From: Candidatus Altimarinota bacterium
GTDB lineage: Bacteria; Patescibacteriota; Gracilibacteria; UM-FILTER-43-11
Reading direction: 5' to 3'
Assembly (NCBI GenBank): GCA_028281045.1
Contig: JANQKP010000006.1
Coordinates: 1 to 64,000, forward strand
Length of the DNA stretch: 64,000 bases
Within the stretch, counting starts at the first letter, position 1. Every line of letters starts with the position of its first letter. Positions 1 through 64,000 of the stretch are shown in pieces. A program made the translations under genes and the position numbers. The notes beneath the pieces were generated by a model. That model was not told the DNA's origin and searched no databases. It saw only the letters and a list, made by a program, of their open reading frames with translations.

Positions 1-1
1 C

Positions 2-1042
2 ACAGCCAAAAGAACAGGAGTAGAAAACTATTCTTTCTTTCTCATCAAGGAGCTTATTAAACAAGCTCCTGGAGAAATCACTTTAATTTCTCCACGTAAA
101 ATAGATTTAGACGTGCCTCAGATAACCATTCCTTTTCCAAGGCTCTGGACCATTATGAAATTAAGCCTAGAATGCCTGAAGAATAAAAAGATCGACAATC
201 TCTTTATTCCTTCTCATGTGATGCCGCTTATTTATCCTAAAAATACCGCCATCACTATTCATGATGTGGCTTTTAAGCGCTATCCCAAGAGTTATGGGTT
301 TCTATCTAGAACTTATCTCAACTTTGCCGCTAAATTCGCTGTAAAACATGCCAAAAGCATCATTGTACCTAGCGAAACCACCAAGGAAGATCTTGTTAAG
401 TTCTACAAATGCAAATCAGATAAAATAACGGTGATTCCTCTGGGCTATGAGCCTACTAAAAAAGAGGGAGCAGATTTTTCACTTTTAAAACAATATGATC
501 TCACTCCAAATCAGTATTTTGTGTACGTGGGGCGTGTGGAAACCAAGAAAAATACAGACAATTTAATCAAAGCTTTTGAAATCTTTGCCAAAAGCAATAC
601 GTCGCATAAGCTAGCGCTGGTTGGCTTTTTAGGGCGTGGCGGAGAAGAAATACTAAATAATATTCCAGCGAATATCGTCAACCGGATTGTGAATACAAAT
701 TATGTACAAGACCAGGTGAAACATGCTATAATCCAAGCCTCTTCTGGTTTTATTTTCCCTTCGCGTTATGAAGGGTTTGGCATTCCCCTCCTGGAAGCCA
801 TGGATCAGAGATTGCCCATCATTGCCTCCAATATCCCGACTTCAAAAGCTATATTGCAAGATAACGCTTTATACTTTGATGTCGAGAATGCAGCCCAGCT
901 AGCAGAGCATATGCAAACGCTAGTGAACCCCCCGGATAAAGTTAAGGCCCACATCAACGCCTACCCTGAGATACTGAAAAAATATTCTTGGGACGCTGCA
1001 GGCAAACAAACATTAAAAGTGCTGAAGGCTACAAACGCGTAG
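2..1042 (+). CDS. Glycosyltransferase, GT4 family, 5'-truncated by window edge
   Basis: Transfers a sugar from an activated donor, probably onto a lipid carrier or surface glycan at the cytoplasmic membrane. The C-terminal Rossmann half is clear: YVGRVETKKN opens the donor-binding domain, and PSRYEGFGIPLLEAM carries the E-x7-E signature of GT4 enzymes. A GTG at 113 could serve as a start, but the frame is open back to base 2 and encodes RTGVENYS, which resembles the N-terminal loop of GT4 proteins (R-x-GVExY). The real start is therefore off the window and the gene is partial. The acceptor cannot be told. A related complete GT4 enzyme lies at 61005-62126. Confidence 0.85.
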   Translation, partial: TAKRTGVENYSFFLIKELIKQAPGEITLISPRKIDLDVPQITIPFPRLWTIMKLSLECLKNKKIDNLFIPSHVMPLIYPKNTAITIHDVAFKRYPKSYGFLSRTYLNFAAKFAVKHAKSIIVPSETTKEDLVKFYKCKSDKITVIPLGYEPTKKEGADFSLLKQYDLTPNQYFVYVGRVETKKNTDNLIKAFEIFAKSNTSHKLALVGFLGRGGEEILNNIPANIVNRIVNTNYVQDQVKHAIIQASSGFIFPSRYEGFGIPLLEAMDQRLPIIASNIPTSKAILQDNALYFDVENAAQLAEHMQTLVNPPDKVKAHINAYPEILKKYSWDAAGKQTLKVLKATNA

Positions 1043-1105
1043 TCCAGCAAACTGAAGTAAAAAGTAATATAAGTTATTTTATTTCTATCTTTTTAATGTC
1101 CCCCT

Positions 1106-1984
1106 ATGCAGCACCTCTCTAAAGCCGAAATTGGATCGGAATTACCTTCTATGGTGGCAGACCTACTATCTGAAGCCCTGGAAGATAATACAAATCACTT
1201 TGTAGTAGACGAAGCCATTCATTCTACACGACAAGAAGCAGATGCTATTTTAACCGTGGAAGCGCTTAATTTATCTATTTCTTTTGAAGACGATCCACAC
1301 GAGCTGCGCCAAGAAGGATACTCTCAAGGGCATGGGCATGCTGTAAATGTACTTGCTCAGGCGGTAAACAGACAAATGGGCACCCCTGTAGACCCCATAG
1401 TAATGAGCCTAGCGGCTTTTTATCATGACGTAGATAAAAATGGGACACATTGGAATGATGTAAAAATGAAAGAAGGAGCTCCTAGCGAAGAACAGTTTGA
1501 AAGTGTGATTTTTCCTCACGCTAGAATGGGAGCTAAAAAACTTTTTGCCACTTGGTCTAGTAGCCCAGACCTATTTGAAAAATTTGGATTTACTAAAAAA
1601 ATGGTGAATGAAGCCGGTAGAATCATACATGGACATCACGAACGTATTGATGGCAGAGGGTACTACGGAATGCATAAGGATAAGGTGCATCCTGGGTCTT
1701 TCATTATAGGAACAGTAGATGCCTACGAGGTGATGAATAGAGCCTCAAGAGCTTACCAGTTTGTTATGGAAACCAGTGCCATTTGTGAAGAAATGAAAAG
1801 ATCTTCAGGAATGGATTTTGATGCAGATTTAACCACTAGAAAAAGAACAGAGCTTCAATTTTGTCGTGTTGCTGTAGAAGCACTGCTAAATCTTATGCCA
1901 GACATTGGGCAAGGCAAAAAAGGCCGTCTCATTCACGTGCCTATGCATGGCAAAGTAGCAGGTGAAGAAACGATGGTTCAGTAA
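1106..1984 (+). CDS. HD-GYP-like metal-dependent phosphohydrolase
   Basis: 292 residues. The HD hallmark YHDVDKNG is at about 106-113, preceded by the first-ligand helix GHGHAVN near 76-82. The GYP-type motif is HHERIDGRGYYG at 177-188, matching the HHExxDGxGYP core except that Pro is replaced by Tyr. HD-GYP proteins usually hydrolyse cyclic di-GMP or other cyclic dinucleotides; the missing Pro makes the exact substrate uncertain. No sensor domain or membrane segment is visible, so it is probably cytosolic. It is single-standing and abuts the stop of the convergent phosphatase gene. No Shine-Dalgarno is seen before the ATG; the leader is pyrimidine-rich. Confidence 0.72.
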   Translation: MQHLSKAEIGSELPSMVADLLSEALEDNTNHFVVDEAIHSTRQEADAILTVEALNLSISFEDDPHELRQEGYSQGHGHAVNVLAQAVNRQMGTPVDPIVMSLAAFYHDVDKNGTHWNDVKMKEGAPSEEQFESVIFPHARMGAKKLFATWSSSPDLFEKFGFTKKMVNEAGRIIHGHHERIDGRGYYGMHKDKVHPGSFIIGTVDAYEVMNRASRAYQFVMETSAICEEMKRSSGMDFDADLTTRKRTELQFCRVAVEALLNLMPDIGQGKKGRLIHVPMHGKVAGEETMVQ

Positions 1985-3175
1985 TTAAACCCAGTCCCAA
2001 TTTTTATTAAGCTTCTCTCCTTCAGATTCATCTGTAGCAATGGTGAGTTTTACTTTCTGTGTAGCCGCATCTGGCCCAAGATATTTCACCACAATCATGG
2101 TGATATCATCGGCTTGTACGTACTCCTGTACGAAGTTAGAGAAGTCTTTGGTTAAGTTATCAAAGACAGACTCTGCACTTGGTCTAAATCCGTGTTTTTT
2201 CAGTGAGTTTACAAGGCCGTCTAGCTCATACATTTCTCCTTGTTGGTTGCGCGCTTCTGTAATCCCATCGGTATAAAGCACTACCACATCTCCAATCTCA
2301 AGCTTTATCTCTTCTTCTTTAGCAATTTGGCTATTGTCTGGAATCATTCCAAGGGCAATTCCCCCACTACGTACTGCCTCTACTTCTTCTGTTTTACTGC
2401 GGTAAATAAGCACATGTTCGTGTCCTGCACCGGTGTAATACATCTTCTGAGCCACCTTGTCCCAACGTAGCATCACAGAGGTCATAAACAGACGTGAAGA
2501 AATACGTGGAGTAAGTAGCGTATTAGTATTTACCATAATGTCCTTAGCACTGGTGAGTCCACGTGAAACCATGGCATGAACCAAAGTGTTTACCATCATC
2601 ATCACAAGTCCCGCAGGTACTCCATGTCCGGTTACATCTCCAATAATGGCATATACGTTGTTGCCATCGGCAGAGGTTAAGAAATCAAAGGAATCCCCCC
2701 CTACTTCCGCAGCGGCTTTGGTTTTAGCCACAACATCAAGACCAGGGGCTTCTGGCGCCGTTTTAGGCAGAATATCTTTCTGAATCTTAGAGGCAATATC
2801 AAGCTCAGATGACATACGACGTCTTTCTTTTACGTCGTATGAAATCTTTTCGAGATCTCTCGTAATTTCATTAAAGAAATGAGTAAATACTCCAATTTCA
2901 TCAATAGACATAGGGTCTACACGCTTGTAATTATTACCTGTAAGCAGGTTGCGCACTTGTGTCACCACATGGTTAATAGGGCGAATAACATCAAAGATGA
3001 ATAGCCCAAGAAGCACCACAAGCATAATCGTAAATAGCGCAATAAAGGTGGTCAGTGAAATGGTTGTCACATTTGTGCGAATCATGACAATACCAGCGAT
3101 CACTACTAGTCCTAGTAGGATGGCGAAGGCGAAAATGGCCTTATTCACTAAGCTTTTACGAATCAATTTAAGCAT
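1985..3175 (-). CDS. HAMP-domain SpoIIE/RsbU-type PP2C phosphatase
   Basis: Membrane-bound serine phosphatase expected to dephosphorylate a STAS anti-sigma-antagonist. Two membrane helices (about 12-33 and 40-62) are followed by a HAMP-like segment (about 62-115), a helical signalling linker, and a SpoIIE PP2C domain (about 145-365). Metal-binding motifs are EVGGDSFDF (D161), IGDVTGHGVPAG (D180), YTDGITEARN and ADDITMIV, so the domain looks active. Only a very short loop lies between the helices, so it probably senses membrane state or a partner rather than a ligand. Its ATG overlaps the end of the upstream STAS gene by 8 nt, as expected for translational coupling. Last gene of the partner-switch operon. 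Confidence 0.88.
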   Translation of the reverse strand: MLKLIRKSLVNKAIFAFAILLGLVVIAGIVMIRTNVTTISLTTFIALFTIMLVVLLGLFIFDVIRPINHVVTQVRNLLTGNNYKRVDPMSIDEIGVFTHFFNEITRDLEKISYDVKERRRMSSELDIASKIQKDILPKTAPEAPGLDVVAKTKAAAEVGGDSFDFLTSADGNNVYAIIGDVTGHGVPAGLVMMMVNTLVHAMVSRGLTSAKDIMVNTNTLLTPRISSRLFMTSVMLRWDKVAQKMYYTGAGHEHVLIYRSKTEEVEAVRSGGIALGMIPDNSQIAKEEEIKLEIGDVVVLYTDGITEARNQQGEMYELDGLVNSLKKHGFRPSAESVFDNLTKDFSNFVQEYVQADDITMIVVKYLGPDAATQKVKLTIATDESEGEKLNKNWDWV

Positions 3176-3521
3176 TGGTGCTATTTATAGCTTCTTCTAA
3201 AGTATTAAAATTTGGGACAATTTCCGTAAGCCCTACAAGGGCTAGAATATCCATAATAGTTTCATTGGCATTTGCGAAGATCAGCTCATGTCCCACGCGT
3301 TTTGTAGTGGAATAAACTGAAGCAAAATAACCAATTACCTTACTGTTAATAAACTCAAGTCCGTTAAAATCAAAAATGACATTTTTAACTGTTGCATCCT
3401 CCGCAAGAGGAGCAATAGCTTGCTCTAGTTCTGGCAGATTGGTTTCATCCATTTCACCTGAAAGATGAACGATTTTACCGTTTTGAAAATCTTCCAAGGT
3501 GATGCTTGCTTCGGTTGCCAT
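3168..3521 (-). CDS. STAS-domain anti-sigma-factor antagonist (RsbV/SpoIIAA-like)
   Basis: 117 residues, one STAS domain. The phosphorylation loop reads LEFINSKVIGYF with Ser60 at the position phosphorylated in SpoIIAA/RsbV. Unphosphorylated STAS proteins bind an RsbW-type kinase and release its captive; the SpoIIE phosphatase encoded next resets the switch. The gene begins at the base after the stop of the kinase-STAS fusion (TAA directly followed by ATG) and overlaps the phosphatase gene by 8 nt, so all three are surely co-transcribed. The captive protein, a sigma factor or something else, is not encoded in the operon. Confidence 0.88.
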   Translation of the reverse strand: MATEASITLEDFQNGKIVHLSGEMDETNLPELEQAIAPLAEDATVKNVIFDFNGLEFINSKVIGYFASVYSTTKRVGHELIFANANETIMDILALVGLTEIVPNFNTLEEAINSTNA

Positions 3522-4367
3522 TTAGGTTAGGTTAAGGACTTGATCCAGTCCGACCAAGGTAATAATTTCTTTAATTTCTTGGTTCACATTTTTAAGCTGC
3601 AGTGTACTCTGTTTTGCTTTAAGGACGTTGTGCCAAGAGGCCATGTGACCAATAAAGGTACTGTTGATGTAACTCACTTCTGCGAAGTCTAAAACAACGT
3701 TAGACCCAGCAGGCAGTTCTTTAATTTGGCTATCTACAGGCGCTGCTTTTTCATCGATATTCGAGTTATCTATTTCTCCAGCCAGTTTCACTTCAATAGA
3801 CTTACCTCCAGCTGGTTTTGGGGTTTCCTTAGGAGCTGCTTCTTTAGCCGGAGCTGCAGGTGCAGCCGTAGGCGTCACCGCAGGAATATCCTGAGGAACA
3901 ATAAGTCCAGGAGGTGGAGGTGGCACAGAGCTATCTATCTTCTTCGTACACATCACCTTAACTCCTCCAAATTCACTTTGCCCTACTTCAATGTTGTCGG
4001 TCCAAAGCCCCGCAATCATAGAAAGACCTCTTCCAGAGGTTTTGGTTAGATCTTTATTTGCCTGATTCTCAGCGACAATCTTTTTCAATTCTTCAATAGA
4101 CACTCCCTTAGGTCCTGTCCCATCATCTTCAATGATGAAAGTCACTTCAGTTTCATCATATTCAAAAGTGATGTGAACCACAGAGGTGTTTTCCATAGAT
4201 CCATACTTCACCGCGTTCATGAAAAGTTCATCTAGAACAAGCTTCAGTCTAGAGCTCCACGCTTTAGAGAATTTTACAAATCCAAAGATTTCATCGGATA
4301 CATGACGTATCATGGATGAAAATTTCAGCGTAGCCGGTACCGCGATTTGAATCTTTTGCTTTGGCAA
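3522..4367 (-). CDS. RsbW-like anti-sigma kinase fused to a STAS domain
   Basis: 281 residues with two modules. The N-terminal HATPase_c domain (about 1-140) has the N-box LDELFMNAVKYG (Asn51), the G1 box DDGTG at 81-85 and the G2 box GRGLSMI at 112-118, as in RsbW/SpoIIAB serine kinases. A Pro/Ala-rich linker (about 148-188) leads to a STAS domain (about 190-281) with VSYINSTFIGHMAS; Ser236 sits where the phosphoserine is in RsbV. Kinase and antagonist are normally separate proteins, so the fusion could give an autoregulated or scaffolded switch. A second free STAS protein follows immediately. Whether the fused STAS is a substrate or a docking module cannot be told from sequence. Confidence 0.85.
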   Translation of the reverse strand: MPKQKIQIAVPATLKFSSMIRHVSDEIFGFVKFSKAWSSRLKLVLDELFMNAVKYGSMENTSVVHITFEYDETEVTFIIEDDGTGPKGVSIEELKKIVAENQANKDLTKTSGRGLSMIAGLWTDNIEVGQSEFGGVKVMCTKKIDSSVPPPPPGLIVPQDIPAVTPTAAPAAPAKEAAPKETPKPAGGKSIEVKLAGEIDNSNIDEKAAPVDSQIKELPAGSNVVLDFAEVSYINSTFIGHMASWHNVLKAKQSTLQLKNVNQEIKEIITLVGLDQVLNLT

Positions 4368-4421
4368 TTTTTTATTTTTATATTCTTAATATTTTAGCAG
4401 AAATAAGCCAAAAAATCAACC

Positions 4422-4826
4422 CTAAACTAGCCTATTTAAGCTTAATACTTCTTCTGTTTTTTCTACAATTTCAGAAGGTGTATGTTCAGACTTAACCAGC
4501 AAGGCATCAAAAGCATCCAAATGGGCTTGCTGCACCTCACTTTGGCTATCAAATCCGGTGATCATAATCACTGGGGTATAAGATGTAACATTTTTACGTA
4601 TTTCACCTAGCACTTCGTAGCCATTCATATCCGGCATGGCTGTGTCTAAAAGCACAATGTCTGGCTCTTTATTTTTATACTTATCTAAAGCTGCTTCACC
4701 GTCTTGTGCGGTGTACACTTGAAAGCCTTTTTTCATAAAAGCTGTGGAATAGAATTCACACAGATTTTTATCATCTTCAGCGATTAAAACTTTGATGTTT
4801 TTAGAAGCTCCTGACATATCCCCCAT
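4422..4826 (-). CDS. Response regulator receiver-domain protein
   Basis: 134 residues, a receiver domain with no output domain. Acidic pair D18-D19, phosphoacceptor D61 in VLLDTAMPDMNGYEVL, switch Thr90 in MITGF and conserved Lys112 are all present, so it should be phosphorylatable. It is the first gene of the partner-switch operon, 54 nt upstream of the kinase-STAS fusion, so it probably feeds a histidine-kinase signal into the switch; no histidine kinase is encoded in the window. Met4 is an alternative start. A TTGGTATAAT extended -10 box lies 13 nt upstream of the ATG. Confidence 0.88.
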   Translation of the reverse strand: MGDMSGASKNIKVLIAEDDKNLCEFYSTAFMKKGFQVYTAQDGEAALDKYKNKEPDIVLLDTAMPDMNGYEVLGEIRKNVTSYTPVIMITGFDSQSEVQQAHLDAFDALLVKSEHTPSEIVEKTEEVLSLNRLV

Positions 4827-4839
4827 TTAAGTGAAACTT

Positions 4840-4849
4840 ATTATACCAA
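4840..4849 (-). promoter_or_regulatory. Extended -10 promoter of the partner-switch operon
   Basis: Minus strand reads TTGGTATAAT, a TGn-extended -10 box, 13 nt before the receiver-gene ATG. Predicted transcription start is about 4833, giving a 5' leader of only a few bases. The same ten bases precede the genes at 41883 and 47045. Confidence 0.6.
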
Positions 4850-4905
4850 GATATGGCCTTTTTAGCTATAGCATGCTAAAATTCGGGCCTGATCATTAAA
4901 ACCGT

Positions 4906-5350
4906 GGGGATGTAATTGGTTTCGACAATGAGATTCTAAGTCGTTTTGTTGCAATTAGGGCGTCGTACTGTCCGTCCTTAATCCAGTCCAGTACAAATTA
5001 AGTGCTAAAACAGCATACCGTTCACTAAGTGAAGGTGTTCAACGTTTCGCTGCAGCTGCAACTTCTGTTGTTGCTCCAGTTCGTGTTGGTACTTTCGCCT
5101 AAATGAACATACGGCTGCCATTTTGCGGCCTCGTCTTTTCTAGTGATGCTCACTAGCTAGATCTGGCGTTATTTAGTGAGCCAGAAATAGCAGCTTCAAC
5201 TAGTAGCTACTATTTCTCATTTAATCTAGTTAAGTATTGGTGTTTTTTGTCTGTTTTCTATTCCAATAACGAAAATTTAAAACAAACTATAATTGTAGAG
5301 GCTTGCGCCTTACTTATTGGACCCCGGTTCGATCCCGGGCATCTCCACCA
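4906..5350 (+). ncRNA. ssrA: tmRNA (transfer-messenger RNA)
   Basis: Rescues ribosomes stalled on broken mRNAs and tags the nascent peptide. The 5' end GGGGATGTAATTGGTTTCGA and the 3' end GGTTCGATCCCGGGCATCTC followed by CACCA are the tRNA-like ends. GGGGATG pairs with CATCTCC as a 7-bp acceptor stem, with CCA encoded. At about 445 nt it is longer than most. The best tag frame starts at a GCA resume codon at 5013 and stops at TAA 5100-5102: 29 codons, beginning AYRSLSEGVQ and ending VRVGTFA. Other frames stop within a few codons. The ending differs from the usual ...ALAA; Mycoplasma tags ending ...AFA are a precedent. Tag boundaries are inferred. Confidence 0.93.
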
Positions 5351-5368
5351 ATGATCTTTATCTATGCT

Positions 5369-5788
5369 TTAGGCAGCCGCTGGAACTACTTCCGCAGCAG
5401 CGTCAAAAACGAATCCGTAGTAAAGGAATATCAGTGCAAGAATAAGCACGATGATTCCAGCACCATGGATGGCTTTTTCATTCTTATAGATCTTTTTAGA
5501 AAGAGCGATAAGATGATCTGGGCTAATAAGAAGAAGAATCCCCTTAATTAGAGCAGCCCAACCAATAATGGTGATTAGTACTTCCCAGTTTTTTACCCAA
5601 ATGTTGTGGTAAGTTACTAGGAAAAACCCTACAACTAGAGCCATAATACCGCCTAAATAAATTGATCCAGAATCCTTAAGGATGTCTTTGATCATTTTAT
5701 TGTAGTACTTGGAATTGAAGATCATTCCAACTGCTACAGCAGCGTATACAACCCCTAGAAGTTGAGCAAGTAATACAGATAATTCCAT
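5369..5788 (-). CDS. Small integral membrane protein, four predicted helices
   Basis: 139 residues, no family I can name with certainty. Four hydrophobic helices are visible at about 5-25, 43-62, 70-90 and 106-130, with a conserved-looking YHNIWVKNWEVLITIIGW stretch between helices 2 and 3 and an Ala/Val-rich C-terminus. No catalytic motif. Similar four-helix proteins are common as hypotheticals in Patescibacteria (recollection, not searched). Monocistronic: it lies between tmRNA and the divergent yaaA. A TATAAT box reads on the minus strand at 5826-5821, about 33 nt before the ATG. Function unknown. Confidence 0.75.
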   Translation of the reverse strand: MELSVLLAQLLGVVYAAVAVGMIFNSKYYNKMIKDILKDSGSIYLGGIMALVVGFFLVTYHNIWVKNWEVLITIIGWAALIKGILLLISPDHLIALSKKIYKNEKAIHGAGIIVLILALIFLYYGFVFDAAAEVVPAAA

Positions 5789-5872
5789 ATTGTTTGATGT
5801 TAGTTTTTAAATTACTTAAGATTATATCATATTTGGCTTTTTCCCAGGGGGAAAACGAGATAAACTGGAGCC

Positions 5873-6637
5873 ATGCTAATTTTAATATCTCCCGCTAAAA
5901 CACAGGATTTTGATTCCGCTCCGCAAACCAAGAAGCATACAACGCCTGTGTTTTTAGAAGAATCTGAAGAGCTAATTAAAGAGCTTAGAAAGTTAGATGA
6001 AAAAGAAATAGGTGAGCTCATGCATGTGAGCGAAGCCATTGCTGAGCTTAACTTTGGTAGATACAAAGCATGGGATCCTAAGTTCACGACTAAGAATGCC
6101 AAGCAGGCTCTTTTAGCTTTTAAAGGGGATGTATATAGACCCTTTCATTTAGACAATTACACAGAAGAAGATTTCAAATTTGCACAGGAGCATTTAAGAA
6201 TGCTTTCTGGGCTTTATGGAATCCTTCGCCCTCTAGACTTAATGCAGGCTTATCGTCTGGAAATGAAGATTCCCCTAAAGAACAAACAAGGAAAAGATCT
6301 GTATGCGTTTTGGGGAGATAAGATTGCCAAAGAGCTGAGCAAAGACCTTAAAAAACAGGGGGATAACACCATTATTAACCTGGCTTCGATGGAATACTTC
6401 AAAGCCACAGCTCCAGGCCAAAAAGATTGGAATATTATTACCCCTGTATTTAAGGAAAAGAAAGAAGACGGATATAAAATGGTGGCTATTTTTGCTAAAA
6501 AAGCCCGTGGAATGATGTCCGATTACATCATTCAAAACCGCATTACAAAAACAGAAGACTTAAAAGGCTTCAATGTAGAAAATTATAAATTTAATAAAGC
6601 TCTTTCTTCGGAAAAGGAGCTCGTATTCACCCGTTAA
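5873..6637 (+). CDS. yaaA: Peroxide stress protein YaaA (UPF0246)
   Basis: 254 residues, close to the family's usual length of about 255. The N-terminus MLILISPAKTQDF is the family signature; other conserved blocks are LSGLYGILRPLDLMQAYRLEM, read as LSGLYGILRPL plus DLMQAYRLEM, and NLASMEYFKA. In E. coli YaaA lowers free intracellular iron and limits Fenton damage during hydrogen peroxide stress; structurally it is a DNA-binding-like fold. One of the few native genes with a hint of Shine-Dalgarno: GGAG sits 2 nt before the ATG, too close to be ideal. Stands alone, followed by a tiny membrane-protein frame. Confidence 0.93.
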   Translation: MLILISPAKTQDFDSAPQTKKHTTPVFLEESEELIKELRKLDEKEIGELMHVSEAIAELNFGRYKAWDPKFTTKNAKQALLAFKGDVYRPFHLDNYTEEDFKFAQEHLRMLSGLYGILRPLDLMQAYRLEMKIPLKNKQGKDLYAFWGDKIAKELSKDLKKQGDNTIINLASMEYFKATAPGQKDWNIITPVFKEKKEDGYKMVAIFAKKARGMMSDYIIQNRITKTEDLKGFNVENYKFNKALSSEKELVFTR

Positions 6638-6639
6638 TC

Positions 6640-6726
6640 ATGAAAATCTGCAGAGACATTCGTCGAAATATCATCCTTGCTATTGTGTTTATTTTAATTG
6701 CAATTTTAATTCCCATTTTTAACTAG
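6640..6726 (+). CDS. Possible 28-residue single-helix membrane miniprotein
   Basis: An ATG two bases after the yaaA stop opens a 28-codon frame ending in TAG. It begins MKICRDIRRN (Cys and three Arg) and is followed by an unbroken hydrophobic run rich in Ile/Leu ending IPIFN, i.e. a positively charged N-terminus plus one membrane span. Spacing suggests translational coupling to yaaA. Such short frames can arise by chance in AT-rich DNA; the amphipathic plan is the only support. Confidence 0.35.
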   Translation: MKICRDIRRNIILAIVFILIAILIPIFN

Positions 6727-6765
6727 GGCGTGTTATCTTAGCTATAACAAATAACCTCCCAAAAG

Positions 6766-8166
6766 ATGGCAAAAACAAGACAAGAAAAAGATTCGCTAGG
6801 CGTTAAGAATATTCCTGCGGATGCTCTTTACGGTGTGCAAGTAGCACGTGCTGTAGAGAACTTTCCTATATCTGGTATCCCTATTTATCCAGAGCTTGTA
6901 CTTGGATATGCCCAGCTTAAAAAGGCCTGCTGCCAAGCGAATACAGATTTAGGATTACTGCCTAAAAAAATGAGCAGCTTTATTTTAAAGGCAGCCGATG
7001 AAGTGATTGCTGGAAAACATATGGACCACTTTGTGGTAGATATTTACCAGGCCGGAGCAGGAACGAGCACCAATATGAACTTGAATGAGGTTATTGCTAA
7101 CCGCGCGCTTGAACTGATGAAAAAACCAAAGGGTTCTTACGATATTATTTCGCCAAACGACCATGTGAACATGGCGCAAAGCACAAACGATACCTACCCA
7201 ACCAGCATGCGCATTGCCATTGCCATGCACTACAAAGAATTAGACGATAAGCTCAAACATCTTGAAAAAGCTTTTGGGAGTAAAGCAAAAGCCTTCAAGT
7301 CTGTGATTAAATCTGCACGTACGCATCTGCAAGATGCTGTGCCTATTACTCTTGGCCAAGAGTTCAATGCTTACGCACTGACCATGGCCGGAGTACGTAA
7401 AAGATTAAACGAAGCTTATAAGCAAATTTTAATTCTTGGAATTGGAGGAACCGCTGCTGGAACCGGATTAAACACGCACCCACAATATAGAACTAAAGTA
7501 GTGGCACATCTTAAGAAAAATACAGGGCTACCGTTTAAAAATGCGCCAGATATGGTGGAGAGTATGCAAAGCCAAAGACAGATTCTAGAGTTTGCTCAAG
7601 CCATGAAAGAAATTGCTACAGAAATTTCTAGAATTGCTTCAGACCTACGTTTCTTAAGCTCTGGACCAAACACTGGTCTTGCTGAAATTACACTGCCTAC
7701 GGTGCAGCCAGGAAGCTCTATTATGCCCGGGAAAATTAACCCAAGTATTTTAGAATGTGTGAACATGGTTTGTTACCGCGTAATAGGAATGGAACAAGCC
7801 ATTGCTTACTGTGTACACGGTGGACAAGTAGACCTAAATGTAAACATGCCACTAATGAGCGTGGAAACGCTTCACAGCATGAAGATTCTTGGAAACATGG
7901 CTGTGATGATGGCAGATAAATGCGTAAGCGGCATTACAGTTAACAAAAAGGTTTGTGAAAAATACGCCTTTGAGTCTGCCAGTTTAGCTACAGCCCTTAA
8001 TCCAATTATTGGTTACGCTAAAGTGGCTGAAATTGTGAAAGAATTTGTTAAAACCGGTAAGCCAGTACCAGACATTGTGGTAGACATGGGCATACTCACC
8101 AAAGCTGAGGTTAATAAAATATTAGACCCAAGCAAATTAACTAAGCCAGGAATCGCCAAGAAATAA
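6766..8166 (+). CDS. aspA: Aspartate ammonia-lyase (or class II fumarase)
   Basis: 466 residues, usual length for the aspartase/fumarase superfamily. GSSIMPGKINP (about 316-326) is the superfamily signature with the catalytic-loop Ser; NDHVNMAQSTNDTYPT and RTHLQDAVPITLGQEF are the other conserved blocks. STNDxYPT, ENFPISG and LQDAVP favour aspartase (aspartate to fumarate and ammonia, or the reverse), while GLNTHPQY is more fumarase-like, so specificity is not certain. If it runs towards aspartate it would feed the lysC-asd-dap genes in the window. Monocistronic, followed by a terminator. No Shine-Dalgarno; the leader carries CCTCCC. Confidence 0.85.
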   Translation: MAKTRQEKDSLGVKNIPADALYGVQVARAVENFPISGIPIYPELVLGYAQLKKACCQANTDLGLLPKKMSSFILKAADEVIAGKHMDHFVVDIYQAGAGTSTNMNLNEVIANRALELMKKPKGSYDIISPNDHVNMAQSTNDTYPTSMRIAIAMHYKELDDKLKHLEKAFGSKAKAFKSVIKSARTHLQDAVPITLGQEFNAYALTMAGVRKRLNEAYKQILILGIGGTAAGTGLNTHPQYRTKVVAHLKKNTGLPFKNAPDMVESMQSQRQILEFAQAMKEIATEISRIASDLRFLSSGPNTGLAEITLPTVQPGSSIMPGKINPSILECVNMVCYRVIGMEQAIAYCVHGGQVDLNVNMPLMSVETLHSMKILGNMAVMMADKCVSGITVNKKVCEKYAFESASLATALNPIIGYAKVAEIVKEFVKTGKPVPDIVVDMGILTKAEVNKILDPSKLTKPGIAKK

Positions 8167-8176
8167 GTAAACTAAA

Positions 8177-8200
8177 AGCCCCGCAGAAGCGAGGCTTTTT
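8177..8200 (+). terminator. Rho-independent terminator after aspA
   Basis: AGCCCCGC and GCGAGGCT pair (one mismatch) around an AGAA loop, followed by TTTTT. It lies between convergent genes; the A-run on the other side is short, so it mainly serves the plus strand. Confidence 0.8.
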
Positions 8201-8221
8201 AATTCTAAGTATTAGAAGTGA

Positions 8222-9256
8222 TTACTTCTTTTTTCCCTTACCTTTCCACACACGCTTGGTTCCAATCCATGCGTATTTAAGAACGAATAGAGCTAGGAAG
8301 AAGTAGATTGCAGCTTGTGCAATGCGGATAGCAAAGGTTACAAGACCTACGGTCACGCTTTGGATCACATCGTTGAAGTTGTTTACTAGTTCTTTAATTT
8401 CAAATCTCCACTGATCTTTAATGTCTTTCCAATCCCAGATGAGATCTTTACGGATATTAACGTTAAAGAAGCTGAACTGAAGACCATCTAGCTGATCTGC
8501 TTTATTTTGATTGTAGCGATCGATTTGTTCTTTAACTTGAATGCGTTGATTCGAAAGTCTTTCGATTAGATTCAGTTTGCTATCGATAATTTTCGCTAGG
8601 CTTTCTACATCTTGTTTACGCGTAGCCAGTTCAGTCAGTTCATCGTACTGATCCTGTGCATTTTCTAAAGTAGATTCAATAGAAGCTAGTTTATTTTCTA
8701 GAATCTCAAGTTGTTTATCAGTAGCATCAATAGATCCTTTAATGGTTCTAATGTTTGTATTTAGATCCTCTGGTTTAATTCCTTCTACAATTTCAAGGAT
8801 TTCACCTTCTACTTCTTTAAGCACTTTGAATCTGTAGTTACATCCAAAGTCGTTTTCGTTAGCCGTTTCAAAGATCACATCTTCACGTGCTTTTAGGTCT
8901 GAAATAATGGCACAAGTACGTTCAAGTTTATGCGTACGTGCATTTACGTTATACGTTTTAATTTCAAAATCTTCTGCATCGGTTCCAGTAGAATATCCAG
9001 GCTCTGGAATCGGTGGAGCAATTAGCTTAGAGTGCATCATGCTTGGTGCAAACGCGGCTTCTTCAGCCACATCAAAGCTACCACCACGATAATCATCGTA
9101 ATAACCGTAGTCACGGTAACCGGTATCGAAAATAGTACGAATACTAAAGCTAAATAGAGAGACGGCAATGGCAAGGACAATGGCCCCAGCAAAAACAAGT
9201 CCAATGACTTTTAGAATAGATTTTGCAGACCAATCAAAATGTTTTAGAAAGCTCAT
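8222..9256 (-). CDS. DUF4349-like membrane protein with coiled coil
   Basis: 344 residues from the preferred ATG. N-terminal membrane helix (about 12-37), a Tyr/Asp/Gly-rich spacer, an extracytoplasmic domain in which FEIKTYNVNARTHKLERTC resembles the start of DUF4349, a coiled coil (about 175-245) with repeated Leu/Ile heptads, and a C-terminal membrane helix (about 300-325) followed by a Lys-rich tail. A GTG seven codons upstream is possible, but it lies within a base or two of the predicted transcription start of the TATAAT promoter at 9288-9283, so the ATG at 9256 is preferred. Role unknown; DUF4349 proteins are envelope-associated. Confidence 0.75.
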   Translation of the reverse strand: MSFLKHFDWSAKSILKVIGLVFAGAIVLAIAVSLFSFSIRTIFDTGYRDYGYYDDYRGGSFDVAEEAAFAPSMMHSKLIAPPIPEPGYSTGTDAEDFEIKTYNVNARTHKLERTCAIISDLKAREDVIFETANENDFGCNYRFKVLKEVEGEILEIVEGIKPEDLNTNIRTIKGSIDATDKQLEILENKLASIESTLENAQDQYDELTELATRKQDVESLAKIIDSKLNLIERLSNQRIQVKEQIDRYNQNKADQLDGLQFSFFNVNIRKDLIWDWKDIKDQWRFEIKELVNNFNDVIQSVTVGLVTFAIRIAQAAIYFFLALFVLKYAWIGTKRVWKGKGKKK

Positions 9257-9282
9257 GAGAAATAAGTTAAGTTGCACGGCAT

Positions 9283-9288
9283 ATTATA
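9283..9288 (-). promoter_or_regulatory. -10 box (TATAAT) of the DUF4349-like gene
   Basis: Perfect TATAAT on the minus strand with a TTGTAA 19 nt upstream as a poor -35. Expected start about 9276, 20 nt before the ATG at 9256. Confidence 0.5.
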
Positions 9289-9334
9289 CGCTTTTTTTAA
9301 GAATTTGTTACAAAGAATTCTAAAAGTACTTTGA

Positions 9335-9340
9335 TATAAT
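9335..9340 (+). promoter_or_regulatory. -10 box (TATAAT), probably giving a leaderless mRNA
   Basis: TATAAT ends 7 nt before the ATG at 9348, so transcription should begin at or within a base or two of the start codon. The divergent box at 9288-9283 is only about 50 nt away. Confidence 0.5.
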
Positions 9341-9347
9341 ACGCTCA

Positions 9348-9983
9348 ATGCCAATGTGTCCGTTATGTAAATCAGAGGATAATCGTGAATTTCACGAGGA
9401 TAAAAAAAGAAAATATAATCACTGCAGTAGCTGTGATTTAATTTTTGTTCCTTCTGAATTTTATTTAGATGCAGAAGAGGAAAAATCCAGATACGATTTA
9501 CATCAAAATGACCCAACAGATGAAAAGTATAGGGCCTTTTTAAACAAACTCTTTGAGCCCCTTAATAAATTAATTATGCCAAACAGCTTAGGTTTAGACT
9601 TTGGCTCAGGACCTGGGCCTACACTATCGCTAATGTTTGAAGAAGCCGGTCATAATATGAATATTTATGATCCTTTTTATGCCGATGATAAAGCCGCACT
9701 AGAAAAAGAGTACGATTTCATCACCGCTACAGAAGTGCTGGAACATTTACATGATCCTGCCAAAGAATTAGATCTTTTGTTTAAACTTTTAAAGCCAGGT
9801 GGGCTACTAGGCATTATGACCCAGCCCGTGATTTCAGAAGAAGCCTTTAAAACCTGGCACTATAAAGATGATGATACCCATGTGTGCTTCTTTTCTGAGG
9901 AAAGTTTTAAGTGGATATCAGAAAAATATAACGCTGATATAAAACATCACGATAATAGTGTGGTTATTTTTTCTAAAAACTAA
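9348..9983 (+). CDS. Zinc-ribbon class I SAM-dependent methyltransferase
   Basis: 211 residues. An N-terminal zinc ribbon has MCPLC (Cys4, Cys7) and CSSC (about 26-29). The Rossmann methyltransferase core follows, with motif I LGLDFGSGPGP at about 81-91 binding S-adenosylmethionine, and EVLEHLHDP plus LLKPGGLLGIMT as the later motifs. The C-terminal HVCFFSEESFKWI resembles the H(I)xxFS segment of methyltransferase-23-type sugar or lipid methylases. Substrate unknown. The C-terminus overlaps the convergent holin-like gene by 4 nt. Likely leaderless. Confidence 0.82.
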   Translation: MPMCPLCKSEDNREFHEDKKRKYNHCSSCDLIFVPSEFYLDAEEEKSRYDLHQNDPTDEKYRAFLNKLFEPLNKLIMPNSLGLDFGSGPGPTLSLMFEEAGHNMNIYDPFYADDKAALEKEYDFITATEVLEHLHDPAKELDLLFKLLKPGGLLGIMTQPVISEEAFKTWHYKDDDTHVCFFSEESFKWISEKYNADIKHHDNSVVIFSKN

Positions 9984-10267
9984 ACTCCGCGATAGTCTTC
10001 GTGCTCATAAGCTAGTGCAGACTCTTTCTTTTTGCTGTCTGAATTCAGCACAGCTGTTCCACTACTTTTAACTACTTTATATCCACCGGTTACCGTTGCT
10101 CCAAGTACTACCCCCTGAATAATTCCTTCGCTGGTTGGATTCTCTGCATATTCAAGTAATGCCCCCACAATAATTGCCAGTGTTGGGCAAAATTTAGAAG
10201 GAATACCATATTGTTTAATAGCTTCTGTAATACCTAATATTGCAGCAATTTTTTCAGTACGGTCCAT
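9980..10267 (-). CDS. Phage-holin-like small membrane protein
   Basis: 95 residues. Two hydrophobic helices (about 24-42 and 49-66) are embedded in the pattern ITEAIKQYGIPSKFCPTLAI and IIQGVVLGATVTGGYKVVKS, which matches the plan of small phage holins (x-IPxKFxPxLA ... GxxxGxxxxGxY). The tail is charged. It starts one base after the stop of the amidase gene, giving an endolysin-holin order typical of a phage lysis cassette. No other phage genes are near, so it may be a domesticated or secreted wall-turnover unit. Family assignment is by pattern memory only. Confidence 0.6.
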   Translation of the reverse strand: MDRTEKIAAILGITEAIKQYGIPSKFCPTLAIIVGALLEYAENPTSEGIIQGVVLGATVTGGYKVVKSSGTAVLNSDSKKKESALAYEHEDYRGV

Positions 10268-10268
10268 A

Positions 10269-10970
10269 TTAATCTTTTATTAATTTATAAAGGCGGTGGA
10301 ACTTAACCGCGTCGCGCACGTCATCGGCGCTTCTAATTTCAAACAGGTTGTGCTGGCGTATAAAGTCCACAGACTCCTTAGCCCATTCTGGAACAATAAC
10401 ACTCACCGTGTTTACAATTTCTACCTCATCATCTGTAGGCAGCATGGTTTCTTCTCTGCGAGTTGGGATACGTGGCCCCATGCGGAAATTATTCAGTTCA
10501 TTAAAGAGCCAGTCTTTGGTTATCGCAGTTCCTGGACAAGTTTTTCCAGACACATCTCTGTGAAAATAAATCTCAGATTGTGGAATAGAAAGTCTTTGCT
10601 GAAGCACCTTAATAGCCCCAAGGGTATTGCGCTTTGTGTTTCCTTCCCATGGTTTTAAGTCATAGTCTCCAACCACTTCAATTCCTACAGAAAGATCATT
10701 CAGTCTTCCGGCATGAATTCCGTTCTTTCTCATAGGAGAAAAAAGCCAGATGCCATCATCTGCAATAAACAGGTGTGGGCCTGCTGGCCAGCCTTTTCCT
10801 TCGTAATATCTTTTAAGACCACCAATGGTACGTTCACCTTGCCAGCTTTCGCTGGTGGGACGCCATGTATGATGCACTACAAGCTTATTGGGCGGTTTTG
10901 GTCCAAAATAGTAATCGCGCACATAATCTTGAAATTCCTGGAGGGAGAGGCGTCTTCCAATGATCTCCAT
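10269..10970 (-). CDS. N-acetylmuramoyl-L-alanine amidase (Amidase_2/PGRP fold)
   Basis: 233 residues. The zinc-amidase domain (about 28-160) cleaves the lactyl-peptide bond of peptidoglycan. Ligands are visible: VVHHTW (His33/34), FHRDVSGKTCPG (His137, with Cys145 as the third ligand, as in T7 lysozyme and PGRPs), and the family's NGIHAGRLNDLSVGIEVVG core. The C-terminal 70 residues have no recognised wall-binding domain. No signal peptide, so export would need the adjacent holin-like protein, as for phage endolysins. TATAAT at 10996-10991 (minus) is its likely promoter. Confidence 0.88.
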   Translation of the reverse strand: MEIIGRRLSLQEFQDYVRDYYFGPKPPNKLVVHHTWRPTSESWQGERTIGGLKRYYEGKGWPAGPHLFIADDGIWLFSPMRKNGIHAGRLNDLSVGIEVVGDYDLKPWEGNTKRNTLGAIKVLQQRLSIPQSEIYFHRDVSGKTCPGTAITKDWLFNELNNFRMGPRIPTRREETMLPTDDEVEIVNTVSVIVPEWAKESVDFIRQHNLFEIRSADDVRDAVKFHRLYKLIKD

Positions 10971-10990
10971 GAGAAAAAGTTAAGGAGCTT

Positions 10991-11019
10991 ATTATAACAA
11001 ACAAAGTGTGTGATACAAT
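10991..11019. promoter_or_regulatory. Divergent -10 boxes for the amidase and DM13 genes
   Basis: Minus-strand TATAAT at 10996-10991 faces the amidase gene; plus-strand TACAAT at 11014-11019 faces the DM13 gene at 11041. The two transcripts would start back to back. Confidence 0.45.
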
Positions 11020-11040
11020 ATTAAAGTAACTTTAATTAAA

Positions 11041-11745
11041 ATGAAGAAACTCGCAGCCCTTATTATCATTATTATTGTTGCCTTCCTAGGGTGGAAACAC
11101 CTATCACCATTATTTATCGACGAAGTTGTTGATGAGGCCTTTCCTATTGTCGTAGACACGGGTGAAGGTGAAGAGCTTTCAGATGAAATGATGGAAGTGA
11201 TGAAGAAAATAGAAGGGCACCCAACGACCCAAGCTGAAATAGATGCTATGACCGAAGAGGAAAAAACAGCTATGGAGATTAAAATTGTAGAAGAATTCAG
11301 CAAAGAACCAGATACTGTAATGGAAGAACCCATGCCAGAAGCCGTTAAAATGCAGGCTAATTTGGGGGGTGGAAGTGCTGAAAACCAAGAAACAGAAATA
11401 GTTATACCACCTATAAAAATAGCCTCCGGAACCTTTAAAGACGCAGATTCTTTCCATAAAGGCAACGGAAATGCCTTTATTTTCCAACAAAGCGATGGAT
11501 CTGGAGTGGCTCGTTTTGAGAACTTCTCTGTGACTAATGGTCCAGACCTAAGAGTTTATCTTGTTTCTGAACAAGATCCTTCAAAAACGGCTGTACAAAG
11601 CGGTTTACAGCTTGGAAAGCTAAAGGGAAATAAGGGAAATCAGAACTATAATATCCCTGCCGGGACCGATTTATCGGCTTATAAAAGCGTTGTTATCTAC
11701 TGCCAGCCATACAATGTGATCTTCAGTGTGGCAAACCTAAATTAA
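11041..11745 (+). CDS. Membrane-anchored DM13-domain protein
   Basis: 234 residues. An Ile-rich N-terminal helix (about 5-20) acts as signal anchor, followed by an acidic Glu/Met-rich spacer (about 30-120) and a DM13 domain (about 127-234). Diagnostic blocks are SGTFKDADSFHKGNG, NGPDLRVYL, LGKLKGNKGNQNYNIPAGTD and VVIYCQPYNVIFSVANL with the single conserved Cys. DM13 domains are proposed electron-transfer or redox modules on the cell surface; in bacteria the partner is mostly unknown. Monocistronic. Confidence 0.88.
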   Translation: MKKLAALIIIIIVAFLGWKHLSPLFIDEVVDEAFPIVVDTGEGEELSDEMMEVMKKIEGHPTTQAEIDAMTEEEKTAMEIKIVEEFSKEPDTVMEEPMPEAVKMQANLGGGSAENQETEIVIPPIKIASGTFKDADSFHKGNGNAFIFQQSDGSGVARFENFSVTNGPDLRVYLVSEQDPSKTAVQSGLQLGKLKGNKGNQNYNIPAGTDLSAYKSVVIYCQPYNVIFSVANLN

Positions 11746-11812
11746 AAAAACCCTTTGCGTTTTCTCTATGGGGGAGTAGTATATAGCCAGCTTATTTCTT
11801 AATATTAATATT

Positions 11813-12067
11813 ATGGCACGTAAACCAAATCCAGCATTCATGAAAGAATGGAATCTTTCTGATGAACTAGCTGCAGTATGTGGAACTAACAAAGCTTCTC
11901 GCCCACAAGTTGTTAAAAAACTATGGGAATACATCAAGAAGAACGGTCTTCAAGATAAAAACGATAAGAAGCAAATCAATGCTGACGACAAAATGCAAGC
12001 AGTATTCGGTAAGTCTAGCTTCTCTATGTTCGAAATGAACAAACTTATCGGTGCTCACCTTAGCTAA
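11813..12067 (+). CDS. SWIB/MDM2-domain protein
   Basis: 84 residues, nearly all one SWIB domain: LSDELAAVCGTNKASRPQVV, then KKLWEYIKKNGLQDKNDKKQ, then the DDKMQAVFGKSSFSMFEMNKL end. SWIB domains are best known from eukaryotic chromatin remodellers; stand-alone bacterial versions occur in Chlamydiae and a few other lineages, where they may bind DNA or topoisomerase (family knowledge). The domain is intact and basic, so a nucleoid role is plausible but unproven. Codon use is like its neighbours. Followed by a strong terminator. Confidence 0.92.
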   Translation: MARKPNPAFMKEWNLSDELAAVCGTNKASRPQVVKKLWEYIKKNGLQDKNDKKQINADDKMQAVFGKSSFSMFEMNKLIGAHLS

Positions 12068-12088
12068 TAGCTAATTTGATTCACAATT

Positions 12089-12127
12089 AAAAAACCCCAA
12101 CCCGCCTTCGGGCGGAGGGGTTTTTTT
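12089..12127. terminator. Strong bidirectional terminator
   Basis: AACCCC-AA-CCCGCC, TTCG tetraloop, GGCGG-A-GGGGTT, with A- and T-runs on the two sides. It separates the convergent SWIB gene and the holin-like gene at 12392-12144 and can serve both. Confidence 0.92.
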
Positions 12128-12143
12128 GCTGTTAATTTAATAA

Positions 12144-12392
12144 TTACGCTAGCTTGTTGTACAGCCATGCAAAGATAGCTCCACCAATACCAGCATCAAT
12201 GAATCCAAGGATTCCACCTAGAATAGAACCACCAACGGTTCCATCATAACCTGGGTAAGACCCTAGAAGTACTTCGTAAAAGGCAACTCCAAGACCAAGT
12301 TGGTCTGCAAATAGTGGGAATAGAAGTAGTGTGATACCCCAAAGGACACCAGCAGCTAGTCCAAACCCTTTTATACTTAGTTGTGATTTCAT
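12144..12392 (-). CDS. Two-helix membrane protein, 'bacteriophage holin'-type family
   Basis: 82 residues. Helices at about 8-28 and 55-78 flank a conserved-looking LGSYPGYDGTVGGSILGGIL, and the end reads GFIDAGIGGAIFAWLYNKL. This YPGY...GxxxGFIDGxIGGxIFAWLYN plan matches small proteins labelled 'bacteriophage holin' in archaeal and CPR genomes (recollection). It is unlikely to be a lysis holin here, since it stands alone with no endolysin partner; a membrane structural role is equally possible. Confidence 0.7.
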   Translation of the reverse strand: MKSQLSIKGFGLAAGVLWGITLLLFPLFADQLGLGVAFYEVLLGSYPGYDGTVGGSILGGILGFIDAGIGGAIFAWLYNKLA

Positions 12393-12432
12393 TTTATTTT
12401 AGTTAGTAATAAATTAAGATCATTATAGCATT

Positions 12433-13119
12433 ATGACGCAGAAAGAGATAAAAATCTTCGGTAAAACGATTAATATTTTCACCCGAAATGAGGGAGATTA
12501 TGCTATAGCCTATGAGCTTTTTTTAGATCATCAATATCAGTACTGCGATGAGGTCATTAAAAAGGCAGAAAATGCTGTAATAGACATAGGCGGACACCTA
12601 GGATTTTTTAGCCTGTACACCTCGCTTTTAAATGAAAAAGTACCTATTTATGCCTTTGAACCCCATGTAGGCAACTTTGAAATGCTTAAAAAGAATCTCA
12701 AAGAAAATCGCGTACGCAATGTAACCGCAAAAAATGTGGCTGTGAGCGGTGAAATTGGAGAAGTGGAGTTGCAGATTAGCCAGGAAGATCTAAACCATAG
12801 TGTTACAGGGGCTTTAGAGCCTACCGGAGAAACCCAGGCAGTACATGCCACCACTTTGGAGCACATATTTAAGAAGAATAGATTGGAAAAGGTGGAGCTC
12901 ATTAAAATAGATGCGGAAGGCAGTGAGTTTAATATTCTCTATAACACCCCAGATGACATCTTTAAAAAGATAGAAAACATGTTCATTGAGTATCACGATT
13001 GGACTCCAGAGCAAAACCACATGGAATTAAGAGAGTTCCTACTTAATAAAGGGTTTAAGGTAGAAAAATATCCGAATAATAAGATAAAAGAACTGGGCTT
13101 CTTTTGGTGCCACCGCTAA
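12433..13119 (+). CDS. FkbM-family methyltransferase
   Basis: 228 residues. S-adenosylmethionine site IDIGGHLGFFSLYTS (motif I, about 51-65), YAFEPHVGNFEMLKKNL (acidic loop), NVAVSG, and the FkbM hallmark LIKIDAEGSEFNIL near 156-169. FkbM enzymes O-methylate sugars or polyketides; in this context glycan modification is likely. No Shine-Dalgarno; the ATG sits just after TATAGC. It is 9 nt upstream of the PolX gene, so the two may be co-transcribed although functionally unrelated. Confidence 0.9.
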   Translation: MTQKEIKIFGKTINIFTRNEGDYAIAYELFLDHQYQYCDEVIKKAENAVIDIGGHLGFFSLYTSLLNEKVPIYAFEPHVGNFEMLKKNLKENRVRNVTAKNVAVSGEIGEVELQISQEDLNHSVTGALEPTGETQAVHATTLEHIFKKNRLEKVELIKIDAEGSEFNILYNTPDDIFKKIENMFIEYHDWTPEQNHMELREFLLNKGFKVEKYPNNKIKELGFFWCHR

Positions 13120-13128
13120 AATAGAAAC

Positions 13129-14088
13129 ATGAAAACGTACAACGACGAATTCTACGAGGTGTTTACCGAAATATCAGATCTACTGGCGATTTTAGGAGAG
13201 AATCGTTTTAAAATCATTGCCTACGGAAACGCGGCAAGGCTTTTAAAAGATGACACGGAGCCCATTACTAAGAAAAATGCCAGCGTAGCTGATTTTAAAA
13301 AGCTACCAAAGGTAGGAGACGCCTTGGCAGAGAAGATGATGGAATACATTGAAACCGGAAAAGTAGAGTACTTAGAAAAGCTTAGAAGGCAGATTCCAGA
13401 AGCCGTACGAGATCTTTTAAAGATTCCAGGACTTGGCCCTAATCGCGTGAGAGAACTCTTTATTAACCTAGGGGTTAAGAACAAAAAAGACTTAATTAAA
13501 GCAGCCAAAGACGGAAGCATAGAAGAGCTTCCTGGCTTTGGTGACAAGCTTGTAGAAAATATTCTTGCCGCTATTGAAAGCGGGCAAGAAAAGAAAAAGC
13601 GCCATGAAAGAAAAGACATAGAACCTATGGTGAAAAAGGTTGTTAAGATTCTTAAAACGATTAAATCCATTAAGCAAATTGAAGTGGCTGGTTCTTACCG
13701 CAGAGGCTCTAAAACCATTGGAGATATAGATATTCTTACCGAAGGAAATAGCAAAGTAGGCAAAAAGATTCTAGAAGCCGTTGAAAAAGAATTTGAAAAA
13801 ACCAATACGCTTGCGGATGGCGAAACCAAAGTGGCCTTTGTAATCTTTCCAGATAACTTACAGGTAGATATTCGCTTTGTACCCAAGGAATCTTGGGGGG
13901 CTGCCCTGCTTTACTTCACCGGAAGCAAAGACTTCAACGTAAAAATGAGAAAAATAGCCATAGAAAAGGGGTATTTACTCAATGAGTACGGCCTTTTTGA
14001 TGGAGGTGAGTACATTGCCGGTAAAACTGAAAAAGAAGTCTTTGAGAAACTAGAAGTGGATGAGGTAGTGCCTGAAAAAAGACGCTAG
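13129..14088 (+). CDS. polX: Family X DNA polymerase lacking the PHP domain
   Basis: 319 residues. N-terminal 8-kDa-like domain, two helix-hairpin-helix motifs (KLPKVGDALAEKM near 58-70 and KIPGLGPNRVREL near 98-110), then the nucleotidyltransferase palm with GSYRRGSKTIGDIDIL (Asp199, Asp201) and QVDIRF (Asp246) as the three metal-binding carboxylates. LLYFTGSKDFNVKMR and GYLLNEYGLF complete the thumb. Typical bacterial PolX is about 570 residues with a C-terminal PHP exonuclease; here the protein ends at PEKRR, just where the PHP domain would follow. Expected role is gap filling in base-excision repair. The 3' end overlaps the convergent gene by 4 nt. Confidence 0.92.
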   Translation: MKTYNDEFYEVFTEISDLLAILGENRFKIIAYGNAARLLKDDTEPITKKNASVADFKKLPKVGDALAEKMMEYIETGKVEYLEKLRRQIPEAVRDLLKIPGLGPNRVRELFINLGVKNKKDLIKAAKDGSIEELPGFGDKLVENILAAIESGQEKKKRHERKDIEPMVKKVVKILKTIKSIKQIEVAGSYRRGSKTIGDIDILTEGNSKVGKKILEAVEKEFEKTNTLADGETKVAFVIFPDNLQVDIRFVPKESWGAALLYFTGSKDFNVKMRKIAIEKGYLLNEYGLFDGGEYIAGKTEKEVFEKLEVDEVVPEKRR

Positions 14089-14990
14089 AGATAAACGGGA
14101 TATAGGTGTTGATGTAGTTCGGCCCAATCGTGTTCAAGGTGACCTATTAAGTCATCACCTGCTTCAGGATCAAGAAGCACTTTTCTGTATTGCAGAAATT
14201 TATCTGCGGCTTCTTCAGGATTTCTAGGGGCAACACTGATTCTATTGCGAAATCTTTGGATGATTTCAGACGGAAGCTCTTTGCCAGCAAAGTCTGGTGA
14301 AGAAAGAAAATTTGATGCCATCTGAAAACCACTAAGCACATTTAAAGCGGAAAGAGATTTTGGAATGGCTTGAACTTGGAAGAAATTATTTTCCAATTCT
14401 GCAAGTATTGGGTACAGGGGAGTTAAATACGGGAAAGAAAAATTAGGATAAAATTCAGAACCCCAATAAGTGGCCCCAACTCTAATAAAATCTTCAAAAG
14501 AATGAACTGGTTTAAATCCAGATGCTTCTAAAGGAAGAATTTCAACAGGATCTCTTGATGGATCTACGGTGTCATTAGCAACATCAAACCAATAAGGACC
14601 AGCCTGAATGGCGTGCTGGAAATAGCGATCATGTTGCATGCCCCACACCCCTTTGAAAATACCTCCAGCCTCAATAAATCCATCTAAAGCAGGAAGACTC
14701 AACTTTTCTCGCGTTGAGCCCTGTTTGGTAATTGCCTCAAAAACAGCCTTACGGATTTCAGCACAAAAGCCTACAGGGTATTTTGTTTTACGCGGCGTTG
14801 AAGCCAGAGAAAGACGAATATCAATTTTCTTTCTAAAAGAGGTTAAAGCCTCCGCAATTTCATTGAGATTTGGATCTAAAAACTCCGCGGAAAGCTCCAT
14901 TTGCTTTTCATCAAGTGGAGCAAAATCTGCCTCATCGGCTAAAAAAAGTAGCTCTTCTTTTAGTCGTCCTTGTGGGAGTGTAAAATCCAT
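14085..14990 (-). CDS. Unknown protein with a possible Cys-His-Asp triad
   Basis: 301 residues, no family recognised. No signal peptide or membrane helix. The most conserved-looking parts are YPVGFCAEIRKAVFEAI (Cys76) and FQHAIQAGPYWFDVANDTVD (His126, Asp136). Cys, then His about 50 residues later, then Asp 10 further on, with aromatic residues around them, is the plan of transglutaminase-like or papain-like cysteine proteases, but this is only a pattern match. The C-terminal half is helical with FLSSPDFAGKELPSEIIQRF. Monocistronic; preceded by about 300 bases without a protein gene, containing a possible small RNA. Confidence 0.7.
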   Translation of the reverse strand: MDFTLPQGRLKEELLFLADEADFAPLDEKQMELSAEFLDPNLNEIAEALTSFRKKIDIRLSLASTPRKTKYPVGFCAEIRKAVFEAITKQGSTREKLSLPALDGFIEAGGIFKGVWGMQHDRYFQHAIQAGPYWFDVANDTVDPSRDPVEILPLEASGFKPVHSFEDFIRVGATYWGSEFYPNFSFPYLTPLYPILAELENNFFQVQAIPKSLSALNVLSGFQMASNFLSSPDFAGKELPSEIIQRFRNRISVAPRNPEEAADKFLQYRKVLLDPEAGDDLIGHLEHDWAELHQHLYPVYL

Positions 14991-15123
14991 AATAAGTTTT
15001 AAAGTATTTTATTTTAATATTTTTTTATTATTTGTCAATTGTTCTCTATAAGCAGAGTAGTAATATTAAAAAGTCGAAACAATTATTGCGCCTTTAATTA
15101 CTTTTTTTCTTTACAATTTCTAG

Positions 15124-15189
15124 ATTAAGGGAGTCCTAAATTCCGCGGGCCGTGGCACGTGAGTGCGGACACCCACCTTAAATTTTTCT
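15124..15189 (+). ncRNA. Candidate small structured RNA
   Basis: Within the 299-base gap between 14990 and 15290, TACAAT at 15112-15117 would start transcription near 15124. There TTAAGG (15125-15130) pairs with CCTTAA (15176-15181), followed directly by ATTTTTCT. Inside, GCAC-GTGA-GTGC is a hairpin with a GNRA loop, nested in GTG...CAC, and GGGCC/GGAC segments offer more pairing. The GTGGCAC...GGACACCCACC part faintly recalls the 3' half of 6S RNA, but it is too short for a full 6S. Could also be a leader of the FecR gene. Confidence 0.3.
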
Positions 15190-15199
15190 GGGAAATAAG

Positions 15200-15255
15200 T
15201 ATATAAGGTGTGGTTTCGGCTTGTAACAACTTCGCATCTTTCCTATATATGGTGT
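15200..15255 (+). promoter_or_regulatory. FecR-gene promoter with a direct repeat
   Basis: TTGTAA (15221-15226), 17 nt, TATATA (15244-15249) form a promoter about 40 nt before the ATG at 15290. TATATAAGGTGT (15200-15211) and TATATATGGTGT (15244-15255) match at 11 of 12 bases, 44 nt apart, the second covering the -10 box. This could be a tandem operator or a second promoter. Confidence 0.45.
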
Positions 15256-15289
15256 AAGATGAAACAAGTTAATTTTAAATTACAACATC

Positions 15290-17176
15290 ATGAAAAAAAT
15301 TATTGGACTCATTGTAGTGGTTGCCATCGCTCTAGGAGGCTATGTTTATATGAAGCCTCAAGTAGAAGTTGAAGACTACGACGTAGACTCACTTCTTGTA
15401 GAAGACTCTTTCGCAGATCTATATGCAGAAAGTAATCGCCTAGAAGTAACTAGTGGAACAGCTACTATTACTCAATCTGACGGCGTTTCTATTGAAGTTT
15501 CTAAAGAACAAAATGTAAATGTGGGAGATGTCATCACCGTGAGTGAAGACAGCACTGCAACTCTGCACTGGTTCGATGGATCTATTTCGCGCTTGCAAGC
15601 CGGAACAGAGCTCACCATTGAAGCTGCAGACTATAATCCAGAAAACGTTTCTGAAACAGACATTAAATTCAACGTAGTCTCTGGTGAAGTATGGTCTAAG
15701 GTTATCGATCTTGTAGATGAAGACTCTAGCTTCCTTTCTGAAGGAGGAACGGTAGTAGCGGGTGTTCGTGGATCTGCTTTCAACTTCATTGTTCCAAAGA
15801 TTGGGCCAGTGGAAGTAAAATCATTTGAACATGCTGCCTTCATCGCTTCACTAGACGATGATGGAGAAATTGAAGAAGGTACTGAGGAAACTATTGTAAG
15901 CGGTGAGCAAGTGACTGTAGAAGACGACGAGATTACGGTAGAAGAAATCCCTGAAGAGGAACTAAGCAGCGACTGGGTAAAAGAGAACACTGAACGTGAT
16001 GAAAAAGCCAAAGAAGAGTTCCAAGAACGTAACCTAAACAGACTTAAACGTCTTGCTGGACCACTTCCTGGAGAGCCTGGATACGAAAAGAAACAAGAAG
16101 CGATTCAAGAGCGTCTAGACTCTATTGAAGACCCAGAAGAAAGAGCTGAATTTGAAGCTAAAATCGCCAGAGTACAAGCCCATGAAGCTATTGCTCTTGC
16201 TGCAAGCAACAAAGGAGACGGAGACGTAGCAGAAAAAATTGCTGAAGTAGCAGAGCGTATTGAAAATGCAGACATCCCACTAGCTCAGAAAGAAAAGATT
16301 AAAGCTCAGCTTCAAAATGAAGTAAAAGCAGCTAGTCGTGCGGTCTCACAAACGCTTCCAGATAACGAAGAGCTTTATGAACTTAAGCAAGCACTACGTG
16401 AGCAGCACCTAGAGCTTGAAGATAACCCTGAAAAGAAAGAACGTATTCAAGAAAAACTAGCAGAACGTAAGCTGTTTGAAGTAGATGATCTTACCAAGAA
16501 AGACAATGTAAAAGCTGAAATCATTGAAAGACAGCTTGAGAAAATCGAAGAAGAATTCGGAGAAATCGATGACCGCATTAAAGACAGACCAGGTCTTCTA
16601 GAGGTTAAAGATAAATTCATTGAAAAAGTAGACCTTAGAATTGAAGAGAAGATCGAGGCTGGAGATATAGATCCAGAACGTGCAGAAAAACTTAAAGAGC
16701 GTGTTGAAGAAAGAAAAGAAAGATTAATCGAAGATCTAAAAGATAAACTTCCTGAAGGAATCGATCCTGAAGAAGTAAGCATTAAAGACCTTAAAAATAC
16801 CCTAGATGGTAAAATAGATCGTCTTCCACCGAAGCTTAAAGACGCTATTAAAGATGGTGATGCGGAATTAATAGATCGTATTCAATCTCAAAAAGAAGAA
16901 CTTAAAGACGTTAAAAAAGAAAATGTAGATCTTAAACAGAATCTAGGAGATAAAAAAGAGGCTCTGAATGATCGTATAGATGCTGTTAAAGACAAGGTAG
17001 AACCTAAAGTAGATACAGTAGATGCAGATCGTGCTGCAGAGCTTAAACGCCGCATTCAAGAAGCTGAAAAACGTAAAGCAGAAAGGCTTAAAAATCAAGC
17101 TCCACCTGCGAGCAAAGAACCTGTAGATACAATCAAGAAGGAAGCACCATTCCATCAAGGACCATCTGTTCAATAG
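15290..17176 (+). CDS. Membrane-anchored FecR-domain protein with long helical region
   Basis: 628 residues. Signal-anchor helix (about 3-20), a FecR-type beta domain (about 60-200; QNVNVGDVITVSEDSTATLH, FDGSISRLQAGTELTIEA, VSGEVWSKV, GTVVAGVRGSAFNF), then about 400 residues of highly charged Glu/Lys/Arg helix likely to form coiled coils outside the membrane (DPERAEKLKERVEERKERL and similar). The last 30 residues are Pro-rich. It is 6 nt upstream of a CHASE2 adenylyl cyclase gene; the FecR plus CHASE2-cyclase tandem is widespread in bacteria (family knowledge), suggesting the FecR protein presents a signal to CHASE2. The long helical tail is unusual. Confidence 0.85.
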   Translation: MKKIIGLIVVVAIALGGYVYMKPQVEVEDYDVDSLLVEDSFADLYAESNRLEVTSGTATITQSDGVSIEVSKEQNVNVGDVITVSEDSTATLHWFDGSISRLQAGTELTIEAADYNPENVSETDIKFNVVSGEVWSKVIDLVDEDSSFLSEGGTVVAGVRGSAFNFIVPKIGPVEVKSFEHAAFIASLDDDGEIEEGTEETIVSGEQVTVEDDEITVEEIPEEELSSDWVKENTERDEKAKEEFQERNLNRLKRLAGPLPGEPGYEKKQEAIQERLDSIEDPEERAEFEAKIARVQAHEAIALAASNKGDGDVAEKIAEVAERIENADIPLAQKEKIKAQLQNEVKAASRAVSQTLPDNEELYELKQALREQHLELEDNPEKKERIQEKLAERKLFEVDDLTKKDNVKAEIIERQLEKIEEEFGEIDDRIKDRPGLLEVKDKFIEKVDLRIEEKIEAGDIDPERAEKLKERVEERKERLIEDLKDKLPEGIDPEEVSIKDLKNTLDGKIDRLPPKLKDAIKDGDAELIDRIQSQKEELKDVKKENVDLKQNLGDKKEALNDRIDAVKDKVEPKVDTVDADRAAELKRRIQEAEKRKAERLKNQAPPASKEPVDTIKKEAPFHQGPSVQ

Positions 17177-17182
17177 ATCTAA

Positions 17183-19243
17183 ATGAAAAAAGCAACTAGG
17201 CAAAAATTAATTTTCGGGCTCGTCACAACACTTGTGTTGAGCCTGATTTTTGCTTACGGAATTACTAATAACAGGTTAAATTCTTGGAATCAAAAGCTGA
17301 GTAACTTTTTATATTACACACCTGAAAATGAAGCCTCAGAAGATATTGTTATCGTCGCCATCGATAACAAATCTTTTGAATTTAAAAATGCTAGTGAACT
17401 TGGAACGCTCAAGTTCAATAAAGCAGATTATGCCCAGGCATTTAACAATCTAGAAGACGCTGGAGCTAAAGTGATTGGAGTCGATATCATTTTCTCTGAA
17501 GTGTCTTCGAAAGAAGACCAAGCAGAGCTTGTTGAAACCCTAGAAAACAATGACGATATTATTTTAGCCGCAGAGCCAGAGGCCAAAGGCACCTTTGGAT
17601 TAAAACCTTTAGATGTTTTTGTAGAAGCTGCCCCAAATAATTTGGCTAGCATTCTATTTAGACCAGATTCAGATAACACGGTACGCAGACAACAGCTGCT
17701 TTTTGAAGACCCATTGTCCCCAGAATCTTTTGCGCTTAAGATTTCTAAAACCTATTTAGGACTTCTACCAGAAGACAGCAAAAAAACAGACACAGGCTAC
17801 AGTGTAATGGACTTTGCCGTACGCGTAGGCTCTAAAAAATTCAATCCCATTAATATTCCTCTAGCAGAAGATGGAACCTTGCTGGTGAACTTCTTTGCTA
17901 GCCCCAATAGCTTCCAAACCATTTCGTTTATAGATGCTTATAACAACGAAATGACAGAGCGAAAAACTCAAGAAGAGTTAGATCTTAATAATAAGATCGT
18001 TCTTATTGGTGAAGTGGGGACCGGTATCCACGATGTGCAATATGTGCCTAACTCTTTTGGAACTCCAATGCCTGGAATAGAGATTCACGCGAATCTTATT
18101 CAAACCATTCTAAGCCAAAGCTTTATTGTGCCTCAGTCTAAGGGGAATCTAACTATGGTTACTGCCCTTATGGTGGCTGCCTCATTCCTCATTTTCCTCA
18201 GCGTACGCATTCTTATCTCACTCATTCTGCTTATTTTAGCCATAGTGGCTTACACCTTTGTAACGTACACCGCCTTTGAACTTGGAACGGTGCTAAACAT
18301 GGTTTATCCGTACCTAGCTTTAATCATTTCATTCATCGCCGCCTACGTATTCCGCTACTTCATAGAAGCCCGCGGAGCCCAAAAAACGCAGCGGGCCTTC
18401 TCACGCTATGTGAGCCCGGATGTGGTTAAAAAAATCATAGATAATCCAGATCAATTGAAACTGGGGGGAGAAAAGAAAGAGCTTACGGTTTATTTCTCAG
18501 ATATTGCAGGCTTTACCAGCATCGCAGAAAGCATGAAAGCCGAAGAACTCGTAGAAGAACTCAATGAATATTTAGACGCTATGAGCGAAATTATTCTAGA
18601 AAAAGAAGGAACGGTAGACAAGTTTATTGGAGACGCTATTGTGGCCTTCTGGGGCGCTCCAGTACCGGTTAAAAACCATGCAGAAAGAGCCTGCCTAGCG
18701 GCCTTAGAATGCCAAGCCAAACTAGAGAAGCTAAGAAAGATATGGAAGGAAAAAGGAAAACCTGAGATTCACTCTAGAATTGGCTTAAACACAGGCCCTG
18801 TGATTGTAGGAAACATGGGTTCTAACAAGCGTTTCGATTACACCGCCATTGGAGACAATATGAACCTTGGGGCTAGACTAGAATCTGCTGGGAAATACTA
18901 TGGAACCGATATTTTAATTTCAGAATCTACGTATAAAGCAGCCAAGAATGTAATTGAAGCTCGTGAAATAGATGTAATCACCGTAAAAGGTAAAACCAAA
19001 CCAGTGAAGGTGTATGAACTCCTAGCTAAGAAAGGAAAACTAGATGATAAAACTAAAAAAGCGGTAAGCCATTTTGCTAAAGGACTCGCGGCTTACAGAA
19101 AACAGAAGTGGGCAGAGGCAGAAAAAGCCTTTAAGGCCGCAGGAGATGCGCCAAGTAAAGCCTACCTAGAGCGTATTAAAGAACTGAAGAAAGCTAAGCT
19201 TCCTAAAAGTTGGGATGGGGTTTACAAACTTACAAAAAAATAA
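17183..19243 (+). CDS. CHASE2-domain class III adenylyl cyclase
   Basis: 686 residues. First membrane helix about 8-27, extracytoplasmic CHASE2 sensor (about 30-310), three membrane helices (about 325-395), then the cyclase domain (about 430-610) and a TPR-like tail. Metal-binding Asp440 (FSDIAGFTS) and Asp484 (DKFIGDAIVAFWGAP), base-selecting Lys480 and Asp552 (DYTAIGD), and transition-state Asn561 and Arg565 (NMNLGARLE) are all present, so ATP-to-cAMP activity is predicted. Co-transcribed with the FecR gene and followed at once by a PQ-loop gene. No recognisable CRP-type cAMP receptor is in the window. Confidence 0.93.
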   Translation: MKKATRQKLIFGLVTTLVLSLIFAYGITNNRLNSWNQKLSNFLYYTPENEASEDIVIVAIDNKSFEFKNASELGTLKFNKADYAQAFNNLEDAGAKVIGVDIIFSEVSSKEDQAELVETLENNDDIILAAEPEAKGTFGLKPLDVFVEAAPNNLASILFRPDSDNTVRRQQLLFEDPLSPESFALKISKTYLGLLPEDSKKTDTGYSVMDFAVRVGSKKFNPINIPLAEDGTLLVNFFASPNSFQTISFIDAYNNEMTERKTQEELDLNNKIVLIGEVGTGIHDVQYVPNSFGTPMPGIEIHANLIQTILSQSFIVPQSKGNLTMVTALMVAASFLIFLSVRILISLILLILAIVAYTFVTYTAFELGTVLNMVYPYLALIISFIAAYVFRYFIEARGAQKTQRAFSRYVSPDVVKKIIDNPDQLKLGGEKKELTVYFSDIAGFTSIAESMKAEELVEELNEYLDAMSEIILEKEGTVDKFIGDAIVAFWGAPVPVKNHAERACLAALECQAKLEKLRKIWKEKGKPEIHSRIGLNTGPVIVGNMGSNKRFDYTAIGDNMNLGARLESAGKYYGTDILISESTYKAAKNVIEAREIDVITVKGKTKPVKVYELLAKKGKLDDKTKKAVSHFAKGLAAYRKQKWAEAEKAFKAAGDAPSKAYLERIKELKKAKLPKSWDGVYKLTKK

Positions 19244-19522
19244 ATGATTGATATTGTTGTTAACTATGGAGCATTAATTGCCTATCTAGCCTTTACCATA
19301 GACACTGGATTACAAATAAAAAGAGTATCTGATAGAAAATCTGCTCAAGATATCTCGGTAAGTGGCACTGTTATTCGATTCTTTGCAGGGCTGATGCTCT
19401 TTATCAAAATGACTTTCACCAACGATCCATATTTAATACTAGGACAAGGTGCTTTTAGTGGAATATTTTTGATATACCTTGTTCTTGTTATTTATTACAG
19501 GGTAAAAGAAGTAAAAGTTTAA
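19244..19522 (+). CDS. PQ-loop / SemiSWEET-like three-helix membrane protein
   Basis: 92 residues with three hydrophobic helices (about 5-22, 45-60, 66-86). LQIKRVSDRKSAQDISVSG carries the KSAxDIS element typical of PQ-loop and SemiSWEET transporters, with LQ in place of PQ. SemiSWEETs dimerise to move small sugars; PQ-loop relatives move other solutes. Starts directly after the cyclase stop (TAA-ATG), so probably the third gene of that operon. The 3' end overlaps the convergent channel-like gene by 4 nt. The filter residues that set substrate cannot be judged. Confidence 0.72.
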   Translation: MIDIVVNYGALIAYLAFTIDTGLQIKRVSDRKSAQDISVSGTVIRFFAGLMLFIKMTFTNDPYLILGQGAFSGIFLIYLVLVIYYRVKEVKV

Positions 19523-20532
19523 TTATATTTCTTTTCGAAAGCTTCTTTTTGCTGTGCCTCACCTAAAGTTACAAGAGCGTCCCCTGCTTCCATGGTCACA
19601 TCCGCTGTTGGATTACAAACGTAATCTTCAGCGCCTTGTTTTTTAATGGCTACAATAGAAAGCCCTGTTTCTTCGGCTTCTTGGCTATCTTTAAATTGTT
19701 TCCCAAGGAGCTTAGAACCTTTGCTTAAAGTTATTTCTTCAAAGCGCACGGTTCCGGTTCCACGAAGCAATGTATCTAAGAATCCAACGACGGTTGGTCT
19801 AATCATCACAGAAGCTATTCTAAGTCCCCCAATATGATTTGGTGAAACTGTTTCATCAGCTCCTGCTCTAATTATTTTCTCTTTCGCATTTGGTTCAATT
19901 ACTTCAGAGATAATCTTAAGATTATCGTTCAGGTTTCTAGCGGTAATTACGGTATACAAGTTCTCATGATCATTCCCAAGAGAGGCAATGAGCCCTTTGG
20001 CCTTTTTAATCCCAATCTTTTCTAGGGTTTCATCTTCGGTTGGATCTTCGTCTAGATAAAGAAGCCCTGGGTAATCTTCTAAAAGCGCTTCACATTTCTC
20101 TGTGCTGTTATCCACTACCACAAACGGTGTATCTGTTTTGGTGAATTCCTCCACAATGTGTTTAGCGGTACTGCCAATCCCACAAATAATGAAGTGACTA
20201 TCTAAAGTTGCGATTTCTTTATCCATTTTTTTAAATTTAATAATATTTTTAAGTTGTCCTTCTACAAGAAGTGATGTGAGTTCTGCAAAGAAGTAACCAG
20301 CCCCAAGCACTCCAATAAGGTTCAGGAAAGTGGCAAAGACTTTCCCACGGGTACTTAGCTCTGGAAGAGCAGCAAACCAGTCTCCAAAAGTGGCACTTAC
20401 AAAGCCGAAGTAACCATTTAGAAGAGACCAGCCTTCAATAGCAGCAAATCCAATGAGGGCCACGATCAAAATCGCCACAAATACGAGTATGGGTCTTGAT
20501 ATGCGTCCGGCGAAATTCTGCTTTTCTCTCAC
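19519..20532 (-). CDS. TrkA-N (RCK) channel-like protein with altered selectivity filter
   Basis: 337 residues. Two membrane helices (about 13-32 and 63-88) flank a pore region, then an RCK/TrkA-N Rossmann domain (DSHFIICGIGSTAKHIVEEF, about 111-130) and a TrkA-C domain (about 250-337). The flanks IEGWSLL and TRGKVFATFLNLIGV match MthK-type potassium channels, but the filter TVGYGD is absent: the region reads VSATFGDW (about 45-52), keeping only the final Gly-Asp. Potassium selectivity is therefore doubtful. The third Gly of the nucleotide loop is also changed. GTG start; minus-strand TATAAT lies 22 nt upstream. Confidence 0.85.
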   Translation of the reverse strand: MREKQNFAGRISRPILVFVAILIVALIGFAAIEGWSLLNGYFGFVSATFGDWFAALPELSTRGKVFATFLNLIGVLGAGYFFAELTSLLVEGQLKNIIKFKKMDKEIATLDSHFIICGIGSTAKHIVEEFTKTDTPFVVVDNSTEKCEALLEDYPGLLYLDEDPTEDETLEKIGIKKAKGLIASLGNDHENLYTVITARNLNDNLKIISEVIEPNAKEKIIRAGADETVSPNHIGGLRIASVMIRPTVVGFLDTLLRGTGTVRFEEITLSKGSKLLGKQFKDSQEAEETGLSIVAIKKQGAEDYVCNPTADVTMEAGDALVTLGEAQQKEAFEKKYN

Positions 20533-20553
20533 GTCAATAAATTAGCTGCCTTC

Positions 20554-20559
20554 ATTATA
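20554..20559 (-). promoter_or_regulatory. -10 box (TATAAT) of the channel-like gene
   Basis: Perfect TATAAT on the minus strand; expected transcription start about 20547, 15 nt before the GTG at 20532. No good -35 seen. Confidence 0.45.
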
Positions 20560-20640
20560 GTGAAAAACAACCTGATATCTATTGACAGAAAGCTATTAAT
20601 ATTTTAAAATTTCCTCCTTTATTTGCGCGCAAATTTAATA

Positions 20641-22377
20641 GTGGATAATTTACAAAAAAAATTCGAAGCCATTGGCCTACCGGCGAATGTAGATAGCCTA
20701 CCTCCGGAGCTTGCTAAATTACAGCAAAGAATCATTAAGATTCGTGGCTTTGGTTTAAGCCGTGGAGCTCTTGAAATTATGCACGAAAGAAACTCTGGTG
20801 GAGACAGCTTAAGAGAGTCTGTCCGCGAGGGAGCAAATGCTGTTATTGAGAATGGGACCTTTGAAAAAACCCAAAAATTAGCTACTTATGGTTCTATTTT
20901 TGGAGAACCCCTTGTAACAGGGGCAGTAACTGCACTTAAAACTCAGTTTCCTGAGATAAATGCAGATTATCCATGGAGCCAAGAAGAAACAGCGCAATTT
21001 TTCCGCCTAGGATTTGCTGGGGTGTTCGGAGCGAATCTAAGCATGAGACTGGCCGCAGCAAAAGAGTGGCAGGACCTTAAAGATCCTGAGGTGATTATTG
21101 ATACTATTTCCATACTAGCTGAAGCCTTTGAAAACCTACCTATTGGAAACGCCCGTGTGGCTCGCCTGGTTAAATCTATGAAGGGGGCAAGACAAGTGGC
21201 TAAACTGCTTCGTACCCAAAAGATTGGAAGCATAGATAACTCTCTGGAAGACATTGTGATGACCAAGATCTCTAAAAGATTCACTTGGACCATCATGGCA
21301 CTTCTGGCTGGTTTCCCGGTAGTAGGAAGCTTTGATGATTTCGATTACACCAAGCTTGAAGATGTCGCTAAGGACGTTGGGTTCTCTCTGGGAATGATCT
21401 GGCTTTCTAAATCTTTCCTAGACGGTGTACGCGAAGATATTAACGAGGATTACACCCAGCTTCTTGAAAGAAGTAAGGGGAGAATTTACGAAAAACTAAC
21501 AGAGCATCCTGAGCTAGCGTTCTTAAAAGATCGGTTTAATACAGGAGAAAATGAAGTGCTGCTTATTGTAGAAGGTCTTCTAGAAACCCTAGTAAACTTT
21601 AAAGAAACTATTAATCCAGTAGGTGAAGATCTGCAGTTAGATGAAAATGGAAATATTCAGTCGAAAGATATTGAAGCGGCTGTGATGATGACCGATCTAC
21701 GTAACTTCACCATGCTGAGTGAAGAACTTGAAGGAGATATTTTCTCTTTCTTAAAACTGAACTACTTCTCTCACATTAAAGCCCTGATTAAGAAATACAA
21801 TGGGCGCATTTTAAATCATACGGGAGATGGACTTGTGACCTACTTTGTAGATGAAGTAGATGCACAAGGTAAAGTGGTTAAAACGAAAGAAGCCATTTCA
21901 ATTGAATGTATGCAAGAACTGAATGAGCTGACCAATGACATGAACGAGATCTGGCTAGAGCACTTAGACAGAGAACCAGGACAAGGACACTTAACCGGTA
22001 CTGCGGTTTCTACAGGAACCATTCGCGTGGGAGATGCACTAAGCCTGAGCCGTACTGGAGGAGCGAATATGACCCTAGCGGTTCAAACAGACTTTATGCA
22101 ACTTGCAGAAACCAAGTGGGCAGACCTAATCGCCTCAGAAGAGGTAGTAGACATCAATCGTGTGGTTGGAATTGGAACTCCAATCAATTGGAGTGCTCGC
22201 CTAGAATCCCTGACCAAGAAAAATGAAGACTACAATTGTCTAATCCCAGCAAAAACCTACGATCAACTTCCACCGGAGCTACAGGAAAAATTTGTTTACA
22301 TGGATGATGTTGAGTTAAAAGGAATTGAAGGGAGAGTAGAAATCTATGCCATGCGACGTCACAAGAAGGCGGCATAA
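20641..22377 (+). CDS. Class III cyclase-like protein with changed base-recognition residues
   Basis: 578 residues from a GTG; a TTG six codons upstream is less likely. The N-terminal 220 residues are helical with no known domain; two hydrophobic stretches (TIMALLAGFPVVGSF near 220 and GFSLGMIWLS near 250) suggest membrane attachment. The C-terminal cyclase homology domain (about 335-575) keeps both metal Asp (MMTDLRNFT, Asp352; NHTGDGLVTYF, Asp396) and the transition-state Asn516 and Arg520 (INWSARLES). The purine-selecting Lys and Asp are replaced by Asn392 and Arg507, and there is an insertion of about 40 residues. It may use another nucleotide or be a regulator. Confidence 0.75.
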   Translation: MDNLQKKFEAIGLPANVDSLPPELAKLQQRIIKIRGFGLSRGALEIMHERNSGGDSLRESVREGANAVIENGTFEKTQKLATYGSIFGEPLVTGAVTALKTQFPEINADYPWSQEETAQFFRLGFAGVFGANLSMRLAAAKEWQDLKDPEVIIDTISILAEAFENLPIGNARVARLVKSMKGARQVAKLLRTQKIGSIDNSLEDIVMTKISKRFTWTIMALLAGFPVVGSFDDFDYTKLEDVAKDVGFSLGMIWLSKSFLDGVREDINEDYTQLLERSKGRIYEKLTEHPELAFLKDRFNTGENEVLLIVEGLLETLVNFKETINPVGEDLQLDENGNIQSKDIEAAVMMTDLRNFTMLSEELEGDIFSFLKLNYFSHIKALIKKYNGRILNHTGDGLVTYFVDEVDAQGKVVKTKEAISIECMQELNELTNDMNEIWLEHLDREPGQGHLTGTAVSTGTIRVGDALSLSRTGGANMTLAVQTDFMQLAETKWADLIASEEVVDINRVVGIGTPINWSARLESLTKKNEDYNCLIPAKTYDQLPPELQEKFVYMDDVELKGIEGRVEIYAMRRHKKAA

Positions 22378-22379
22378 AC

Positions 22380-22408
22380 TTGTGCTACACCCTATGAAAC
22401 GGTATAGT
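22380..22408 (+). promoter_or_regulatory. pheT promoter
   Basis: TTGTGC (22380-22385), exactly 17 nt, TATAGT (22403-22408). Expected start near 22415, so the in-frame TTG at 22408 lies inside the -10 box and cannot start translation. Confidence 0.6.
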
Positions 22409-22437
22409 TGATCCAGCTTAGAAACCGCTATTTAAAT

Positions 22438-24804
22438 ATGAAAATTTCCCTCAACTGGCTTTCAGACTTTGTAGACATTACTGAAAAAGACCAGGAAAAA
22501 ATGAAAGCAATCGTAACAGCTAATACGGCTGAGGTAGAAGAATGGGAATCTCTAGGAAAAGAACTAGAGCATATTGTAGTAGGTGAAATTACAGCGATTA
22601 AGCCCCATCCAAACGCAGACAAGCTTAGACTTTGTACGGTAACCGATGGAAAAGAGAACTATCCTATTGTTTGTGGTGGATCTAATTTAAAAGAAGGGCA
22701 AAAAATTGCCCTGGCTAAAGTAGGAGCCACTTGTAAGTGGCACGGTGAAGAAGAAGTGGTGATTAAACCGACCAAAATTCGTGATGAAGAAAGCCTGGGA
22801 ATGATTTGTGCCAGTGAAGAAATTGGACTTGGAGAGTTATTCCCTAAAAAATCTGAAAAAGAGATTCTAGACTTAAGCGGTATGGACTTAAAAGTGGGAA
22901 CCCCGCTTTCTGAAGCCCTTGGGCTAGATGACACCGTGGTAGAAATAGATAACCACTCTCTGACCCATAGAGCAGACCTATTCTCACAATATGGTTTTGC
23001 CCGTGAATTCGCCGCCAATGGGCTAGCGAAATGGAAAAAGGCAGAAGCCTTTGAAATGTCAGACAACAACAGTAAAACTCCAATTGAAATTACAATTAAA
23101 GACAAAGAAGTTTGTTCTAGATACCTAGGAGTTTATATAACCGGAGTAAAAGTTGAAGACAGCCCAGAGTGGATGCAAAAACGCCTGATGGCTTGTGGTA
23201 TTAGACCTATTTCAAACATCGTAGACATCACAAACTACGTGATGCTTGAACTAGGAATGCCAACGCATGCCTTTGATCTTGGGCAGGTGAAAGGAAAAAC
23301 CTGGACCATGCGTAAAAGCAAAAAAGGCGAAAAAGTAATTACGCTAGATGAGCAAGAACATGAGCTTTTCGAAGACATCATCGTTATAGACGATGGTAAT
23401 GAAATCTTCGACCTTTGTGGAATTATGGGGGGTCTGCACAGTGGAATTAAAGACAGTACAGAAAAAGTATGGCTCCACGCCCCGGTGTATCACCCAACCA
23501 TGATCCGTAAGGCTAGAATTGGCCTAGGTCATGCTAGTGATGCCTCTACGATTTACGAAAAAGGAATCGACAATGAAGTAGCTCAAAAAGGACTAGAAAG
23601 AGCAGTGCAGCTTATTTTAGAGCTTTGCCCAGATGCTCAAGTAGCGAGCCAAACAATAGATATTAAAAATGTGGAAACGAAAGCGTTAACGCTTCCACTG
23701 CGCACTTCGCAAGTGAAGCGCTTAACTGGAATTGAAATTGCAGAAAAAGAAATCGAAAGTTCTTTAACTGCTCTTGGATTTGAAATTAAAAAGAATAAAG
23801 AAGGTTACGATGTAACGGTTCCTTCTTGGCGTACCGATATTGAATTCGAATCTAATCTAGTAGAAGAAGTGGCTCGTATTCACGGATACGACAATATTCC
23901 AAACACTACTCCAGAAGCAGACATCTCTCCTATCCCTCTAAATCCAGAAAGAGAGCATGAGAAATACATTAAAGATTCTCTAGTGAGCTTTGGATTTAAT
24001 GAAACCTATAGTTTCTCTTTCATTGGCCCAGAGCTCATGGAAAAAACGGGAATGGAAACAGATAAATCTTTCATTGAACTCATGAATCCAATCTCAAGTG
24101 AGATTTCAATCATGAGACAAAGCCTGCTTCCTAGTATGCTTGAATCTATTTCTAAAAATTTAAGATATAGAAATAAATTCAAACTCTTTGAAATGGCCCG
24201 CACCTATTTCAAAGACGGAAAAGATCACCGTGAAGATATTAATCTTATTGCTGCAACCGTAGATGAAGATCTACGCATTTTACAAGGGGCTGTTGAAGCT
24301 CTTGGATTCAAAGTGCAGCCAGGAAAAGAAGCCACTAAGCAGCAACATCCAGGAAGACATGCTGATTTAATTCTTCGTGGTCAAAAGGTAGGTACTATTT
24401 ATGAACTGCACCCAGCGATTGCCAAGAATTTCGATCTTAAAGCCCGTATCACCATTGTAGAAATCAATATCACAGCGATTCATGCCATGAACATTACTGG
24501 AACCGCTAAGTTCAAAGATATTAATAAGTATCCAGCCGTTAAACTAGATATTTCTGTAGGAATTAAACGTAAATCTGAAGCTGGTGCACTTGAAAAAGCC
24601 ATCACCAAGACAGATCAAAAGCTTATTACAAACGTAGAGCTTGTAGATGAGTATACAGGAGACAAAATTGGGAAAGATGAAAGAGCTTTAACGTATTCAA
24701 TTACGTATCAAGCAACAGATCGCACGCTAACCGATGAAGAAGTACAAGCCGTGCACAAGAAAGTGTTAGAAAACGTGGAAAAAGCAGGTGGAGCCATTCG
24801 TTAA
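22438..24804 (+). CDS. pheT: Phenylalanine-tRNA ligase beta subunit
   Basis: 788 residues, normal length. Starts MKISLNWLSDFVDI, the canonical PheT N-terminus, followed by the EMAP/OB tRNA-binding domain (about 40-150; GEITAIKPHPNADKLRLCTV), the B3/B4 editing domain, B5 (LPLRTSQVKRLTGIEI), the catalytic-like core (NPISSEISIMRQSLLPSML) and the C-terminal FDX-ACB anticodon-binding domain ending in VLENVEKAGGAIR. Works as an alpha2-beta2 enzyme; pheS is not in this window. It stands alone behind its own promoter. Downstream are the Phe/Tyr-attenuated aromatic genes, a thematic but probably unlinked neighbourhood. Confidence 0.97.
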   Translation: MKISLNWLSDFVDITEKDQEKMKAIVTANTAEVEEWESLGKELEHIVVGEITAIKPHPNADKLRLCTVTDGKENYPIVCGGSNLKEGQKIALAKVGATCKWHGEEEVVIKPTKIRDEESLGMICASEEIGLGELFPKKSEKEILDLSGMDLKVGTPLSEALGLDDTVVEIDNHSLTHRADLFSQYGFAREFAANGLAKWKKAEAFEMSDNNSKTPIEITIKDKEVCSRYLGVYITGVKVEDSPEWMQKRLMACGIRPISNIVDITNYVMLELGMPTHAFDLGQVKGKTWTMRKSKKGEKVITLDEQEHELFEDIIVIDDGNEIFDLCGIMGGLHSGIKDSTEKVWLHAPVYHPTMIRKARIGLGHASDASTIYEKGIDNEVAQKGLERAVQLILELCPDAQVASQTIDIKNVETKALTLPLRTSQVKRLTGIEIAEKEIESSLTALGFEIKKNKEGYDVTVPSWRTDIEFESNLVEEVARIHGYDNIPNTTPEADISPIPLNPEREHEKYIKDSLVSFGFNETYSFSFIGPELMEKTGMETDKSFIELMNPISSEISIMRQSLLPSMLESISKNLRYRNKFKLFEMARTYFKDGKDHREDINLIAATVDEDLRILQGAVEALGFKVQPGKEATKQQHPGRHADLILRGQKVGTIYELHPAIAKNFDLKARITIVEINITAIHAMNITGTAKFKDINKYPAVKLDISVGIKRKSEAGALEKAITKTDQKLITNVELVDEYTGDKIGKDERALTYSITYQATDRTLTDEEVQAVHKKVLENVEKAGGAIR

Positions 24805-24833
24805 AAAGGCGAGGGCTACGTAATTGTAGCCCC
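24803..24833 (-). terminator. Terminator of the 24864-25100 gene
   Basis: GGGCTAC and GTAGCCC pair around GTAATT. Read on the minus strand the hairpin is followed by TCGCC and TTTTT; the plus side has no T-run. It overlaps the end of pheT and is on the correct side for the minus-strand gene. Confidence 0.6.
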
Positions 24834-24863
24834 CAAAGGAATTGGCGCTGTCTTTTTTGATCG

Positions 24864-25100
24864 TCACTCCTCTTTTTTGAACATTTTCCGTAGCGCGTTC
24901 AGGCCCATACCGACGATGACAATGACAGGCATCGAGATATAAGGAAAGGCCGGATGGCTGAAAAAGTCACTGGTGAGCTTGCTGAGATCACCATCGATGT
25001 AGTATACCCAGAGGAATATACCTAGCAGCGCGATGATAAACAAAAGCACTGCCATAAACAGGATGGGGCCGTTTTCAGGCCGGGAATTTTTCGCATTCAT
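24864..25100 (-). CDS. Small two-helix membrane protein, GC-rich, with strong Shine-Dalgarno
   Basis: 78 residues, family unknown. Two membrane helices (about 12-34 and 52-68) with a short polar loop and a Lys-rich end (RKMFKKEE). It differs from its neighbours: a perfect AAGGAG lies 8 nt before the ATG (25114-25109), it ends in TGA, and the DNA is richer in G+C (33 of 60 in bases 24901-24960 by hand count). The same traits mark the genes at 52166 and 55205. Together they suggest transfer from a donor with standard Shine-Dalgarno initiation. Function unknown. Confidence 0.7.
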   Translation of the reverse strand: MNAKNSRPENGPILFMAVLLFIIALLGIFLWVYYIDGDLSKLTSDFFSHPAFPYISMPVIVIVGMGLNALRKMFKKEE

Positions 25101-25211
25101 GCGAGGGGCTCCTTTGTAGAAAGATCAGACGCCACATGAGACGCCATTCATTAAGTAATAAAAAACGTCAAACATGGATTTAAATTATACCTTATAATAC
25201 ATTTTTGTCAA

Positions 25212-25239
25212 TAGACAGAATGTCTAAAACCTGTATAAT
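25212..25239 (+). promoter_or_regulatory. Promoter of the aroF leader
   Basis: TAGACA (25212-25217), 16 nt, TATAAT (25234-25239). Expected start about 25246, only 3 nt before the leader-peptide ATG, so the leader mRNA is nearly leaderless. Confidence 0.65.
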
Positions 25240-25248
25240 AGTGCCGCA

Positions 25249-25299
25249 ATGATGACTAAAACTTTTAAATTCTTCGGATTTTACAAAAAAGACCGCTAA
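25249..25299 (+). CDS. Phe/Tyr-containing attenuation leader peptide
   Basis: Sixteen codons: MMTKTFKFFGFYKKDR, then TAA. Four Phe and one Tyr fall within seven codons (codons 6-12), like the leader peptides of pheA and pheST in enterobacteria. It lies between a consensus promoter and an intrinsic terminator upstream of DAHP synthase, the first enzyme of aromatic amino acid synthesis. Its last Arg codon and stop overlap the first arm of an anti-antiterminator hairpin, so ribosome position can decide which RNA helix forms. No Shine-Dalgarno; two tandem ATG codons. Confidence 0.72.
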   Translation: MMTKTFKFFGFYKKDR

Positions 25300-25359
25300 G
25301 CGGATCGTTATTGCAATATAAGTAATGTATAATAACGTCCGCATGTAAGCGGATTTTTT
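25293..25359 (+). promoter_or_regulatory. Transcription attenuator upstream of aroF
   Basis: Three competing helices can be drawn. Helix 1:2 is CCGC (25293-25296) with GCGG (25300-25303). The antiterminator pairs GCGGATCGTTATT (25300-25312) with AATAACGTCCGC (25331-25342), 12 bp with one bulge. The terminator pairs TCCGC (25338-25342) with GCGGA (25349-25353) and runs into six T. Antiterminator and terminator share CCGC, so they exclude each other. A ribosome stalled at the Phe/Tyr codons would cover segment 1 and favour the antiterminator; free translation to the stop would favour termination. The mechanism is inferred from classical attenuators. Confidence 0.72.
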
Positions 25360-25377
25360 AATAGTAATTTTTATCCA

Positions 25378-26379
25378 ATGATTGTTGTAATGCAAAATTC
25401 AGCCACCCAAGAGATGGTGGACCATGTAGCCAAAGTCATCCAAGAGCATGATTTAAAAGATGAAATCATGTACGGAGATCAGCGTACGGCTATTGGAGTA
25501 CTAGGTGACGTAACCAAAATCGATGAAGGAAACCTGATTCGTCTTCCTGGTGTTAAAGAAGTACTTAGAGTTTCTAAGAAATACAAAAGAGTATCTCGTG
25601 AATATAAACAAGATGACTCTGTTGTAGACGTTTCTGGAGTTAAATTTGGAGGAGATAATCCCCCAGTGATGATTGCAGGACCTTGTACTGTAGAATCTCG
25701 TGAACAAACTTTGGAAATTGCTGAAGGTGTTAAAAAACTAGGAGCAAACATGCTTCGTGGTGGCGCTTTTAAACCAAGAACTTCTCCTTACTCTTTCCAA
25801 GGACTGGAAGAAGAAGGATTGAAAATCCTTGCAGAAGCACGTGATAAAACAGGACTTCCTATTGTAACTGAAATCATGTCTGTAGAAGATATTCCTCTAT
25901 TCCAAAAATACGATATCGATATGTTCCAAATTGGGGCACGTAACATGCAGAACTTCGACATGCTTAAAAAATTGGCAAAGACCAACAAGCCTGTTCTACT
26001 TAAACGTGGAATGTCTGCAACTTCAGAAGAATTCCTGCTTGCAGCAGAATACTTCTTAGCAGAAGGGTCTGATGACGTTGTACTTTGTGAGCGTGGTATT
26101 CGTACTTTCGAAAAAAGCACGCGTAATATTCTAGATCTAAACACTCTGGCGTTAATTAGAGAGATTTCTCATCTGCCAGTAGTGTCAGATCCTAGCCATG
26201 CGGCTGGACGTTACGATTTAGTAACCCCACTAGCATGGGCGAGTATTGCCGCTGGAGCTAACGGACTGATTATTGAAACCCACAACAATCCAGATGAAGC
26301 CCTATGTGATGGAGCTCAGTCTCTAAAGCTAGATACTCTAGAAAAACTAATGAAACGTGTATCTTCTCTTACTAAGTAA
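25378..26379 (+). CDS. aroF: 3-deoxy-7-phosphoheptulonate (DAHP) synthase
   Basis: 333 residues. Condenses phosphoenolpyruvate and erythrose 4-phosphate, the entry to the shikimate pathway. An N-terminal ferredoxin-like (ACT-like) regulatory domain (about 1-70, MIVVMQNSATQEMVDHVAKV) precedes the TIM barrel with GPCTVESREQ, GGAFKPRTSPYSFQG, IGARNMQNF, LLKRGMSAT and VVSDPSHAAGRYDLV, the type I-beta (AroAI-beta) pattern. The N-terminal domain allows Tyr/Phe feedback in relatives. Its stop overlaps the aroB ATG by one base. Expression is probably controlled by the leader-peptide attenuator just upstream. Confidence 0.95.
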   Translation: MIVVMQNSATQEMVDHVAKVIQEHDLKDEIMYGDQRTAIGVLGDVTKIDEGNLIRLPGVKEVLRVSKKYKRVSREYKQDDSVVDVSGVKFGGDNPPVMIAGPCTVESREQTLEIAEGVKKLGANMLRGGAFKPRTSPYSFQGLEEEGLKILAEARDKTGLPIVTEIMSVEDIPLFQKYDIDMFQIGARNMQNFDMLKKLAKTNKPVLLKRGMSATSEEFLLAAEYFLAEGSDDVVLCERGIRTFEKSTRNILDLNTLALIREISHLPVVSDPSHAAGRYDLVTPLAWASIAAGANGLIIETHNNPDEALCDGAQSLKLDTLEKLMKRVSSLTK

Positions 26380-27410
26380 TGGCGAATATCTCATTAAAAG
26401 CAGGGGGATCTACATGTGAGATCTTAGTAGAAAATGGTTTAGCTAGTACCGCTGGTGAATTTCTACGTGAAAAATATCCAGACGCTAAGTTTGTCATCGT
26501 AACCGATGAAAATGTGCTAGAACTTTACCCTGCGCACTTTAAAGGCAGCGACGAAGAATTAATACTTACTGTGCCTGCGGGAGAAGAAAGCAAAGACATG
26601 CGCACCGTAGAAGAATTAGCACGTAAAATGCTAGATTTTGGAATCACTAGAAAAGATGTAGTGATTGGAATTGGTGGAGGTATGATCACAGACCTTGCTG
26701 GATTCCTTGCTTCTGTTTACATGCGCGGGATGCGCTATGTATCTATGCCAACGAGTCTGCTGGCCATGGTAGACGCCGCCATTGGTGGAAAAACAGGGGT
26801 GAACCTAGTGGCTAAAAACTCTGTGGGAACCTTTCATTTGGCAGAATACGTACTTATAGACCCAAGTTTTTTAGGAACACTTCCTCAAAGAGAAATGCAA
26901 AGTGGTCTTGGAGAAGTGATTAAATATGCTTACTCATTAGACCCAAGCATTATTGAAGATCTAGACCCTATGAACAGCGAAGCGGTTATAGAAAAATCTG
27001 TAAAAGCTAAGGCTAATATTGTAGAAGGAGACTTTAAAGAAGGAGATCTACGTAAATTATTCAATTACGGACATACCTTTGGACACGCTATTGAAGCCAA
27101 GAGTCATTTTAATATCACTCACGGCGAAGCGGTGGCTATAGGTATGGCCATAAGCGATCATATTGCTCGCAAAATGAGTAAACAATCTGAAGAAACCGGT
27201 AAAACGATTCTAGAAACGCTGAAGAAATTCAATTTACCAACGGAGCTTCCAGAAGATCAGAAGATCGAAGAGCTTTTCGAGCTTATGCTAAATGATAAAA
27301 AGCGTTCTGGAGAAACCATAGACTTCATTATTCTTAAAGAATTTGGAGATATGGAAATTATTCCTCTTAAACCTGCGGAACTCATTGAAATGGCCAAGGA
27401 TTTTGGCTAA
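26379..27410 (+). CDS. aroB: 3-dehydroquinate synthase
   Basis: 343 residues, standard length. Converts DAHP to 3-dehydroquinate with NAD and a divalent metal. GIGGGMITDLAGFLASVYMR (NAD-binding glycine motif and substrate Lys region), MVDAAIGGKTGVNL, the metal ligands in GEVIKYAY (Glu), FNYGHTFGHAIE (His) and THGEAVAIGM (His) are all visible. Joined to aroF by a 1-nt stop/start overlap, so both respond to the same attenuator. Later shikimate genes (aroD, aroE, aroK, aroA, aroC) are not in this window. Confidence 0.97.
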   Translation: MANISLKAGGSTCEILVENGLASTAGEFLREKYPDAKFVIVTDENVLELYPAHFKGSDEELILTVPAGEESKDMRTVEELARKMLDFGITRKDVVIGIGGGMITDLAGFLASVYMRGMRYVSMPTSLLAMVDAAIGGKTGVNLVAKNSVGTFHLAEYVLIDPSFLGTLPQREMQSGLGEVIKYAYSLDPSIIEDLDPMNSEAVIEKSVKAKANIVEGDFKEGDLRKLFNYGHTFGHAIEAKSHFNITHGEAVAIGMAISDHIARKMSKQSEETGKTILETLKKFNLPTELPEDQKIEELFELMLNDKKRSGETIDFIILKEFGDMEIIPLKPAELIEMAKDFG

Positions 27411-27414
27411 AATA

Positions 27415-27485
27415 GGCAGGTCCTCAAACAAAAAGAAAAAAGACCTGCCATGTGCGCAGCCTTTTTTAACCATCTTGCATGTTAG
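27415..27485 (+). promoter_or_regulatory. Hairpin and possible mini-ORF before lysC
   Basis: GGCAGGTC (27415-27422) pairs with GACCTGCC (27442-27449) around a purine-rich 19-nt loop. Immediately after, an ATG opens an 11-codon frame MCAAFFNHLAC whose TAG (27483-27485) overlaps the start of lysC in another frame; GCAGCC followed by TTTTTT lies inside it. It could be the aroB terminator, an attenuator or a translational-coupling leader; none is proven. Confidence 0.35.
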
Positions 27486-28852
27486 TACTTAAATTCGGCG
27501 GAACCTCTATGGGAACCGTAGAAAGCATCGGACAAAGCGTCGCTACAATCATTAAAGCGAAAGCTAAAAAAGATGACCTTGTGGTTGTGGTTTCTGCAAT
27601 GAGCGGAGTAACCAACAGCCTACTTAAGGCTACAGACCATGCGATTAACGGAGACACAGACAAGATGAAGAAAACGCTTGAGGATATTCGCAAAAAACAC
27701 CATGAAGCGGCAAAGGAATTAGTAACAGATCATACGTTCTTCAGAGATTGTGTGAGTTACATCGATGAAAAGATCGATGCCATGATCTACTACATGAGCG
27801 AAGTAAGTAGTTCTGGTGAGCTTAGCGCTAAAAGCCACGATATTATCGTGTCTACCGGTGAAAGACTTTCTGCAAGACTCTTAAGCTGCACCTTAAACAG
27901 CCAAGATGTTAAAAGTTCATACGTAAATATGAACAAAGTCATTCCAACGGAATTAACCCTAGAAACGAATGCCTATTGGGATGAAGTGGTTAAAATCTTT
28001 AAAAAGAAATTAACCCCAGAAGTTAAAAACAATATTCCTGTAGTGACCGGATACTTTGGGCCAAACCCTGGTGGAATTTTAGAGGCCGTAGGCCGTGGAT
28101 ACTCAGACTTTTGCGCTGCCCTTTGTGGATCTGCGCTAAAAGCTAAGGAAATTGAAATCTGGACCGATGTAGATGGAATTATGTCTGCAAATCCTAAAGT
28201 AGCCAAAGGTGCCAAGGTGCTAGAACATATTACTTTCACCGAAGCTGGTGAACTTTCTCATTTTGGAGCTAAAGTATTGCATCCACGTAGTATTAGACCT
28301 GCGCTTAAAGCAGATATTCCTATTCGTATTTTAAATACATTTAATCCAGAGGCACCTGGAACGGTTATTTCAGGAAAACCAAAGACACAGTCTTGTTATC
28401 CGTTTAAATCAATCACTTCAAAAGAAGGAATTACTGTTATTCGCATTTGCTCTCTTCGCATGCTGCTGGTACATGGTTTCTTGGCTAAACTCTTTGAAAT
28501 CTTTGCGAGACACGAAGTGTCTGTAGACCTGGTGTCTACCGCAGAAGCAAGTCTTTCGGTTACCGTAGATCAGCCTACAAGCAAGCTAAGAAAGCTCATT
28601 AAAGACCTAGAAGAAATTGGAACTATCCATGTCATGGAAAACAAAGCCATTATCTCCGTTGTAGGAGAGGAAATGTCTGGGGAAAACTATATTCAGGGAC
28701 AAATCATGAGCACCTTAAGTGACAATAAAGTTAAAATTGAAATGACCTCTGTAGATTCAAGTCTTATGAACGTAAGTGTAGTTGTAGACGGAGCTAAAGT
28801 TGATAAATCGGTAAAACTTTTACACGATATGTTCTTAACCCACTGCAAATAA
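27479..28852 (+). CDS. lysC: Aspartate kinase
   Basis: 457 residues. Phosphorylates aspartate, the first step to lysine, threonine and methionine. VLKFGGTSMGTVESIG is the N-terminal kinase signature; VVVSAMSGVTN, VVTGYFGPNPGGILEAVGRG and IEIWTDVDGIMSANPKV complete the amino-acid-kinase fold (about 1-300). Two ACT domains follow (ITVIRICSLRMLLVHGFLAK and AIISVVGEEMSGENYIQGQI regions), so feedback by lysine or threonine is likely. It overlaps the asd ATG by one base and is probably the first gene of lysC-asd-rdgB. Confidence 0.96.
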   Translation: MLVLKFGGTSMGTVESIGQSVATIIKAKAKKDDLVVVVSAMSGVTNSLLKATDHAINGDTDKMKKTLEDIRKKHHEAAKELVTDHTFFRDCVSYIDEKIDAMIYYMSEVSSSGELSAKSHDIIVSTGERLSARLLSCTLNSQDVKSSYVNMNKVIPTELTLETNAYWDEVVKIFKKKLTPEVKNNIPVVTGYFGPNPGGILEAVGRGYSDFCAALCGSALKAKEIEIWTDVDGIMSANPKVAKGAKVLEHITFTEAGELSHFGAKVLHPRSIRPALKADIPIRILNTFNPEAPGTVISGKPKTQSCYPFKSITSKEGITVIRICSLRMLLVHGFLAKLFEIFARHEVSVDLVSTAEASLSVTVDQPTSKLRKLIKDLEEIGTIHVMENKAIISVVGEEMSGENYIQGQIMSTLSDNKVKIEMTSVDSSLMNVSVVVDGAKVDKSVKLLHDMFLTHCK

Positions 28853-29922
28853 TGGAAAAACTTCAAGTTGGAATCTTAGGCGCAACGGGTATGGTAGGAC
28901 AACGTTTTATTACTCTTTTAAATAACCACCCTTGGTTTGAGGTTGCTAAAGTAGCCGCTTCTCCAAGAAGTGCAGGTAAAAATTATGCTGAAGCGGTAGA
29001 AGGGCGCTGGGCTATGGATGAAGATGTTCCAAGTGCCGCAAAAGACTTGGTGCTTTCAGATGCTAGCGACATTGAAGCTATGCAAGGCGTAGCCTTTGTA
29101 TTTTCTGCGCTAGATATGGATAAAGAAGATATTAAAAAATTAGAGGAAGCTTATGCTGCTGCAGATATTCCTGTGGTTTCTAACAACTCTGCTCACAGAT
29201 GGACAGATGATGTTCCTATGATCATCCCAGAGATTAATCCAGAACATACAGACTTAATAGATATTCAAAAAAAGAATAGAGGTTGGGACAAAGGATTCAT
29301 TGCCGTTAAATCTAACTGTTCTATTCAAAGTTATATTCCAGCGATTAAACCGCTTATGGAATATAAGCCAACCAAAATGCTAGTTACTACCATGCAGGCT
29401 ATTTCTGGAGCTGGTAAAACCTTTGAGTCTTGGCCAGAAATGGAAGACAACGTAATTCCACACATTGGTGGAGAAAATACGAAATCAGAAAAAGAGCCTT
29501 TAAAAGTACTTGGAACTATTGAAGAAAGTGGCCTTAAAGAATACGAAGGATTAACCATTTCTGCTCAATGTAACCGGGTTGCTGCACTAGACGGCCACAT
29601 GGCCGATGTAGCCGTAGCTTTTGAAAGCACGCCAAGTAAAGAAGACATTGTTAATGCTTGGAAAACATTCAAAACAACCGCTCAAGAGTTAAGTCTACCA
29701 AGTGCACCAGATCCATTCCTAATTTATACAGAAGAAGAGGGGCGCCCAAGTACCAAAGAAGATAGAGATGCAGAAAATGGAATGGCAGTAACCCTTGGAA
29801 ACCTACGTGAAGACACGATTTTAGACTTTAGATTTACTGGCCTTTCACACAATACTATTAGAGGTGCTGCCGGAGGTGCTATACTGCTTGCAGAACTTCT
29901 AAAAGCTAAAGGTTATTTGTAA
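28852..29922 (+). CDS. asd: Aspartate-semialdehyde dehydrogenase (archaeal/fungal-type)
   Basis: 356 residues. Reduces aspartyl phosphate with NADPH. VGILGATGMVGQRFITLLNN is the nucleotide-binding loop; the catalytic Cys is in VKSNCSIQSYIPAIKPL, and GLTISAQCNRVAALDGHMAD carries the substrate Arg and catalytic His. The sequence plan (PWFEVAKVAASPRSAGKNY, SNNSAHRW) follows the archaeal/fungal branch rather than the E. coli one. Embedded by 1-nt overlaps on both sides between lysC and rdgB. With lysC it supplies aspartate semialdehyde to dapA about 3.4 kb downstream. Confidence 0.95.
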   Translation: MEKLQVGILGATGMVGQRFITLLNNHPWFEVAKVAASPRSAGKNYAEAVEGRWAMDEDVPSAAKDLVLSDASDIEAMQGVAFVFSALDMDKEDIKKLEEAYAAADIPVVSNNSAHRWTDDVPMIIPEINPEHTDLIDIQKKNRGWDKGFIAVKSNCSIQSYIPAIKPLMEYKPTKMLVTTMQAISGAGKTFESWPEMEDNVIPHIGGENTKSEKEPLKVLGTIEESGLKEYEGLTISAQCNRVAALDGHMADVAVAFESTPSKEDIVNAWKTFKTTAQELSLPSAPDPFLIYTEEEGRPSTKEDRDAENGMAVTLGNLREDTILDFRFTGLSHNTIRGAAGGAILLAELLKAKGYL

Positions 29923-30524
29923 TGGGTCAAATCGTAATTGCTACTGGAAACAAAGGTAAATTTAAAGAACTCATGGAAGTTCTTGGAGATCTTCCTTTCG
30001 AGTTCCTTACTTTAGAAGATATCGATTGGGATGGCGTAGAACCTGAAGAAAATGCAGATACCTACGAAGGTAATGCCATTATTAAAGCAGAGTATATTTC
30101 AAAGAATTACAATATGCCTGCTATAGCAGACGATTCTGGTATACACGTAGATGCCCTGCAAGGAGAGCTTGGAGTAAAAACCAGACGCTGGGGAGCCGGA
30201 GCAGAAGCTAATGACTCGCAGTGGCTAGAGTTCTTTTTAGAAAGACTGGAACAAGAAGAAAACAGACATGCTGAATTCATTTCCGTAGTGGCCTTAGCCA
30301 TACCAGGAAAAGAAACTTTAACGTTCCGCGGAGAATGCGCTGGGGTTATTTTAGATAAACCTCAAGTAGAACTAGAGCATGGTATACCGCTTAGCGCTGT
30401 CTTTTTACCAGATGGAAAAGACAAAGTATTTTCTGCCATGGATAAAGACGAAAAAAACGAGATTTCCCATAGAGGATGGGCCATTAAAAAGTGCGCGGCC
30501 CACTTATTGGAAAATGGACTATAA
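29922..30524 (+). CDS. rdgB: RdgB/HAM1-family non-canonical NTP pyrophosphatase
   Basis: 200 residues. Hydrolyses dITP, XTP and ITP to monophosphates, keeping deaminated purines out of DNA. Starts with IVIATGNKGKFKEL, the SxNxxK-type nucleotide-binding loop (here TGNKGKF); EENADTYEGNAIIKAEYISK, AIADDSGIHVDALQGELGVK and the terminal SHRGWAIKK are the family's other conserved blocks. Third gene of the lysC operon by 1-nt overlap, with no metabolic link to lysine. Confidence 0.94.
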   Translation: MGQIVIATGNKGKFKELMEVLGDLPFEFLTLEDIDWDGVEPEENADTYEGNAIIKAEYISKNYNMPAIADDSGIHVDALQGELGVKTRRWGAGAEANDSQWLEFFLERLEQEENRHAEFISVVALAIPGKETLTFRGECAGVILDKPQVELEHGIPLSAVFLPDGKDKVFSAMDKDEKNEISHRGWAIKKCAAHLLENGL

Positions 30525-30529
30525 TCCCG

Positions 30530-30535
30530 TATAAT
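30530..30535 (+). promoter_or_regulatory. -10 box of the tyrosine recombinase gene
   Basis: TATAAT centred in CCCGTATAATATAAGGG, where CCC and GGG could pair. Expected start about 30542, 16 nt before the ATG at 30558. It lies just past the rdgB stop. Confidence 0.45.
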
Positions 30536-30557
30536 ATAAGGGATTTATAAAACAAAA

Positions 30558-31469
30558 ATGAAGCTTTCAGAAGCCATTCGCAGCTTTCTAGAACACTGCG
30601 AGATAGAAAAAAACCAGGCAGAGAAAACAATAGTCACCTACCAGCATTTCATGGAGCGTTTTTTAGAATTTGCTGGAAATATTGAACTAGAAAAGATTAA
30701 TTTAAGCCTCATTAAAAAATACAGGCTTCATTTAAACCGCTTAGAGTTTAGAAAAAACGAAACGCTTTCTGTAAAAAGCCAAAGTTATCATATGATAGCG
30801 CTTCGGGCCTTTTTAAAGTGGTGCATTAAGCAAGATTATAAGACGCTGGCTCCAGAAAAAGTAGATTTACCTAAAATAGAACAAAGACAAGTAGAGTATT
30901 TAACCCGTGAAGAACTAGAGAGACTTTTCGAAGCCGTTGATGACTCTAAAATCAACGGAATTCGAAATAGAGCTATCTTAGAAATGCTCTATTCTACAGG
31001 CCTACGTATTAGTGAGCTCACCGGGCTTAATCGGAGCCAAGTAAACTTAGAACGTGGGGAGTTTTCTGTGCGTGGAAAAGGCAGCAAAGTACGCATTGTC
31101 TTTCTTTCAGATAGAGCCAGAGAGTGGTTAACAGAATATTTAGAAGCTAGAACAGATAGCTACGACCCACTGTTCTTAAACCATGGTAGAACTAGAAATA
31201 AAGAAGAAGATTTACGTGGAGAATTTAGAAGGCTGACAGATTACACCATTCAAGAAATGGTAAGAACCACTGCTTTAAAAGCAGGTATTGTTAAAAAGGT
31301 AACACCACACACGCTAAGACATAGTTTTGCTACAGAATTACTTTTAAATGGTGCAGATATTCGTTCTGTACAAGAAATGCTAGGCCATAGCTCTATTACA
31401 ACGACCCAAATTTATACGCATATCACAAACAAAAAGCTTAAAGAAATCCATGAGAAATTTCACCGTTAA
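30558..31469 (+). CDS. XerC/XerD-type tyrosine recombinase
   Basis: 303 residues, standard Xer length. N-terminal SAM-like core-binding domain (about 1-90), then the catalytic domain. Catalytic residues are visible: Arg in YSTGLRISELTGL, Lys in GKGSKVRIVFL, HTLRHSFATELLLNGADIRS (His and Arg), LGHSSITTTQIYTHI (His and nucleophile Tyr). Likely resolves chromosome dimers at dif; no dif-like site was recognised here and there is no cargo or attachment-site pair suggesting a mobile element. Some CPR use a single Xer protein. Own TATAAT box. Confidence 0.93.
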   Translation: MKLSEAIRSFLEHCEIEKNQAEKTIVTYQHFMERFLEFAGNIELEKINLSLIKKYRLHLNRLEFRKNETLSVKSQSYHMIALRAFLKWCIKQDYKTLAPEKVDLPKIEQRQVEYLTREELERLFEAVDDSKINGIRNRAILEMLYSTGLRISELTGLNRSQVNLERGEFSVRGKGSKVRIVFLSDRAREWLTEYLEARTDSYDPLFLNHGRTRNKEEDLRGEFRRLTDYTIQEMVRTTALKAGIVKKVTPHTLRHSFATELLLNGADIRSVQEMLGHSSITTTQIYTHITNKKLKEIHEKFHR

Positions 31470-31522
31470 AGCGTTGATTTTCCCTTAGAAAACGGGTAAA
31501 ATCTGGAAGCTTTAACAAAAAT

Positions 31523-31544
31523 AAAACCTTGGCCAAGGTTTTTT
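31523..31544. terminator. Terminator between the recombinase gene and dapB
   Basis: AAAACCTT-GGCC-AAGGTTTT is a perfect palindrome followed by TT; it sits 54 nt after the recombinase stop and 15 nt before dapB. So close to dapB it might also act as an attenuator. Confidence 0.65.
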
Positions 31545-31558
31545 AATTTCTCTAAAAG

Positions 31559-32299
31559 ATGAATATTGCACTAATCGGCTACGGGAGAATGGGTAAAGCC
31601 ATTCATGAAATTGCAGAGGCACACGGTGCTACTGTAACGCTAATTGTAGACCCAACTGCAGACGTAGCTCATGCAAAAACCATAGATGAAGCAGACTTTT
31701 CTGGGGTAGATTGCGCTATAGATTACACGCACCCAGATACGGCTATTGAGAACGTGCAAAAATTAGCCGATAAAGGCGTAAATATTGTTATGGGCACCAC
31801 GGGTTGGTACGACCAAGAGGACAAAGTTCGCCAAATTGTCGAAGATGCAGGTATTGCTTTCCTTTGGGCGAGTAATTTCTCTATTGGAGTACATCTTTTC
31901 TGGAAAATGCTTAGAAAAGCAGGTGAAATCATGAACAAATACGAAGAATACGATGTATATGGGCATGAATTCCATCACAAAATGAAAGCAGATAGCCCTA
32001 GTGGAACGGCTATTACTACTGCAAAACAGATTTTAGAGACCGTAGACCGCAAAGATACGATGGTAACGGAGGAATTAAAGCGTAAACCAGAAGCCAATGA
32101 GCTTCACTTTAGCGCTACTCGTGGAGGATACGTAACTGGAGACCACAGCATCTTCTTCGATAGCCCAACCGATTACATTGAAATTAAACACAGTGCCAGA
32201 AACCGTAGTGGATACGCTATTGGAAGTGTAGAAACCGCTAAGTGGCTAGAGGGGAAGAAAGGATTCTTCTCTATTGAAGATTTTCTTAACGATAAATAA
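31559..32299 (+). CDS. dapB: 4-hydroxy-tetrahydrodipicolinate reductase
   Basis: 246 residues. NAD(P)H reduction in the diaminopimelate/lysine pathway. MNIALIGYGRMGKAIHEIA is the dinucleotide loop; VMGTTGW, SNFSIGVHLFW and the active-site EFHHKMKADSPSGTA (His pair, Lys, substrate loop) are diagnostic. First gene of dapB-dapA-lysA-dapF-dapL, whose members are separated by 0-25 nt. No separate promoter was resolved within the 90 nt upstream beyond AT-rich sequence. Confidence 0.96.
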   Translation: MNIALIGYGRMGKAIHEIAEAHGATVTLIVDPTADVAHAKTIDEADFSGVDCAIDYTHPDTAIENVQKLADKGVNIVMGTTGWYDQEDKVRQIVEDAGIAFLWASNFSIGVHLFWKMLRKAGEIMNKYEEYDVYGHEFHHKMKADSPSGTAITTAKQILETVDRKDTMVTEELKRKPEANELHFSATRGGYVTGDHSIFFDSPTDYIEIKHSARNRSGYAIGSVETAKWLEGKKGFFSIEDFLNDK

Positions 32300-32301
32300 T
32301 C

Positions 32302-33174
32302 ATGTTTAAAGGATGTTACACCGCTATCATCACGCCTTTTAAGGAAGATCAGTCTGTAGATGAACAGGCGCTTAGAGATCTTATTAAGTTCCAGCTTGCT
32401 GGAGGTGTGCACGGCCTTGTTGTGCTTGGAACTACTGGAGAATCTCCAACGATTAAAGAAGATGAATATGAAACGATTCTTAAAATCGTGGTAGAAGAAG
32501 TCGCTGGAAAAGTACCTGTGATTGCTGGAACTGGAACCAACTCTACCGAGAAATCTGTAAAGAATACTGAAAAGGCAAAAGTCGCTGGAGTAGATGGAGC
32601 ACTGGTTGTGACCCCGTACTACAACAAACCAACAAAAAAAGGACAACTGGCTCATTTTAGAGCCGTGGCTGATGTTGGTCTTCCGGTAATTGTTTATAAC
32701 ATTAAAGGAAGAGCTGGAATTAACATTGAAACAGATACTCTGATGGAACTCGCAGAGCACGAGAACATTGTAGCCGTAAAAGAAGCGAGTGGAGATTTAA
32801 ATCAGATGAAAGACGTATTAGATCGTCGTCCAGAAGGATTTACTGTTCTTTCTGGAGACGATGGTCTTACTTATGATCTTATGAAAATGGGTGGAGATGG
32901 TGTTATTGGAGTAGCTCCAAACGCTATTCCAGAACGTATGAGTAAGTTCGTACAAGCAATGCTAGACGGAGACTTTGATAGCACCGCTCAAGAAAACGAA
33001 GATCTACAAGAATTCTTTGATATGGAATTTGTAGAAACCAACCCAATCCCAATTAAAACAGCGCTTTCTCTTATGGGAAAATGTGAAGAAAGCTTTAGAT
33101 TACCGATGGCTACCATGGAAGAAGACACTAAGGCTAAATGGACTGAAACTCTTAAAAAATATGAACTCATTTAA
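32302..33174 (+). CDS. dapA: 4-hydroxy-tetrahydrodipicolinate synthase
   Basis: 290 residues, TIM barrel. Condenses pyruvate and aspartate semialdehyde. GTTGESPTI, the catalytic Tyr in VVTPYYNKPT, and the Schiff-base Lys in IVAVKEASGDLNQM are present, as is GDDGLTYDLMKMGGDGVIGV. Starts 2 nt after the dapB stop and is followed immediately by lysA (TAA-ATG). Substrate comes from lysC and asd in the operon upstream. Confidence 0.96.
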   Translation: MFKGCYTAIITPFKEDQSVDEQALRDLIKFQLAGGVHGLVVLGTTGESPTIKEDEYETILKIVVEEVAGKVPVIAGTGTNSTEKSVKNTEKAKVAGVDGALVVTPYYNKPTKKGQLAHFRAVADVGLPVIVYNIKGRAGINIETDTLMELAEHENIVAVKEASGDLNQMKDVLDRRPEGFTVLSGDDGLTYDLMKMGGDGVIGVAPNAIPERMSKFVQAMLDGDFDSTAQENEDLQEFFDMEFVETNPIPIKTALSLMGKCEESFRLPMATMEEDTKAKWTETLKKYELI

Positions 33175-34404
33175 ATGCAATTAGAAAACGGTAAATATGT
33201 CATCAACGGCGCTAGTGTGGAGGATATTGCTAAAGAGCATGGTACTCCGCTATACGTGTATGACTTAAAAATCATTGGCGAACGTGTAAATGATTTAAAA
33301 ACGAAGATTGGTGCCTACAAAAACACCAAGTTTATGTATGCCATTAAAACCAATTACAATCCTGATGTGGTGAAATTCATCACCAGCAAAGGCATTGGAA
33401 TTGATGCTGTTTCTCTTGAAGAAGTGAAACTAGCGATGAAGTTTGGGGTGGCTGCAGAAGACATCATGTACACGGAAAACAACATGACCGATGCCGAAAT
33501 GGATGAAACTGAGGAGCTTGGTGTGCTGATCAACTTCGGTTCTATTTCTCGCCTAAAAAAATACGGGCAAAAGTACCCAGGAAACAAAGTTTCTGTTCGT
33601 TTTAACCCTAATGTAGGGGCTGCTTCACACGCGACAAACATTACCGGAGGCCCAGATTCTAAATTTGGAGTGTCTTATGAATATTTAGATGAGGTGCTTA
33701 AGGTGTGTGAAGAACATAATCTCACCATTGTAGGAGTGCATGAGCACATTGGTTCAGGATGGCTAGGACTTGAAGAACCTCTTGTGGCTATGGACGTTAT
33801 TCTAGATATTGCACGCCAAATACCAACCTTAGAGTTTGTAGATTGTGGAGGAGGATTTGGGGTGCCATACAAGGAAGATCAGGAGCCACTAGACATTGAA
33901 ACCCTTGGGCAAAAGTTTAACGAAAAATTCACGGCTTTCTGTGAAGAATATGGTAGAGAACTAACCCTTAAATTTGAACCAGGTCGCTTCTTTGTAGCTG
34001 AAGGAGGACACCTACTGACCGAAGTAAATACCCTCAAAGATTCACCTAACGGGAAAATCTTTGCAGGAACCGATACTGGCATGCATCATCTAGTACGCCC
34101 GGCCATGTATGGGTCTTATCACCCTATGAGAAATGTAAGTAACCCAGAAGGGGCAACAAAGAACTACGATGTTACTGGAAATATTTGTGAAAGTGCAGAT
34201 TTCTTTGGAAAAGACTTCCCTCTAAATGAACTTAGAGAGGGTGATATTCTAAGCATAGACTTTGCAGGGGCCTATGGCCTTTGTATGGCGTCTAATTACC
34301 AATTTAGACCACTGCCAGCAGAAGTAACCGTAGATGAAAGTGGAACTGTAAAACTGGCTCGTAGACGCCAAACCTTTGAAGACCTTTATAATTTTTACGA
34401 ATAA
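33175..34404 (+). CDS. lysA: Diaminopimelate decarboxylase
   Basis: 409 residues, fold III PLP enzyme making lysine from meso-diaminopimelate. The PLP Lys is in FMYAIKTNYNPDVV; other marks are HEHIGSGW, VDCGGGFGVPY, FEPGRFFVAEGG (phosphate/substrate loop), the active-site Cys in GNICESADFFGKD, and GAYGLCMASNYQFRPLP near the end. Overlaps the dapF start by 1 nt. Its presence indicates lysine for protein synthesis as well as diaminopimelate for the wall. Confidence 0.96.
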   Translation: MQLENGKYVINGASVEDIAKEHGTPLYVYDLKIIGERVNDLKTKIGAYKNTKFMYAIKTNYNPDVVKFITSKGIGIDAVSLEEVKLAMKFGVAAEDIMYTENNMTDAEMDETEELGVLINFGSISRLKKYGQKYPGNKVSVRFNPNVGAASHATNITGGPDSKFGVSYEYLDEVLKVCEEHNLTIVGVHEHIGSGWLGLEEPLVAMDVILDIARQIPTLEFVDCGGGFGVPYKEDQEPLDIETLGQKFNEKFTAFCEEYGRELTLKFEPGRFFVAEGGHLLTEVNTLKDSPNGKIFAGTDTGMHHLVRPAMYGSYHPMRNVSNPEGATKNYDVTGNICESADFFGKDFPLNELREGDILSIDFAGAYGLCMASNYQFRPLPAEVTVDESGTVKLARRRQTFEDLYNFYE

Positions 34405-35198
34405 TGAAAATAGACTTCATTAAAATGCACGGGGCTGGAAATGACTTTGTCATGATTGAAAATTATGACAGAAGCATTGAGTTAAATTCAGAGCAGGTTG
34501 TAGCCTTATGCGATCGTCACTTTGGCGTAGGAGCAGATGCCGTTATTCTTGTAGAAAAACGTGAAAATGAAGGTGAAATTTACATGAACTATTACAACAG
34601 TGATGGTAGCTTTGCTGAAATGTGTGGAAATGGAATTAGAGCCATAGCCCACCTATACAAAAAGACAAAAGGCTTCTCTGAAAAGAGCCTTGAAGTAGGT
34701 ACTCCAGCGGGAATAAAAACCGTTCAAATTGAAGACGACGATTTATACACGGTAAACATGGGTAAAGCGAATTATGATAGTGAAGATTTCCCATCAGAGA
34801 ATAAAACCATCGAAGGTTTTGACCTTAATTTTGTTTCTATGGGGAACCCACACGCTGTTGCTTTTGTAGACGATGTGGACAGTATCGATTTAAATACTGT
34901 GGGGCCTAAAATCGAACACGATTCTAACTTCCCAAACAGAATTAACTTCGAAATCATTGAAACCGTTGGAGAAAATCACCTTAAAAAACGAGTATGGGAA
35001 CGCGGTTCAGGACTCACCCTATGTTGTGGCTCTGGAACTTGTGCAGCCTATCGTATTGCCAAAGACAAAGGCATCATTAAAGGTAAGACCATCTTCGATG
35101 TTCCAGGGGGTCGCCTAATCATGGATGAAAATGAAACAGGAGAGATCCTTATGACAGGTCCTGCTGAAATTGTATTCACAGGCTCAATAGAAATTTAA
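34404..35198 (+). CDS. dapF: Diaminopimelate epimerase
   Basis: 264 residues. Interconverts LL- and meso-diaminopimelate using two Cys. Both catalytic loops are intact: EMCGNGIRAIAHL (first Cys) and LTLCCGSGTCAAYRIA (second Cys). The N-terminus KIDFIKMHGAGNDFVMIEN and VSMGNPHAVAFVDDVD are typical. 25 nt upstream of the aminotransferase gene. Because epimerisation starts from the LL form, it fits the DapL route proposed for this cluster. Confidence 0.96.
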   Translation: MKIDFIKMHGAGNDFVMIENYDRSIELNSEQVVALCDRHFGVGADAVILVEKRENEGEIYMNYYNSDGSFAEMCGNGIRAIAHLYKKTKGFSEKSLEVGTPAGIKTVQIEDDDLYTVNMGKANYDSEDFPSENKTIEGFDLNFVSMGNPHAVAFVDDVDSIDLNTVGPKIEHDSNFPNRINFEIIETVGENHLKKRVWERGSGLTLCCGSGTCAAYRIAKDKGIIKGKTIFDVPGGRLIMDENETGEILMTGPAEIVFTGSIEI

Positions 35199-35223
35199 TA
35201 AATCATTTAATTTAAAAAATATA

Positions 35224-36411
35224 ATGGAAATAATCGCTTCAGATCACATTTTAAATACTGGTAAATACGCTTTTGCCGAAGTAGATAAAATTAAAGGAGA
35301 ACTTAAAGCTAAAGGAATCGAGGCTATCGATTTTGGTGTAGGAGATCCTGCAGACCCAACTCCTGAATTTGTGCGTGAAGCGCTTAAAGCAGGTGCAGAT
35401 AAACACGCTACAAGTGGTTACCCAAGCTATATTGGAATGCCAGAATTCAGACAAGCCTGTGCAGATTGGATGAAATCTCGTTTTGGAGTAGATCTAGATG
35501 CAAATACAGAGATCACTTCAAGCATTGGATCTAAAGAAGCGATCTTTAATTTCCCTCAAGCCTTTGTAAATCCAGGAGACGTGGTAATTATTCCAAGTCC
35601 TGGGTACCCACCAATGAAAACAGGAACTAAATATGTAGGAGCAACACCTTACTTTGTACCACTGCTAGAAGAAAACGATTATATGATCGATTACAACGCT
35701 ATTCCGGAAGATGTTGCAGAAAAAGCGAAGATCATTTGGACGAATTACCCTAATTCCCCTACTGGTAAAATCGCTACCCGGCAGTACTACGAAGGGCTAA
35801 TTGAGTGGGCTCAGAAACACAATATTATCATCGCTGCCGATGAAGGTTGTTACATTGATGTGTACCTAGACGACGTTAAACCAATGTCTATTCTAGAAAT
35901 TCAAAAAGAAGGAATCATTACCTTTTACTCACTGAGTAAACGTAACAATATGACCGGTTACCGTGCTGGTTGGTGTGCTGGTGATGAAAGAATCATTGAA
36001 ATCTTCAAGAAGCTTAAAACGAATATAGATTCAGGAACACCTAACTTTGTACAAGAAGCGGCTATTGCAGCCTTAAAAGATGAAAATCACGCCCAAGAAA
36101 TGAGAGATCAGTACCGCACGAAACGCGATATTATGATCGAAGCACTTCAAAGTATGGGATTAGATGCAAAACCAAGTGACGCTACTTTCTACCTATGGGT
36201 AAAAGGCCCAGAAGGTATGAGCAGCTTAGATTTAGCTAAAAAATTCCTAGCGGATGAAGTAGCTGTAGTAGTAACTCCAGGAGCCTGGATTTCAGACGAA
36301 TGTGAAGGCGGAATTAACCCAGGAGAAGGTTACGTACGCTTTGCGCTAGTACCAACCGTAGAAAAAGTAAAAGAAGCTGCTGAGAGAATTAAAAACGGTG
36401 TAAGCATTTAA
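35224..36411 (+). CDS. dapL: LL-diaminopimelate aminotransferase-like class I/II aminotransferase
   Basis: 395 residues, fold-type I PLP enzyme. DFGVGDPADPTPEFVREAL at the N-terminus, TNYPNSPTGKIA (Asn binding PLP), AADEGCYIDVYLDD (Asp), the Schiff-base Lys in SLSKRNNMTGYRAGW and YVRFALVPT (substrate Arg) are present. Sequence alone could also fit N-succinyl-DAP or aspartate aminotransferase. Context favours direct transamination of tetrahydrodipicolinate: it ends the dapB-dapA-lysA-dapF run and no succinylase/acetylase (dapD) or deacylase (dapE) is nearby. Confidence 0.8.
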   Translation: MEIIASDHILNTGKYAFAEVDKIKGELKAKGIEAIDFGVGDPADPTPEFVREALKAGADKHATSGYPSYIGMPEFRQACADWMKSRFGVDLDANTEITSSIGSKEAIFNFPQAFVNPGDVVIIPSPGYPPMKTGTKYVGATPYFVPLLEENDYMIDYNAIPEDVAEKAKIIWTNYPNSPTGKIATRQYYEGLIEWAQKHNIIIAADEGCYIDVYLDDVKPMSILEIQKEGIITFYSLSKRNNMTGYRAGWCAGDERIIEIFKKLKTNIDSGTPNFVQEAAIAALKDENHAQEMRDQYRTKRDIMIEALQSMGLDAKPSDATFYLWVKGPEGMSSLDLAKKFLADEVAVVVTPGAWISDECEGGINPGEGYVRFALVPTVEKVKEAAERIKNGVSI

Positions 36412-36426
36412 AATTATTACCCTCCA

Positions 36427-36768
36427 ATGCCAATAAAAGATGTATTAAGGGAAGACTGGGAAAGATTTCCTGGCAATGATGAAAGAAGAGCCTTTGCTGA
36501 AAAGGTTTTTAAAGTTTATGAGCTTTTAGACCAAGGTAATCTAGCTGAAGCTAGAGCAGAGTGGGTCAAAGTTACACAGGAAGCAAGGGAGGCCATTAAA
36601 AGACTTTTTGTTCGTGATCCAGATGCTAGTATGCCAGGCTCTTTATCTATAGACTTGACTAAATCTCATATGGTGACGATCATCAATATGCTCTACACCT
36701 CCACTAATAATGAACCACTGCAAATGGAGTGGCGGTCTGCTACTAGTAGCCTATTTAATGACTATTAA
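36427..36768 (+). CDS. Small soluble protein of unknown function
   Basis: 113 residues, not recognised. Mostly helical: ERRAFAEKVFKVYELLDQGN and LAEARAEWVKVTQEAREAIK suggest paired amphipathic helices, followed by a more polar end (MPGSLSIDLTKSHMVTIINM). No signal peptide, Cys pair or catalytic motif. 15 nt after dapL, so possibly the last gene of the lysine operon; the 3' end overlaps the convergent dnaE stop by 4 nt. Confidence 0.65.
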   Translation: MPIKDVLREDWERFPGNDERRAFAEKVFKVYELLDQGNLAEARAEWVKVTQEAREAIKRLFVRDPDASMPGSLSIDLTKSHMVTIINMLYTSTNNEPLQMEWRSATSSLFNDY

Positions 36769-39700
36769 CCTGACTTAAGTAGCTCATCTACTCCTTTGGT
36801 CACTTCTTCGTTAAAGGCCACTTTCATTGGTACTGGAAGCACCGTTTCACCAATAATAAGCTCTACAGATTCATCTCCAGGGTGCGCCTCAAAGAGCGTT
36901 TTAAGCTCCATGAGCTTATCTTTATCTAAAGTGCGAGAAATCACAATTTGATGCACATCTCCATTCTTTTTAAAGAGGTCTCCAATCTGAGTCACTTCTT
37001 TTTCATTTACTCCAAGAGCTTCTTCTGCCGCTTGAACTTCTTCAAGCTCTTCATCGGCTCTGGTTTGCTTAATAACTTTTTCTCCGGCGGTAAATAACCC
37101 TTCTTTCTTGGCCTTTTCTTGTAAGTCTTCCAGGGTAATACCTTCTGCTTTTTTAATCACCACCTGCATTTCACCGCTGCGTCTTTCTAGAATTCCTTCT
37201 ACTTCAATAATAGTGTCTTCTACTAAGGTTTCATAAATTTTATTATAAGTGGCTGGGAATGCTACACACTCTACGGTCCCTGTAGTATCTTCTATTTTAA
37301 GAATCGCCATCATATCACCTTTTTTCGTGGTGATCTTACGAATCATTTGAATCATTCCAGCAACTTTAATCGGTTTTCCAACGGCTTTGGTTGGTAAATC
37401 GAAGGTAGGAATTACTTTTTTAGCAAACCATTTAGAAAGCCCAGCCAGTGGATGTGATGATACATAAAGCCCTAGGTATTCTTTTTCCCATTTCAGGTTT
37501 TGACTAGGGGTCGCAGGCTCTACTTCATTCAGTTCCAGATGATCTTGTGGAATACCAGCGTCATCACCAAGGTCATCGAAGAGGCCTACTTGGCCTTCGG
37601 CCACAGTAGTTTCTGCAGACTTCCCAAAGTCTGCAATGGCTTCTACATTTAATCCAATCTGATTTCTTTCTCCTAGGGTTCCCATAGCCCCACTAAACGC
37701 TAAGGCTTCAATGGTTTTCTTATTCAAGAGCTTCGCTGGAACCGTTTTAGCAAATTCCTCAATATTATTAAAAGTATTATCTCCACGAGCTTCGATAATC
37801 TGCCGTGCAGAGGCCTCTCCAAGGCCTTTAATGGCAGAAAGTCCGAAGCGAATCTTTCCATCTTCCACTACCGTGAAATTATATAGAGATTCATTTACAT
37901 CTGGTGGCAGCACATTGATACCCATCTGCGTACATTCTCCAATTTCCAATACGATTTTATCTGTATTTCCAGAATCTGCGCTCATAAGCGCGGTCATAAA
38001 CTCGGTTGGATAATGCGCTTTAAGATAAGCTGTTTCATAGGCAATGCGCGCGTAACACGCCGCGTGAGACTTGTTAAATCCGTACCCGGCAAAAGGTTCA
38101 ATCACTTTGTCGAAGATGTCGATGGCCAGAGACTCTTTGTGCCCAAGTTCCATGGCTCCTTTAATGAATTTTTCACGCTGAGCGGCCAGCTCTTCTGCAA
38201 TTTTCTTACCAATAGCACGGCGCAGTAAGTCGGCTTGTCCAAGCGTAAATCCGGCAAACACCTGAGCAATTTGTAAAATTTGCTCCTGGTAAATCGCAAT
38301 CCCATACGTTTTATTCAAAATTGGCTCTAAAGATTCATGCGGGTAATTCACCGTTTTGTTTCCATGTTTTCCAGCAATATAATCTGGAATCCATTCCATT
38401 GGCCCCGGACGGTATAAAGATACCATCGCGATAATATCTTCAAATTCTGTAGGACGTAGATCTTTTAGGTAGCGCTTCATTCCAGCGGATTCCAGTTGGA
38501 ATACTCCAGTGGTTTCACCGCGAGAAAGAAGTGCATAGGTTTTCTTATCATCAATTGGAATTTCTTGCATATTCACCTTAACCCCTTTGGTTCTTTCTAT
38601 GATTTTAATCGCGGTTTCTAAAATCGTCAGATTCTTAAGCCCCAAGAAGTCCATTTTAAGTAGCCCAAGGGCTTCAAGTGGTTTCGCGTTGTACTGCGTA
38701 ATAATAATATTGTCGTCTTTTGGGGCATTTTGCAGTGCGGTGTATTTGGTCAGTGGATCATCTGCAATAACTACCGCACAAGCATGCACAGAAACATGTC
38801 TAACCGCTCCTTCAAGTTTCAAGGCATTATCATAAACTTGTTTATACGTTTCATTGTCTTCAATCGCATCTCTAAGTTCAGGAGATTGCTCTAAAGCTTC
38901 TTCTAAAGTGGTTCCTGGGCGCTCTGGAATGAGTTTTGCAAAGGCGTTCATATCGGCAAAAGAAACTCCCATGGTTCTACCCACATCTTTTACCGCGGCA
39001 CGAGCCGCCAATGTTCCAAAGGTACAGATTTGGGCCACCTGATCTCTTCCATATTTATCCGCTACGTAATCAATCACTTCATCACGGCGTGTATCGGCAA
39101 AATCCAGATCGATATCGGGCATAGATACCCGTTCTGGATTTAAGAAACGCTCGAAGAGCAGGCTGTATTTAATAGGGTCAATCGTAGTGATATCTAGAGT
39201 GTAAGCCACAATAGCACCCGCTGCAGAACCACGGCCCGGCCCTACAATAACGCCATGGTCTTTAGCCCATTTCACAAAGTCCCAAACAATCAGGAAATAT
39301 CCAATGAATCCCATGTTTTCAATGACTCCAATTTCAAAATTCAAACGTTCTGCCAGGAGTTTTTCTGTGTCTCCAGATTTAGCCACTACTTTTCCATCTT
39401 TCAGCTGCACATTTTCCCGATCTAGCTTGTATTTTTGCACCAATCCTTCGTAACAAAGCTCTTTTAAGTACTCGGCTTCTGTTTTACCATCTGGCACAGG
39501 GAATTTTGGAATAAGCGGGGTATCGAATTCAAAGGTCACATTACACTCATCTGCAATTTTTTTCGTATTTTCAATGGCCTCAGGCACATCTTTAAAAGCG
39601 TCCACATATTCTTGTGGGTCCTTCATAGAATAATCGGCATTCATGAATGAAATACGATTGGTATCCGCAAGATCACGTGCGGTTTGAATACAAACCATAA

Positions 39701-40370
39701 TATCTTGGGCTACATTATCTTCGCGGTTTACATAATGCACATCTCCAGTAGCTACCAGTGGCACATCGTGCTCTTTGGCGAGCTTTTTAAGGCCTTCATT
39801 CACCAGTTTTTGCTGTGGGATGGTGCTATGATCAATCAGCTCAAAGTAAAAGTTCTCTTTTCCAAAAGTATCTTGGAATTTTTGAATCATTTCTTTCGCT
39901 TTATCATCATCTCCATTCAAAATCGCCTGTGGAATATCTGCATACATGTTCCCAGAAAGAGCAATAAGCCCTTTGCTGTGTTTTTTCATCAATTCCCAGT
40001 CTACACGGGGCTTGTAGTAGTATCCATCCAGGTAAGCTACGGTAGCCATTTTAAGTAGATTCTCATATCCTTCGTTATCTTTAGCAATCAGCACACAATT
40101 CGTACGCTTATTATCAATCTGATGACGCTTATCCGTTAGCTTATTAAAGGCAATATACACTTCACACCCTAAAATGGGTTTTATATCATGTTTTTTACAT
40201 GCTTTATAAAACTCAATAGCACTATGCATTGTTCCTTTATCGGTAATCGCCAAGGCTTTTAGGCCTTGTTCTGCTGCTTTTTTCACATAAGCCTCAGGTC
40301 TCGAAAGACCATCGAACATGGAATAAAAGGTGTTTAAATGAAGGTGTACAAAAGAAGATGCGTCCATCAA
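36765..40370 (-). CDS. dnaE: DNA polymerase III alpha subunit
   Basis: 1201 residues, DnaE1-like architecture. PHP domain at the N-terminus (FVHLHLNTFYSMFDG; the second metal motif position has Asn-Thr where active PHPs have His-Ser/Thr, so proofreading by PHP is doubtful), palm with GPGRGSAAGAIVAYTLDIT and the catalytic MPDIDLDFADTRRDEVIDY, fingers with YRPGPMEWIPDYI and FAGYGFNKSHAACYA, tandem helix-hairpin-helix (IKGLGEASARQIIEA), and an OB fold (PIKVAGMIQMIRKIT) before the C-terminal tau/clamp-binding region. Replicative polymerase; monocistronic. Confidence 0.96.
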   Translation of the reverse strand: MMDASSFVHLHLNTFYSMFDGLSRPEAYVKKAAEQGLKALAITDKGTMHSAIEFYKACKKHDIKPILGCEVYIAFNKLTDKRHQIDNKRTNCVLIAKDNEGYENLLKMATVAYLDGYYYKPRVDWELMKKHSKGLIALSGNMYADIPQAILNGDDDKAKEMIQKFQDTFGKENFYFELIDHSTIPQQKLVNEGLKKLAKEHDVPLVATGDVHYVNREDNVAQDIMVCIQTARDLADTNRISFMNADYSMKDPQEYVDAFKDVPEAIENTKKIADECNVTFEFDTPLIPKFPVPDGKTEAEYLKELCYEGLVQKYKLDRENVQLKDGKVVAKSGDTEKLLAERLNFEIGVIENMGFIGYFLIVWDFVKWAKDHGVIVGPGRGSAAGAIVAYTLDITTIDPIKYSLLFERFLNPERVSMPDIDLDFADTRRDEVIDYVADKYGRDQVAQICTFGTLAARAAVKDVGRTMGVSFADMNAFAKLIPERPGTTLEEALEQSPELRDAIEDNETYKQVYDNALKLEGAVRHVSVHACAVVIADDPLTKYTALQNAPKDDNIIITQYNAKPLEALGLLKMDFLGLKNLTILETAIKIIERTKGVKVNMQEIPIDDKKTYALLSRGETTGVFQLESAGMKRYLKDLRPTEFEDIIAMVSLYRPGPMEWIPDYIAGKHGNKTVNYPHESLEPILNKTYGIAIYQEQILQIAQVFAGFTLGQADLLRRAIGKKIAEELAAQREKFIKGAMELGHKESLAIDIFDKVIEPFAGYGFNKSHAACYARIAYETAYLKAHYPTEFMTALMSADSGNTDKIVLEIGECTQMGINVLPPDVNESLYNFTVVEDGKIRFGLSAIKGLGEASARQIIEARGDNTFNNIEEFAKTVPAKLLNKKTIEALAFSGAMGTLGERNQIGLNVEAIADFGKSAETTVAEGQVGLFDDLGDDAGIPQDHLELNEVEPATPSQNLKWEKEYLGLYVSSHPLAGLSKWFAKKVIPTFDLPTKAVGKPIKVAGMIQMIRKITTKKGDMMAILKIEDTTGTVECVAFPATYNKIYETLVEDTIIEVEGILERRSGEMQVVIKKAEGITLEDLQEKAKKEGLFTAGEKVIKQTRADEELEEVQAAEEALGVNEKEVTQIGDLFKKNGDVHQIVISRTLDKDKLMELKTLFEAHPGDESVELIIGETVLPVPMKVAFNEEVTKGVDELLKSG

Positions 40371-40418
40371 AAAAATTGCTTTGCTAGGTTTTTAGAATAC
40401 CTGTAAATGAAGCATTTC

Positions 40419-41780
40419 TCAACGAGATTCTAGGTATTTTTTTACAAAAGCCATGGCTTCTTTTTTATCTTTCACAGCGCCTTCAATTTGCTCATGTCTA
40501 AGCTCCACCAAAAGCTCTTGAATCAGTGGCCCCGGCTCCAAATTGAATTCATTTATAATTTCATCTCCTTTTAGAAGCGGTTTAAAGTGATCTTCTAAAA
40601 GCTTTTCATCTTTAAATTCATGATAAAGTTCCATGATTTTTTCATAGAGCCCAAGATCTGGTGGATGAGACCCATGTTCATCGGCATAATGCACCTTCAT
40701 CAGGTCTTCAAACCAAGGGTGAAGGAACCAATTCACTTGATGCGCACGGCGCATATCTGGAATAGGCGCAATAGCCATATGATTATCTATAAGCCATATG
40801 ATTTTACTCGTTTCTGCCTTAGAGAATTTAAGTCTTTTACAGATTTCCTTGGCCATTTTAGCGCCCAGGGGCGCATGGCCATCGAAATGAATACGATCAG
40901 GCTTAGATTCAAAAGTTCCCGGCTTGCCAATATCATGTAAAAGGGTCGCCCAAACCACTTCTTTGCTCGCAAATTCTTTAGGATGCTTTCTTTCATGCGG
41001 ATCTGGGTCATGAGCGGGAATATCATGCAGGGCTTTGAGTAAATGCGTATAAACATCCCCTTCTCCATGATATTCAGGTGGTTGCATCACGCCTTTACAA
41101 TCCGTTACCTCAGGTAAAATACGTTCTAAAATACCAAATTCATCCAGTTCATGAATCGCATGGCTGCGATTTGGATGCATCAGCATTTTAGTGAGCTCAT
41201 CTTGAATTCTTTCTTTAGAAATATCATCTACAAGATGGGCTAAATCTTTAATCGCTGCCTTGGTTTTTTCTGCATATTTAAAGCCAAACGTATTTTTAAA
41301 CCTCACCGCGCGAAGCAAACGCAGATGATCTTCTTTGATGCGCTCGTGTGCTTCTCCAATAAAGCGCACGATGCCATCATGTATGTCTGTCTGCCCATCT
41401 ACAAAATCATGAACCTCTTTTTTTATCGGATCATAAAACAGGCCGTTAATCGTAAAATCACGGCGCACCGCGTCTTCTTTAGCATCTGTAAATAAAATCG
41501 CATCTGGCCTACGACCATCTGAATAGGAACTGTCAGATCTAAACGTAGCTACTTCAAAATGATGCTCATCTTCAACGGCTAAAATCACCCCAAATTCTTT
41601 CCCAATGGGAATGGTTTTTTCAAGTAAGTCCTCAATTTCGTCCGGTTTTGCGCTGGTGGCAATATCGTAATCCATGGGTTCTTTTTCCATGAGAAAATCC
41701 CGCACAGATCCACCTGCAAAATAAGCCGCATGACCTGCTTTTTGGAGTATTTCTACGATTTTAATCGCCGTTTTTTCCAT
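40419..41780 (-). CDS. cca: CCA-adding enzyme / PcnB-family nucleotidyltransferase with HD domain
   Basis: 453 residues. Class II nucleotidyltransferase head: YFAGGSVRDFLMEKEPMDYDIAT (metal Asp pair, read as YFAGGSVRDFL and DYDIAT), RRDFTINGLFYDP, and EDHLRLLRAVRFKNTFGF. A HD phosphohydrolase domain follows (VVWATLLHDIGKPGTF, then HFDGHAPLGAKMA), as in bacterial CCA enzymes that repair tRNA 3' ends. One of only three genes here ending in TGA; in frame beyond it are eight further codons and a TAA, worth noting because UGA is recoded in related lineages. Lies 48 nt upstream of dnaE on the same strand. Confidence 0.92.
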   Translation of the reverse strand: MEKTAIKIVEILQKAGHAAYFAGGSVRDFLMEKEPMDYDIATSAKPDEIEDLLEKTIPIGKEFGVILAVEDEHHFEVATFRSDSSYSDGRRPDAILFTDAKEDAVRRDFTINGLFYDPIKKEVHDFVDGQTDIHDGIVRFIGEAHERIKEDHLRLLRAVRFKNTFGFKYAEKTKAAIKDLAHLVDDISKERIQDELTKMLMHPNRSHAIHELDEFGILERILPEVTDCKGVMQPPEYHGEGDVYTHLLKALHDIPAHDPDPHERKHPKEFASKEVVWATLLHDIGKPGTFESKPDRIHFDGHAPLGAKMAKEICKRLKFSKAETSKIIWLIDNHMAIAPIPDMRRAHQVNWFLHPWFEDLMKVHYADEHGSHPPDLGLYEKIMELYHEFKDEKLLEDHFKPLLKGDEIINEFNLEPGPLIQELLVELRHEQIEGAVKDKKEAMAFVKKYLESR

Positions 41781-41832
41781 TTGTGTTTATTTTTCAGGTT
41801 CATTATAGCTTAAAAACTGGGCCTTTTCCTCC

Positions 41833-41861
41833 TTGCTTTTTTATTCATTTTTTGGTATAAT
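41833..41861 (+). promoter_or_regulatory. Promoter of the 1192-residue protein gene
   Basis: TTGCTT (41833-41838), 17 nt, extended -10 TTGGTATAAT ending at 41861. Expected start about 41868, 15 nt before the ATG at 41883. Confidence 0.6.
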
Positions 41862-41882
41862 AATTAGATTTAATTTAGGTTA

Positions 41883-44800
41883 ATGGCCACCGACCCAAAT
41901 CAACATCAAGAGGTAATTGAAAAGTTAGAGTCCCTTCAGGGAGCTCCTTCAAGTGAAGCTGATAAGATCATCGAGGATCTTAGTCAGCATAATCTTTTCA
42001 CGACGACAACGCCTGAAATTGTAGAATCTCAAAAAGCAGTTCGCGACAAAATAAACGAACTCATGGGAGGCTTAGATACCAATGTTAGCAATCAGCTGAC
42101 ACTGCTATTAGTGAAGCTAAAAATCCATGATCCAGATGCCACAATTGGGCAAAGAGACATGGGTAAAAATATTTTGGGACAAAGTATGCTTGCCTTCGCA
42201 GATGCCAAGGAGTTCATAGCTGTTATGCGTGACATGGAAGCCTATATTGCCAACCCAGAAAACCAAGTAACAGAAGGTGATATTGATGGATTACGTGCTA
42301 TTGGTATTGAAGTGAAAAACGGAGTATTAGCTACAAATAATGAGGCAGGTATGGCGCTTTCGAAAGTAGAAAGACTAGCCAAAGAAAAACTAGCAGCTCA
42401 GCAAGAAGCCGATAGAGAATTAAATAGCGTTCCTTTTGGAGTCTTTGAAGTGCCATATGTATCTAAGAAAAATGCCAAAGAGGCAATAGCAGCGATTAAG
42501 AAAATTACTGAGGCAGTAGGGAAAAAAGAAACCATTACTCCATTTGAAGCTGGAGCTATTTTAAGCGCAGCTACAGCACTTAAAGAAAGTGAGCTGCAAT
42601 CAGATTCTGACGTTATGGCCGAGCTTGCTGCACTGCAAGCTGTTGCAGATAGCAAAGAAGTTCGCGAAAGCGTGAATAAACAGGCCGAAGCGATATACGA
42701 AGCTGTTAAAGATCAAGCAGCCTTTAAAAACTATGGGAAAATTTGTATTGCTGTACGTAGTAGTGCCAAGGGAGACAGAGCAATTCAACTCGTTAGAAAC
42801 GATTTAAATTTTGGAGACCCTGAGGTGGCTAAAAAGGTCACCAGAGTACTACAAAAAAGTGATCACAGATTCTTCAAAAAACTGTTCAAGATGAGCATAG
42901 GAGAACTTAAAAAGGACCCTAAAAAAGCCCTTGTTCTACTTGTGCAATACAGACCTTACGGAATTAGACCAGAAAACGCATTAGAAGAAATTGTTAAGGT
43001 GAATAAAGAGCTAGCGCAGCTGATCACAGACGCAATTGCAGCAGATGAAACTACGGGGCCAACACCGGGAACAGGAAAAGGGCCAAAACCTGACACACCT
43101 GCAGGTCCAGGATCAGCGCCAGCAGATGCTGATGCAGACACGAAAGGAGCAAAAGCAGCTGGAAGCAAAAAAACAACCAAAAAGAAGACCGCTAAAAAGA
43201 CGGCTGCGAAGGAAAAGGCACCTGCGAAGGAAAGACCTAAAAAAACCATTGATACAGAACGTGGAAAAGCTCTAGAAAAAGTGGCGGAGGCAATCAAAGA
43301 GAAGCTATCGGCAAGAGAGCGTGACGATCTTGCAGATTTACTTCGCATTACAAAAATGACCTTCTCACATCCAGAGAATATTAGCCTGAAGGAAGTAGCT
43401 AAAAGTCGTGTTACAACCACTTTAGAGGCTTACGAAGGTCACCCTGAATATGTGGATGAATTTGTGCAAGAGCTCAAAAAAATCATAAAAGAAATTGGTG
43501 GAGGAAAAGCAATCCAAGAGGTATTTGATAGAGAAAAAGCCTTTAAAGACAATCCTGAATCAAAAGAGAATATTAAAGGAACAGATGAGTACAACAAGAA
43601 GAAAGAACGTATTATGATGCTACACCTTAGAGCTCATAAAGATTTCTTCAATGACATTTACACCATTTATGAACTAGATGCTTCGCTTGTAGAAGATGCA
43701 GAACAAAAAAGCATATTAAAGGATGTACAAAGAGCTATTGCAAAAGTACTAGAGGGTGAAAAACTAGCAGACCTTGAAGCTGTTGAGCTGGCTGAGCAAG
43801 AAACTAAAGCTGACGACCTGAAATCGAAATTCGATAACATCGAAAAATACATCGCTTACGTACTTGAAAACGTTGTAAGCAATATTGAAACAGCTAAGAA
43901 GAAGCTGTCGACACCTATTTCAGTGCCAGAAGTGAAAGTCGCTCCAAAAGTAGAAGAAAAATCGGAGGAACAGGAGGAAGAAGAAGCTGAAGAAACAACT
44001 GAAGAAGAAACAGGACCTAAGGTAGATACAAAAGAAAAACCAGAAGGACTTCTTAATCTCAACGTTCCTCAAATCAGCATGCAGGAAGTTAAAAATGCTT
44101 TTGGGCCACTACTTTATGATAAATCTCTAATCGCAAGAGATGACCCTGCTTCAAGAGCAATTCTCACTATGATCAATGTAAATGCTTCAAGCGTGAACAT
44201 GGATGAACTAGTGAGTTTCTTAAGAGATCCTAAAATGCCTGTAACTCCTGAACTTGAGGCCCTAATTGCCTTAGCCCAAGATAAGCTAGAAGAACAAATT
44301 GAGATTCTTAATGATGAAATGGACGACATTAAAAGAGATATTCGTCTGGAAGAACGTGAATACCATAGAAAAGGTGCAGATCAGACGGCAGTACGCAAAA
44401 GACTAGATGAACTCAATCAAGACATGCGCACCAAGAAGAACGAAGTGAACCTAAGAAAACAAGCTATTAAGATCAAAAACGGACAAATCGAATATGAATC
44501 AACGCGCAGTCTTCTTTATATGGTTAATGTATATATAGAACGTAAACAAAAAGGAGACAGTGCCGATGTCATAGACCTACCAGAGCTTATTGCCAATGCA
44601 GATAATCGCATACGTAAAGAGCGAAACCGTCTAAGAACTACAGGAGAAAAAGTAGCGGGAGCCCTTAACTTCATTACCCCACATAAAGGAGGTATTAAAG
44701 AGGTATTAAGAGGTATGGCTAACGATGAAATTCTTTCTGGTATTGGTGAAGCTAAACTCTTAGAACTGGCTACAATTAAAAAACCAGAAGATCAGGAAGC

Positions 44801-45461
44801 GCTAGATAAATGGCTGTCTGGTATTGGGAACTTAGAAACCCAATACAGACAAATTGTACCTAGGCTAATTGCTTATCTGGAATATGCCATGAACCAGAGG
44901 CTTACTACTCGTAAAAAACCTGTAGAAATGCTGCTAAGAGCCCTTAGAAAGGCTCGTAACAAGCATGTGCACAGAATAGTGGAAAAACAACATGCTGGAA
45001 AAGATAAAATGGAGCGTATTACTGCATTCTTCAGCATGCTAGACGAATACACTATTGATGAAAACATTATTAATACCAAGCTGCTGCGCAAAGGGCGCCT
45101 GAAGAATTTAGCTGCCCATAATATTGCTGGACTTGCTGCAGGTGGAGCTGCCTTCTACTTTACCGGTGGACTTGCCGGAGCTGGTTACGCTGCTCTAGCC
45201 GCCACAGGAGGATCCTTCTTGCCAGAGATATATAAAGGAACAAGAGACTCTTATAAATGGGTAGAAGAAAAGAAAAAAGAACATGAAACGGCGATTAAGG
45301 TTACTAAAAAAGTGGCCGCGGGGACCTTTGTTACTGCTAAGTGGGCCACTTGGATTGGTGCCAATATTGTAGGAGCAGGTATCCCATGGTATTTAAGAAA
45401 AAAGAAAATTGAGAAAATGGATGAAAATATCTTATCCGAAACCTCTAACGAAGAATCATAA
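41883..45461 (+). CDS. Giant unknown protein (1192 aa) of the novel large-protein locus
   Basis: No family recognised. Mostly helical and charged. Visible modules: an N-terminal helical region (1-380); a low-complexity linker (about 385-460) going from Gly/Pro/Thr to a Lys/Ala block (KKTTKKKTAKKTAAKEK), resembling histone-H1-like tails; a second helical region; an acidic Glu-rich block (about 690-715); coiled coil (about 800-880); and near the C-terminus hydrophobic stretches (about 1075-1105 GLAAGGAAFYFTGGLAGAGY; about 1145-1165) suggesting membrane insertion. No signal peptide. Overlaps the next gene's ATG by 1 nt. Confidence 0.8.
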   Translation: MATDPNQHQEVIEKLESLQGAPSSEADKIIEDLSQHNLFTTTTPEIVESQKAVRDKINELMGGLDTNVSNQLTLLLVKLKIHDPDATIGQRDMGKNILGQSMLAFADAKEFIAVMRDMEAYIANPENQVTEGDIDGLRAIGIEVKNGVLATNNEAGMALSKVERLAKEKLAAQQEADRELNSVPFGVFEVPYVSKKNAKEAIAAIKKITEAVGKKETITPFEAGAILSAATALKESELQSDSDVMAELAALQAVADSKEVRESVNKQAEAIYEAVKDQAAFKNYGKICIAVRSSAKGDRAIQLVRNDLNFGDPEVAKKVTRVLQKSDHRFFKKLFKMSIGELKKDPKKALVLLVQYRPYGIRPENALEEIVKVNKELAQLITDAIAADETTGPTPGTGKGPKPDTPAGPGSAPADADADTKGAKAAGSKKTTKKKTAKKTAAKEKAPAKERPKKTIDTERGKALEKVAEAIKEKLSARERDDLADLLRITKMTFSHPENISLKEVAKSRVTTTLEAYEGHPEYVDEFVQELKKIIKEIGGGKAIQEVFDREKAFKDNPESKENIKGTDEYNKKKERIMMLHLRAHKDFFNDIYTIYELDASLVEDAEQKSILKDVQRAIAKVLEGEKLADLEAVELAEQETKADDLKSKFDNIEKYIAYVLENVVSNIETAKKKLSTPISVPEVKVAPKVEEKSEEQEEEEAEETTEEETGPKVDTKEKPEGLLNLNVPQISMQEVKNAFGPLLYDKSLIARDDPASRAILTMINVNASSVNMDELVSFLRDPKMPVTPELEALIALAQDKLEEQIEILNDEMDDIKRDIRLEEREYHRKGADQTAVRKRLDELNQDMRTKKNEVNLRKQAIKIKNGQIEYESTRSLLYMVNVYIERKQKGDSADVIDLPELIANADNRIRKERNRLRTTGEKVAGALNFITPHKGGIKEVLRGMANDEILSGIGEAKLLELATIKKPEDQEALDKWLSGIGNLETQYRQIVPRLIAYLEYAMNQRLTTRKKPVEMLLRALRKARNKHVHRIVEKQHAGKDKMERITAFFSMLDEYTIDENIINTKLLRKGRLKNLAAHNIAGLAAGGAAFYFTGGLAGAGYAALAATGGSFLPEIYKGTRDSYKWVEEKKKEHETAIKVTKKVAAGTFVTAKWATWIGANIVGAGIPWYLRKKKIEKMDENILSETSNEES

Positions 45462-45787
45462 TGGATGACACTTCAAACAACATCAACATGCACGCCTACC
45501 TTGAAAAACTTTTCGAGGAAATGGGCATTACAGGTGAAAATAACGAGGCTAAACAAGCCGCGGAAGAAGCCGTTATTAAGACCCTTGTAACGCGTGTTTT
45601 AAAGGCCATAGAGAATGAAATAGAGGAAGATCTTATTGAAGAGGTGCTCGTGACTTACCCAGACGTAAACAGCCCTGAATTCCTCCAAGAAATCGTTTAC
45701 AGAAGCCCTGAAACGCAAGTAGCTATACTGGATGAAATGGATGCTTTTTATGAAGAAGCCATTGAAAATGCTCAAGCTTTTGCTTAA
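45461..45787 (+). CDS. DUF5663-like small helical protein
   Basis: 108 residues, acidic and all-helical: YLEKLFEEMGITGENNEAKQ, VLKAIENEIEEDLIEEVLV, then a second helix pair after Pro residues. This resembles the DUF5663 group described from Patescibacteria (pattern memory; a profile search would decide). Function unknown. Translationally coupled to the 1192-residue protein by a 1-nt overlap, so the two may work as partners; an acidic helical protein could bind the Lys-rich linker of its neighbour. Confidence 0.65.
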   Translation: MDDTSNNINMHAYLEKLFEEMGITGENNEAKQAAEEAVIKTLVTRVLKAIENEIEEDLIEEVLVTYPDVNSPEFLQEIVYRSPETQVAILDEMDAFYEEAIENAQAFA

Positions 45788-45834
45788 ATAAGTTGCTAAA
45801 ATAGAGACGCTTTTTTAATGTGCCCCTTTTGGTA

Positions 45835-45862
45835 TTGACAAATAAAATAAAAGTTGTATAAT
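45835..45862 (+). promoter_or_regulatory. Consensus promoter of the 341-residue protein gene
   Basis: Perfect TTGACA (45835-45840), 16 nt, perfect TATAAT (45857-45862): the best match to the sigma-70 consensus in the window. The TTG at 45854 lies within it, so translation must begin at the ATG at 45887. Confidence 0.8.
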
Positions 45863-45886
45863 AATGCTCTATTAACATCTTTTTCG

Positions 45887-46912
45887 ATGCCAAATACACC
45901 TAAAAACAATGTAGATAAAAGGGGAGATTTCTCTCTGATGCAAAGGCTTGCGGAATACCGTAAGGCAATGCCTCTTTTATCTGTTTTCAGCGTGGTTGGC
46001 GCTACAACAGATATGGCTCAAGCGGGGATGACTCCTACAATGCATGGGACAAGAGACGCAGTAGCTAGGCATTTGTATGAAGATGTTTATCGCGTACCTG
46101 AAGAAATGGATGACGCTGAAAAACTACTTATGGAAAAAACCATGCACGCCGTTTTAGCGAACTACATCCAAGCTACTTTTGATAAATACGGAAAAGTAAC
46201 TGGTCAAAAAGAAACTATAGATGCAGGAATCCAAGTGATGCTAGATCACTTTGGAGATATGCACTATAGAGACGATGGTAATGGCAAAATTACCGTAGAG
46301 CCTAGAGCTGGAGCAAATGCAGCTATCCCTGCTGGATTTAGCATGAAAATGTTCAATGGTTATGTGACTGAAATCAATGGAGTAAAAATCGATGTAGAAT
46401 CAGGAATGATTGCCTCTAGAGCAGCTGAAATTAAAGAAGCTGAAGCCCTAACAGAAATCGCTGAACTGGCCCTAAATCCAGATACGGTAAGTAACGTGAC
46501 AGATCATGAGTGGGATATCTTCAGACGTTTCTCTATGGACTTACCAAAGAGATTAATTGAAATCATCAAGGCTCGTGGAGTAAGAAATCAAGATGAGAAA
46601 GATTTACTAGACCTAATGGAAGTATTCTACGCAGACTGGAATCCGTACAGACAAGCTGAAAGTACAGAGGAGGTGAAAAAAAGAGTATTAGAAGGAACAG
46701 ATGAGCCTGTTCAGTTCATTGTTGAGGTAGTAGATGCCGAGAAGCAAGTGCTTTCTATCGGTCTTCAAAAAGGGCATTCAATTAGCCCAGTTCCGGAGAT
46801 TACACTTCGTCTTTTCTACTTCGATTTCAGCACTTTCCAATTCCAAGAAGACCAAGACAACTTTGAAAAAATGGCTGATGCTAACGATTTCTTTAGAGCT
46901 AAACTGAAATAA
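45887..46912 (+). CDS. Unknown protein (341 aa) of the large-protein locus, possibly exported
   Basis: No family recognised. The N-terminus has basic residues (KRGDFSLMQRLAEYRK) followed by a hydrophobic run (AMPLLSVFSVVGATTDMAQA, about 26-45) ending in AQA, which could be a signal peptide with a long n-region or a buried helix. The remainder is mixed alpha/beta; VQFIVEVVDAEKQVLSIGLQ and ITLRLFYFDFSTFQF suggest a beta-rich C-terminal domain. It has its own consensus promoter and terminator, so is expressed independently, probably strongly. Confidence 0.75.
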   Translation: MPNTPKNNVDKRGDFSLMQRLAEYRKAMPLLSVFSVVGATTDMAQAGMTPTMHGTRDAVARHLYEDVYRVPEEMDDAEKLLMEKTMHAVLANYIQATFDKYGKVTGQKETIDAGIQVMLDHFGDMHYRDDGNGKITVEPRAGANAAIPAGFSMKMFNGYVTEINGVKIDVESGMIASRAAEIKEAEALTEIAELALNPDTVSNVTDHEWDIFRRFSMDLPKRLIEIIKARGVRNQDEKDLLDLMEVFYADWNPYRQAESTEEVKKRVLEGTDEPVQFIVEVVDAEKQVLSIGLQKGHSISPVPEITLRLFYFDFSTFQFQEDQDNFEKMADANDFFRAKLK

Positions 46913-46941
46913 GGCCATTTATTAGCTTAAATAAGCCAAAA

Positions 46942-46971
46942 AGCCTGTTTTATTAAAAAAACAGGTTTTTT
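46942..46971 (+). terminator. Terminator after the 341-residue protein gene
   Basis: CCTGTTTT and AAAACAGG pair around ATTAAA-like sequence, followed by TTTTTT. Confidence 0.85.
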
Positions 46972-47016
46972 AGTATCGTCAAGGTTTTACCACTAGCTTT
47001 TTTAGTCAAAATTTGG

Positions 47017-47022
47017 TATAAT
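47017..47022 (+). promoter_or_regulatory. Extended -10 promoter of the 1583-residue protein gene
   Basis: TTTGGTATAATA repeats the box found before 41883. Expected start about 47029, 16 nt before the ATG at 47045. Confidence 0.55.
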
Positions 47023-47044
47023 ATTATGATTGAAATAAAAACAA

Positions 47045-50000
47045 ATGCATTCAGTTTTTAACAACAACGGCAAAGGTGATCTATTCGGATTCCTAAACAA
47101 GCGTCTTGTTTGGGCCGGTCCTGAAACTTTTGAAGCCGAAGATCTGCAGTCACAAGCTAGCGATCTTCTTAAGGTTTTTGAGCAAATTGATCAGGCCGAT
47201 ACCAACCAGGCTGAGGTGGAGAAAAAGCGTCCTTATCAAGATGCTGCTTCTCTTGTAGATTCCCTACTGCTTCATCCTGACTTTGATTCTCTTTCACACG
47301 GAGCAGATCCAGAAAAATCTAGCTTCCGTCAAAACGAGAGTCGTCGTCTGTTCATGAATCTTCTGAAACTAGAAACTGGAAACTTCGATAGCAACGACAT
47401 TCTTGGGCCATCTTTCGGAAATGATGCTGAAGCCAACAAGAACAACTTCCCATTCATTTTCAACGAATGGCTAAACGATAACCACACAGATATTGCTAAT
47501 CGCCTAAGCGAGGCAGACCGTGAGGCTAACGAACTTCAACCAGAAGACGACATTGCTGGATTCAACAAAAAAATTACTGCCCTAAACAAGGACATCAAGC
47601 TTAAAACTTCAACTGAAATTCCTGGAACGAAAAAATACTGGGAAGACTACGTAGCAAACGCACAAGACGTTCGTAACCGTCTTCATGAAGCCAGTGGAAA
47701 TACCGCTAGATCTTCTGATGCAGCTCTTTACACCAAGCTTGAAGAAGGAGCTCAAGATCATATTGATTTTGGGAAAGCGAAGTTACGCCTAAAAAACATC
47801 CAAAACCAAAAAGAAGAAGCTGAAAAAGCTTTCACCAAAGAAGGGATGAATGCAGATGAACTAACTAGACTTGCTCTTAGAAAATTCCAAGAAGCTTCTG
47901 CGATCGTAGACGAATTTGGAAAAGGAGGACTTGCTGGTGAAACTCGTATTAACATTTTCAACCCAGCGGTACGTCGCATGCTTATCATTTCAATTTACAG
48001 AAATGGAATTGGAGCTATGCAACGCAACGCAAGAAATGAAGAAGTATATTACAGCCCTAAAGACCTTGCGGGTCGTTATGGTTGGACTTTAACTCAAATT
48101 GCTAAATCAGAAAGATTCAATCGTCGTGAACGTGGTCAGCACTTAACGAATGATCAACGTGATGCTCTTGAGCTAATGAACTTAGCCAATGGGCATCTGA
48201 ATCAATTCCGTCAAAGAATGATGGAAAAACAAGCCATTGAAAACGCTCTTGTACGCTCTATGGCACTTGCTTCTACTGAAGTTGAAATTACAGGGAAAAC
48301 CTTTGGAACAAGCACGGAAACTGTAGAAAGTTGGTTTGCCAAAGTAAACGAACTTGAAAATGAATTCGTAGATAAAGCAAAAAACACTCCTCAAGGACGT
48401 GCAGTTTACACAAAACACCCTGAATATAAACAAATTTTACTAGCGATCAACGTTGAAATTGTTGAAGACGCAGCGCTTAAAGAGCAGCTGACTCAAATCC
48501 GCAACGATATTGAGTCTATTAATACAGGTCTTATTTCTGAAGCAGCTTCGAAAATGAGTAAAGAAGCCTTCAAAGATAATCCTGAGCTTCAATTTATTGC
48601 TGGTGTTGAACTTCAACCAAATTCAGCTGGTCGTATGACCAAATTTGTACGCATGATTGAGAGCCTAGAAGAAGCGGCTCAAAAAGAAGCTCTTGGAGAC
48701 AAATTCGATACCTTTAATAAACTGACTACCGAAGATGAAAAAGCAACTTTCCTAACGAATAATCCAGACACTCTAGATGCCGCTCGTAAGATCCGTATGG
48801 ATCAGCTAAGAGCAGCCGTAGATACGGCCGATATCACTAAGAGTCAAAAAAGAATACTGCTTAATCTACTGGCTTACGAACAACTTCAAATCGATATGCC
48901 AGTATGGGAGAAATTCGTGGCTCAAACGGGTGAATTCATGAAAAATCCAGACTCTGCAGAGTCTCGTGCTTTCTTAGAAAGAGCACGTCTTGGACGCACT
49001 ATTGCAGCGACAGGGGGAATGAGAGAAAACATGCTTAAATTCAGCCAAGACATGCGTGAAATCGATCTAGATTACAACGCTTCTACTTACAGAGAAGCTG
49101 CTGATGAAACCCTGCTACTACGTGAAGTGGGTATTAATATAGAAGGAGCTTACGAACAATATACTACTTATATAAAAGATAATCCTGAGATGCTGGTTGG
49201 CGATTGGGATCATCACCTAAGTAACCCAGATGGAATCGGGAAGTTAAAAGATATGTTTGCTGCCATTCTTCCAGACACATTCACAGATGGTGAAAAAGCA
49301 AATGGTAAGACTCAATTCCTAGCAACACTTGAATCAATTTCAAGTATTTCTACCAAATCTCTTTCTACTTCTCCAGATGCTAAAAATAATGAATGGGTAG
49401 CCTTCAAGCTATACAATCTTATTAAGTCAGATATTGTGACTAGAGAGCGTATTATTGGGCACTCTGAGCTTTCTGCAGAAGAAATTAAAGACCAATTAGA
49501 AGGTATTACTATTGGTGAAAAAGCCACCGAATACTTTACAGGTGCCTTTGACATGCTCGTAGGACCAGGACAATCTCCTGCGAATCGCGCTGCTGGTCTT
49601 GTTATGGTAATTGCTGCTTGGAAACTAGCGAAAAAAGCTTATAGAGGTGAAGGTAAACTTGGTAAAAGCTTGCAACTTCTTGCTGTAGCGGGAGCTGCTG
49701 AACTTGGTCTAAAAGAATGGACTGGACGCGGTATTCTAGACCGTGCAGGACTCTTTGGAGTAGCTGAAGCCATTGAAGGAACCTTTGAAGATGTACTTGT
49801 GGAAGATGGTAAAGAGTACATGGAAAATCTAGAAGATGGACAAGACACTATTTCTCCTACAGAGCATACTTCTGCACTTCTAGAGCTTAATAAAGTACCT
49901 TTCCACGAAGTAATGGAATGGTATGAAAAATCTAGCTCTATGGGGCAACCTCTAAGTGGACAAGAAGATGCATTCCCAGGAGGAATTGATACCTACAATA

Positions 50001-51796
50001 TTGTAAAAGGAGCCATCAAGTTCAAGAACGTTGATGAAGAAAAAAGAGCTCGTTATGTAGTGCGTAAAACTGTAGAACAGTTCATGCAATACGTAGGACA
50101 AAAAGACGGAAGAGATCGCAATACAGGTAAAAACATCCTTAAAGAAAGGTATGTAGACCCTCTTGCTTATGGATCTTATGAGAAAGATAAAGACAGTGTT
50201 TATACTGAATTTATCCATGAACAGCTTATGAAAAGCTACAGCGGAAATCGCGATGAGCTGACATGGCAAGTAGTGATGTACGCTGAAATCAATCCTTCAG
50301 ACGTAGAAAGAGTTAAAGGAAAAGACCTTACAGATATTGTTTCTGAGAAATATCAAAAAGCAAAAGCTCTATTCTTCTCTGAAATGTGGAATCCAACTGA
50401 AAAAGCTGCTAAAGACTTCTGGAACGATGTGGAATATGACTACGCTCCAAGTGCTAAACGCTTTATTCAAGACACCTTCAAAGAAGCTGATTATCAACTG
50501 GAATATGCAGGTGAATATATTGAAGTAACCTATGGAGCAAACAAGGATAAAGTAGCGAAAATTTGGAGAGACCATGTAGAACTTGTGAAAGAAGGAGTAA
50601 TGCTTCCATTTGAACTTCTTTATGCAGTAGATCAAGCTGTTGTGCCATGGGTAGGAACTAAAATGCGTCAAATCCGTGAGATTGTACGTAACGATCAAAT
50701 GATCACTATCAAGGCGCCGCTTCAGCTTAAAGACCTTGTTGAAAATACAGGTAAGCCTAATAGCGTACAGCTATTAGATAATGCCGGTAATCTGCTGAAC
50801 GTAACAGAGAAAGAAATTGAAGATCCAGATAACAATAAACTATTTAGCTACCTAGGAAGATATACTTATGAATTCTTACTCGCTGGAGGAAGCTTCCAAG
50901 GTGGAGGTGAAGCCTACCATGAGGATGCTGAAAAAATTGGATACTACATTTCACAAGTAACAGCTAAAGAGGCAGGAATTTCTAACTCAGATAGTGCAAG
51001 TGAGCGTCTTAAGAAAATGCGTAAGAAATCACTAGAAAAAGCTTACGATCAGTTCGAAAGAAAGAATCCAAACCTAAGCCGTGAAGAAATTGAAGAATAC
51101 GTAGACGGAATCCATGAGGTGATTCAAGTAGACGCTGCTGGTAACGAAAAGGCACCTACGAATATGTATATTTTCTGGCGTATGCCACTTGAAAATAGCT
51201 CTGAATTCTTCCTGAAAGAAACAGGTAGATTCCCAGGATATCTAGATGCGGCTAATCACAAGATTGAGCCACCATTTGCAATTGACCCTAGTCTAAGTGT
51301 GGTAGAAAACCTTAAAAATGCCATGGTTTACGAGAGTAAGAATGCTCGTATAATTGGTAGTTATGCAGGGATTGCCTTTGCACAGTGGTTCAGAGTAGCA
51401 GAAGGTATTGCTGGTACTGCTGGTACTGCCCTTGCAGGAACTCTAGACGTTATTGGGCTTGGATACATCGATAAAAAAGATGTGGAATTCCTTAAAACTA
51501 TGTTGAATGCGAACGAAGAAACCAAGCAGCAAATTGATGAACTTTCGGGTTCTGCTGCATATCCTTCACTAGCTCTTTCTAACCTTTATAAGGTAGAGGC
51601 TAATGCAGAGGCCTACAAAGATGCACTAGATAAAGCTCGTAAAGGTGGGGTGGCACTAGATCTAACAAACTTCAACCCTATTACAACAAAAACTGTAAGA
51701 AATAATGCAGGTCAATTTGTGCGAGTGCCTATGAAGTACACTGACGAACGTGGGCAACAAAAAAATCTAAAACATTTCTCTAAACTTTATAAATAG
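47045..51796 (+). CDS. Giant unknown protein (1583 aa) of the large-protein locus
   Basis: The largest gene in the window; no family recognised. Mostly helical and polar with no repeats that I can see. One membrane-like region at about 843-890 (GLVMVIAAWKLAKKAYRG, then LLAVAGAAELGLKEW) and another near 1438-1475 (SYAGIAFAQWF, GIAGTAGTALAGTLDVIGLG), so it may span or associate with the membrane with a large N-terminal half on one side. The C-terminal 60 residues are basic. Composition and lack of a Shine-Dalgarno match native genes. Own extended -10 promoter. Function unknown. Confidence 0.8.
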   Translation: MHSVFNNNGKGDLFGFLNKRLVWAGPETFEAEDLQSQASDLLKVFEQIDQADTNQAEVEKKRPYQDAASLVDSLLLHPDFDSLSHGADPEKSSFRQNESRRLFMNLLKLETGNFDSNDILGPSFGNDAEANKNNFPFIFNEWLNDNHTDIANRLSEADREANELQPEDDIAGFNKKITALNKDIKLKTSTEIPGTKKYWEDYVANAQDVRNRLHEASGNTARSSDAALYTKLEEGAQDHIDFGKAKLRLKNIQNQKEEAEKAFTKEGMNADELTRLALRKFQEASAIVDEFGKGGLAGETRINIFNPAVRRMLIISIYRNGIGAMQRNARNEEVYYSPKDLAGRYGWTLTQIAKSERFNRRERGQHLTNDQRDALELMNLANGHLNQFRQRMMEKQAIENALVRSMALASTEVEITGKTFGTSTETVESWFAKVNELENEFVDKAKNTPQGRAVYTKHPEYKQILLAINVEIVEDAALKEQLTQIRNDIESINTGLISEAASKMSKEAFKDNPELQFIAGVELQPNSAGRMTKFVRMIESLEEAAQKEALGDKFDTFNKLTTEDEKATFLTNNPDTLDAARKIRMDQLRAAVDTADITKSQKRILLNLLAYEQLQIDMPVWEKFVAQTGEFMKNPDSAESRAFLERARLGRTIAATGGMRENMLKFSQDMREIDLDYNASTYREAADETLLLREVGINIEGAYEQYTTYIKDNPEMLVGDWDHHLSNPDGIGKLKDMFAAILPDTFTDGEKANGKTQFLATLESISSISTKSLSTSPDAKNNEWVAFKLYNLIKSDIVTRERIIGHSELSAEEIKDQLEGITIGEKATEYFTGAFDMLVGPGQSPANRAAGLVMVIAAWKLAKKAYRGEGKLGKSLQLLAVAGAAELGLKEWTGRGILDRAGLFGVAEAIEGTFEDVLVEDGKEYMENLEDGQDTISPTEHTSALLELNKVPFHEVMEWYEKSSSMGQPLSGQEDAFPGGIDTYNIVKGAIKFKNVDEEKRARYVVRKTVEQFMQYVGQKDGRDRNTGKNILKERYVDPLAYGSYEKDKDSVYTEFIHEQLMKSYSGNRDELTWQVVMYAEINPSDVERVKGKDLTDIVSEKYQKAKALFFSEMWNPTEKAAKDFWNDVEYDYAPSAKRFIQDTFKEADYQLEYAGEYIEVTYGANKDKVAKIWRDHVELVKEGVMLPFELLYAVDQAVVPWVGTKMRQIREIVRNDQMITIKAPLQLKDLVENTGKPNSVQLLDNAGNLLNVTEKEIEDPDNNKLFSYLGRYTYEFLLAGGSFQGGGEAYHEDAEKIGYYISQVTAKEAGISNSDSASERLKKMRKKSLEKAYDQFERKNPNLSREEIEEYVDGIHEVIQVDAAGNEKAPTNMYIFWRMPLENSSEFFLKETGRFPGYLDAANHKIEPPFAIDPSLSVVENLKNAMVYESKNARIIGSYAGIAFAQWFRVAEGIAGTAGTALAGTLDVIGLGYIDKKDVEFLKTMLNANEETKQQIDELSGSAAYPSLALSNLYKVEANAEAYKDALDKARKGGVALDLTNFNPITTKTVRNNAGQFVRVPMKYTDERGQQKNLKHFSKLYK

Positions 51797-52165
51797 AGAA
51801 AATTTGGGCTAATTCATCCAAATTTGCTTGACCTTAGGCCCTTGACATAAAAAGCCAAAAGTGCTATTTTTTGCTAAACATGAAGAAAACCGCAAGAGAA
51901 AGCGGTTTTTTCTTGTTTTAGTTCTACTATTTTGATTACTTGACAAAACCTATTTTATATTGACTAATAATAAAAAATATAGTAGAATATCACTCACATT
52001 GAAGTATTTTGACACCTCCGCGTGTTTTTATGTCTTCAAATGATCCTTTACATCACGTGGTTTAGCAGAGAAAAATTTGTTTTTAGTCTCGTTATGAGTG
52101 CTAAAGGCAACTATTCTCTGTTATCGATTTTAAACACCAACCATTCAACTTTAAGGAGCGCTTTC
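51797..52165 (+). other. 369-base intergenic region with stacked promoters and hairpins
   Basis: Contains, in order: an AAATTTGG/CCAAATTT inverted repeat (51800-51825); a promoter TTGACA-N17-TATTTT (51842-51870); a mini-ORF whose body is a terminator hairpin; a further TTGACT-N17-TAGAAT promoter-like pair near 51960-51990; and a GC-richer leader (from about 52010) ending in AAGGAG before the gene at 52166. The last part shares composition with that gene. Confidence 0.5.
51884..51913 (+). terminator. Terminator hairpin inside a 13-codon mini-ORF
   Basis: AAAACCGC and GCGGTTTT pair around AAGAGAAA, followed by TT. The same bases encode MKKTARESGFFLF (ATG 51880, TAG after Phe13), starting about 3 nt after the expected start of the TTGACA promoter at 51842. 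Either a very short terminated transcript or chance. Confidence 0.7.
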
Positions 52166-53107
52166 ATGTTTGGAAAAGGAGATGCCGCCCTTGGGGCGAT
52201 CAAAGTCCTTTTCTACTTTCTGACCGAGGTCAGTAGTAGATTAGTCAATTTCATCCTGGGTAACGTGGCGCAAGTGCCGTTTTACCCTTTTCCCAAAAAC
52301 ACTTTTGACGACTGGGCTGGATACCTGGTCGCGACGTCGGTCTGGATCATGTGGTTCATGTTCCTGCACCGATTCAAAAAGATCGACGAACTGTGGGATA
52401 GGGCGAGCTCATTGCAAACCCTGGCACGCTGGCTGTCAGAGCCAAAAGCCCCCATGGTCCTGAAGATCGTTTACTGGATCATTGTCATAGTCTCAGGGTT
52501 TCTCTGGTTCATTGTTTTGTTCTATCACATCCGGGTTGTGCGCTTCTTGTTCAGCATGAGCGTTATCAACTGGGTGGCGAACAAGCCAATAACCACTGTG
52601 CTTGGATTCTGTGTGTGGATGTGGGCTGAGAAGTTCCACGCCGCCACTCGTGAAGAGCGCATTCAACTCTGGAACAGGCATGTTTCCGAACAACCAAAAA
52701 CGCGAGCTCAGTGGCTGAGCGAACGAGCAAACTTCCTGCTGTTCTTTGTCTTCGGAGACTACATATCCGAAGAGTCGTTCAGTAAGTGCAAACGCTGCAA
52801 ACATGCTATGGAGCATGATGCTAAAAAGTGTGTCTACTGTGGCTGGGAGAACCCCCAAGCCCCCTGGAAATGTGAGTGTGGCGAGGAAAACAATAATCCG
52901 CTGAGCGTCTTTTGTGTGCACGGCAACCCTCGACCCCCTCGACCCCCCGCAATTCCTACGACCACTTGCCCAGCCTGTAGCAGCGCAGAAGTTTCCTTGG
53001 AGGCCAATTTTTGCTGGAAATGCAAAGAGCCAATTGACCTCAGCGAAGAACTCGCAAAAGCCATGTCAGATAATTCGGAAGGAGCAGATCCGCTGGCAAA
53101 TCTTTAG
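52166..53107 (+). CDS. GC-rich membrane protein with C-terminal zinc ribbons
   Basis: 313 residues from the ATG with a perfect AAGGAG 7 nt upstream; an open GTG start 48 codons earlier lacks support. Helices at about 42-60, 95-118 and 130-150 form a membrane domain; the C-terminal third is cytosolic and carries Cys pairs KCKRCKH...KCVYCGW, WKCECGEE...FCVHG and TTCPACSS...FCWKCKE, i.e. two or three zinc ribbons. Family unknown. It is visibly GC-richer (30 of 60 in bases 52261-52320 by hand count) and Trp-rich unlike the surrounding giant genes, and is followed by a 15-bp hairpin. Likely transferred. Confidence 0.75.
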   Translation: MFGKGDAALGAIKVLFYFLTEVSSRLVNFILGNVAQVPFYPFPKNTFDDWAGYLVATSVWIMWFMFLHRFKKIDELWDRASSLQTLARWLSEPKAPMVLKIVYWIIVIVSGFLWFIVLFYHIRVVRFLFSMSVINWVANKPITTVLGFCVWMWAEKFHAATREERIQLWNRHVSEQPKTRAQWLSERANFLLFFVFGDYISEESFSKCKRCKHAMEHDAKKCVYCGWENPQAPWKCECGEENNNPLSVFCVHGNPRPPRPPAIPTTTCPACSSAEVSLEANFCWKCKEPIDLSEELAKAMSDNSEGADPLANL

Positions 53108-53120
53108 AATCGATAACCCC

Positions 53121-53155
53121 GTTACCTGTCCATCGCTAGTCGATGGACAGGTAAC
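53121..53155. repeat. Perfect 15-bp inverted repeat
   Basis: GTTACCTGTCCATCG and CGATGGACAGGTAAC pair perfectly around CTAGT, 13 nt after the stop of the zinc-ribbon gene. No T-run follows, so it is not a standard terminator; it may protect the mRNA 3' end or mark an insertion boundary. Confidence 0.8.
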
Positions 53156-53205
53156 ACTTCCCTTAATAATCAATTAATAATTCATAAATCACTAACCGAA
53201 CTCAC

Positions 53206-54165
53206 ATGGTTAATAAACCCAACAACCCAGGTAGATCAATCCTAGACAAAGTACGAAAGTCCACAGACTTGGAGTACTTTGAAAGCCTGCAAAAAAGAGC
53301 AGGAGGTAAAACTGCTTTTGCGTCGACTAATATTCTAATCACTACGCTTAGAATCAATGAGGTGCAGCCTGAACAGGCAGAAACCATTAGTCAGCAATTT
53401 GGCTTTAGTATGGCTGAATTAAAGCATGCTTTTGACACTCTACTTAAAAAATTAAGCGAGGAAGAGGGCCTTATGATCGACAGAAGTGACATTGTTCAAT
53501 CTGTAAAACCTCTGAAAGAGAGTGTTTTTGAAGACCTATTGCAACTAAATGGAGTCATGCGCAAAGGCATTAAAATACCTGGATTAAAAAGAAAGGGCGC
53601 CATTGAAAGAGTGGATGACTTTATTGCTCTTATGAAAAGAGAAAGTTCACTATGGGCTTCAGTAGAGTCAGACACTGAACACACTTGGGCTGTAGAGCTT
53701 GGTAAAGCCTACAAAGCAATAAAGCCCGAGCTCATCAAAGCCGTTACCTCTGGTGAATTAAAGGGCGCTAGAAGTGCCACCAAAGATGTATTAAACGCAT
53801 CTAAGCCAACGGAGAAAAAAGAGGCTAAAAAGCCTGCAGAAAGTAAAGATAGCTCTGTGGAGGCCCTAGAAGCGTTCCTAGTGGCCCAAATGCAGAATAT
53901 TGTAGGCGCTTTTCAGTCTAAATCAGAGGATGAGTACGTAGAAGAATGGCAAGAGCTCTTTGGAGGACTAGAAAGAAGAGAGGTAGTCGTAAGGCTAAAT
54001 GAAGTATTTGGAGGATCTCTGGGAATGGCCTTGCTTATTGCAACTCCTGAAGACGACTTCATGCAAATTCTAAGAAAACAGAAGCTTGTTACAGGAACTG
54101 AGCTCCATGAATATGTGCCAGAAATGAACGAATTAGCTGAAAAATTCAGCACTGCATTTGCCTAA
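53206..54165 (+). CDS. Unknown soluble protein (319 aa) of the large-protein locus
   Basis: No family recognised. Two helical halves (about 1-190 and 220-319) are joined by a Lys/Ala/Glu linker (KPTEKKEAKKPAESKDSS, about 199-216), a smaller version of the linkers in the 1192-residue protein. ISQQFGFSMAELKHAFDTL near 66-84 resembles a helix-turn-helix-like bundle, but no DNA-binding motif is certain. No membrane segment. Composition is native, so the locus resumes after the GC-rich insert. No clear promoter box directly upstream. Confidence 0.72.
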   Translation: MVNKPNNPGRSILDKVRKSTDLEYFESLQKRAGGKTAFASTNILITTLRINEVQPEQAETISQQFGFSMAELKHAFDTLLKKLSEEEGLMIDRSDIVQSVKPLKESVFEDLLQLNGVMRKGIKIPGLKRKGAIERVDDFIALMKRESSLWASVESDTEHTWAVELGKAYKAIKPELIKAVTSGELKGARSATKDVLNASKPTEKKEAKKPAESKDSSVEALEAFLVAQMQNIVGAFQSKSEDEYVEEWQELFGGLERREVVVRLNEVFGGSLGMALLIATPEDDFMQILRKQKLVTGTELHEYVPEMNELAEKFSTAFA

Positions 54166-54174
54166 AAACTACTA

Positions 54175-54203
54175 TTGACTAATTTACAATAATATTGTAA
54201 AAT
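54175..54203 (+). promoter_or_regulatory. Promoter of the 276-residue protein gene
   Basis: TTGACT (54175-54180), 17 nt, TAAAAT (54198-54203); expected start about 54210, 15 nt before the ATG at 54225. Confidence 0.6.
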
Positions 54204-54224
54204 AAATCTCACTAATTTACTACT

Positions 54225-55055
54225 ATGTTCCACGGTTCAACTACCATCTTCCATCACCAGAATGACGACTCCCACACAGGGATTCGCCCAAAACGTATGA
54301 CCTACAACGTTCTTGAAGGTATCGGTAATAAATGGACCGGATTCAAAGAAGGTGCTAAATCTAAGTACGATAAATTTAAGAGAGCAACGCTTCCTGCGCG
54401 TATTCCTTTTATGCCTATTGGATGGACCGTTAAAGGAAGTCGTTGGGCTTATCAAAAAGGAGATAAAAAATTCACAGAAGCTTGGTACACAGGGAAAGAA
54501 GCTGGAGGAGCCACCAAAGATATGGTGGGACGCCCACTACTAACCCTACTAAGTACTCCTGTTATGAGTGCTTGGCAAAAAACTATTGGAACCACTCGTA
54601 TTGCCTTCAATCGCCTAGTAAATTACCCAAGTAGAATTTGGGGAACTAGACAGCGTTATGCGGAGGCCCTTAAAGATAAAGGGAGTCGTATTTGGAACCT
54701 GCCTACTACCCTACTTGAAAATACTGGTTGGAATCCATTTAAAACCATTAATGGGTGGAGAAAGTCTATTGGACATGTACTTGCTCCTAGCATAACGATG
54801 AACACCTTTGGTCCACTTGTAGAACCTGCAGGAGCCGTGGCTTATAACATTGCAGATTCATACGCTATGTACGGAACCGCACCATTTACCGCAGCGAAAC
54901 AAGGAAGAGAAGGATGGGAACGTATGAAAGGTGCACCACGCGTTGGTGTTGAAAATGCTGCAGCCGCAGAAAAGGCAGAGGCAGCAGCCGCTAAAGCAGA
55001 AGCTAAGAAAGAAGCTGAAAAGGAAGCCGCCGCTAAAGGTGGTAAAGCAGCCTAA
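54225..55055 (+). CDS. Unknown basic protein (276 aa) with Ala/Lys/Glu tail
   Basis: No family recognised. Rich in Trp, Gly, Arg and Lys (about 15-220) with segments such as FKRATLPARIPFMPIGWTV and GRPLLTLLSTPVMSAWQKT, mildly hydrophobic, possibly membrane-surface binding. The last 45 residues are a low-complexity Ala/Lys/Glu helix (AAAAEKAEAAAAKAEAKKEA). No signal peptide. Last native gene of the large-protein locus, with its own promoter. The tail could be a coiled coil or a nucleic-acid-binding tail like those in the 1192-residue protein. Confidence 0.72.
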   Translation: MFHGSTTIFHHQNDDSHTGIRPKRMTYNVLEGIGNKWTGFKEGAKSKYDKFKRATLPARIPFMPIGWTVKGSRWAYQKGDKKFTEAWYTGKEAGGATKDMVGRPLLTLLSTPVMSAWQKTIGTTRIAFNRLVNYPSRIWGTRQRYAEALKDKGSRIWNLPTTLLENTGWNPFKTINGWRKSIGHVLAPSITMNTFGPLVEPAGAVAYNIADSYAMYGTAPFTAAKQGREGWERMKGAPRVGVENAAAAEKAEAAAAKAEAKKEAEKEAAAKGGKAA

Positions 55056-55083
55056 AGCTTAACTGTTCTTTAACATCACAGGG

Positions 55084-55172
55084 TCGTAAAGAGACATGTG
55101 GAAGTGATTCAGATTAGCGTATCTGCACTTGTGCGGAAAAACTACTGAAGCTACTACGTGCCCTCTTTACGA
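55084..55172 (+). promoter_or_regulatory. Structured 5' leader of the 55205 gene
   Basis: TCGTAAAGAG (55084-55093) pairs perfectly with CTCTTTACGA (55163-55172), a 10-bp closing stem. Inside, AAGTG (55102-55106) pairs with CACTT (55126-55130), enclosing AGAT/ATCT with a six-base loop. The element ends 20 nt before AGGAGG. It could be a riboswitch or protein-binding leader, or a separate small RNA; it matches no riboswitch I know. Confidence 0.5.
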
Positions 55173-55204
55173 AGTCTTAGACCGCAATCTCTAGGAGGAT
55201 TGCT

Positions 55205-55690
55205 ATGAACGTAAAACAACTACTTTTTTTGATCCCTTTCCTCGCTATTTTGGCCGGCCCAAGCAGCGCCCTTGCTGAACCGAACTGCTTGGTCATCAAG
55301 GCTACCTACAAAGCAGATCCTTCGCGCGTCAGTGCATCTGATGCTGAAGCCTGTGGCCTTGACCCTGTTGCGAAAAAACAAGAGGCAAAGAAGGCTCCCA
55401 AAAGCCCTTCACAACCCAGAACCCCGCGCCCCAGAGTACAGCCCAGAGACGAAGGATTTGATTTCGACCTTGGCGGCGTTGGAAGCGTTCTTTTCCAGAT
55501 CATATTGATCGTTGTCGCCTTGGGAATTTATCACAAGTTCGTGATCATCCCGAGAGACGAAAAAGAAAAGAAACGCTTTGGTGTCTTGCTCGACACCTTT
55601 GAAGAAAACGGGCAACTCGACAATTCGACGCGCGACGCAATGTGGCGCAAAATGAACAAAGAAGAACCTTTGGTCGACGACTTCGGATAG
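55205..55690 (+). CDS. GC-rich exported, membrane-anchored protein with strong Shine-Dalgarno
   Basis: 161 residues. Signal peptide (MNVKQLLFLIPFLAILAGPS, cleavage probably after SALA near 24), a short domain with two Cys (Cys28 and Cys49, possible disulfide), a Pro/Arg/Lys-rich linker (about 60-82), a membrane helix (about 96-114) and a charged cytosolic end. Family unknown. Like the genes at 24864 and 52166 it is GC-rich (35 of 60 in bases 55381-55440 by hand count) and has AGGAGG 6 nt before the ATG. A structured leader precedes it and a strong terminator follows. Confidence 0.72.
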   Translation: MNVKQLLFLIPFLAILAGPSSALAEPNCLVIKATYKADPSRVSASDAEACGLDPVAKKQEAKKAPKSPSQPRTPRPRVQPRDEGFDFDLGGVGSVLFQIILIVVALGIYHKFVIIPRDEKEKKRFGVLLDTFEENGQLDNSTRDAMWRKMNKEEPLVDDFG

Positions 55691-55703
55691 GCACATCCAC
55701 AAG

Positions 55704-55743
55704 AAAGCCGCGTAACTGTTATAACCAGTGCGTGGCTTTTTTT
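55704..55743 (+). terminator. Terminator after the 55205 gene
   Basis: AAAGCC(GCG) pairs with (CGT)GGCTTT, with an inner ACTG/CAGT helix, followed by TTTTTTT. It abuts the convergent FecR/DUF5667 gene. Confidence 0.85.
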
Positions 55744-57754
55744 ATTGGTTTAAATTCTGTACACGTTCAATTTTACGCTGCACTTGTTTTCCTTTGTATT
55801 CAAGTGCTGCTTTTTCAGCTTCAATAATATAGCGATACATATAGTCTGCAGAGCGTGGGTTTAACTGAGAACGCACTAGATTAATGAATTCCAAATTGTC
55901 TTTGTATCTAGACACTTTCATAAGACGATCGATTTGGTTTTTTTGACCTGTGTAAGAGCTATAAATATTTACTTTTTCTACGAACTCATTTGCCTTAATT
56001 TCAACTGGGGTATAAACAATGGCCTGAGTCGCCTCAGTTGGTTTAAGCGGTTTAATAAGGGCAATGGTGGCTTGTACATCAGATTCCGCTGAAGTACTAG
56101 CGGTATCTACCATGGCTAGAAGTTCAGCATCAGCTTCTAGATCTACAAGATCATCGGCGATGTTATTGATTAGTCTAAGCTGTTCATTACGAGAAATAAG
56201 CACAGATTCTAGTAGTGCTCTACGTTCGTCTTCGTCTTCAATTGCGTTGGCTTCTTGAAGAATAGAAGAGAAGGCTAGTTCATGACTTACGATCACTTCT
56301 TTGGCAGATTCTAAGTTACCTGCATCTACCAGTTCTTGTAGTACTGCAAGGCGCTCATTGGTGTTTTCAAGGCGTACTTGTTCACGTTCTAGTGGCTCTG
56401 AAACAAAGAGCTCTTCGGTCATAAACAGAGCTTCGTTAATTAGCCCTGCAGAAGGTCCACTTGGAAGCGCGGCTACAAGGGTTTTTTGATTGTTCGCTAC
56501 AATGTCATTTGTCACAGAAGCAAGCACATCGTTTCCACTAGCTTCAGCAATTTCACGTGTTGCAGCTTGGTAAGCCATCAGGGCTTCTTTCGCCTCTGGA
56601 GTTTTCCCTTGTTCCATAAGAACAATGGCTTCATGAATGCGCTTATTTGCAATAGTAGTAAGCGCTTTTAGTTCGCTGTCTCCACTAAAGCTAAGGGCTA
56701 GACTTAGGCGTTCTTTAATCTGTTTCACAGGGTATAGGAACTGTCCTGGAAGCACTCCAACGCTGCGTTGCAAGTTCTCAAATTCTTGCATACGTACGTA
56801 AGCAATGTGGTCTTCATCGTAAGCAACATTGGCTCTAGTCCAATCGCTATCGTAATCTACTTTAGTCAGCTCAGAAGCACGTGCAATACGAGAGAAATCT
56901 AAGTTTTGAGTTCCAGGTTTTGCAGCTGTAATCGCTACTTTTTCGCCTGAATTTACTTTTCCATAAGCCACCACCTCATTGGTGTATTGCATCAGCGGAA
57001 GCACATCTACAGAGTGTTTATAAACAGAAAGTGTAGTCGGTAGATTGTTTTCAACCACTACATTAAACGAAGCATGTTTTGCTTCAATAATGCTGTCTCT
57101 AGTCACTAGTTTAAAGCGGGCAAATCCATCATCTACATTCATGGTTTGTACCCATGCGGTTCCTTCGTGAAGGATCATATCAATGGCTGCTTGGCGGGCA
57201 TAACCTTTACTTACATTTACGCTATCTAGGAGCACTAAAGTTCCTGGAGCTAAACGTACTTGGCTATCATCAAAGAAATGAAGCACGGCTTCACTATCTT
57301 CTCCTACTTTAATCAGGTCTCCAGCCGCTAAATTTGTTTGTACAGTAACTTCGTTCCAAATCAGGTAATCCGCATGTTTAACCGTTACATCTCCTTCAAG
57401 TACTTTCAGCACCGTTTCTTCAGAAGCAGATACATATTGCCCCCCATCTACGTATAAAAGCGTAGAGGTCACCGCAAGCATCATCACTAATGTAGAAGCC
57501 GCAAGTCGTTTAAAAAACAGCATCCATGTTGATACATGTTGCTGCGTAATTCGGGCCAGTAGTCTCATACGTGCTTGCGCGACAAAGGCAGGGCGAGGAG
57601 AGACAATTCCAACTTTTTTAAGGACAGAAAGGAGCCAACTTTCATTGGCAGAATTTTCAATGCGACTCATAAGACGAATTTTTGCAGATTTACAAAAATC
57701 ACTGGTAGGTTCTACCTTTTTCATCCCCCTTAGTTGTCGTTCTAATTCTTGCAT
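55742..57754 (-). CDS. FecR/DUF5667 membrane protein, probable anti-sigma factor
   Basis: 670 residues. A cytosolic N-terminus (about 1-78, two similar helical segments with FCKSAKIRLMSRI and FVAQARMRLLARI), one membrane helix (about 84-104), a FecR beta domain (about 112-270; GDLIKVGEDSEAVLHFFDDS, VRLAPGTLVLL), a DUF5667-like segment (GVLPGQFLYPVKQIKERLSL, about 335-400) and a long extracytoplasmic helical region. It starts 45 nt after the ECF sigma gene, so the cytosolic part probably holds that sigma factor and the outside domains sense envelope signals. Cytosolic part lacks the zinc-finger His-Cys motif of ZAS anti-sigmas. Confidence 0.85.
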   Translation of the reverse strand: MQELERQLRGMKKVEPTSDFCKSAKIRLMSRIENSANESWLLSVLKKVGIVSPRPAFVAQARMRLLARITQQHVSTWMLFFKRLAASTLVMMLAVTSTLLYVDGGQYVSASEETVLKVLEGDVTVKHADYLIWNEVTVQTNLAAGDLIKVGEDSEAVLHFFDDSQVRLAPGTLVLLDSVNVSKGYARQAAIDMILHEGTAWVQTMNVDDGFARFKLVTRDSIIEAKHASFNVVVENNLPTTLSVYKHSVDVLPLMQYTNEVVAYGKVNSGEKVAITAAKPGTQNLDFSRIARASELTKVDYDSDWTRANVAYDEDHIAYVRMQEFENLQRSVGVLPGQFLYPVKQIKERLSLALSFSGDSELKALTTIANKRIHEAIVLMEQGKTPEAKEALMAYQAATREIAEASGNDVLASVTNDIVANNQKTLVAALPSGPSAGLINEALFMTEELFVSEPLEREQVRLENTNERLAVLQELVDAGNLESAKEVIVSHELAFSSILQEANAIEDEDERRALLESVLISRNEQLRLINNIADDLVDLEADAELLAMVDTASTSAESDVQATIALIKPLKPTEATQAIVYTPVEIKANEFVEKVNIYSSYTGQKNQIDRLMKVSRYKDNLEFINLVRSQLNPRSADYMYRYIIEAEKAALEYKGKQVQRKIERVQNLNQ

Positions 57755-57798
57755 AAGTATTTAAGCACTATTTATAACGTAAAAATGGACAAAGTGTG

Positions 57799-58353
57799 TC
57801 AAAGTTTGTCTACATTTTTGTCTAGCATAGATCTGAGCTCTTTTAGAGCTCTAGATTGCAATGTTCTAACCGCCCCCTCAGATTTGCCTATTGCGGCTGC
57901 AATTTCAGGGTTTGTAAGGTCATTTATGTATTTCAGCACTATAACCTCCTGATAGTTACCAGGAAGCTTCTTAATGACCTTTTCTAGCCTTATTTTGGTC
58001 AATTTAACCTGTGTTTGCTTCTCTGGATCACTATGCTCCTTATCATCGGCGAAATTATCGTGTATTTCAGACACGCTGTCGTGTTTACGATAATGATCTA
58101 TCACCAAATTATGAGCAATCCTATACACCCATGAAGAAAAAGGGTGTTTAGTAGGTTTATATTTCTTTAAATTCTGCCAAACCTTTAAAAAAGTATCTTC
58201 GGTAAGATCTTCAGCGACTTCTGCTGAAGTTTTGTAATAAATATAGCGATACACTGGTTTTACCAGTTCATCATAAATCTGAGCGAAAGCGTCGCTATCT
58301 CCTGCTTGGGCTTTAACCACCAATGCTTTTAAGTCCTTTTTCTTTTTTGGCAC
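57799..58353 (-). CDS. ECF-family RNA polymerase sigma factor
   Basis: 184 residues. Region 2 (IYDELVKPVYRYIYYKTSAE, then VAEDLTEDTFLKVWQNL, PFSSWVYRIAHNLVIDHYRK) and region 4 (IKKLPGNYQEVIVLKYINDL, then TNPEIAAAIGKSEGAVRTLQSRALKEL split as two helices of a helix-turn-helix) are complete; sigma-3 is absent as expected. Directs RNA polymerase to an envelope-stress-type regulon. GTG start. Stop is TGA, one of three in the window. Followed on the same strand by its likely membrane anti-sigma partner. Confidence 0.94.
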   Translation of the reverse strand: MPKKKKDLKALVVKAQAGDSDAFAQIYDELVKPVYRYIYYKTSAEVAEDLTEDTFLKVWQNLKKYKPTKHPFSSWVYRIAHNLVIDHYRKHDSVSEIHDNFADDKEHSDPEKQTQVKLTKIRLEKVIKKLPGNYQEVIVLKYINDLTNPEIAAAIGKSEGAVRTLQSRALKELRSMLDKNVDKL

Positions 58354-58444
58354 AGCAAAAATAATGAGCCTTTATACTAGCATTCTACGCCTATACAGGC
58401 AACATCACAAAAGAATACACATCAACCAAGGAATTGTTACAAGT

Positions 58445-58472
58445 TTGACAAAAATGAAGCCATTGCTAAAAT
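58445..58472 (+). promoter_or_regulatory. Promoter of the 58497 gene
   Basis: Perfect TTGACA (58445-58450), 16 nt, TAAAAT (58467-58472); expected start about 58479, 18 nt before the ATG. Confidence 0.65.
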
Positions 58473-58496
58473 GACAATCTCTTATTCAATTCACAC

Positions 58497-58811
58497 ATGA
58501 GAAATATTGATAAACAACCTAGTGATTCTCAAAATCCTGAATCTCTATTTGGAGATTTAAAGCGAGTTAAATGTCCTGGAGAAGGATATTATGTTCCAGA
58601 TCATGAAACGCTAGATCAATTCCCTGAACTAACAACCGAACAATCTTTGGTTGTTAAAATAGCTTATAAAGGTGGTATTGGGCCGCGATACTTTGTTGTT
58701 CCAAGCCTGGAATCAATACAAAAAATACGGAGCTTATTCTCCATTACAGATATAATGGCTGAATCACCAACATTTCTTGCTATACAAACAGAAAAGCTGG
58801 AAGCTGCTTAA
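58497..58811 (+). CDS. Small unknown protein
   Basis: 104 residues, no family recognised. Polar N-terminus, then VKCPGEGYYVPDHETLDQFP and ELTTEQSLVVKIAYKGGIGP, a compact alpha/beta fold by appearance; one Cys, no membrane helix or signal peptide. Has its own near-consensus promoter and stops 2 nt before the convergent guaA stop. A role cannot be assigned. Confidence 0.65.
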   Translation: MRNIDKQPSDSQNPESLFGDLKRVKCPGEGYYVPDHETLDQFPELTTEQSLVVKIAYKGGIGPRYFVVPSLESIQKIRSLFSITDIMAESPTFLAIQTEKLEAA

Positions 58812-58813
58812 TG

Positions 58814-60682
58814 CTACTCCCACTCAATCGTTCCTGGTGGCTTATGTGTAAGGTCGTAAAAAATATGAGACACAGCTCCTTCGCCAGTGGCTTTTTCAAC
58901 AATTTTATCTAAAACTTCTAGGTCTATTCTCGCAAAACTTGCGGTCATGGCCTCGGTTGAAACAATAGGTCTTAAAACTACAGATTCACCACCTGTATTG
59001 GTAGATACTGGCATTAAAACTACTGGGAACTGCCAAATGTCATAAGATTCTGGAGCCTCTGCCATGATGGTGTTTACATCATCATCTATTCTTTGGAGTA
59101 GTTCCACACGTGGCTCGCTCAAATCTGCCACAGATAATGAGAATTCTCCTGGCCGACCTGAAAGAGCCAAAATAACACGATTAACCTCAAAAAATCGATT
59201 CGTGATTCCAGTAGAAATAAGTTCTAATTTATCCCAATTTCTGCTATCTGTAAAAATAGCTACAGGGTGTTTATAAGTTCTTTCATCTCCTTGTACTCCT
59301 ACAGACTTGATAGGAAGCACTTGTGCAACTCCTTCAATACCCTGTTCATTGATGAATTTAGTGATATTCTGGCTGGACTCTTCAAAATTTGGCTCACCAA
59401 CTACGGCAATATCTTTTGCGTCTAGGCCAGTTACCTCGGCAGCAAATTCTCTTTGAACGTCTTTACCAGAGTGACAAAGAATGCGCACACCAAGTCCTGG
59501 TCCTGGGAAAGGTTGTCTCCATACGAGTTCGTGTGGAAGCCCAAGTTCTTCACCAAGGTCACGCACTTCATCTTTGTAAAGTTGTGCTAGGGGCTCTATT
59601 ACTTTTCCGGCTTCAATCAGTTCCACCATAAGATCTACTCTGTTATGGTGCGTTTTAATTGTATCGGCATGTTTTGTTCCTCCGGTTTCAATGGTATCTG
59701 GGTAAATCGTTCCTTGTCCTACAACCCATTCATCCATGTTTAAATCCAGTTCTTCTGCCGCTTGTTCTTTCACTTCCCAGAACAGGTTTCCAATAATTTT
59801 ACGTTTTTCTTCTGGCTCTGTTTTGCCAGCAAGCGCCGTTAAGAATTCTGTCTTTTTATCGGCTACGTGTAAGTTTTTAAACCCAGCCGCATCCAGCATG
59901 TTTTTTACTTTATTGGCTTCATCAAGGCGCATTAGCCCCGTGTCTACAAGTAGCCCGTAAACCCGATCTTCACCTAGAGCTTTTTCAAGTAGGGCAAAGG
60001 CAACTGTAGAATCTACTCCACCAGAACATAGTAAGAATACTTTTTTATCTCCCACTTTATCGTGGATGGCATCTATTTCTTCTTTAATGAATTCTTTAAT
60101 AGACCAATCTCTACTTACGCCTGCAATATCTAAGAAATTATCTAACATCTGCATTCCTTCGGTGGAATGCGTTACCTCTGGATGATACTGCACCCCATAA
60201 AATCTGCGTTCTTCATTTGCCACCGCAGAAAAAGGAAGATCTTCACTAGAAGCAATTTCTTCAAAGCCAGGTCCAAGTTCCTCAACGGTATCCCCATGAG
60301 ACATCCACACTTGGTTTTTTTCGCTAATATTTTTAAAGAAACCTTCTGGTTTTTTTACATTAATATTTGCTAGGCCATATTCTTTGGTTCCACCAGCCTC
60401 TACTTTTCCACCGAGTAGGTGTTGCATCAGTTGATGCCCATAACAAACCCCTAAAATAGGTACTCCTAAATCAAAAACATTTTGATCTAATGTCGGTGCA
60501 TCTTCAGCGTAAACACTTTGAGGTCCCCCAGATAAAATAATGGCTTTATATTCCTTTAAATCGTCTGCAGAAACTTCTGGTTCCAGAATTTCAGTATAAA
60601 CCCCGTGGCGCCGCATGCGATTGGCCAGCAAATGAGTGTACTGGCTTCCAAAGTCTAATACGGCAACTTTTTCGTGGTTCAT
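58814..60682 (-). CDS. guaA: GMP synthase (glutamine-hydrolysing), long form
   Basis: 622 residues, about 100 more than the usual bacterial 510-525. Class I glutamine amidotransferase domain (about 1-190) with the nucleophile in VPILGVCYGHQLMQHL and His-Glu in GVQYHPEVTHS; ATP-pyrophosphatase domain with FLLCSGGVDSTVAFALLEK (SGGVDS loop); dimerisation domain ending FYDLTHKPPGTIEWE, the canonical PPGTIEWE terminus. The extra length is an insertion in the C-terminal domain (region around 440-540), like the long eukaryotic-style enzymes. Makes GMP from XMP. Monocistronic. Confidence 0.94.
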   Translation of the reverse strand: MNHEKVAVLDFGSQYTHLLANRMRRHGVYTEILEPEVSADDLKEYKAIILSGGPQSVYAEDAPTLDQNVFDLGVPILGVCYGHQLMQHLLGGKVEAGGTKEYGLANINVKKPEGFFKNISEKNQVWMSHGDTVEELGPGFEEIASSEDLPFSAVANEERRFYGVQYHPEVTHSTEGMQMLDNFLDIAGVSRDWSIKEFIKEEIDAIHDKVGDKKVFLLCSGGVDSTVAFALLEKALGEDRVYGLLVDTGLMRLDEANKVKNMLDAAGFKNLHVADKKTEFLTALAGKTEPEEKRKIIGNLFWEVKEQAAEELDLNMDEWVVGQGTIYPDTIETGGTKHADTIKTHHNRVDLMVELIEAGKVIEPLAQLYKDEVRDLGEELGLPHELVWRQPFPGPGLGVRILCHSGKDVQREFAAEVTGLDAKDIAVVGEPNFEESSQNITKFINEQGIEGVAQVLPIKSVGVQGDERTYKHPVAIFTDSRNWDKLELISTGITNRFFEVNRVILALSGRPGEFSLSVADLSEPRVELLQRIDDDVNTIMAEAPESYDIWQFPVVLMPVSTNTGGESVVLRPIVSTEAMTASFARIDLEVLDKIVEKATGEGAVSHIFYDLTHKPPGTIEWE

Positions 60683-60736
60683 TATTATTCTAATTTAAGG
60701 TAGAGTAATCATAACACAATTAACCAGAATGCAAAC

Positions 60737-61012
60737 ATGGGGCAACTAAGAGAAATGATTGCGGCTGAAAACTGGGATGCTGCTGAGGCCATAGCTGCTG
60801 AAGAGTGGAGTAAAATTGCTTCAGACGAACCATTCGATCTTGATTTAGACGAAGCTAAAGCGGTACTTAAAATGGTTGCAGATAAATGTGGCAACACGAC
60901 TGAGGTATTGGAAAATATAGATAAAAACTTAAATAAAGCCGTTCAAACGAGAATCATTATTGAGCACATAAGAGAAATGATCATGCCCTTAAGGTTCTCA
61001 ATGGCTAGTTAG
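60737..61012 (+). CDS. Small acidic helical protein of unknown function
   Basis: 91 residues, divergent from guaA and overlapping the convergent glycosyltransferase gene by 8 nt. Entirely helical: MGQLREMIAAENWDAAEAIA, EEWSKIASDEPFDLDLDEAK, AVLKMVADKCGNTTEVLENI. The helix pairs resemble the 36427 protein in style (short Ala/Glu helices with NWDAAEA/NLAEARAEW-like turns), perhaps a shared TPR-like fold. No motif that gives a function. Confidence 0.6.
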   Translation: MGQLREMIAAENWDAAEAIAAEEWSKIASDEPFDLDLDEAKAVLKMVADKCGNTTEVLENIDKNLNKAVQTRIIIEHIREMIMPLRFSMAS

Positions 61013-62126
61013 TAAACAGGTTATACACATCTAGTACTTCTTCTGCACTTAATTTCCAGTCAAAGAACTTAGAGCGCTCTTTCCCAGCGCGAGAAAGTTC
61101 TTTCATAAGCTCTGGATCATTTAAAAGTTTATGTAGTCCTAGTCCAATCGTATCAATATGATGAGGGTCTACAAATACAGCGGAATTGTCGGTTACTTCT
61201 CTGTGCACCGGAATATCTGAGGTCACAATAGGCACCCCTACGTCCATGGCTTCCACCAGTGGAAGATTGAATCCTTCGTATTCAGATACATTTACAAAAG
61301 CGTGAGCTTCTTTATATAAACGAGCGAGTTCACTTTGTGAAAGCGTCTCTGTAAAGATCACTTCTCCTTTCGGTTTCACTGTAATATTCCCTACTTTTTC
61401 TAGGTAACGATCAGTAATGAGCTCTTCATATCCTTTGCCTTCACCCCCTACTAAAATCAGATCAATGGGGTAAATGTTTCCCACGTGTTTTTGATAAGCC
61501 AGAATCAGCTTGGCTACGTTTTTACGCTCATCAAAACCTCCTACATATAGGAGATATTTACGACGTAGCCCTAGTTTCGGGTAATCGTTTGGGCCATCGT
61601 TATGAGGCGCTGCTTCGTAGATCACCGAGATGTTTTTATCTTTAACTTTAATAGAGTCTTTAATTTCTTCAGCAGAAAAATTAGAGACCGTAATAATATG
61701 ATCTGCACGTTTAATCGCGCGCTTTGCGTTCCAGTGATACACCTTAGATCTAAATTTTCTACGGTAGTGTTTTAGCTTCCAAGGAATGACATCATGCACG
61801 GTAACGACCGTAGGCATTTTCATTTTTTTAACCGGATTTGCCGGATATAAAAAGTGAGCAATATCCAGTTCCATCTTTTCCATTTCAGCTGGAACTTGTT
61901 TATGTTCCCAGTGGTATTTTCTATAACTTCCAGAAGCATAATCTTTTTCAGCGACACGAATTTGCTGAAAGTTCTCAGGTAATTTTAAATCCACATGCTC
62001 TGGCGTAAATAAAAAGTATTCGTTCGTTTTATCTACTTTCGCAAGTCCACGAAGTAAATTTCTAGTGTACTGTCCAATGCCGGTGTAAGGATGGATTAAA
62101 AACCTAGCCTGGATTCCAATTCTCAT
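61005..62126 (-). CDS. Glycosyltransferase, GT4 family
   Basis: 373 residues, complete GT-B fold. N-terminus MRIGIQARFLIHPYTGIGQY TRNLL (split here) is the acceptor-domain loop; VVTVHDVIPWKLKHY and ADHIITVSNFSAEEI are typical; the donor domain starts LLYVGGFDERKNVAKLILAY and ends with NVSEYEGFNLPLVEAMDVGVP, containing the E-x7-E motif. Probably adds mannose- or rhamnose-like sugars to a surface polysaccharide. Lies 2 nt downstream of murG on the same strand, so it may be co-expressed with the wall genes. Confidence 0.92.
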   Translation of the reverse strand: MRIGIQARFLIHPYTGIGQYTRNLLRGLAKVDKTNEYFLFTPEHVDLKLPENFQQIRVAEKDYASGSYRKYHWEHKQVPAEMEKMELDIAHFLYPANPVKKMKMPTVVTVHDVIPWKLKHYRRKFRSKVYHWNAKRAIKRADHIITVSNFSAEEIKDSIKVKDKNISVIYEAAPHNDGPNDYPKLGLRRKYLLYVGGFDERKNVAKLILAYQKHVGNIYPIDLILVGGEGKGYEELITDRYLEKVGNITVKPKGEVIFTETLSQSELARLYKEAHAFVNVSEYEGFNLPLVEAMDVGVPIVTSDIPVHREVTDNSAVFVDPHHIDTIGLGLHKLLNDPELMKELSRAGKERSKFFDWKLSAEEVLDVYNLFTN

Positions 62127-62128
62127 AA

Positions 62129-63169
62129 TTAGCTTAAAATTAGATCAGCAAGTTCCTCGGTCGCATGTGGACGAGAAAGTTCTTTAAGCGATTTTTTCAT
62201 CGCTTCTCTTTGGGCTTCATTTTGCCATAGCCCATTTAATAACTTAAATAGTTTTTCATCTTTTAAAACAATACTTCCGCCATGGTCTTCAAAGTATTTT
62301 GCATTCAGCTCTTGGTCTTTATTAATTTTCAGCGGAAGAAGCACGTTTGGTTTTTGTACTAGTGCTAGCTCATAAAGTGAATTTGCTCCCGCTCTACCAA
62401 AGACCATATCCGTAATCGCATAAATGTCTTTGAGCTCATCTTCTAAGTACGTGAACTGCTTGTAATTTGCATGTTCTAACTTGGTTTCTTTACCTTTTCC
62501 AGTGACATGAATCACCTGGAAAACGCTTACAATTTGGTCAAAGTCTCTAGCCAGTAAATCGTTTACTTCTAGGGCTCCAAGGCTTCCTCCCCATACCAGT
62601 AGCACTGGTTTTTCAGCGTTAAATCCAGTGAGTTTGTAACCTTTTTCTTTGCTTCCTCCTAGAATAGAACTGCGCACAGGGTTTCCTGTAAATTGTACCT
62701 TTTTACCGGTCGCTACATTGGGGAATGAAATACAAATCGTTTCTGCAAAACGAGAGCAAATACGATTAGATAACCCCATGGTGCTATCGGCTTCGTGCAG
62801 AAGAATGCGCTTTCTAAAAAGGGCTGCAGCTAGTACCACCGGCACAGATACAAAACCTCCTTTAGAAAAAACAACGTCTGGTTTAAAGCGAAGCATAATC
62901 CCTAGGCTTTGAAAAAATCCTAGGATTAATAGGAATGGGTCTACAAAGTTTCTCCAAGAAAAATAACGGCGAAGCTTCCCTGTAAAAATCGCTTTAAAAG
63001 GTAGCCCAGAAGGGGCAACCACTTCTTGGTCTAACTTGGATCTAGATCCCACATAAAGAAATTCTAAGTTGGAATCTTTCTCTTTAAGTGCGGACGCGAT
63101 AGCGAGGTTGGGTACGACGTGTCCCGCCGATCCTCCTCCGACTAGCAAAATGCGTTTCGACTTCTGCAT
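62129..63169 (-). CDS. murG: UDP-GlcNAc:lipid-I GlcNAc transferase MurG
   Basis: 346 residues, normal length. Converts lipid I to lipid II at the inner face of the membrane. LLVGGGSAGHVVPNLAIASA is the N-terminal glycine loop; FTGNPVRSSILG, VLLVWGGSLGALEVNDLLA and FGRAGANSLYELALVQKPNV (with the Glu binding the nucleotide sugar) are diagnostic. The ATG lies 86 nt inside the end of ftsW, and the glycine loop itself is encoded within the overlap, so the overlap is real. Upstream of a GT4 gene. Confidence 0.95.
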   Translation of the reverse strand: MQKSKRILLVGGGSAGHVVPNLAIASALKEKDSNLEFLYVGSRSKLDQEVVAPSGLPFKAIFTGKLRRYFSWRNFVDPFLLILGFFQSLGIMLRFKPDVVFSKGGFVSVPVVLAAALFRKRILLHEADSTMGLSNRICSRFAETICISFPNVATGKKVQFTGNPVRSSILGGSKEKGYKLTGFNAEKPVLLVWGGSLGALEVNDLLARDFDQIVSVFQVIHVTGKGKETKLEHANYKQFTYLEDELKDIYAITDMVFGRAGANSLYELALVQKPNVLLPLKINKDQELNAKYFEDHGGSIVLKDEKLFKLLNGLWQNEAQREAMKKSLKELSRPHATEELADLILS

Positions 63170-64000
63170 AACGAGAAATATTAAGTAAAACTCCGGCGGC
63201 TAGCATATTCGCAAGAAGCGAAGAGCCACCATAAGAAATAAAAGGTAGGGTAATCCCTGTAAGCGGTAAAATAGCGATATTTACCCCTATGTTAATGAAA
63301 GCTTGGAAAGCGAACCAAGAGGTGATTCCAACCGCTACTAGCATTTCAAAACGATTACGAGCGCGCCCTGCAATAGAGTAGCCACGCCAAGCGATAATGA
63401 GGTAAGCAATAACAAAGAAAGAGACGCGGAAGAATCCCAGTTCTTCAGCGGCAGCGGCAAAAATGGTATCTGATTGTACCTCTGGTAAGTATCCAAATTT
63501 TTGAATAGATTTTCCAAATCCGGTTCCAAAGAAGCCTCCAGATCCAATGGCAATTAAGGCCTGTTTCACCTGGAAACCAATGTTCAGCGGATCAATACTT
63601 GGATCTAAGAACGCCAAGAAACGATTGCGAATATACTCCTTACTCATAATGATCGGATACGCCATAAGGGCTGCAAGTAAGGCTCCTCCAAAGAGGTGAA
63701 GTACTCTACCTCCAGCAGCGAAGAACATCGTCGCTGCAATAGTAGAAATCACGAGTACAGATCCAAAGTCAGGCTGCATAGCCAGAAGAATCACTACCGA
63801 ACTTAAAAGAATCGTAAACGGCATAAATCCATACTGGAAAGATTGCACCAGCTCTTGTCTTTTTTCCATCCATACCGCCAGGTAAAAGATAAGCCCAAGC
63901 TTCACGAATTCCGCGGGCTGAAGCGATGGCAGGAATGGAAGTAAGATCCAACTGGTACTGGTTCCATAGTTCGCTCCAATCCCTGGTAAGAACAGGGCGA
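63084..64000 (-). CDS. ftsW: FtsW/RodA-family lipid II polymerase, N-terminus beyond window
   Basis: SEDS-family membrane glycosyltransferase that polymerises lipid II at the septum. The frame stays open to the right edge, and the residues before the GTG at 63905 (TSTSWILLPFLPSLQPAEFV) are the conserved SEDS PSExxK region, so that GTG is not the start. Further marks are AMQPDFGSVLVISTI (catalytic Asp loop), IGSGGFFGTGFGKS and TGITLPFISYGGSSLLANML. The C-terminal tail RRRIGGTRRTQPRYRVRT is basic and lies entirely in the murG overlap. Assigned ftsW rather than rodA because murG follows. Confidence 0.9.
   Translation of the reverse strand, partial: ALFLPGIGANYGTSTSWILLPFLPSLQPAEFVKLGLIFYLAVWMEKRQELVQSFQYGFMPFTILLSSVVILLAMQPDFGSVLVISTIAATMFFAAGGRVLHLFGGALLAALMAYPIIMSKEYIRNRFLAFLDPSIDPLNIGFQVKQALIAIGSGGFFGTGFGKSIQKFGYLPEVQSDTIFAAAAEELGFFRVSFFVIAYLIIAWRGYSIAGRARNRFEMLVAVGITSWFAFQAFINIGVNIAILPLTGITLPFISYGGSSLLANMLAAGVLLNISRYAEVETHFASRRRIGGTRRTQPRYRVRT

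Follow-up and report, generated by a model that had tools for sequence, protein, structure and literature searches.

The window, by which we mean the whole stretch of 64,000 nucleotides analysed, corresponds to the opening 64 kb of contig C1 in a Ca. Peregrinibacteria genome of 1.207 Mb (nine contigs, 96% complete). The first-pass annotation had recognised six genes at this locus, encoding proteins of 1192, 108, 341, 1583, 319, and 276 residues. The ORF listing shows all six to be real and correctly placed, together with a seventh that was not among them, a zinc-ribbon/TM gene at 52022-53107. We call the first four HEL, SMALL, MID, and GIANT, and the last two P319 and P276. The features of the locus are listed here in order.

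41883..45461, plus strand: HEL, 1192 aa, all-helical, with Lys/Ala and Glu-rich linkers (ORF; orthologues at the equivalent place in relatives)
HEL aa 1080-1112: C-terminal hydrophobic stretch, Gly/Ala-rich
45461..45787, plus strand: SMALL, 108 aa, acidic (pI 4.1)
45835..45862, plus strand: sigma-70-type promoter preceding MID-GIANT, a perfect TTGACA-N16-TATAAT
45887..46912, plus strand: MID, 341 aa, fast-evolving, with orthologues located between SMALL and GIANT
47045..51796, plus strand: GIANT, 1583 aa, cysteine-free, member of a class-wide family
49523..49786, plus strand: GIANT hydrophobic hairpin, aa 827-914 (alignments A12 and A13; class and phylum searches)
50846..51220, plus strand: alpha/beta domain of GIANT (aa 1268-1392) with 'YIFWRMPLENSSEFFLK' at its end (AF2, reciprocal profile match, hhalign)
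51884..51911, plus strand: intrinsic-terminator-like hairpin, 3' of GIANT
52022..53107, plus strand: double-zinc-ribbon protein, 361 aa, GTG start (Pfam DZR, E=3.5e-5), with a strong TM helix at 149-167
53206..54165, plus strand: P319, 319 aa, locus member by position only
54225..55055, plus strand: P276, basic (pI 10), Trp-rich, with relatives in two to three genomes of the order

Low-complexity linkers had been described for several of these proteins; they are present in HEL (Lys/Ala and Glu-rich, residues 412-456 and 680-722) and in P276 (235-275), but GIANT has none. Individual strong promoters had also been proposed, which overstates the case. The perfect site before MID is well placed, but promoter-like matches show no overall excess (21 observed vs. 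29.1 +/- 4.8 in shuffles). Five plus-strand sites match at 10 or more of 12 positions, and four of these fall in gaps ahead of genes: one before MID, two before the zinc-ribbon gene, and one before P276. From the promoter, the terminator-like site, and the 1-base overlap of HEL and SMALL, we infer that the genes are likely read as two transcription units, HEL-SMALL and MID-GIANT. Elsewhere in the window, at 25184-25239, two divergent promoter-like sites stand back to back, the minus-strand one perfect and the plus-strand one with a single mismatch.

HEL, SMALL, MID, and GIANT form a real, conserved, and fast-evolving gene cassette at one site in the order. In relatives from several genera the four genes are co-oriented and keep a fixed order at one chromosomal site, and wherever contigs are long enough the arrangement is M17 aminopeptidase, HEL, SMALL, MID, GIANT, and then a zinc-ribbon or TM protein. 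The aminopeptidase gene is absent from the equivalent place in the window. Where contigs reach the flanks, DnaE/CCA transferase lies to the left of this arrangement and FecR-DUF5667/ECF sigma to its right. The zinc-ribbon/TM gene has a relative at the equivalent place in locus L021, and zinc-ribbon proteins follow GIANT in L018 and L023. Conserved synteny had been named as a test of the earlier reading; we find gene order conserved throughout the order and partly conserved class-wide. A single-sequence search recovers GIANT from 14 of the 18 genomes of the order and a profile from 16 of 18, including all 11 good genomes; its matches among named relatives are MAGs of Candidatus Peregrinibacteria and one labelled Patescibacteria group bacterium. 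Within the order, 12 genomes carry SMALL, which is likewise conserved in families f21 and f26 (f1 being the window's own family, and f4, f5, and so on other taxonomic families of the same class). P319 and a 161-aa protein have no detectable relatives. The idea that the genes act as one functional unit is supported for the four cassette genes; support is weak in the case of the zinc-ribbon/TM gene and of P276, and absent for P319.

The cassette proteins diverge rapidly. Median pairwise identity within the order is 30% for GIANT, 22% for both HEL and MID, and 39% for SMALL, compared with 63-68% for flanking housekeeping proteins (CCA transferase, ECF sigma, GuaA, M17). Lengths also vary widely among relatives, from 785 to 1706 residues in HEL and from 341 to 584 in MID. 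Beside the locus, a FecR/DUF5667 protein and a BldN-like ECF sigma factor (window 55742-58353, minus strand) are neighbours conserved in the order; the FecR-DUF5667 protein is as fast as the cassette (30% identity), but the adjoining sigma factor is not. We rejected this pair as part of the cassette: it is convergent, and none of the loci read in other families showed it.

By profile comparison, the GIANT and SMALL protein families extend to many taxonomic families within the class and were not detected elsewhere in the phylum. The order's GIANT profile gives weak matches to ORFs of 1.7-2.1 thousand residues in f5 and to one in f21. Profile-profile comparison of the order with f5 gives a probability of 97 (446 columns) and with f21, over its 'FWRMPL' stretch, one of 82; for f21 against f26 the value is 99.5. 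Reverse searches from the f5 and f21/f26 profiles recovered the order's GIANTs, and the f21/f26 profile matches the second domain of the window GIANT (50990-51232, E=1.9e-4) independently and reciprocally. The core shared by these proteins consists of two moderately hydrophobic helices separated by a short polar loop and followed by K..TG[KRE] (alignments A12 and A13). A hydrophobic hairpin followed by this element defines the class-wide family, and the window GIANT has both; in fuller form, the pattern 'NRAAG..hydrophobic..KAYRGEGK..hydrophobic..K..TGRGILDR' is diagnostic of the family. The hairpin profile matches the window GIANT at E=1.4e-26, by construction, as it is a training member. At E<=0.01 the profile finds matches in 56 of 242 class genomes, mostly in ORFs >500 aa, the weakest being near chance level; the families added include f2, f16, f18, f20, and f27. 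In a phylum sample of 380 genomes, all 13 hairpin matches at E<=0.001 belong to GIANT's class. Detection of GIANT across the class is patchy, which may reflect limited sensitivity.

For SMALL, the order alignment A3 and the class-wide alignment A15 are related with an hhalign probability of 97.6 (E=3.9e-12, 106 columns). The pI is 4.1 in seven of eight members of the order and 4.1-5.5 in distant relatives, and the window protein fits the class-wide family, whose members are acidic, about 110-125 aa long, and encoded next to giant genes. For HEL, profile comparison does not demonstrate homology outside the order (hhalign probability 1.8, order vs. f21/f26); the likeness there is in place and length only.

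Profile searches had been proposed as a check, and they gave no clear match to known unrelated families in Pfam, NCBIfam, PHROGs, PDB, or Foldseek. No cassette protein has a family match above the curated cut-off in Pfam, NCBIfam, or PHROGs, and searches for relatives by PDB sequence and by Foldseek against PDB and BFVD returned nothing significant. The description of the 108-residue protein as DUF5663-like did not hold: SMALL itself has no match, nor do eight members of the order. SMALL and DUF5663 (PF18908) are similar in length, and traces of similarity occur among SMALL relatives (E=0.1-0.19; 13.7 bits in an f18 relative and 12.8 bits in a consensus), but both scores lie below the Pfam gathering cut-off of 23.7 bits. 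A resemblance of SMALL to S100B (E about 0.007) was rejected as chance. GIANT has no second copy in its own genome, and we found no published description of the cassette in the open-access literature. By the tests run, the cassette matches no known kind, a result that rests on the absence of hits and that improved structures could alter. AF2 gave poor models (pTM 0.29 and 0.51). Residues 707-1192 of HEL are modelled as all-helical with a mean pLDDT of 62; GIANT reaches a pTM of 0.29, with residues 1268-1392 locally confident (blocks up to pLDDT 89). We rejected any fold claim from these models as too weak.

The largest proteins had been described as lacking signal peptides, and indeed none was found at their N-termini. 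HEL, SMALL, MID, and GIANT all have no signal peptide, and no export route was identified for the cassette. Nor do HEL, MID, and GIANT look like Sec-exported giant adhesins, having neither an N-terminal hydrophobic signal nor a Pfam surface domain. Membrane-like hydrophobic blocks, by contrast with the earlier description, are not found at the usual TM threshold (KD 1.6 over 19 residues), which no window in HEL, MID, or GIANT reaches; the GIANT hairpin is of borderline hydrophobicity, falling between membrane hairpins and buried hydrophobic cores. Membrane association of the cassette proteins is plausible.

The cassette is almost free of cysteine, with one in 3,722 residues against ~33 expected from the contig's cytosolic proteins (P about 1e-13). 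Across the order, cassette cysteine is 0.08-0.16%. Since cysteine-free helical proteins occur elsewhere in the genome and values are higher in f5 and f26, low cysteine is no proof of an extracellular place. The contig's large exported/TM proteins are also cysteine-poor, as are a few of its cytosolic helical proteins, among which the likely trigger factor has none.

An N-terminal motif resembling [RK][LF][VIL][FYW]..P is seen in several non-homologous locus proteins, including the window GIANT (47045-47150), and in loci L178, L184, L137, L022, L061, and others. Initially spotted by eye, the 'RLVF' motif was trained on the order, and its test in other families gives P = 0.017 (Mann-Whitney) and P = 0.024 (Fisher). 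These values hint, weakly, at a possible N-terminal leader shared by the locus proteins.

In other families of the class the neighbours of GIANT differ. The giant of f4, f20, f21, f23, and f26 has trigger factor, SMALL or other small genes, and a secreted HExxH zinc metallopeptidase in its vicinity; the small genes beside the giant in these five families are acidic. The metallopeptidase matches Peptidase_Mx / Mx1 (PF15887, PF15890; E down to 3.2e-7), and while it neighbours GIANT in these families, the like gene in the window's genome is on another contig (C4:30698-31501, equivalent to L143:8699-9502); there and across the class the enzyme has no precise family but is near Peptidase_Mx. Its neighbourhood on C4 holds no match to GIANT, HEL, or SMALL, though other cysteine-poor proteins occur there; further runs of cysteine-poor unknown proteins lie at C4:10034-12662 and C4:22685-27029. 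Of the 242 class genomes, 205 carry this metallopeptidase with its invariant PFEDFAE motif, and some of them belong to lineages without a giant alongside. Because the gene is near-universal, occurs also without a giant beside it, and sits on another contig in the window's own genome, adjacency is not proof of joint function, and we rejected co-occurrence as uninformative evidence for a functional link. In some class lineages the metallopeptidase reading frame continues through numerous TGA codons, as would be expected of code-25 lineages, which group with Peregrinibacteria (PMC11452946).

Other GIANT neighbours are more scattered. In f5, GIANT stands beside an exported LTD/nuclease protein; the proteins beside f5 giants at L055:6099-9866, L057:3-2525, and L058:12706-15417 look exported and carry lamin-tail, PKD, and staphylococcal-nuclease domains. 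Near an f25 giant, a 1043-aa protein (L134:3080-6211) has a lytic transglycosylase (SLT) domain, and multi-TM proteins adjoin GIANT in some loci. The f21 version of the cassette includes a protein of 497 aa (L061:2973-4466, minus strand) with a coiled coil and collagen-like GKDGIDGKDG repeats, without a signal peptide. On the window's own contig, two more giants, of 2012 and 2197 aa and both with N-terminal membrane segments, directly adjoin the likely trigger factor gene; this group of genes occupies C1:131925-144587 and C1:130482-131771.

The cassette resembles a cell-surface or envelope component more than it does ordinary metabolism. Our tentative proposal, which we hold as possible rather than probable, is that its products form one large envelope assembly that works in contact with other cells, with SMALL as an acidic, chaperone-like component. 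GIANT and HEL, mostly helical, poor in cysteine, and lacking Sec signals, would be synthesised in soluble form. SMALL, whose translation directly follows that of HEL, would act as an acidic chaperone covering the hydrophobic segments of HEL and GIANT until assembly. The conserved hydrophobic hairpin of GIANT would then dock the assembly on or into the membrane, with the zinc-ribbon/TM protein as anchor, and fast divergence would represent adaptation to changing partner cells. The first-pass annotation had suggested a membrane-associated assembly for host attachment or DNA uptake, for example. Host attachment is possible, pointed to indirectly by fast evolution, the near-absence of cysteine, and the secreted peptidase, secreted nuclease, and lytic transglycosylase neighbours; nothing points to DNA uptake in particular.

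The main rival is a cytoplasmic scaffold or cytoskeleton-like structure, peripheral to the membrane and serving shape, division, or an internal membrane, in which GIANT and HEL would be structural and unexported. The absence of signal peptides and the helical character of the proteins fit such a scaffold, the hydrophobic hairpin and the Trp-rich basic P276 suit inner-leaflet binding, and the occurrence of GIANT in almost all of the order's genomes would agree with a core cell function; in other families, the trigger factor gene next to the locus is consistent with folding in the cytosol. Divergence, however, is very fast for a core cytoskeleton, the proteins have almost no cysteine, and class-wide detection is patchy, perhaps through a sensitivity limit. 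We hold the scaffold, too, as possible rather than probable, nearly on a par with the envelope assembly.

Two further explanations were already disfavoured. A domesticated phage-tail or ejection apparatus, in which GIANT would resemble a tape measure with its small chaperone adjoining, draws on the long helical GIANT with its hydrophobic stretch, on the SLT transglycosylase domain in the f25 neighbour, and on weak tape-measure look-alikes in BFVD (best E 0.051, none at E<=0.001, and from a GIANT model that is itself poor). Yet scans of Pfam, NCBIfam, and PHROGs find no tube, sheath, baseplate, portal, or other tail gene in the locus, no relative occurs in IMG/VR or PHROGs, and the chromosomal site is constant in the order; we consider this origin very improbable. 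GIANT as a tape-measure protein was rejected on the PHROGs and BFVD results, and viral origin on the IMG/VR result. The genes might instead be unrelated, fast-evolving, and gathered at a permissive site without joint function, as the lack of detectable relatives for P319 and the 161-aa protein and the wide length variation of HEL and MID could suggest. For the four core genes this too is improbable: their order and orientation are fixed in several genera whose flanks partly differ, and the giant and small families occur together at different sites in the class's other families.

The envelope assembly may be put in a stronger form, as an undescribed, class-specific machine of Gracilibacteria/Peregrinibacteria that would combine giant cysteine-poor proteins, a Sec-signal-free route to the membrane or partner cell, a dedicated acidic chaperone, and possibly a short N-terminal leader ('R-L-V-F/Y..P'). 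We think this form unlikely as a whole. Host dependence in the CPR is known mostly from microscopy and type IV pili, and to our knowledge machines for it that are made of unknown proteins are a blank. The cassette is large, is retained in practically all good genomes of the order, can be recognised class-wide, and has no name in any of the family databases searched. With giants at 20-30% identity within one order and neighbours at >60%, it illustrates why such systems escape notice, and the GIANT hairpin and the SMALL-HEL pairing offer concrete targets for function that standard annotation cannot see.

Among known systems, type III secretion translocators pair with small acidic chaperones, and the cassette may be analogous in that small, acidic SMALL directly adjoins helical HEL with its hydrophobic segments. 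It differs in that no secretion machine lies close by, the locus contains no apparatus gene (Pfam, NCBIfam), and the sequences are not similar. Phage tail tape-measure systems likewise combine a small adjacent gene with a long helical protein that has hydrophobic stretches, but the cassette has no sequence or significant fold match to them, no tail genes, and no viral relatives. In Vampirococcus lugosii, of the same large CPR clade, giant membrane or surface proteins have been proposed to serve host recognition and attachment (PMC8080830). Those giants are inferred membrane proteins with WD40, PKD, fibronectin, and saposin domains (PMC8080830), whereas the cassette has no signal peptide and no recognised domain, and its multigene order is conserved; what the two have in common is very large, poorly known proteins in small genomes (PMC8080830).
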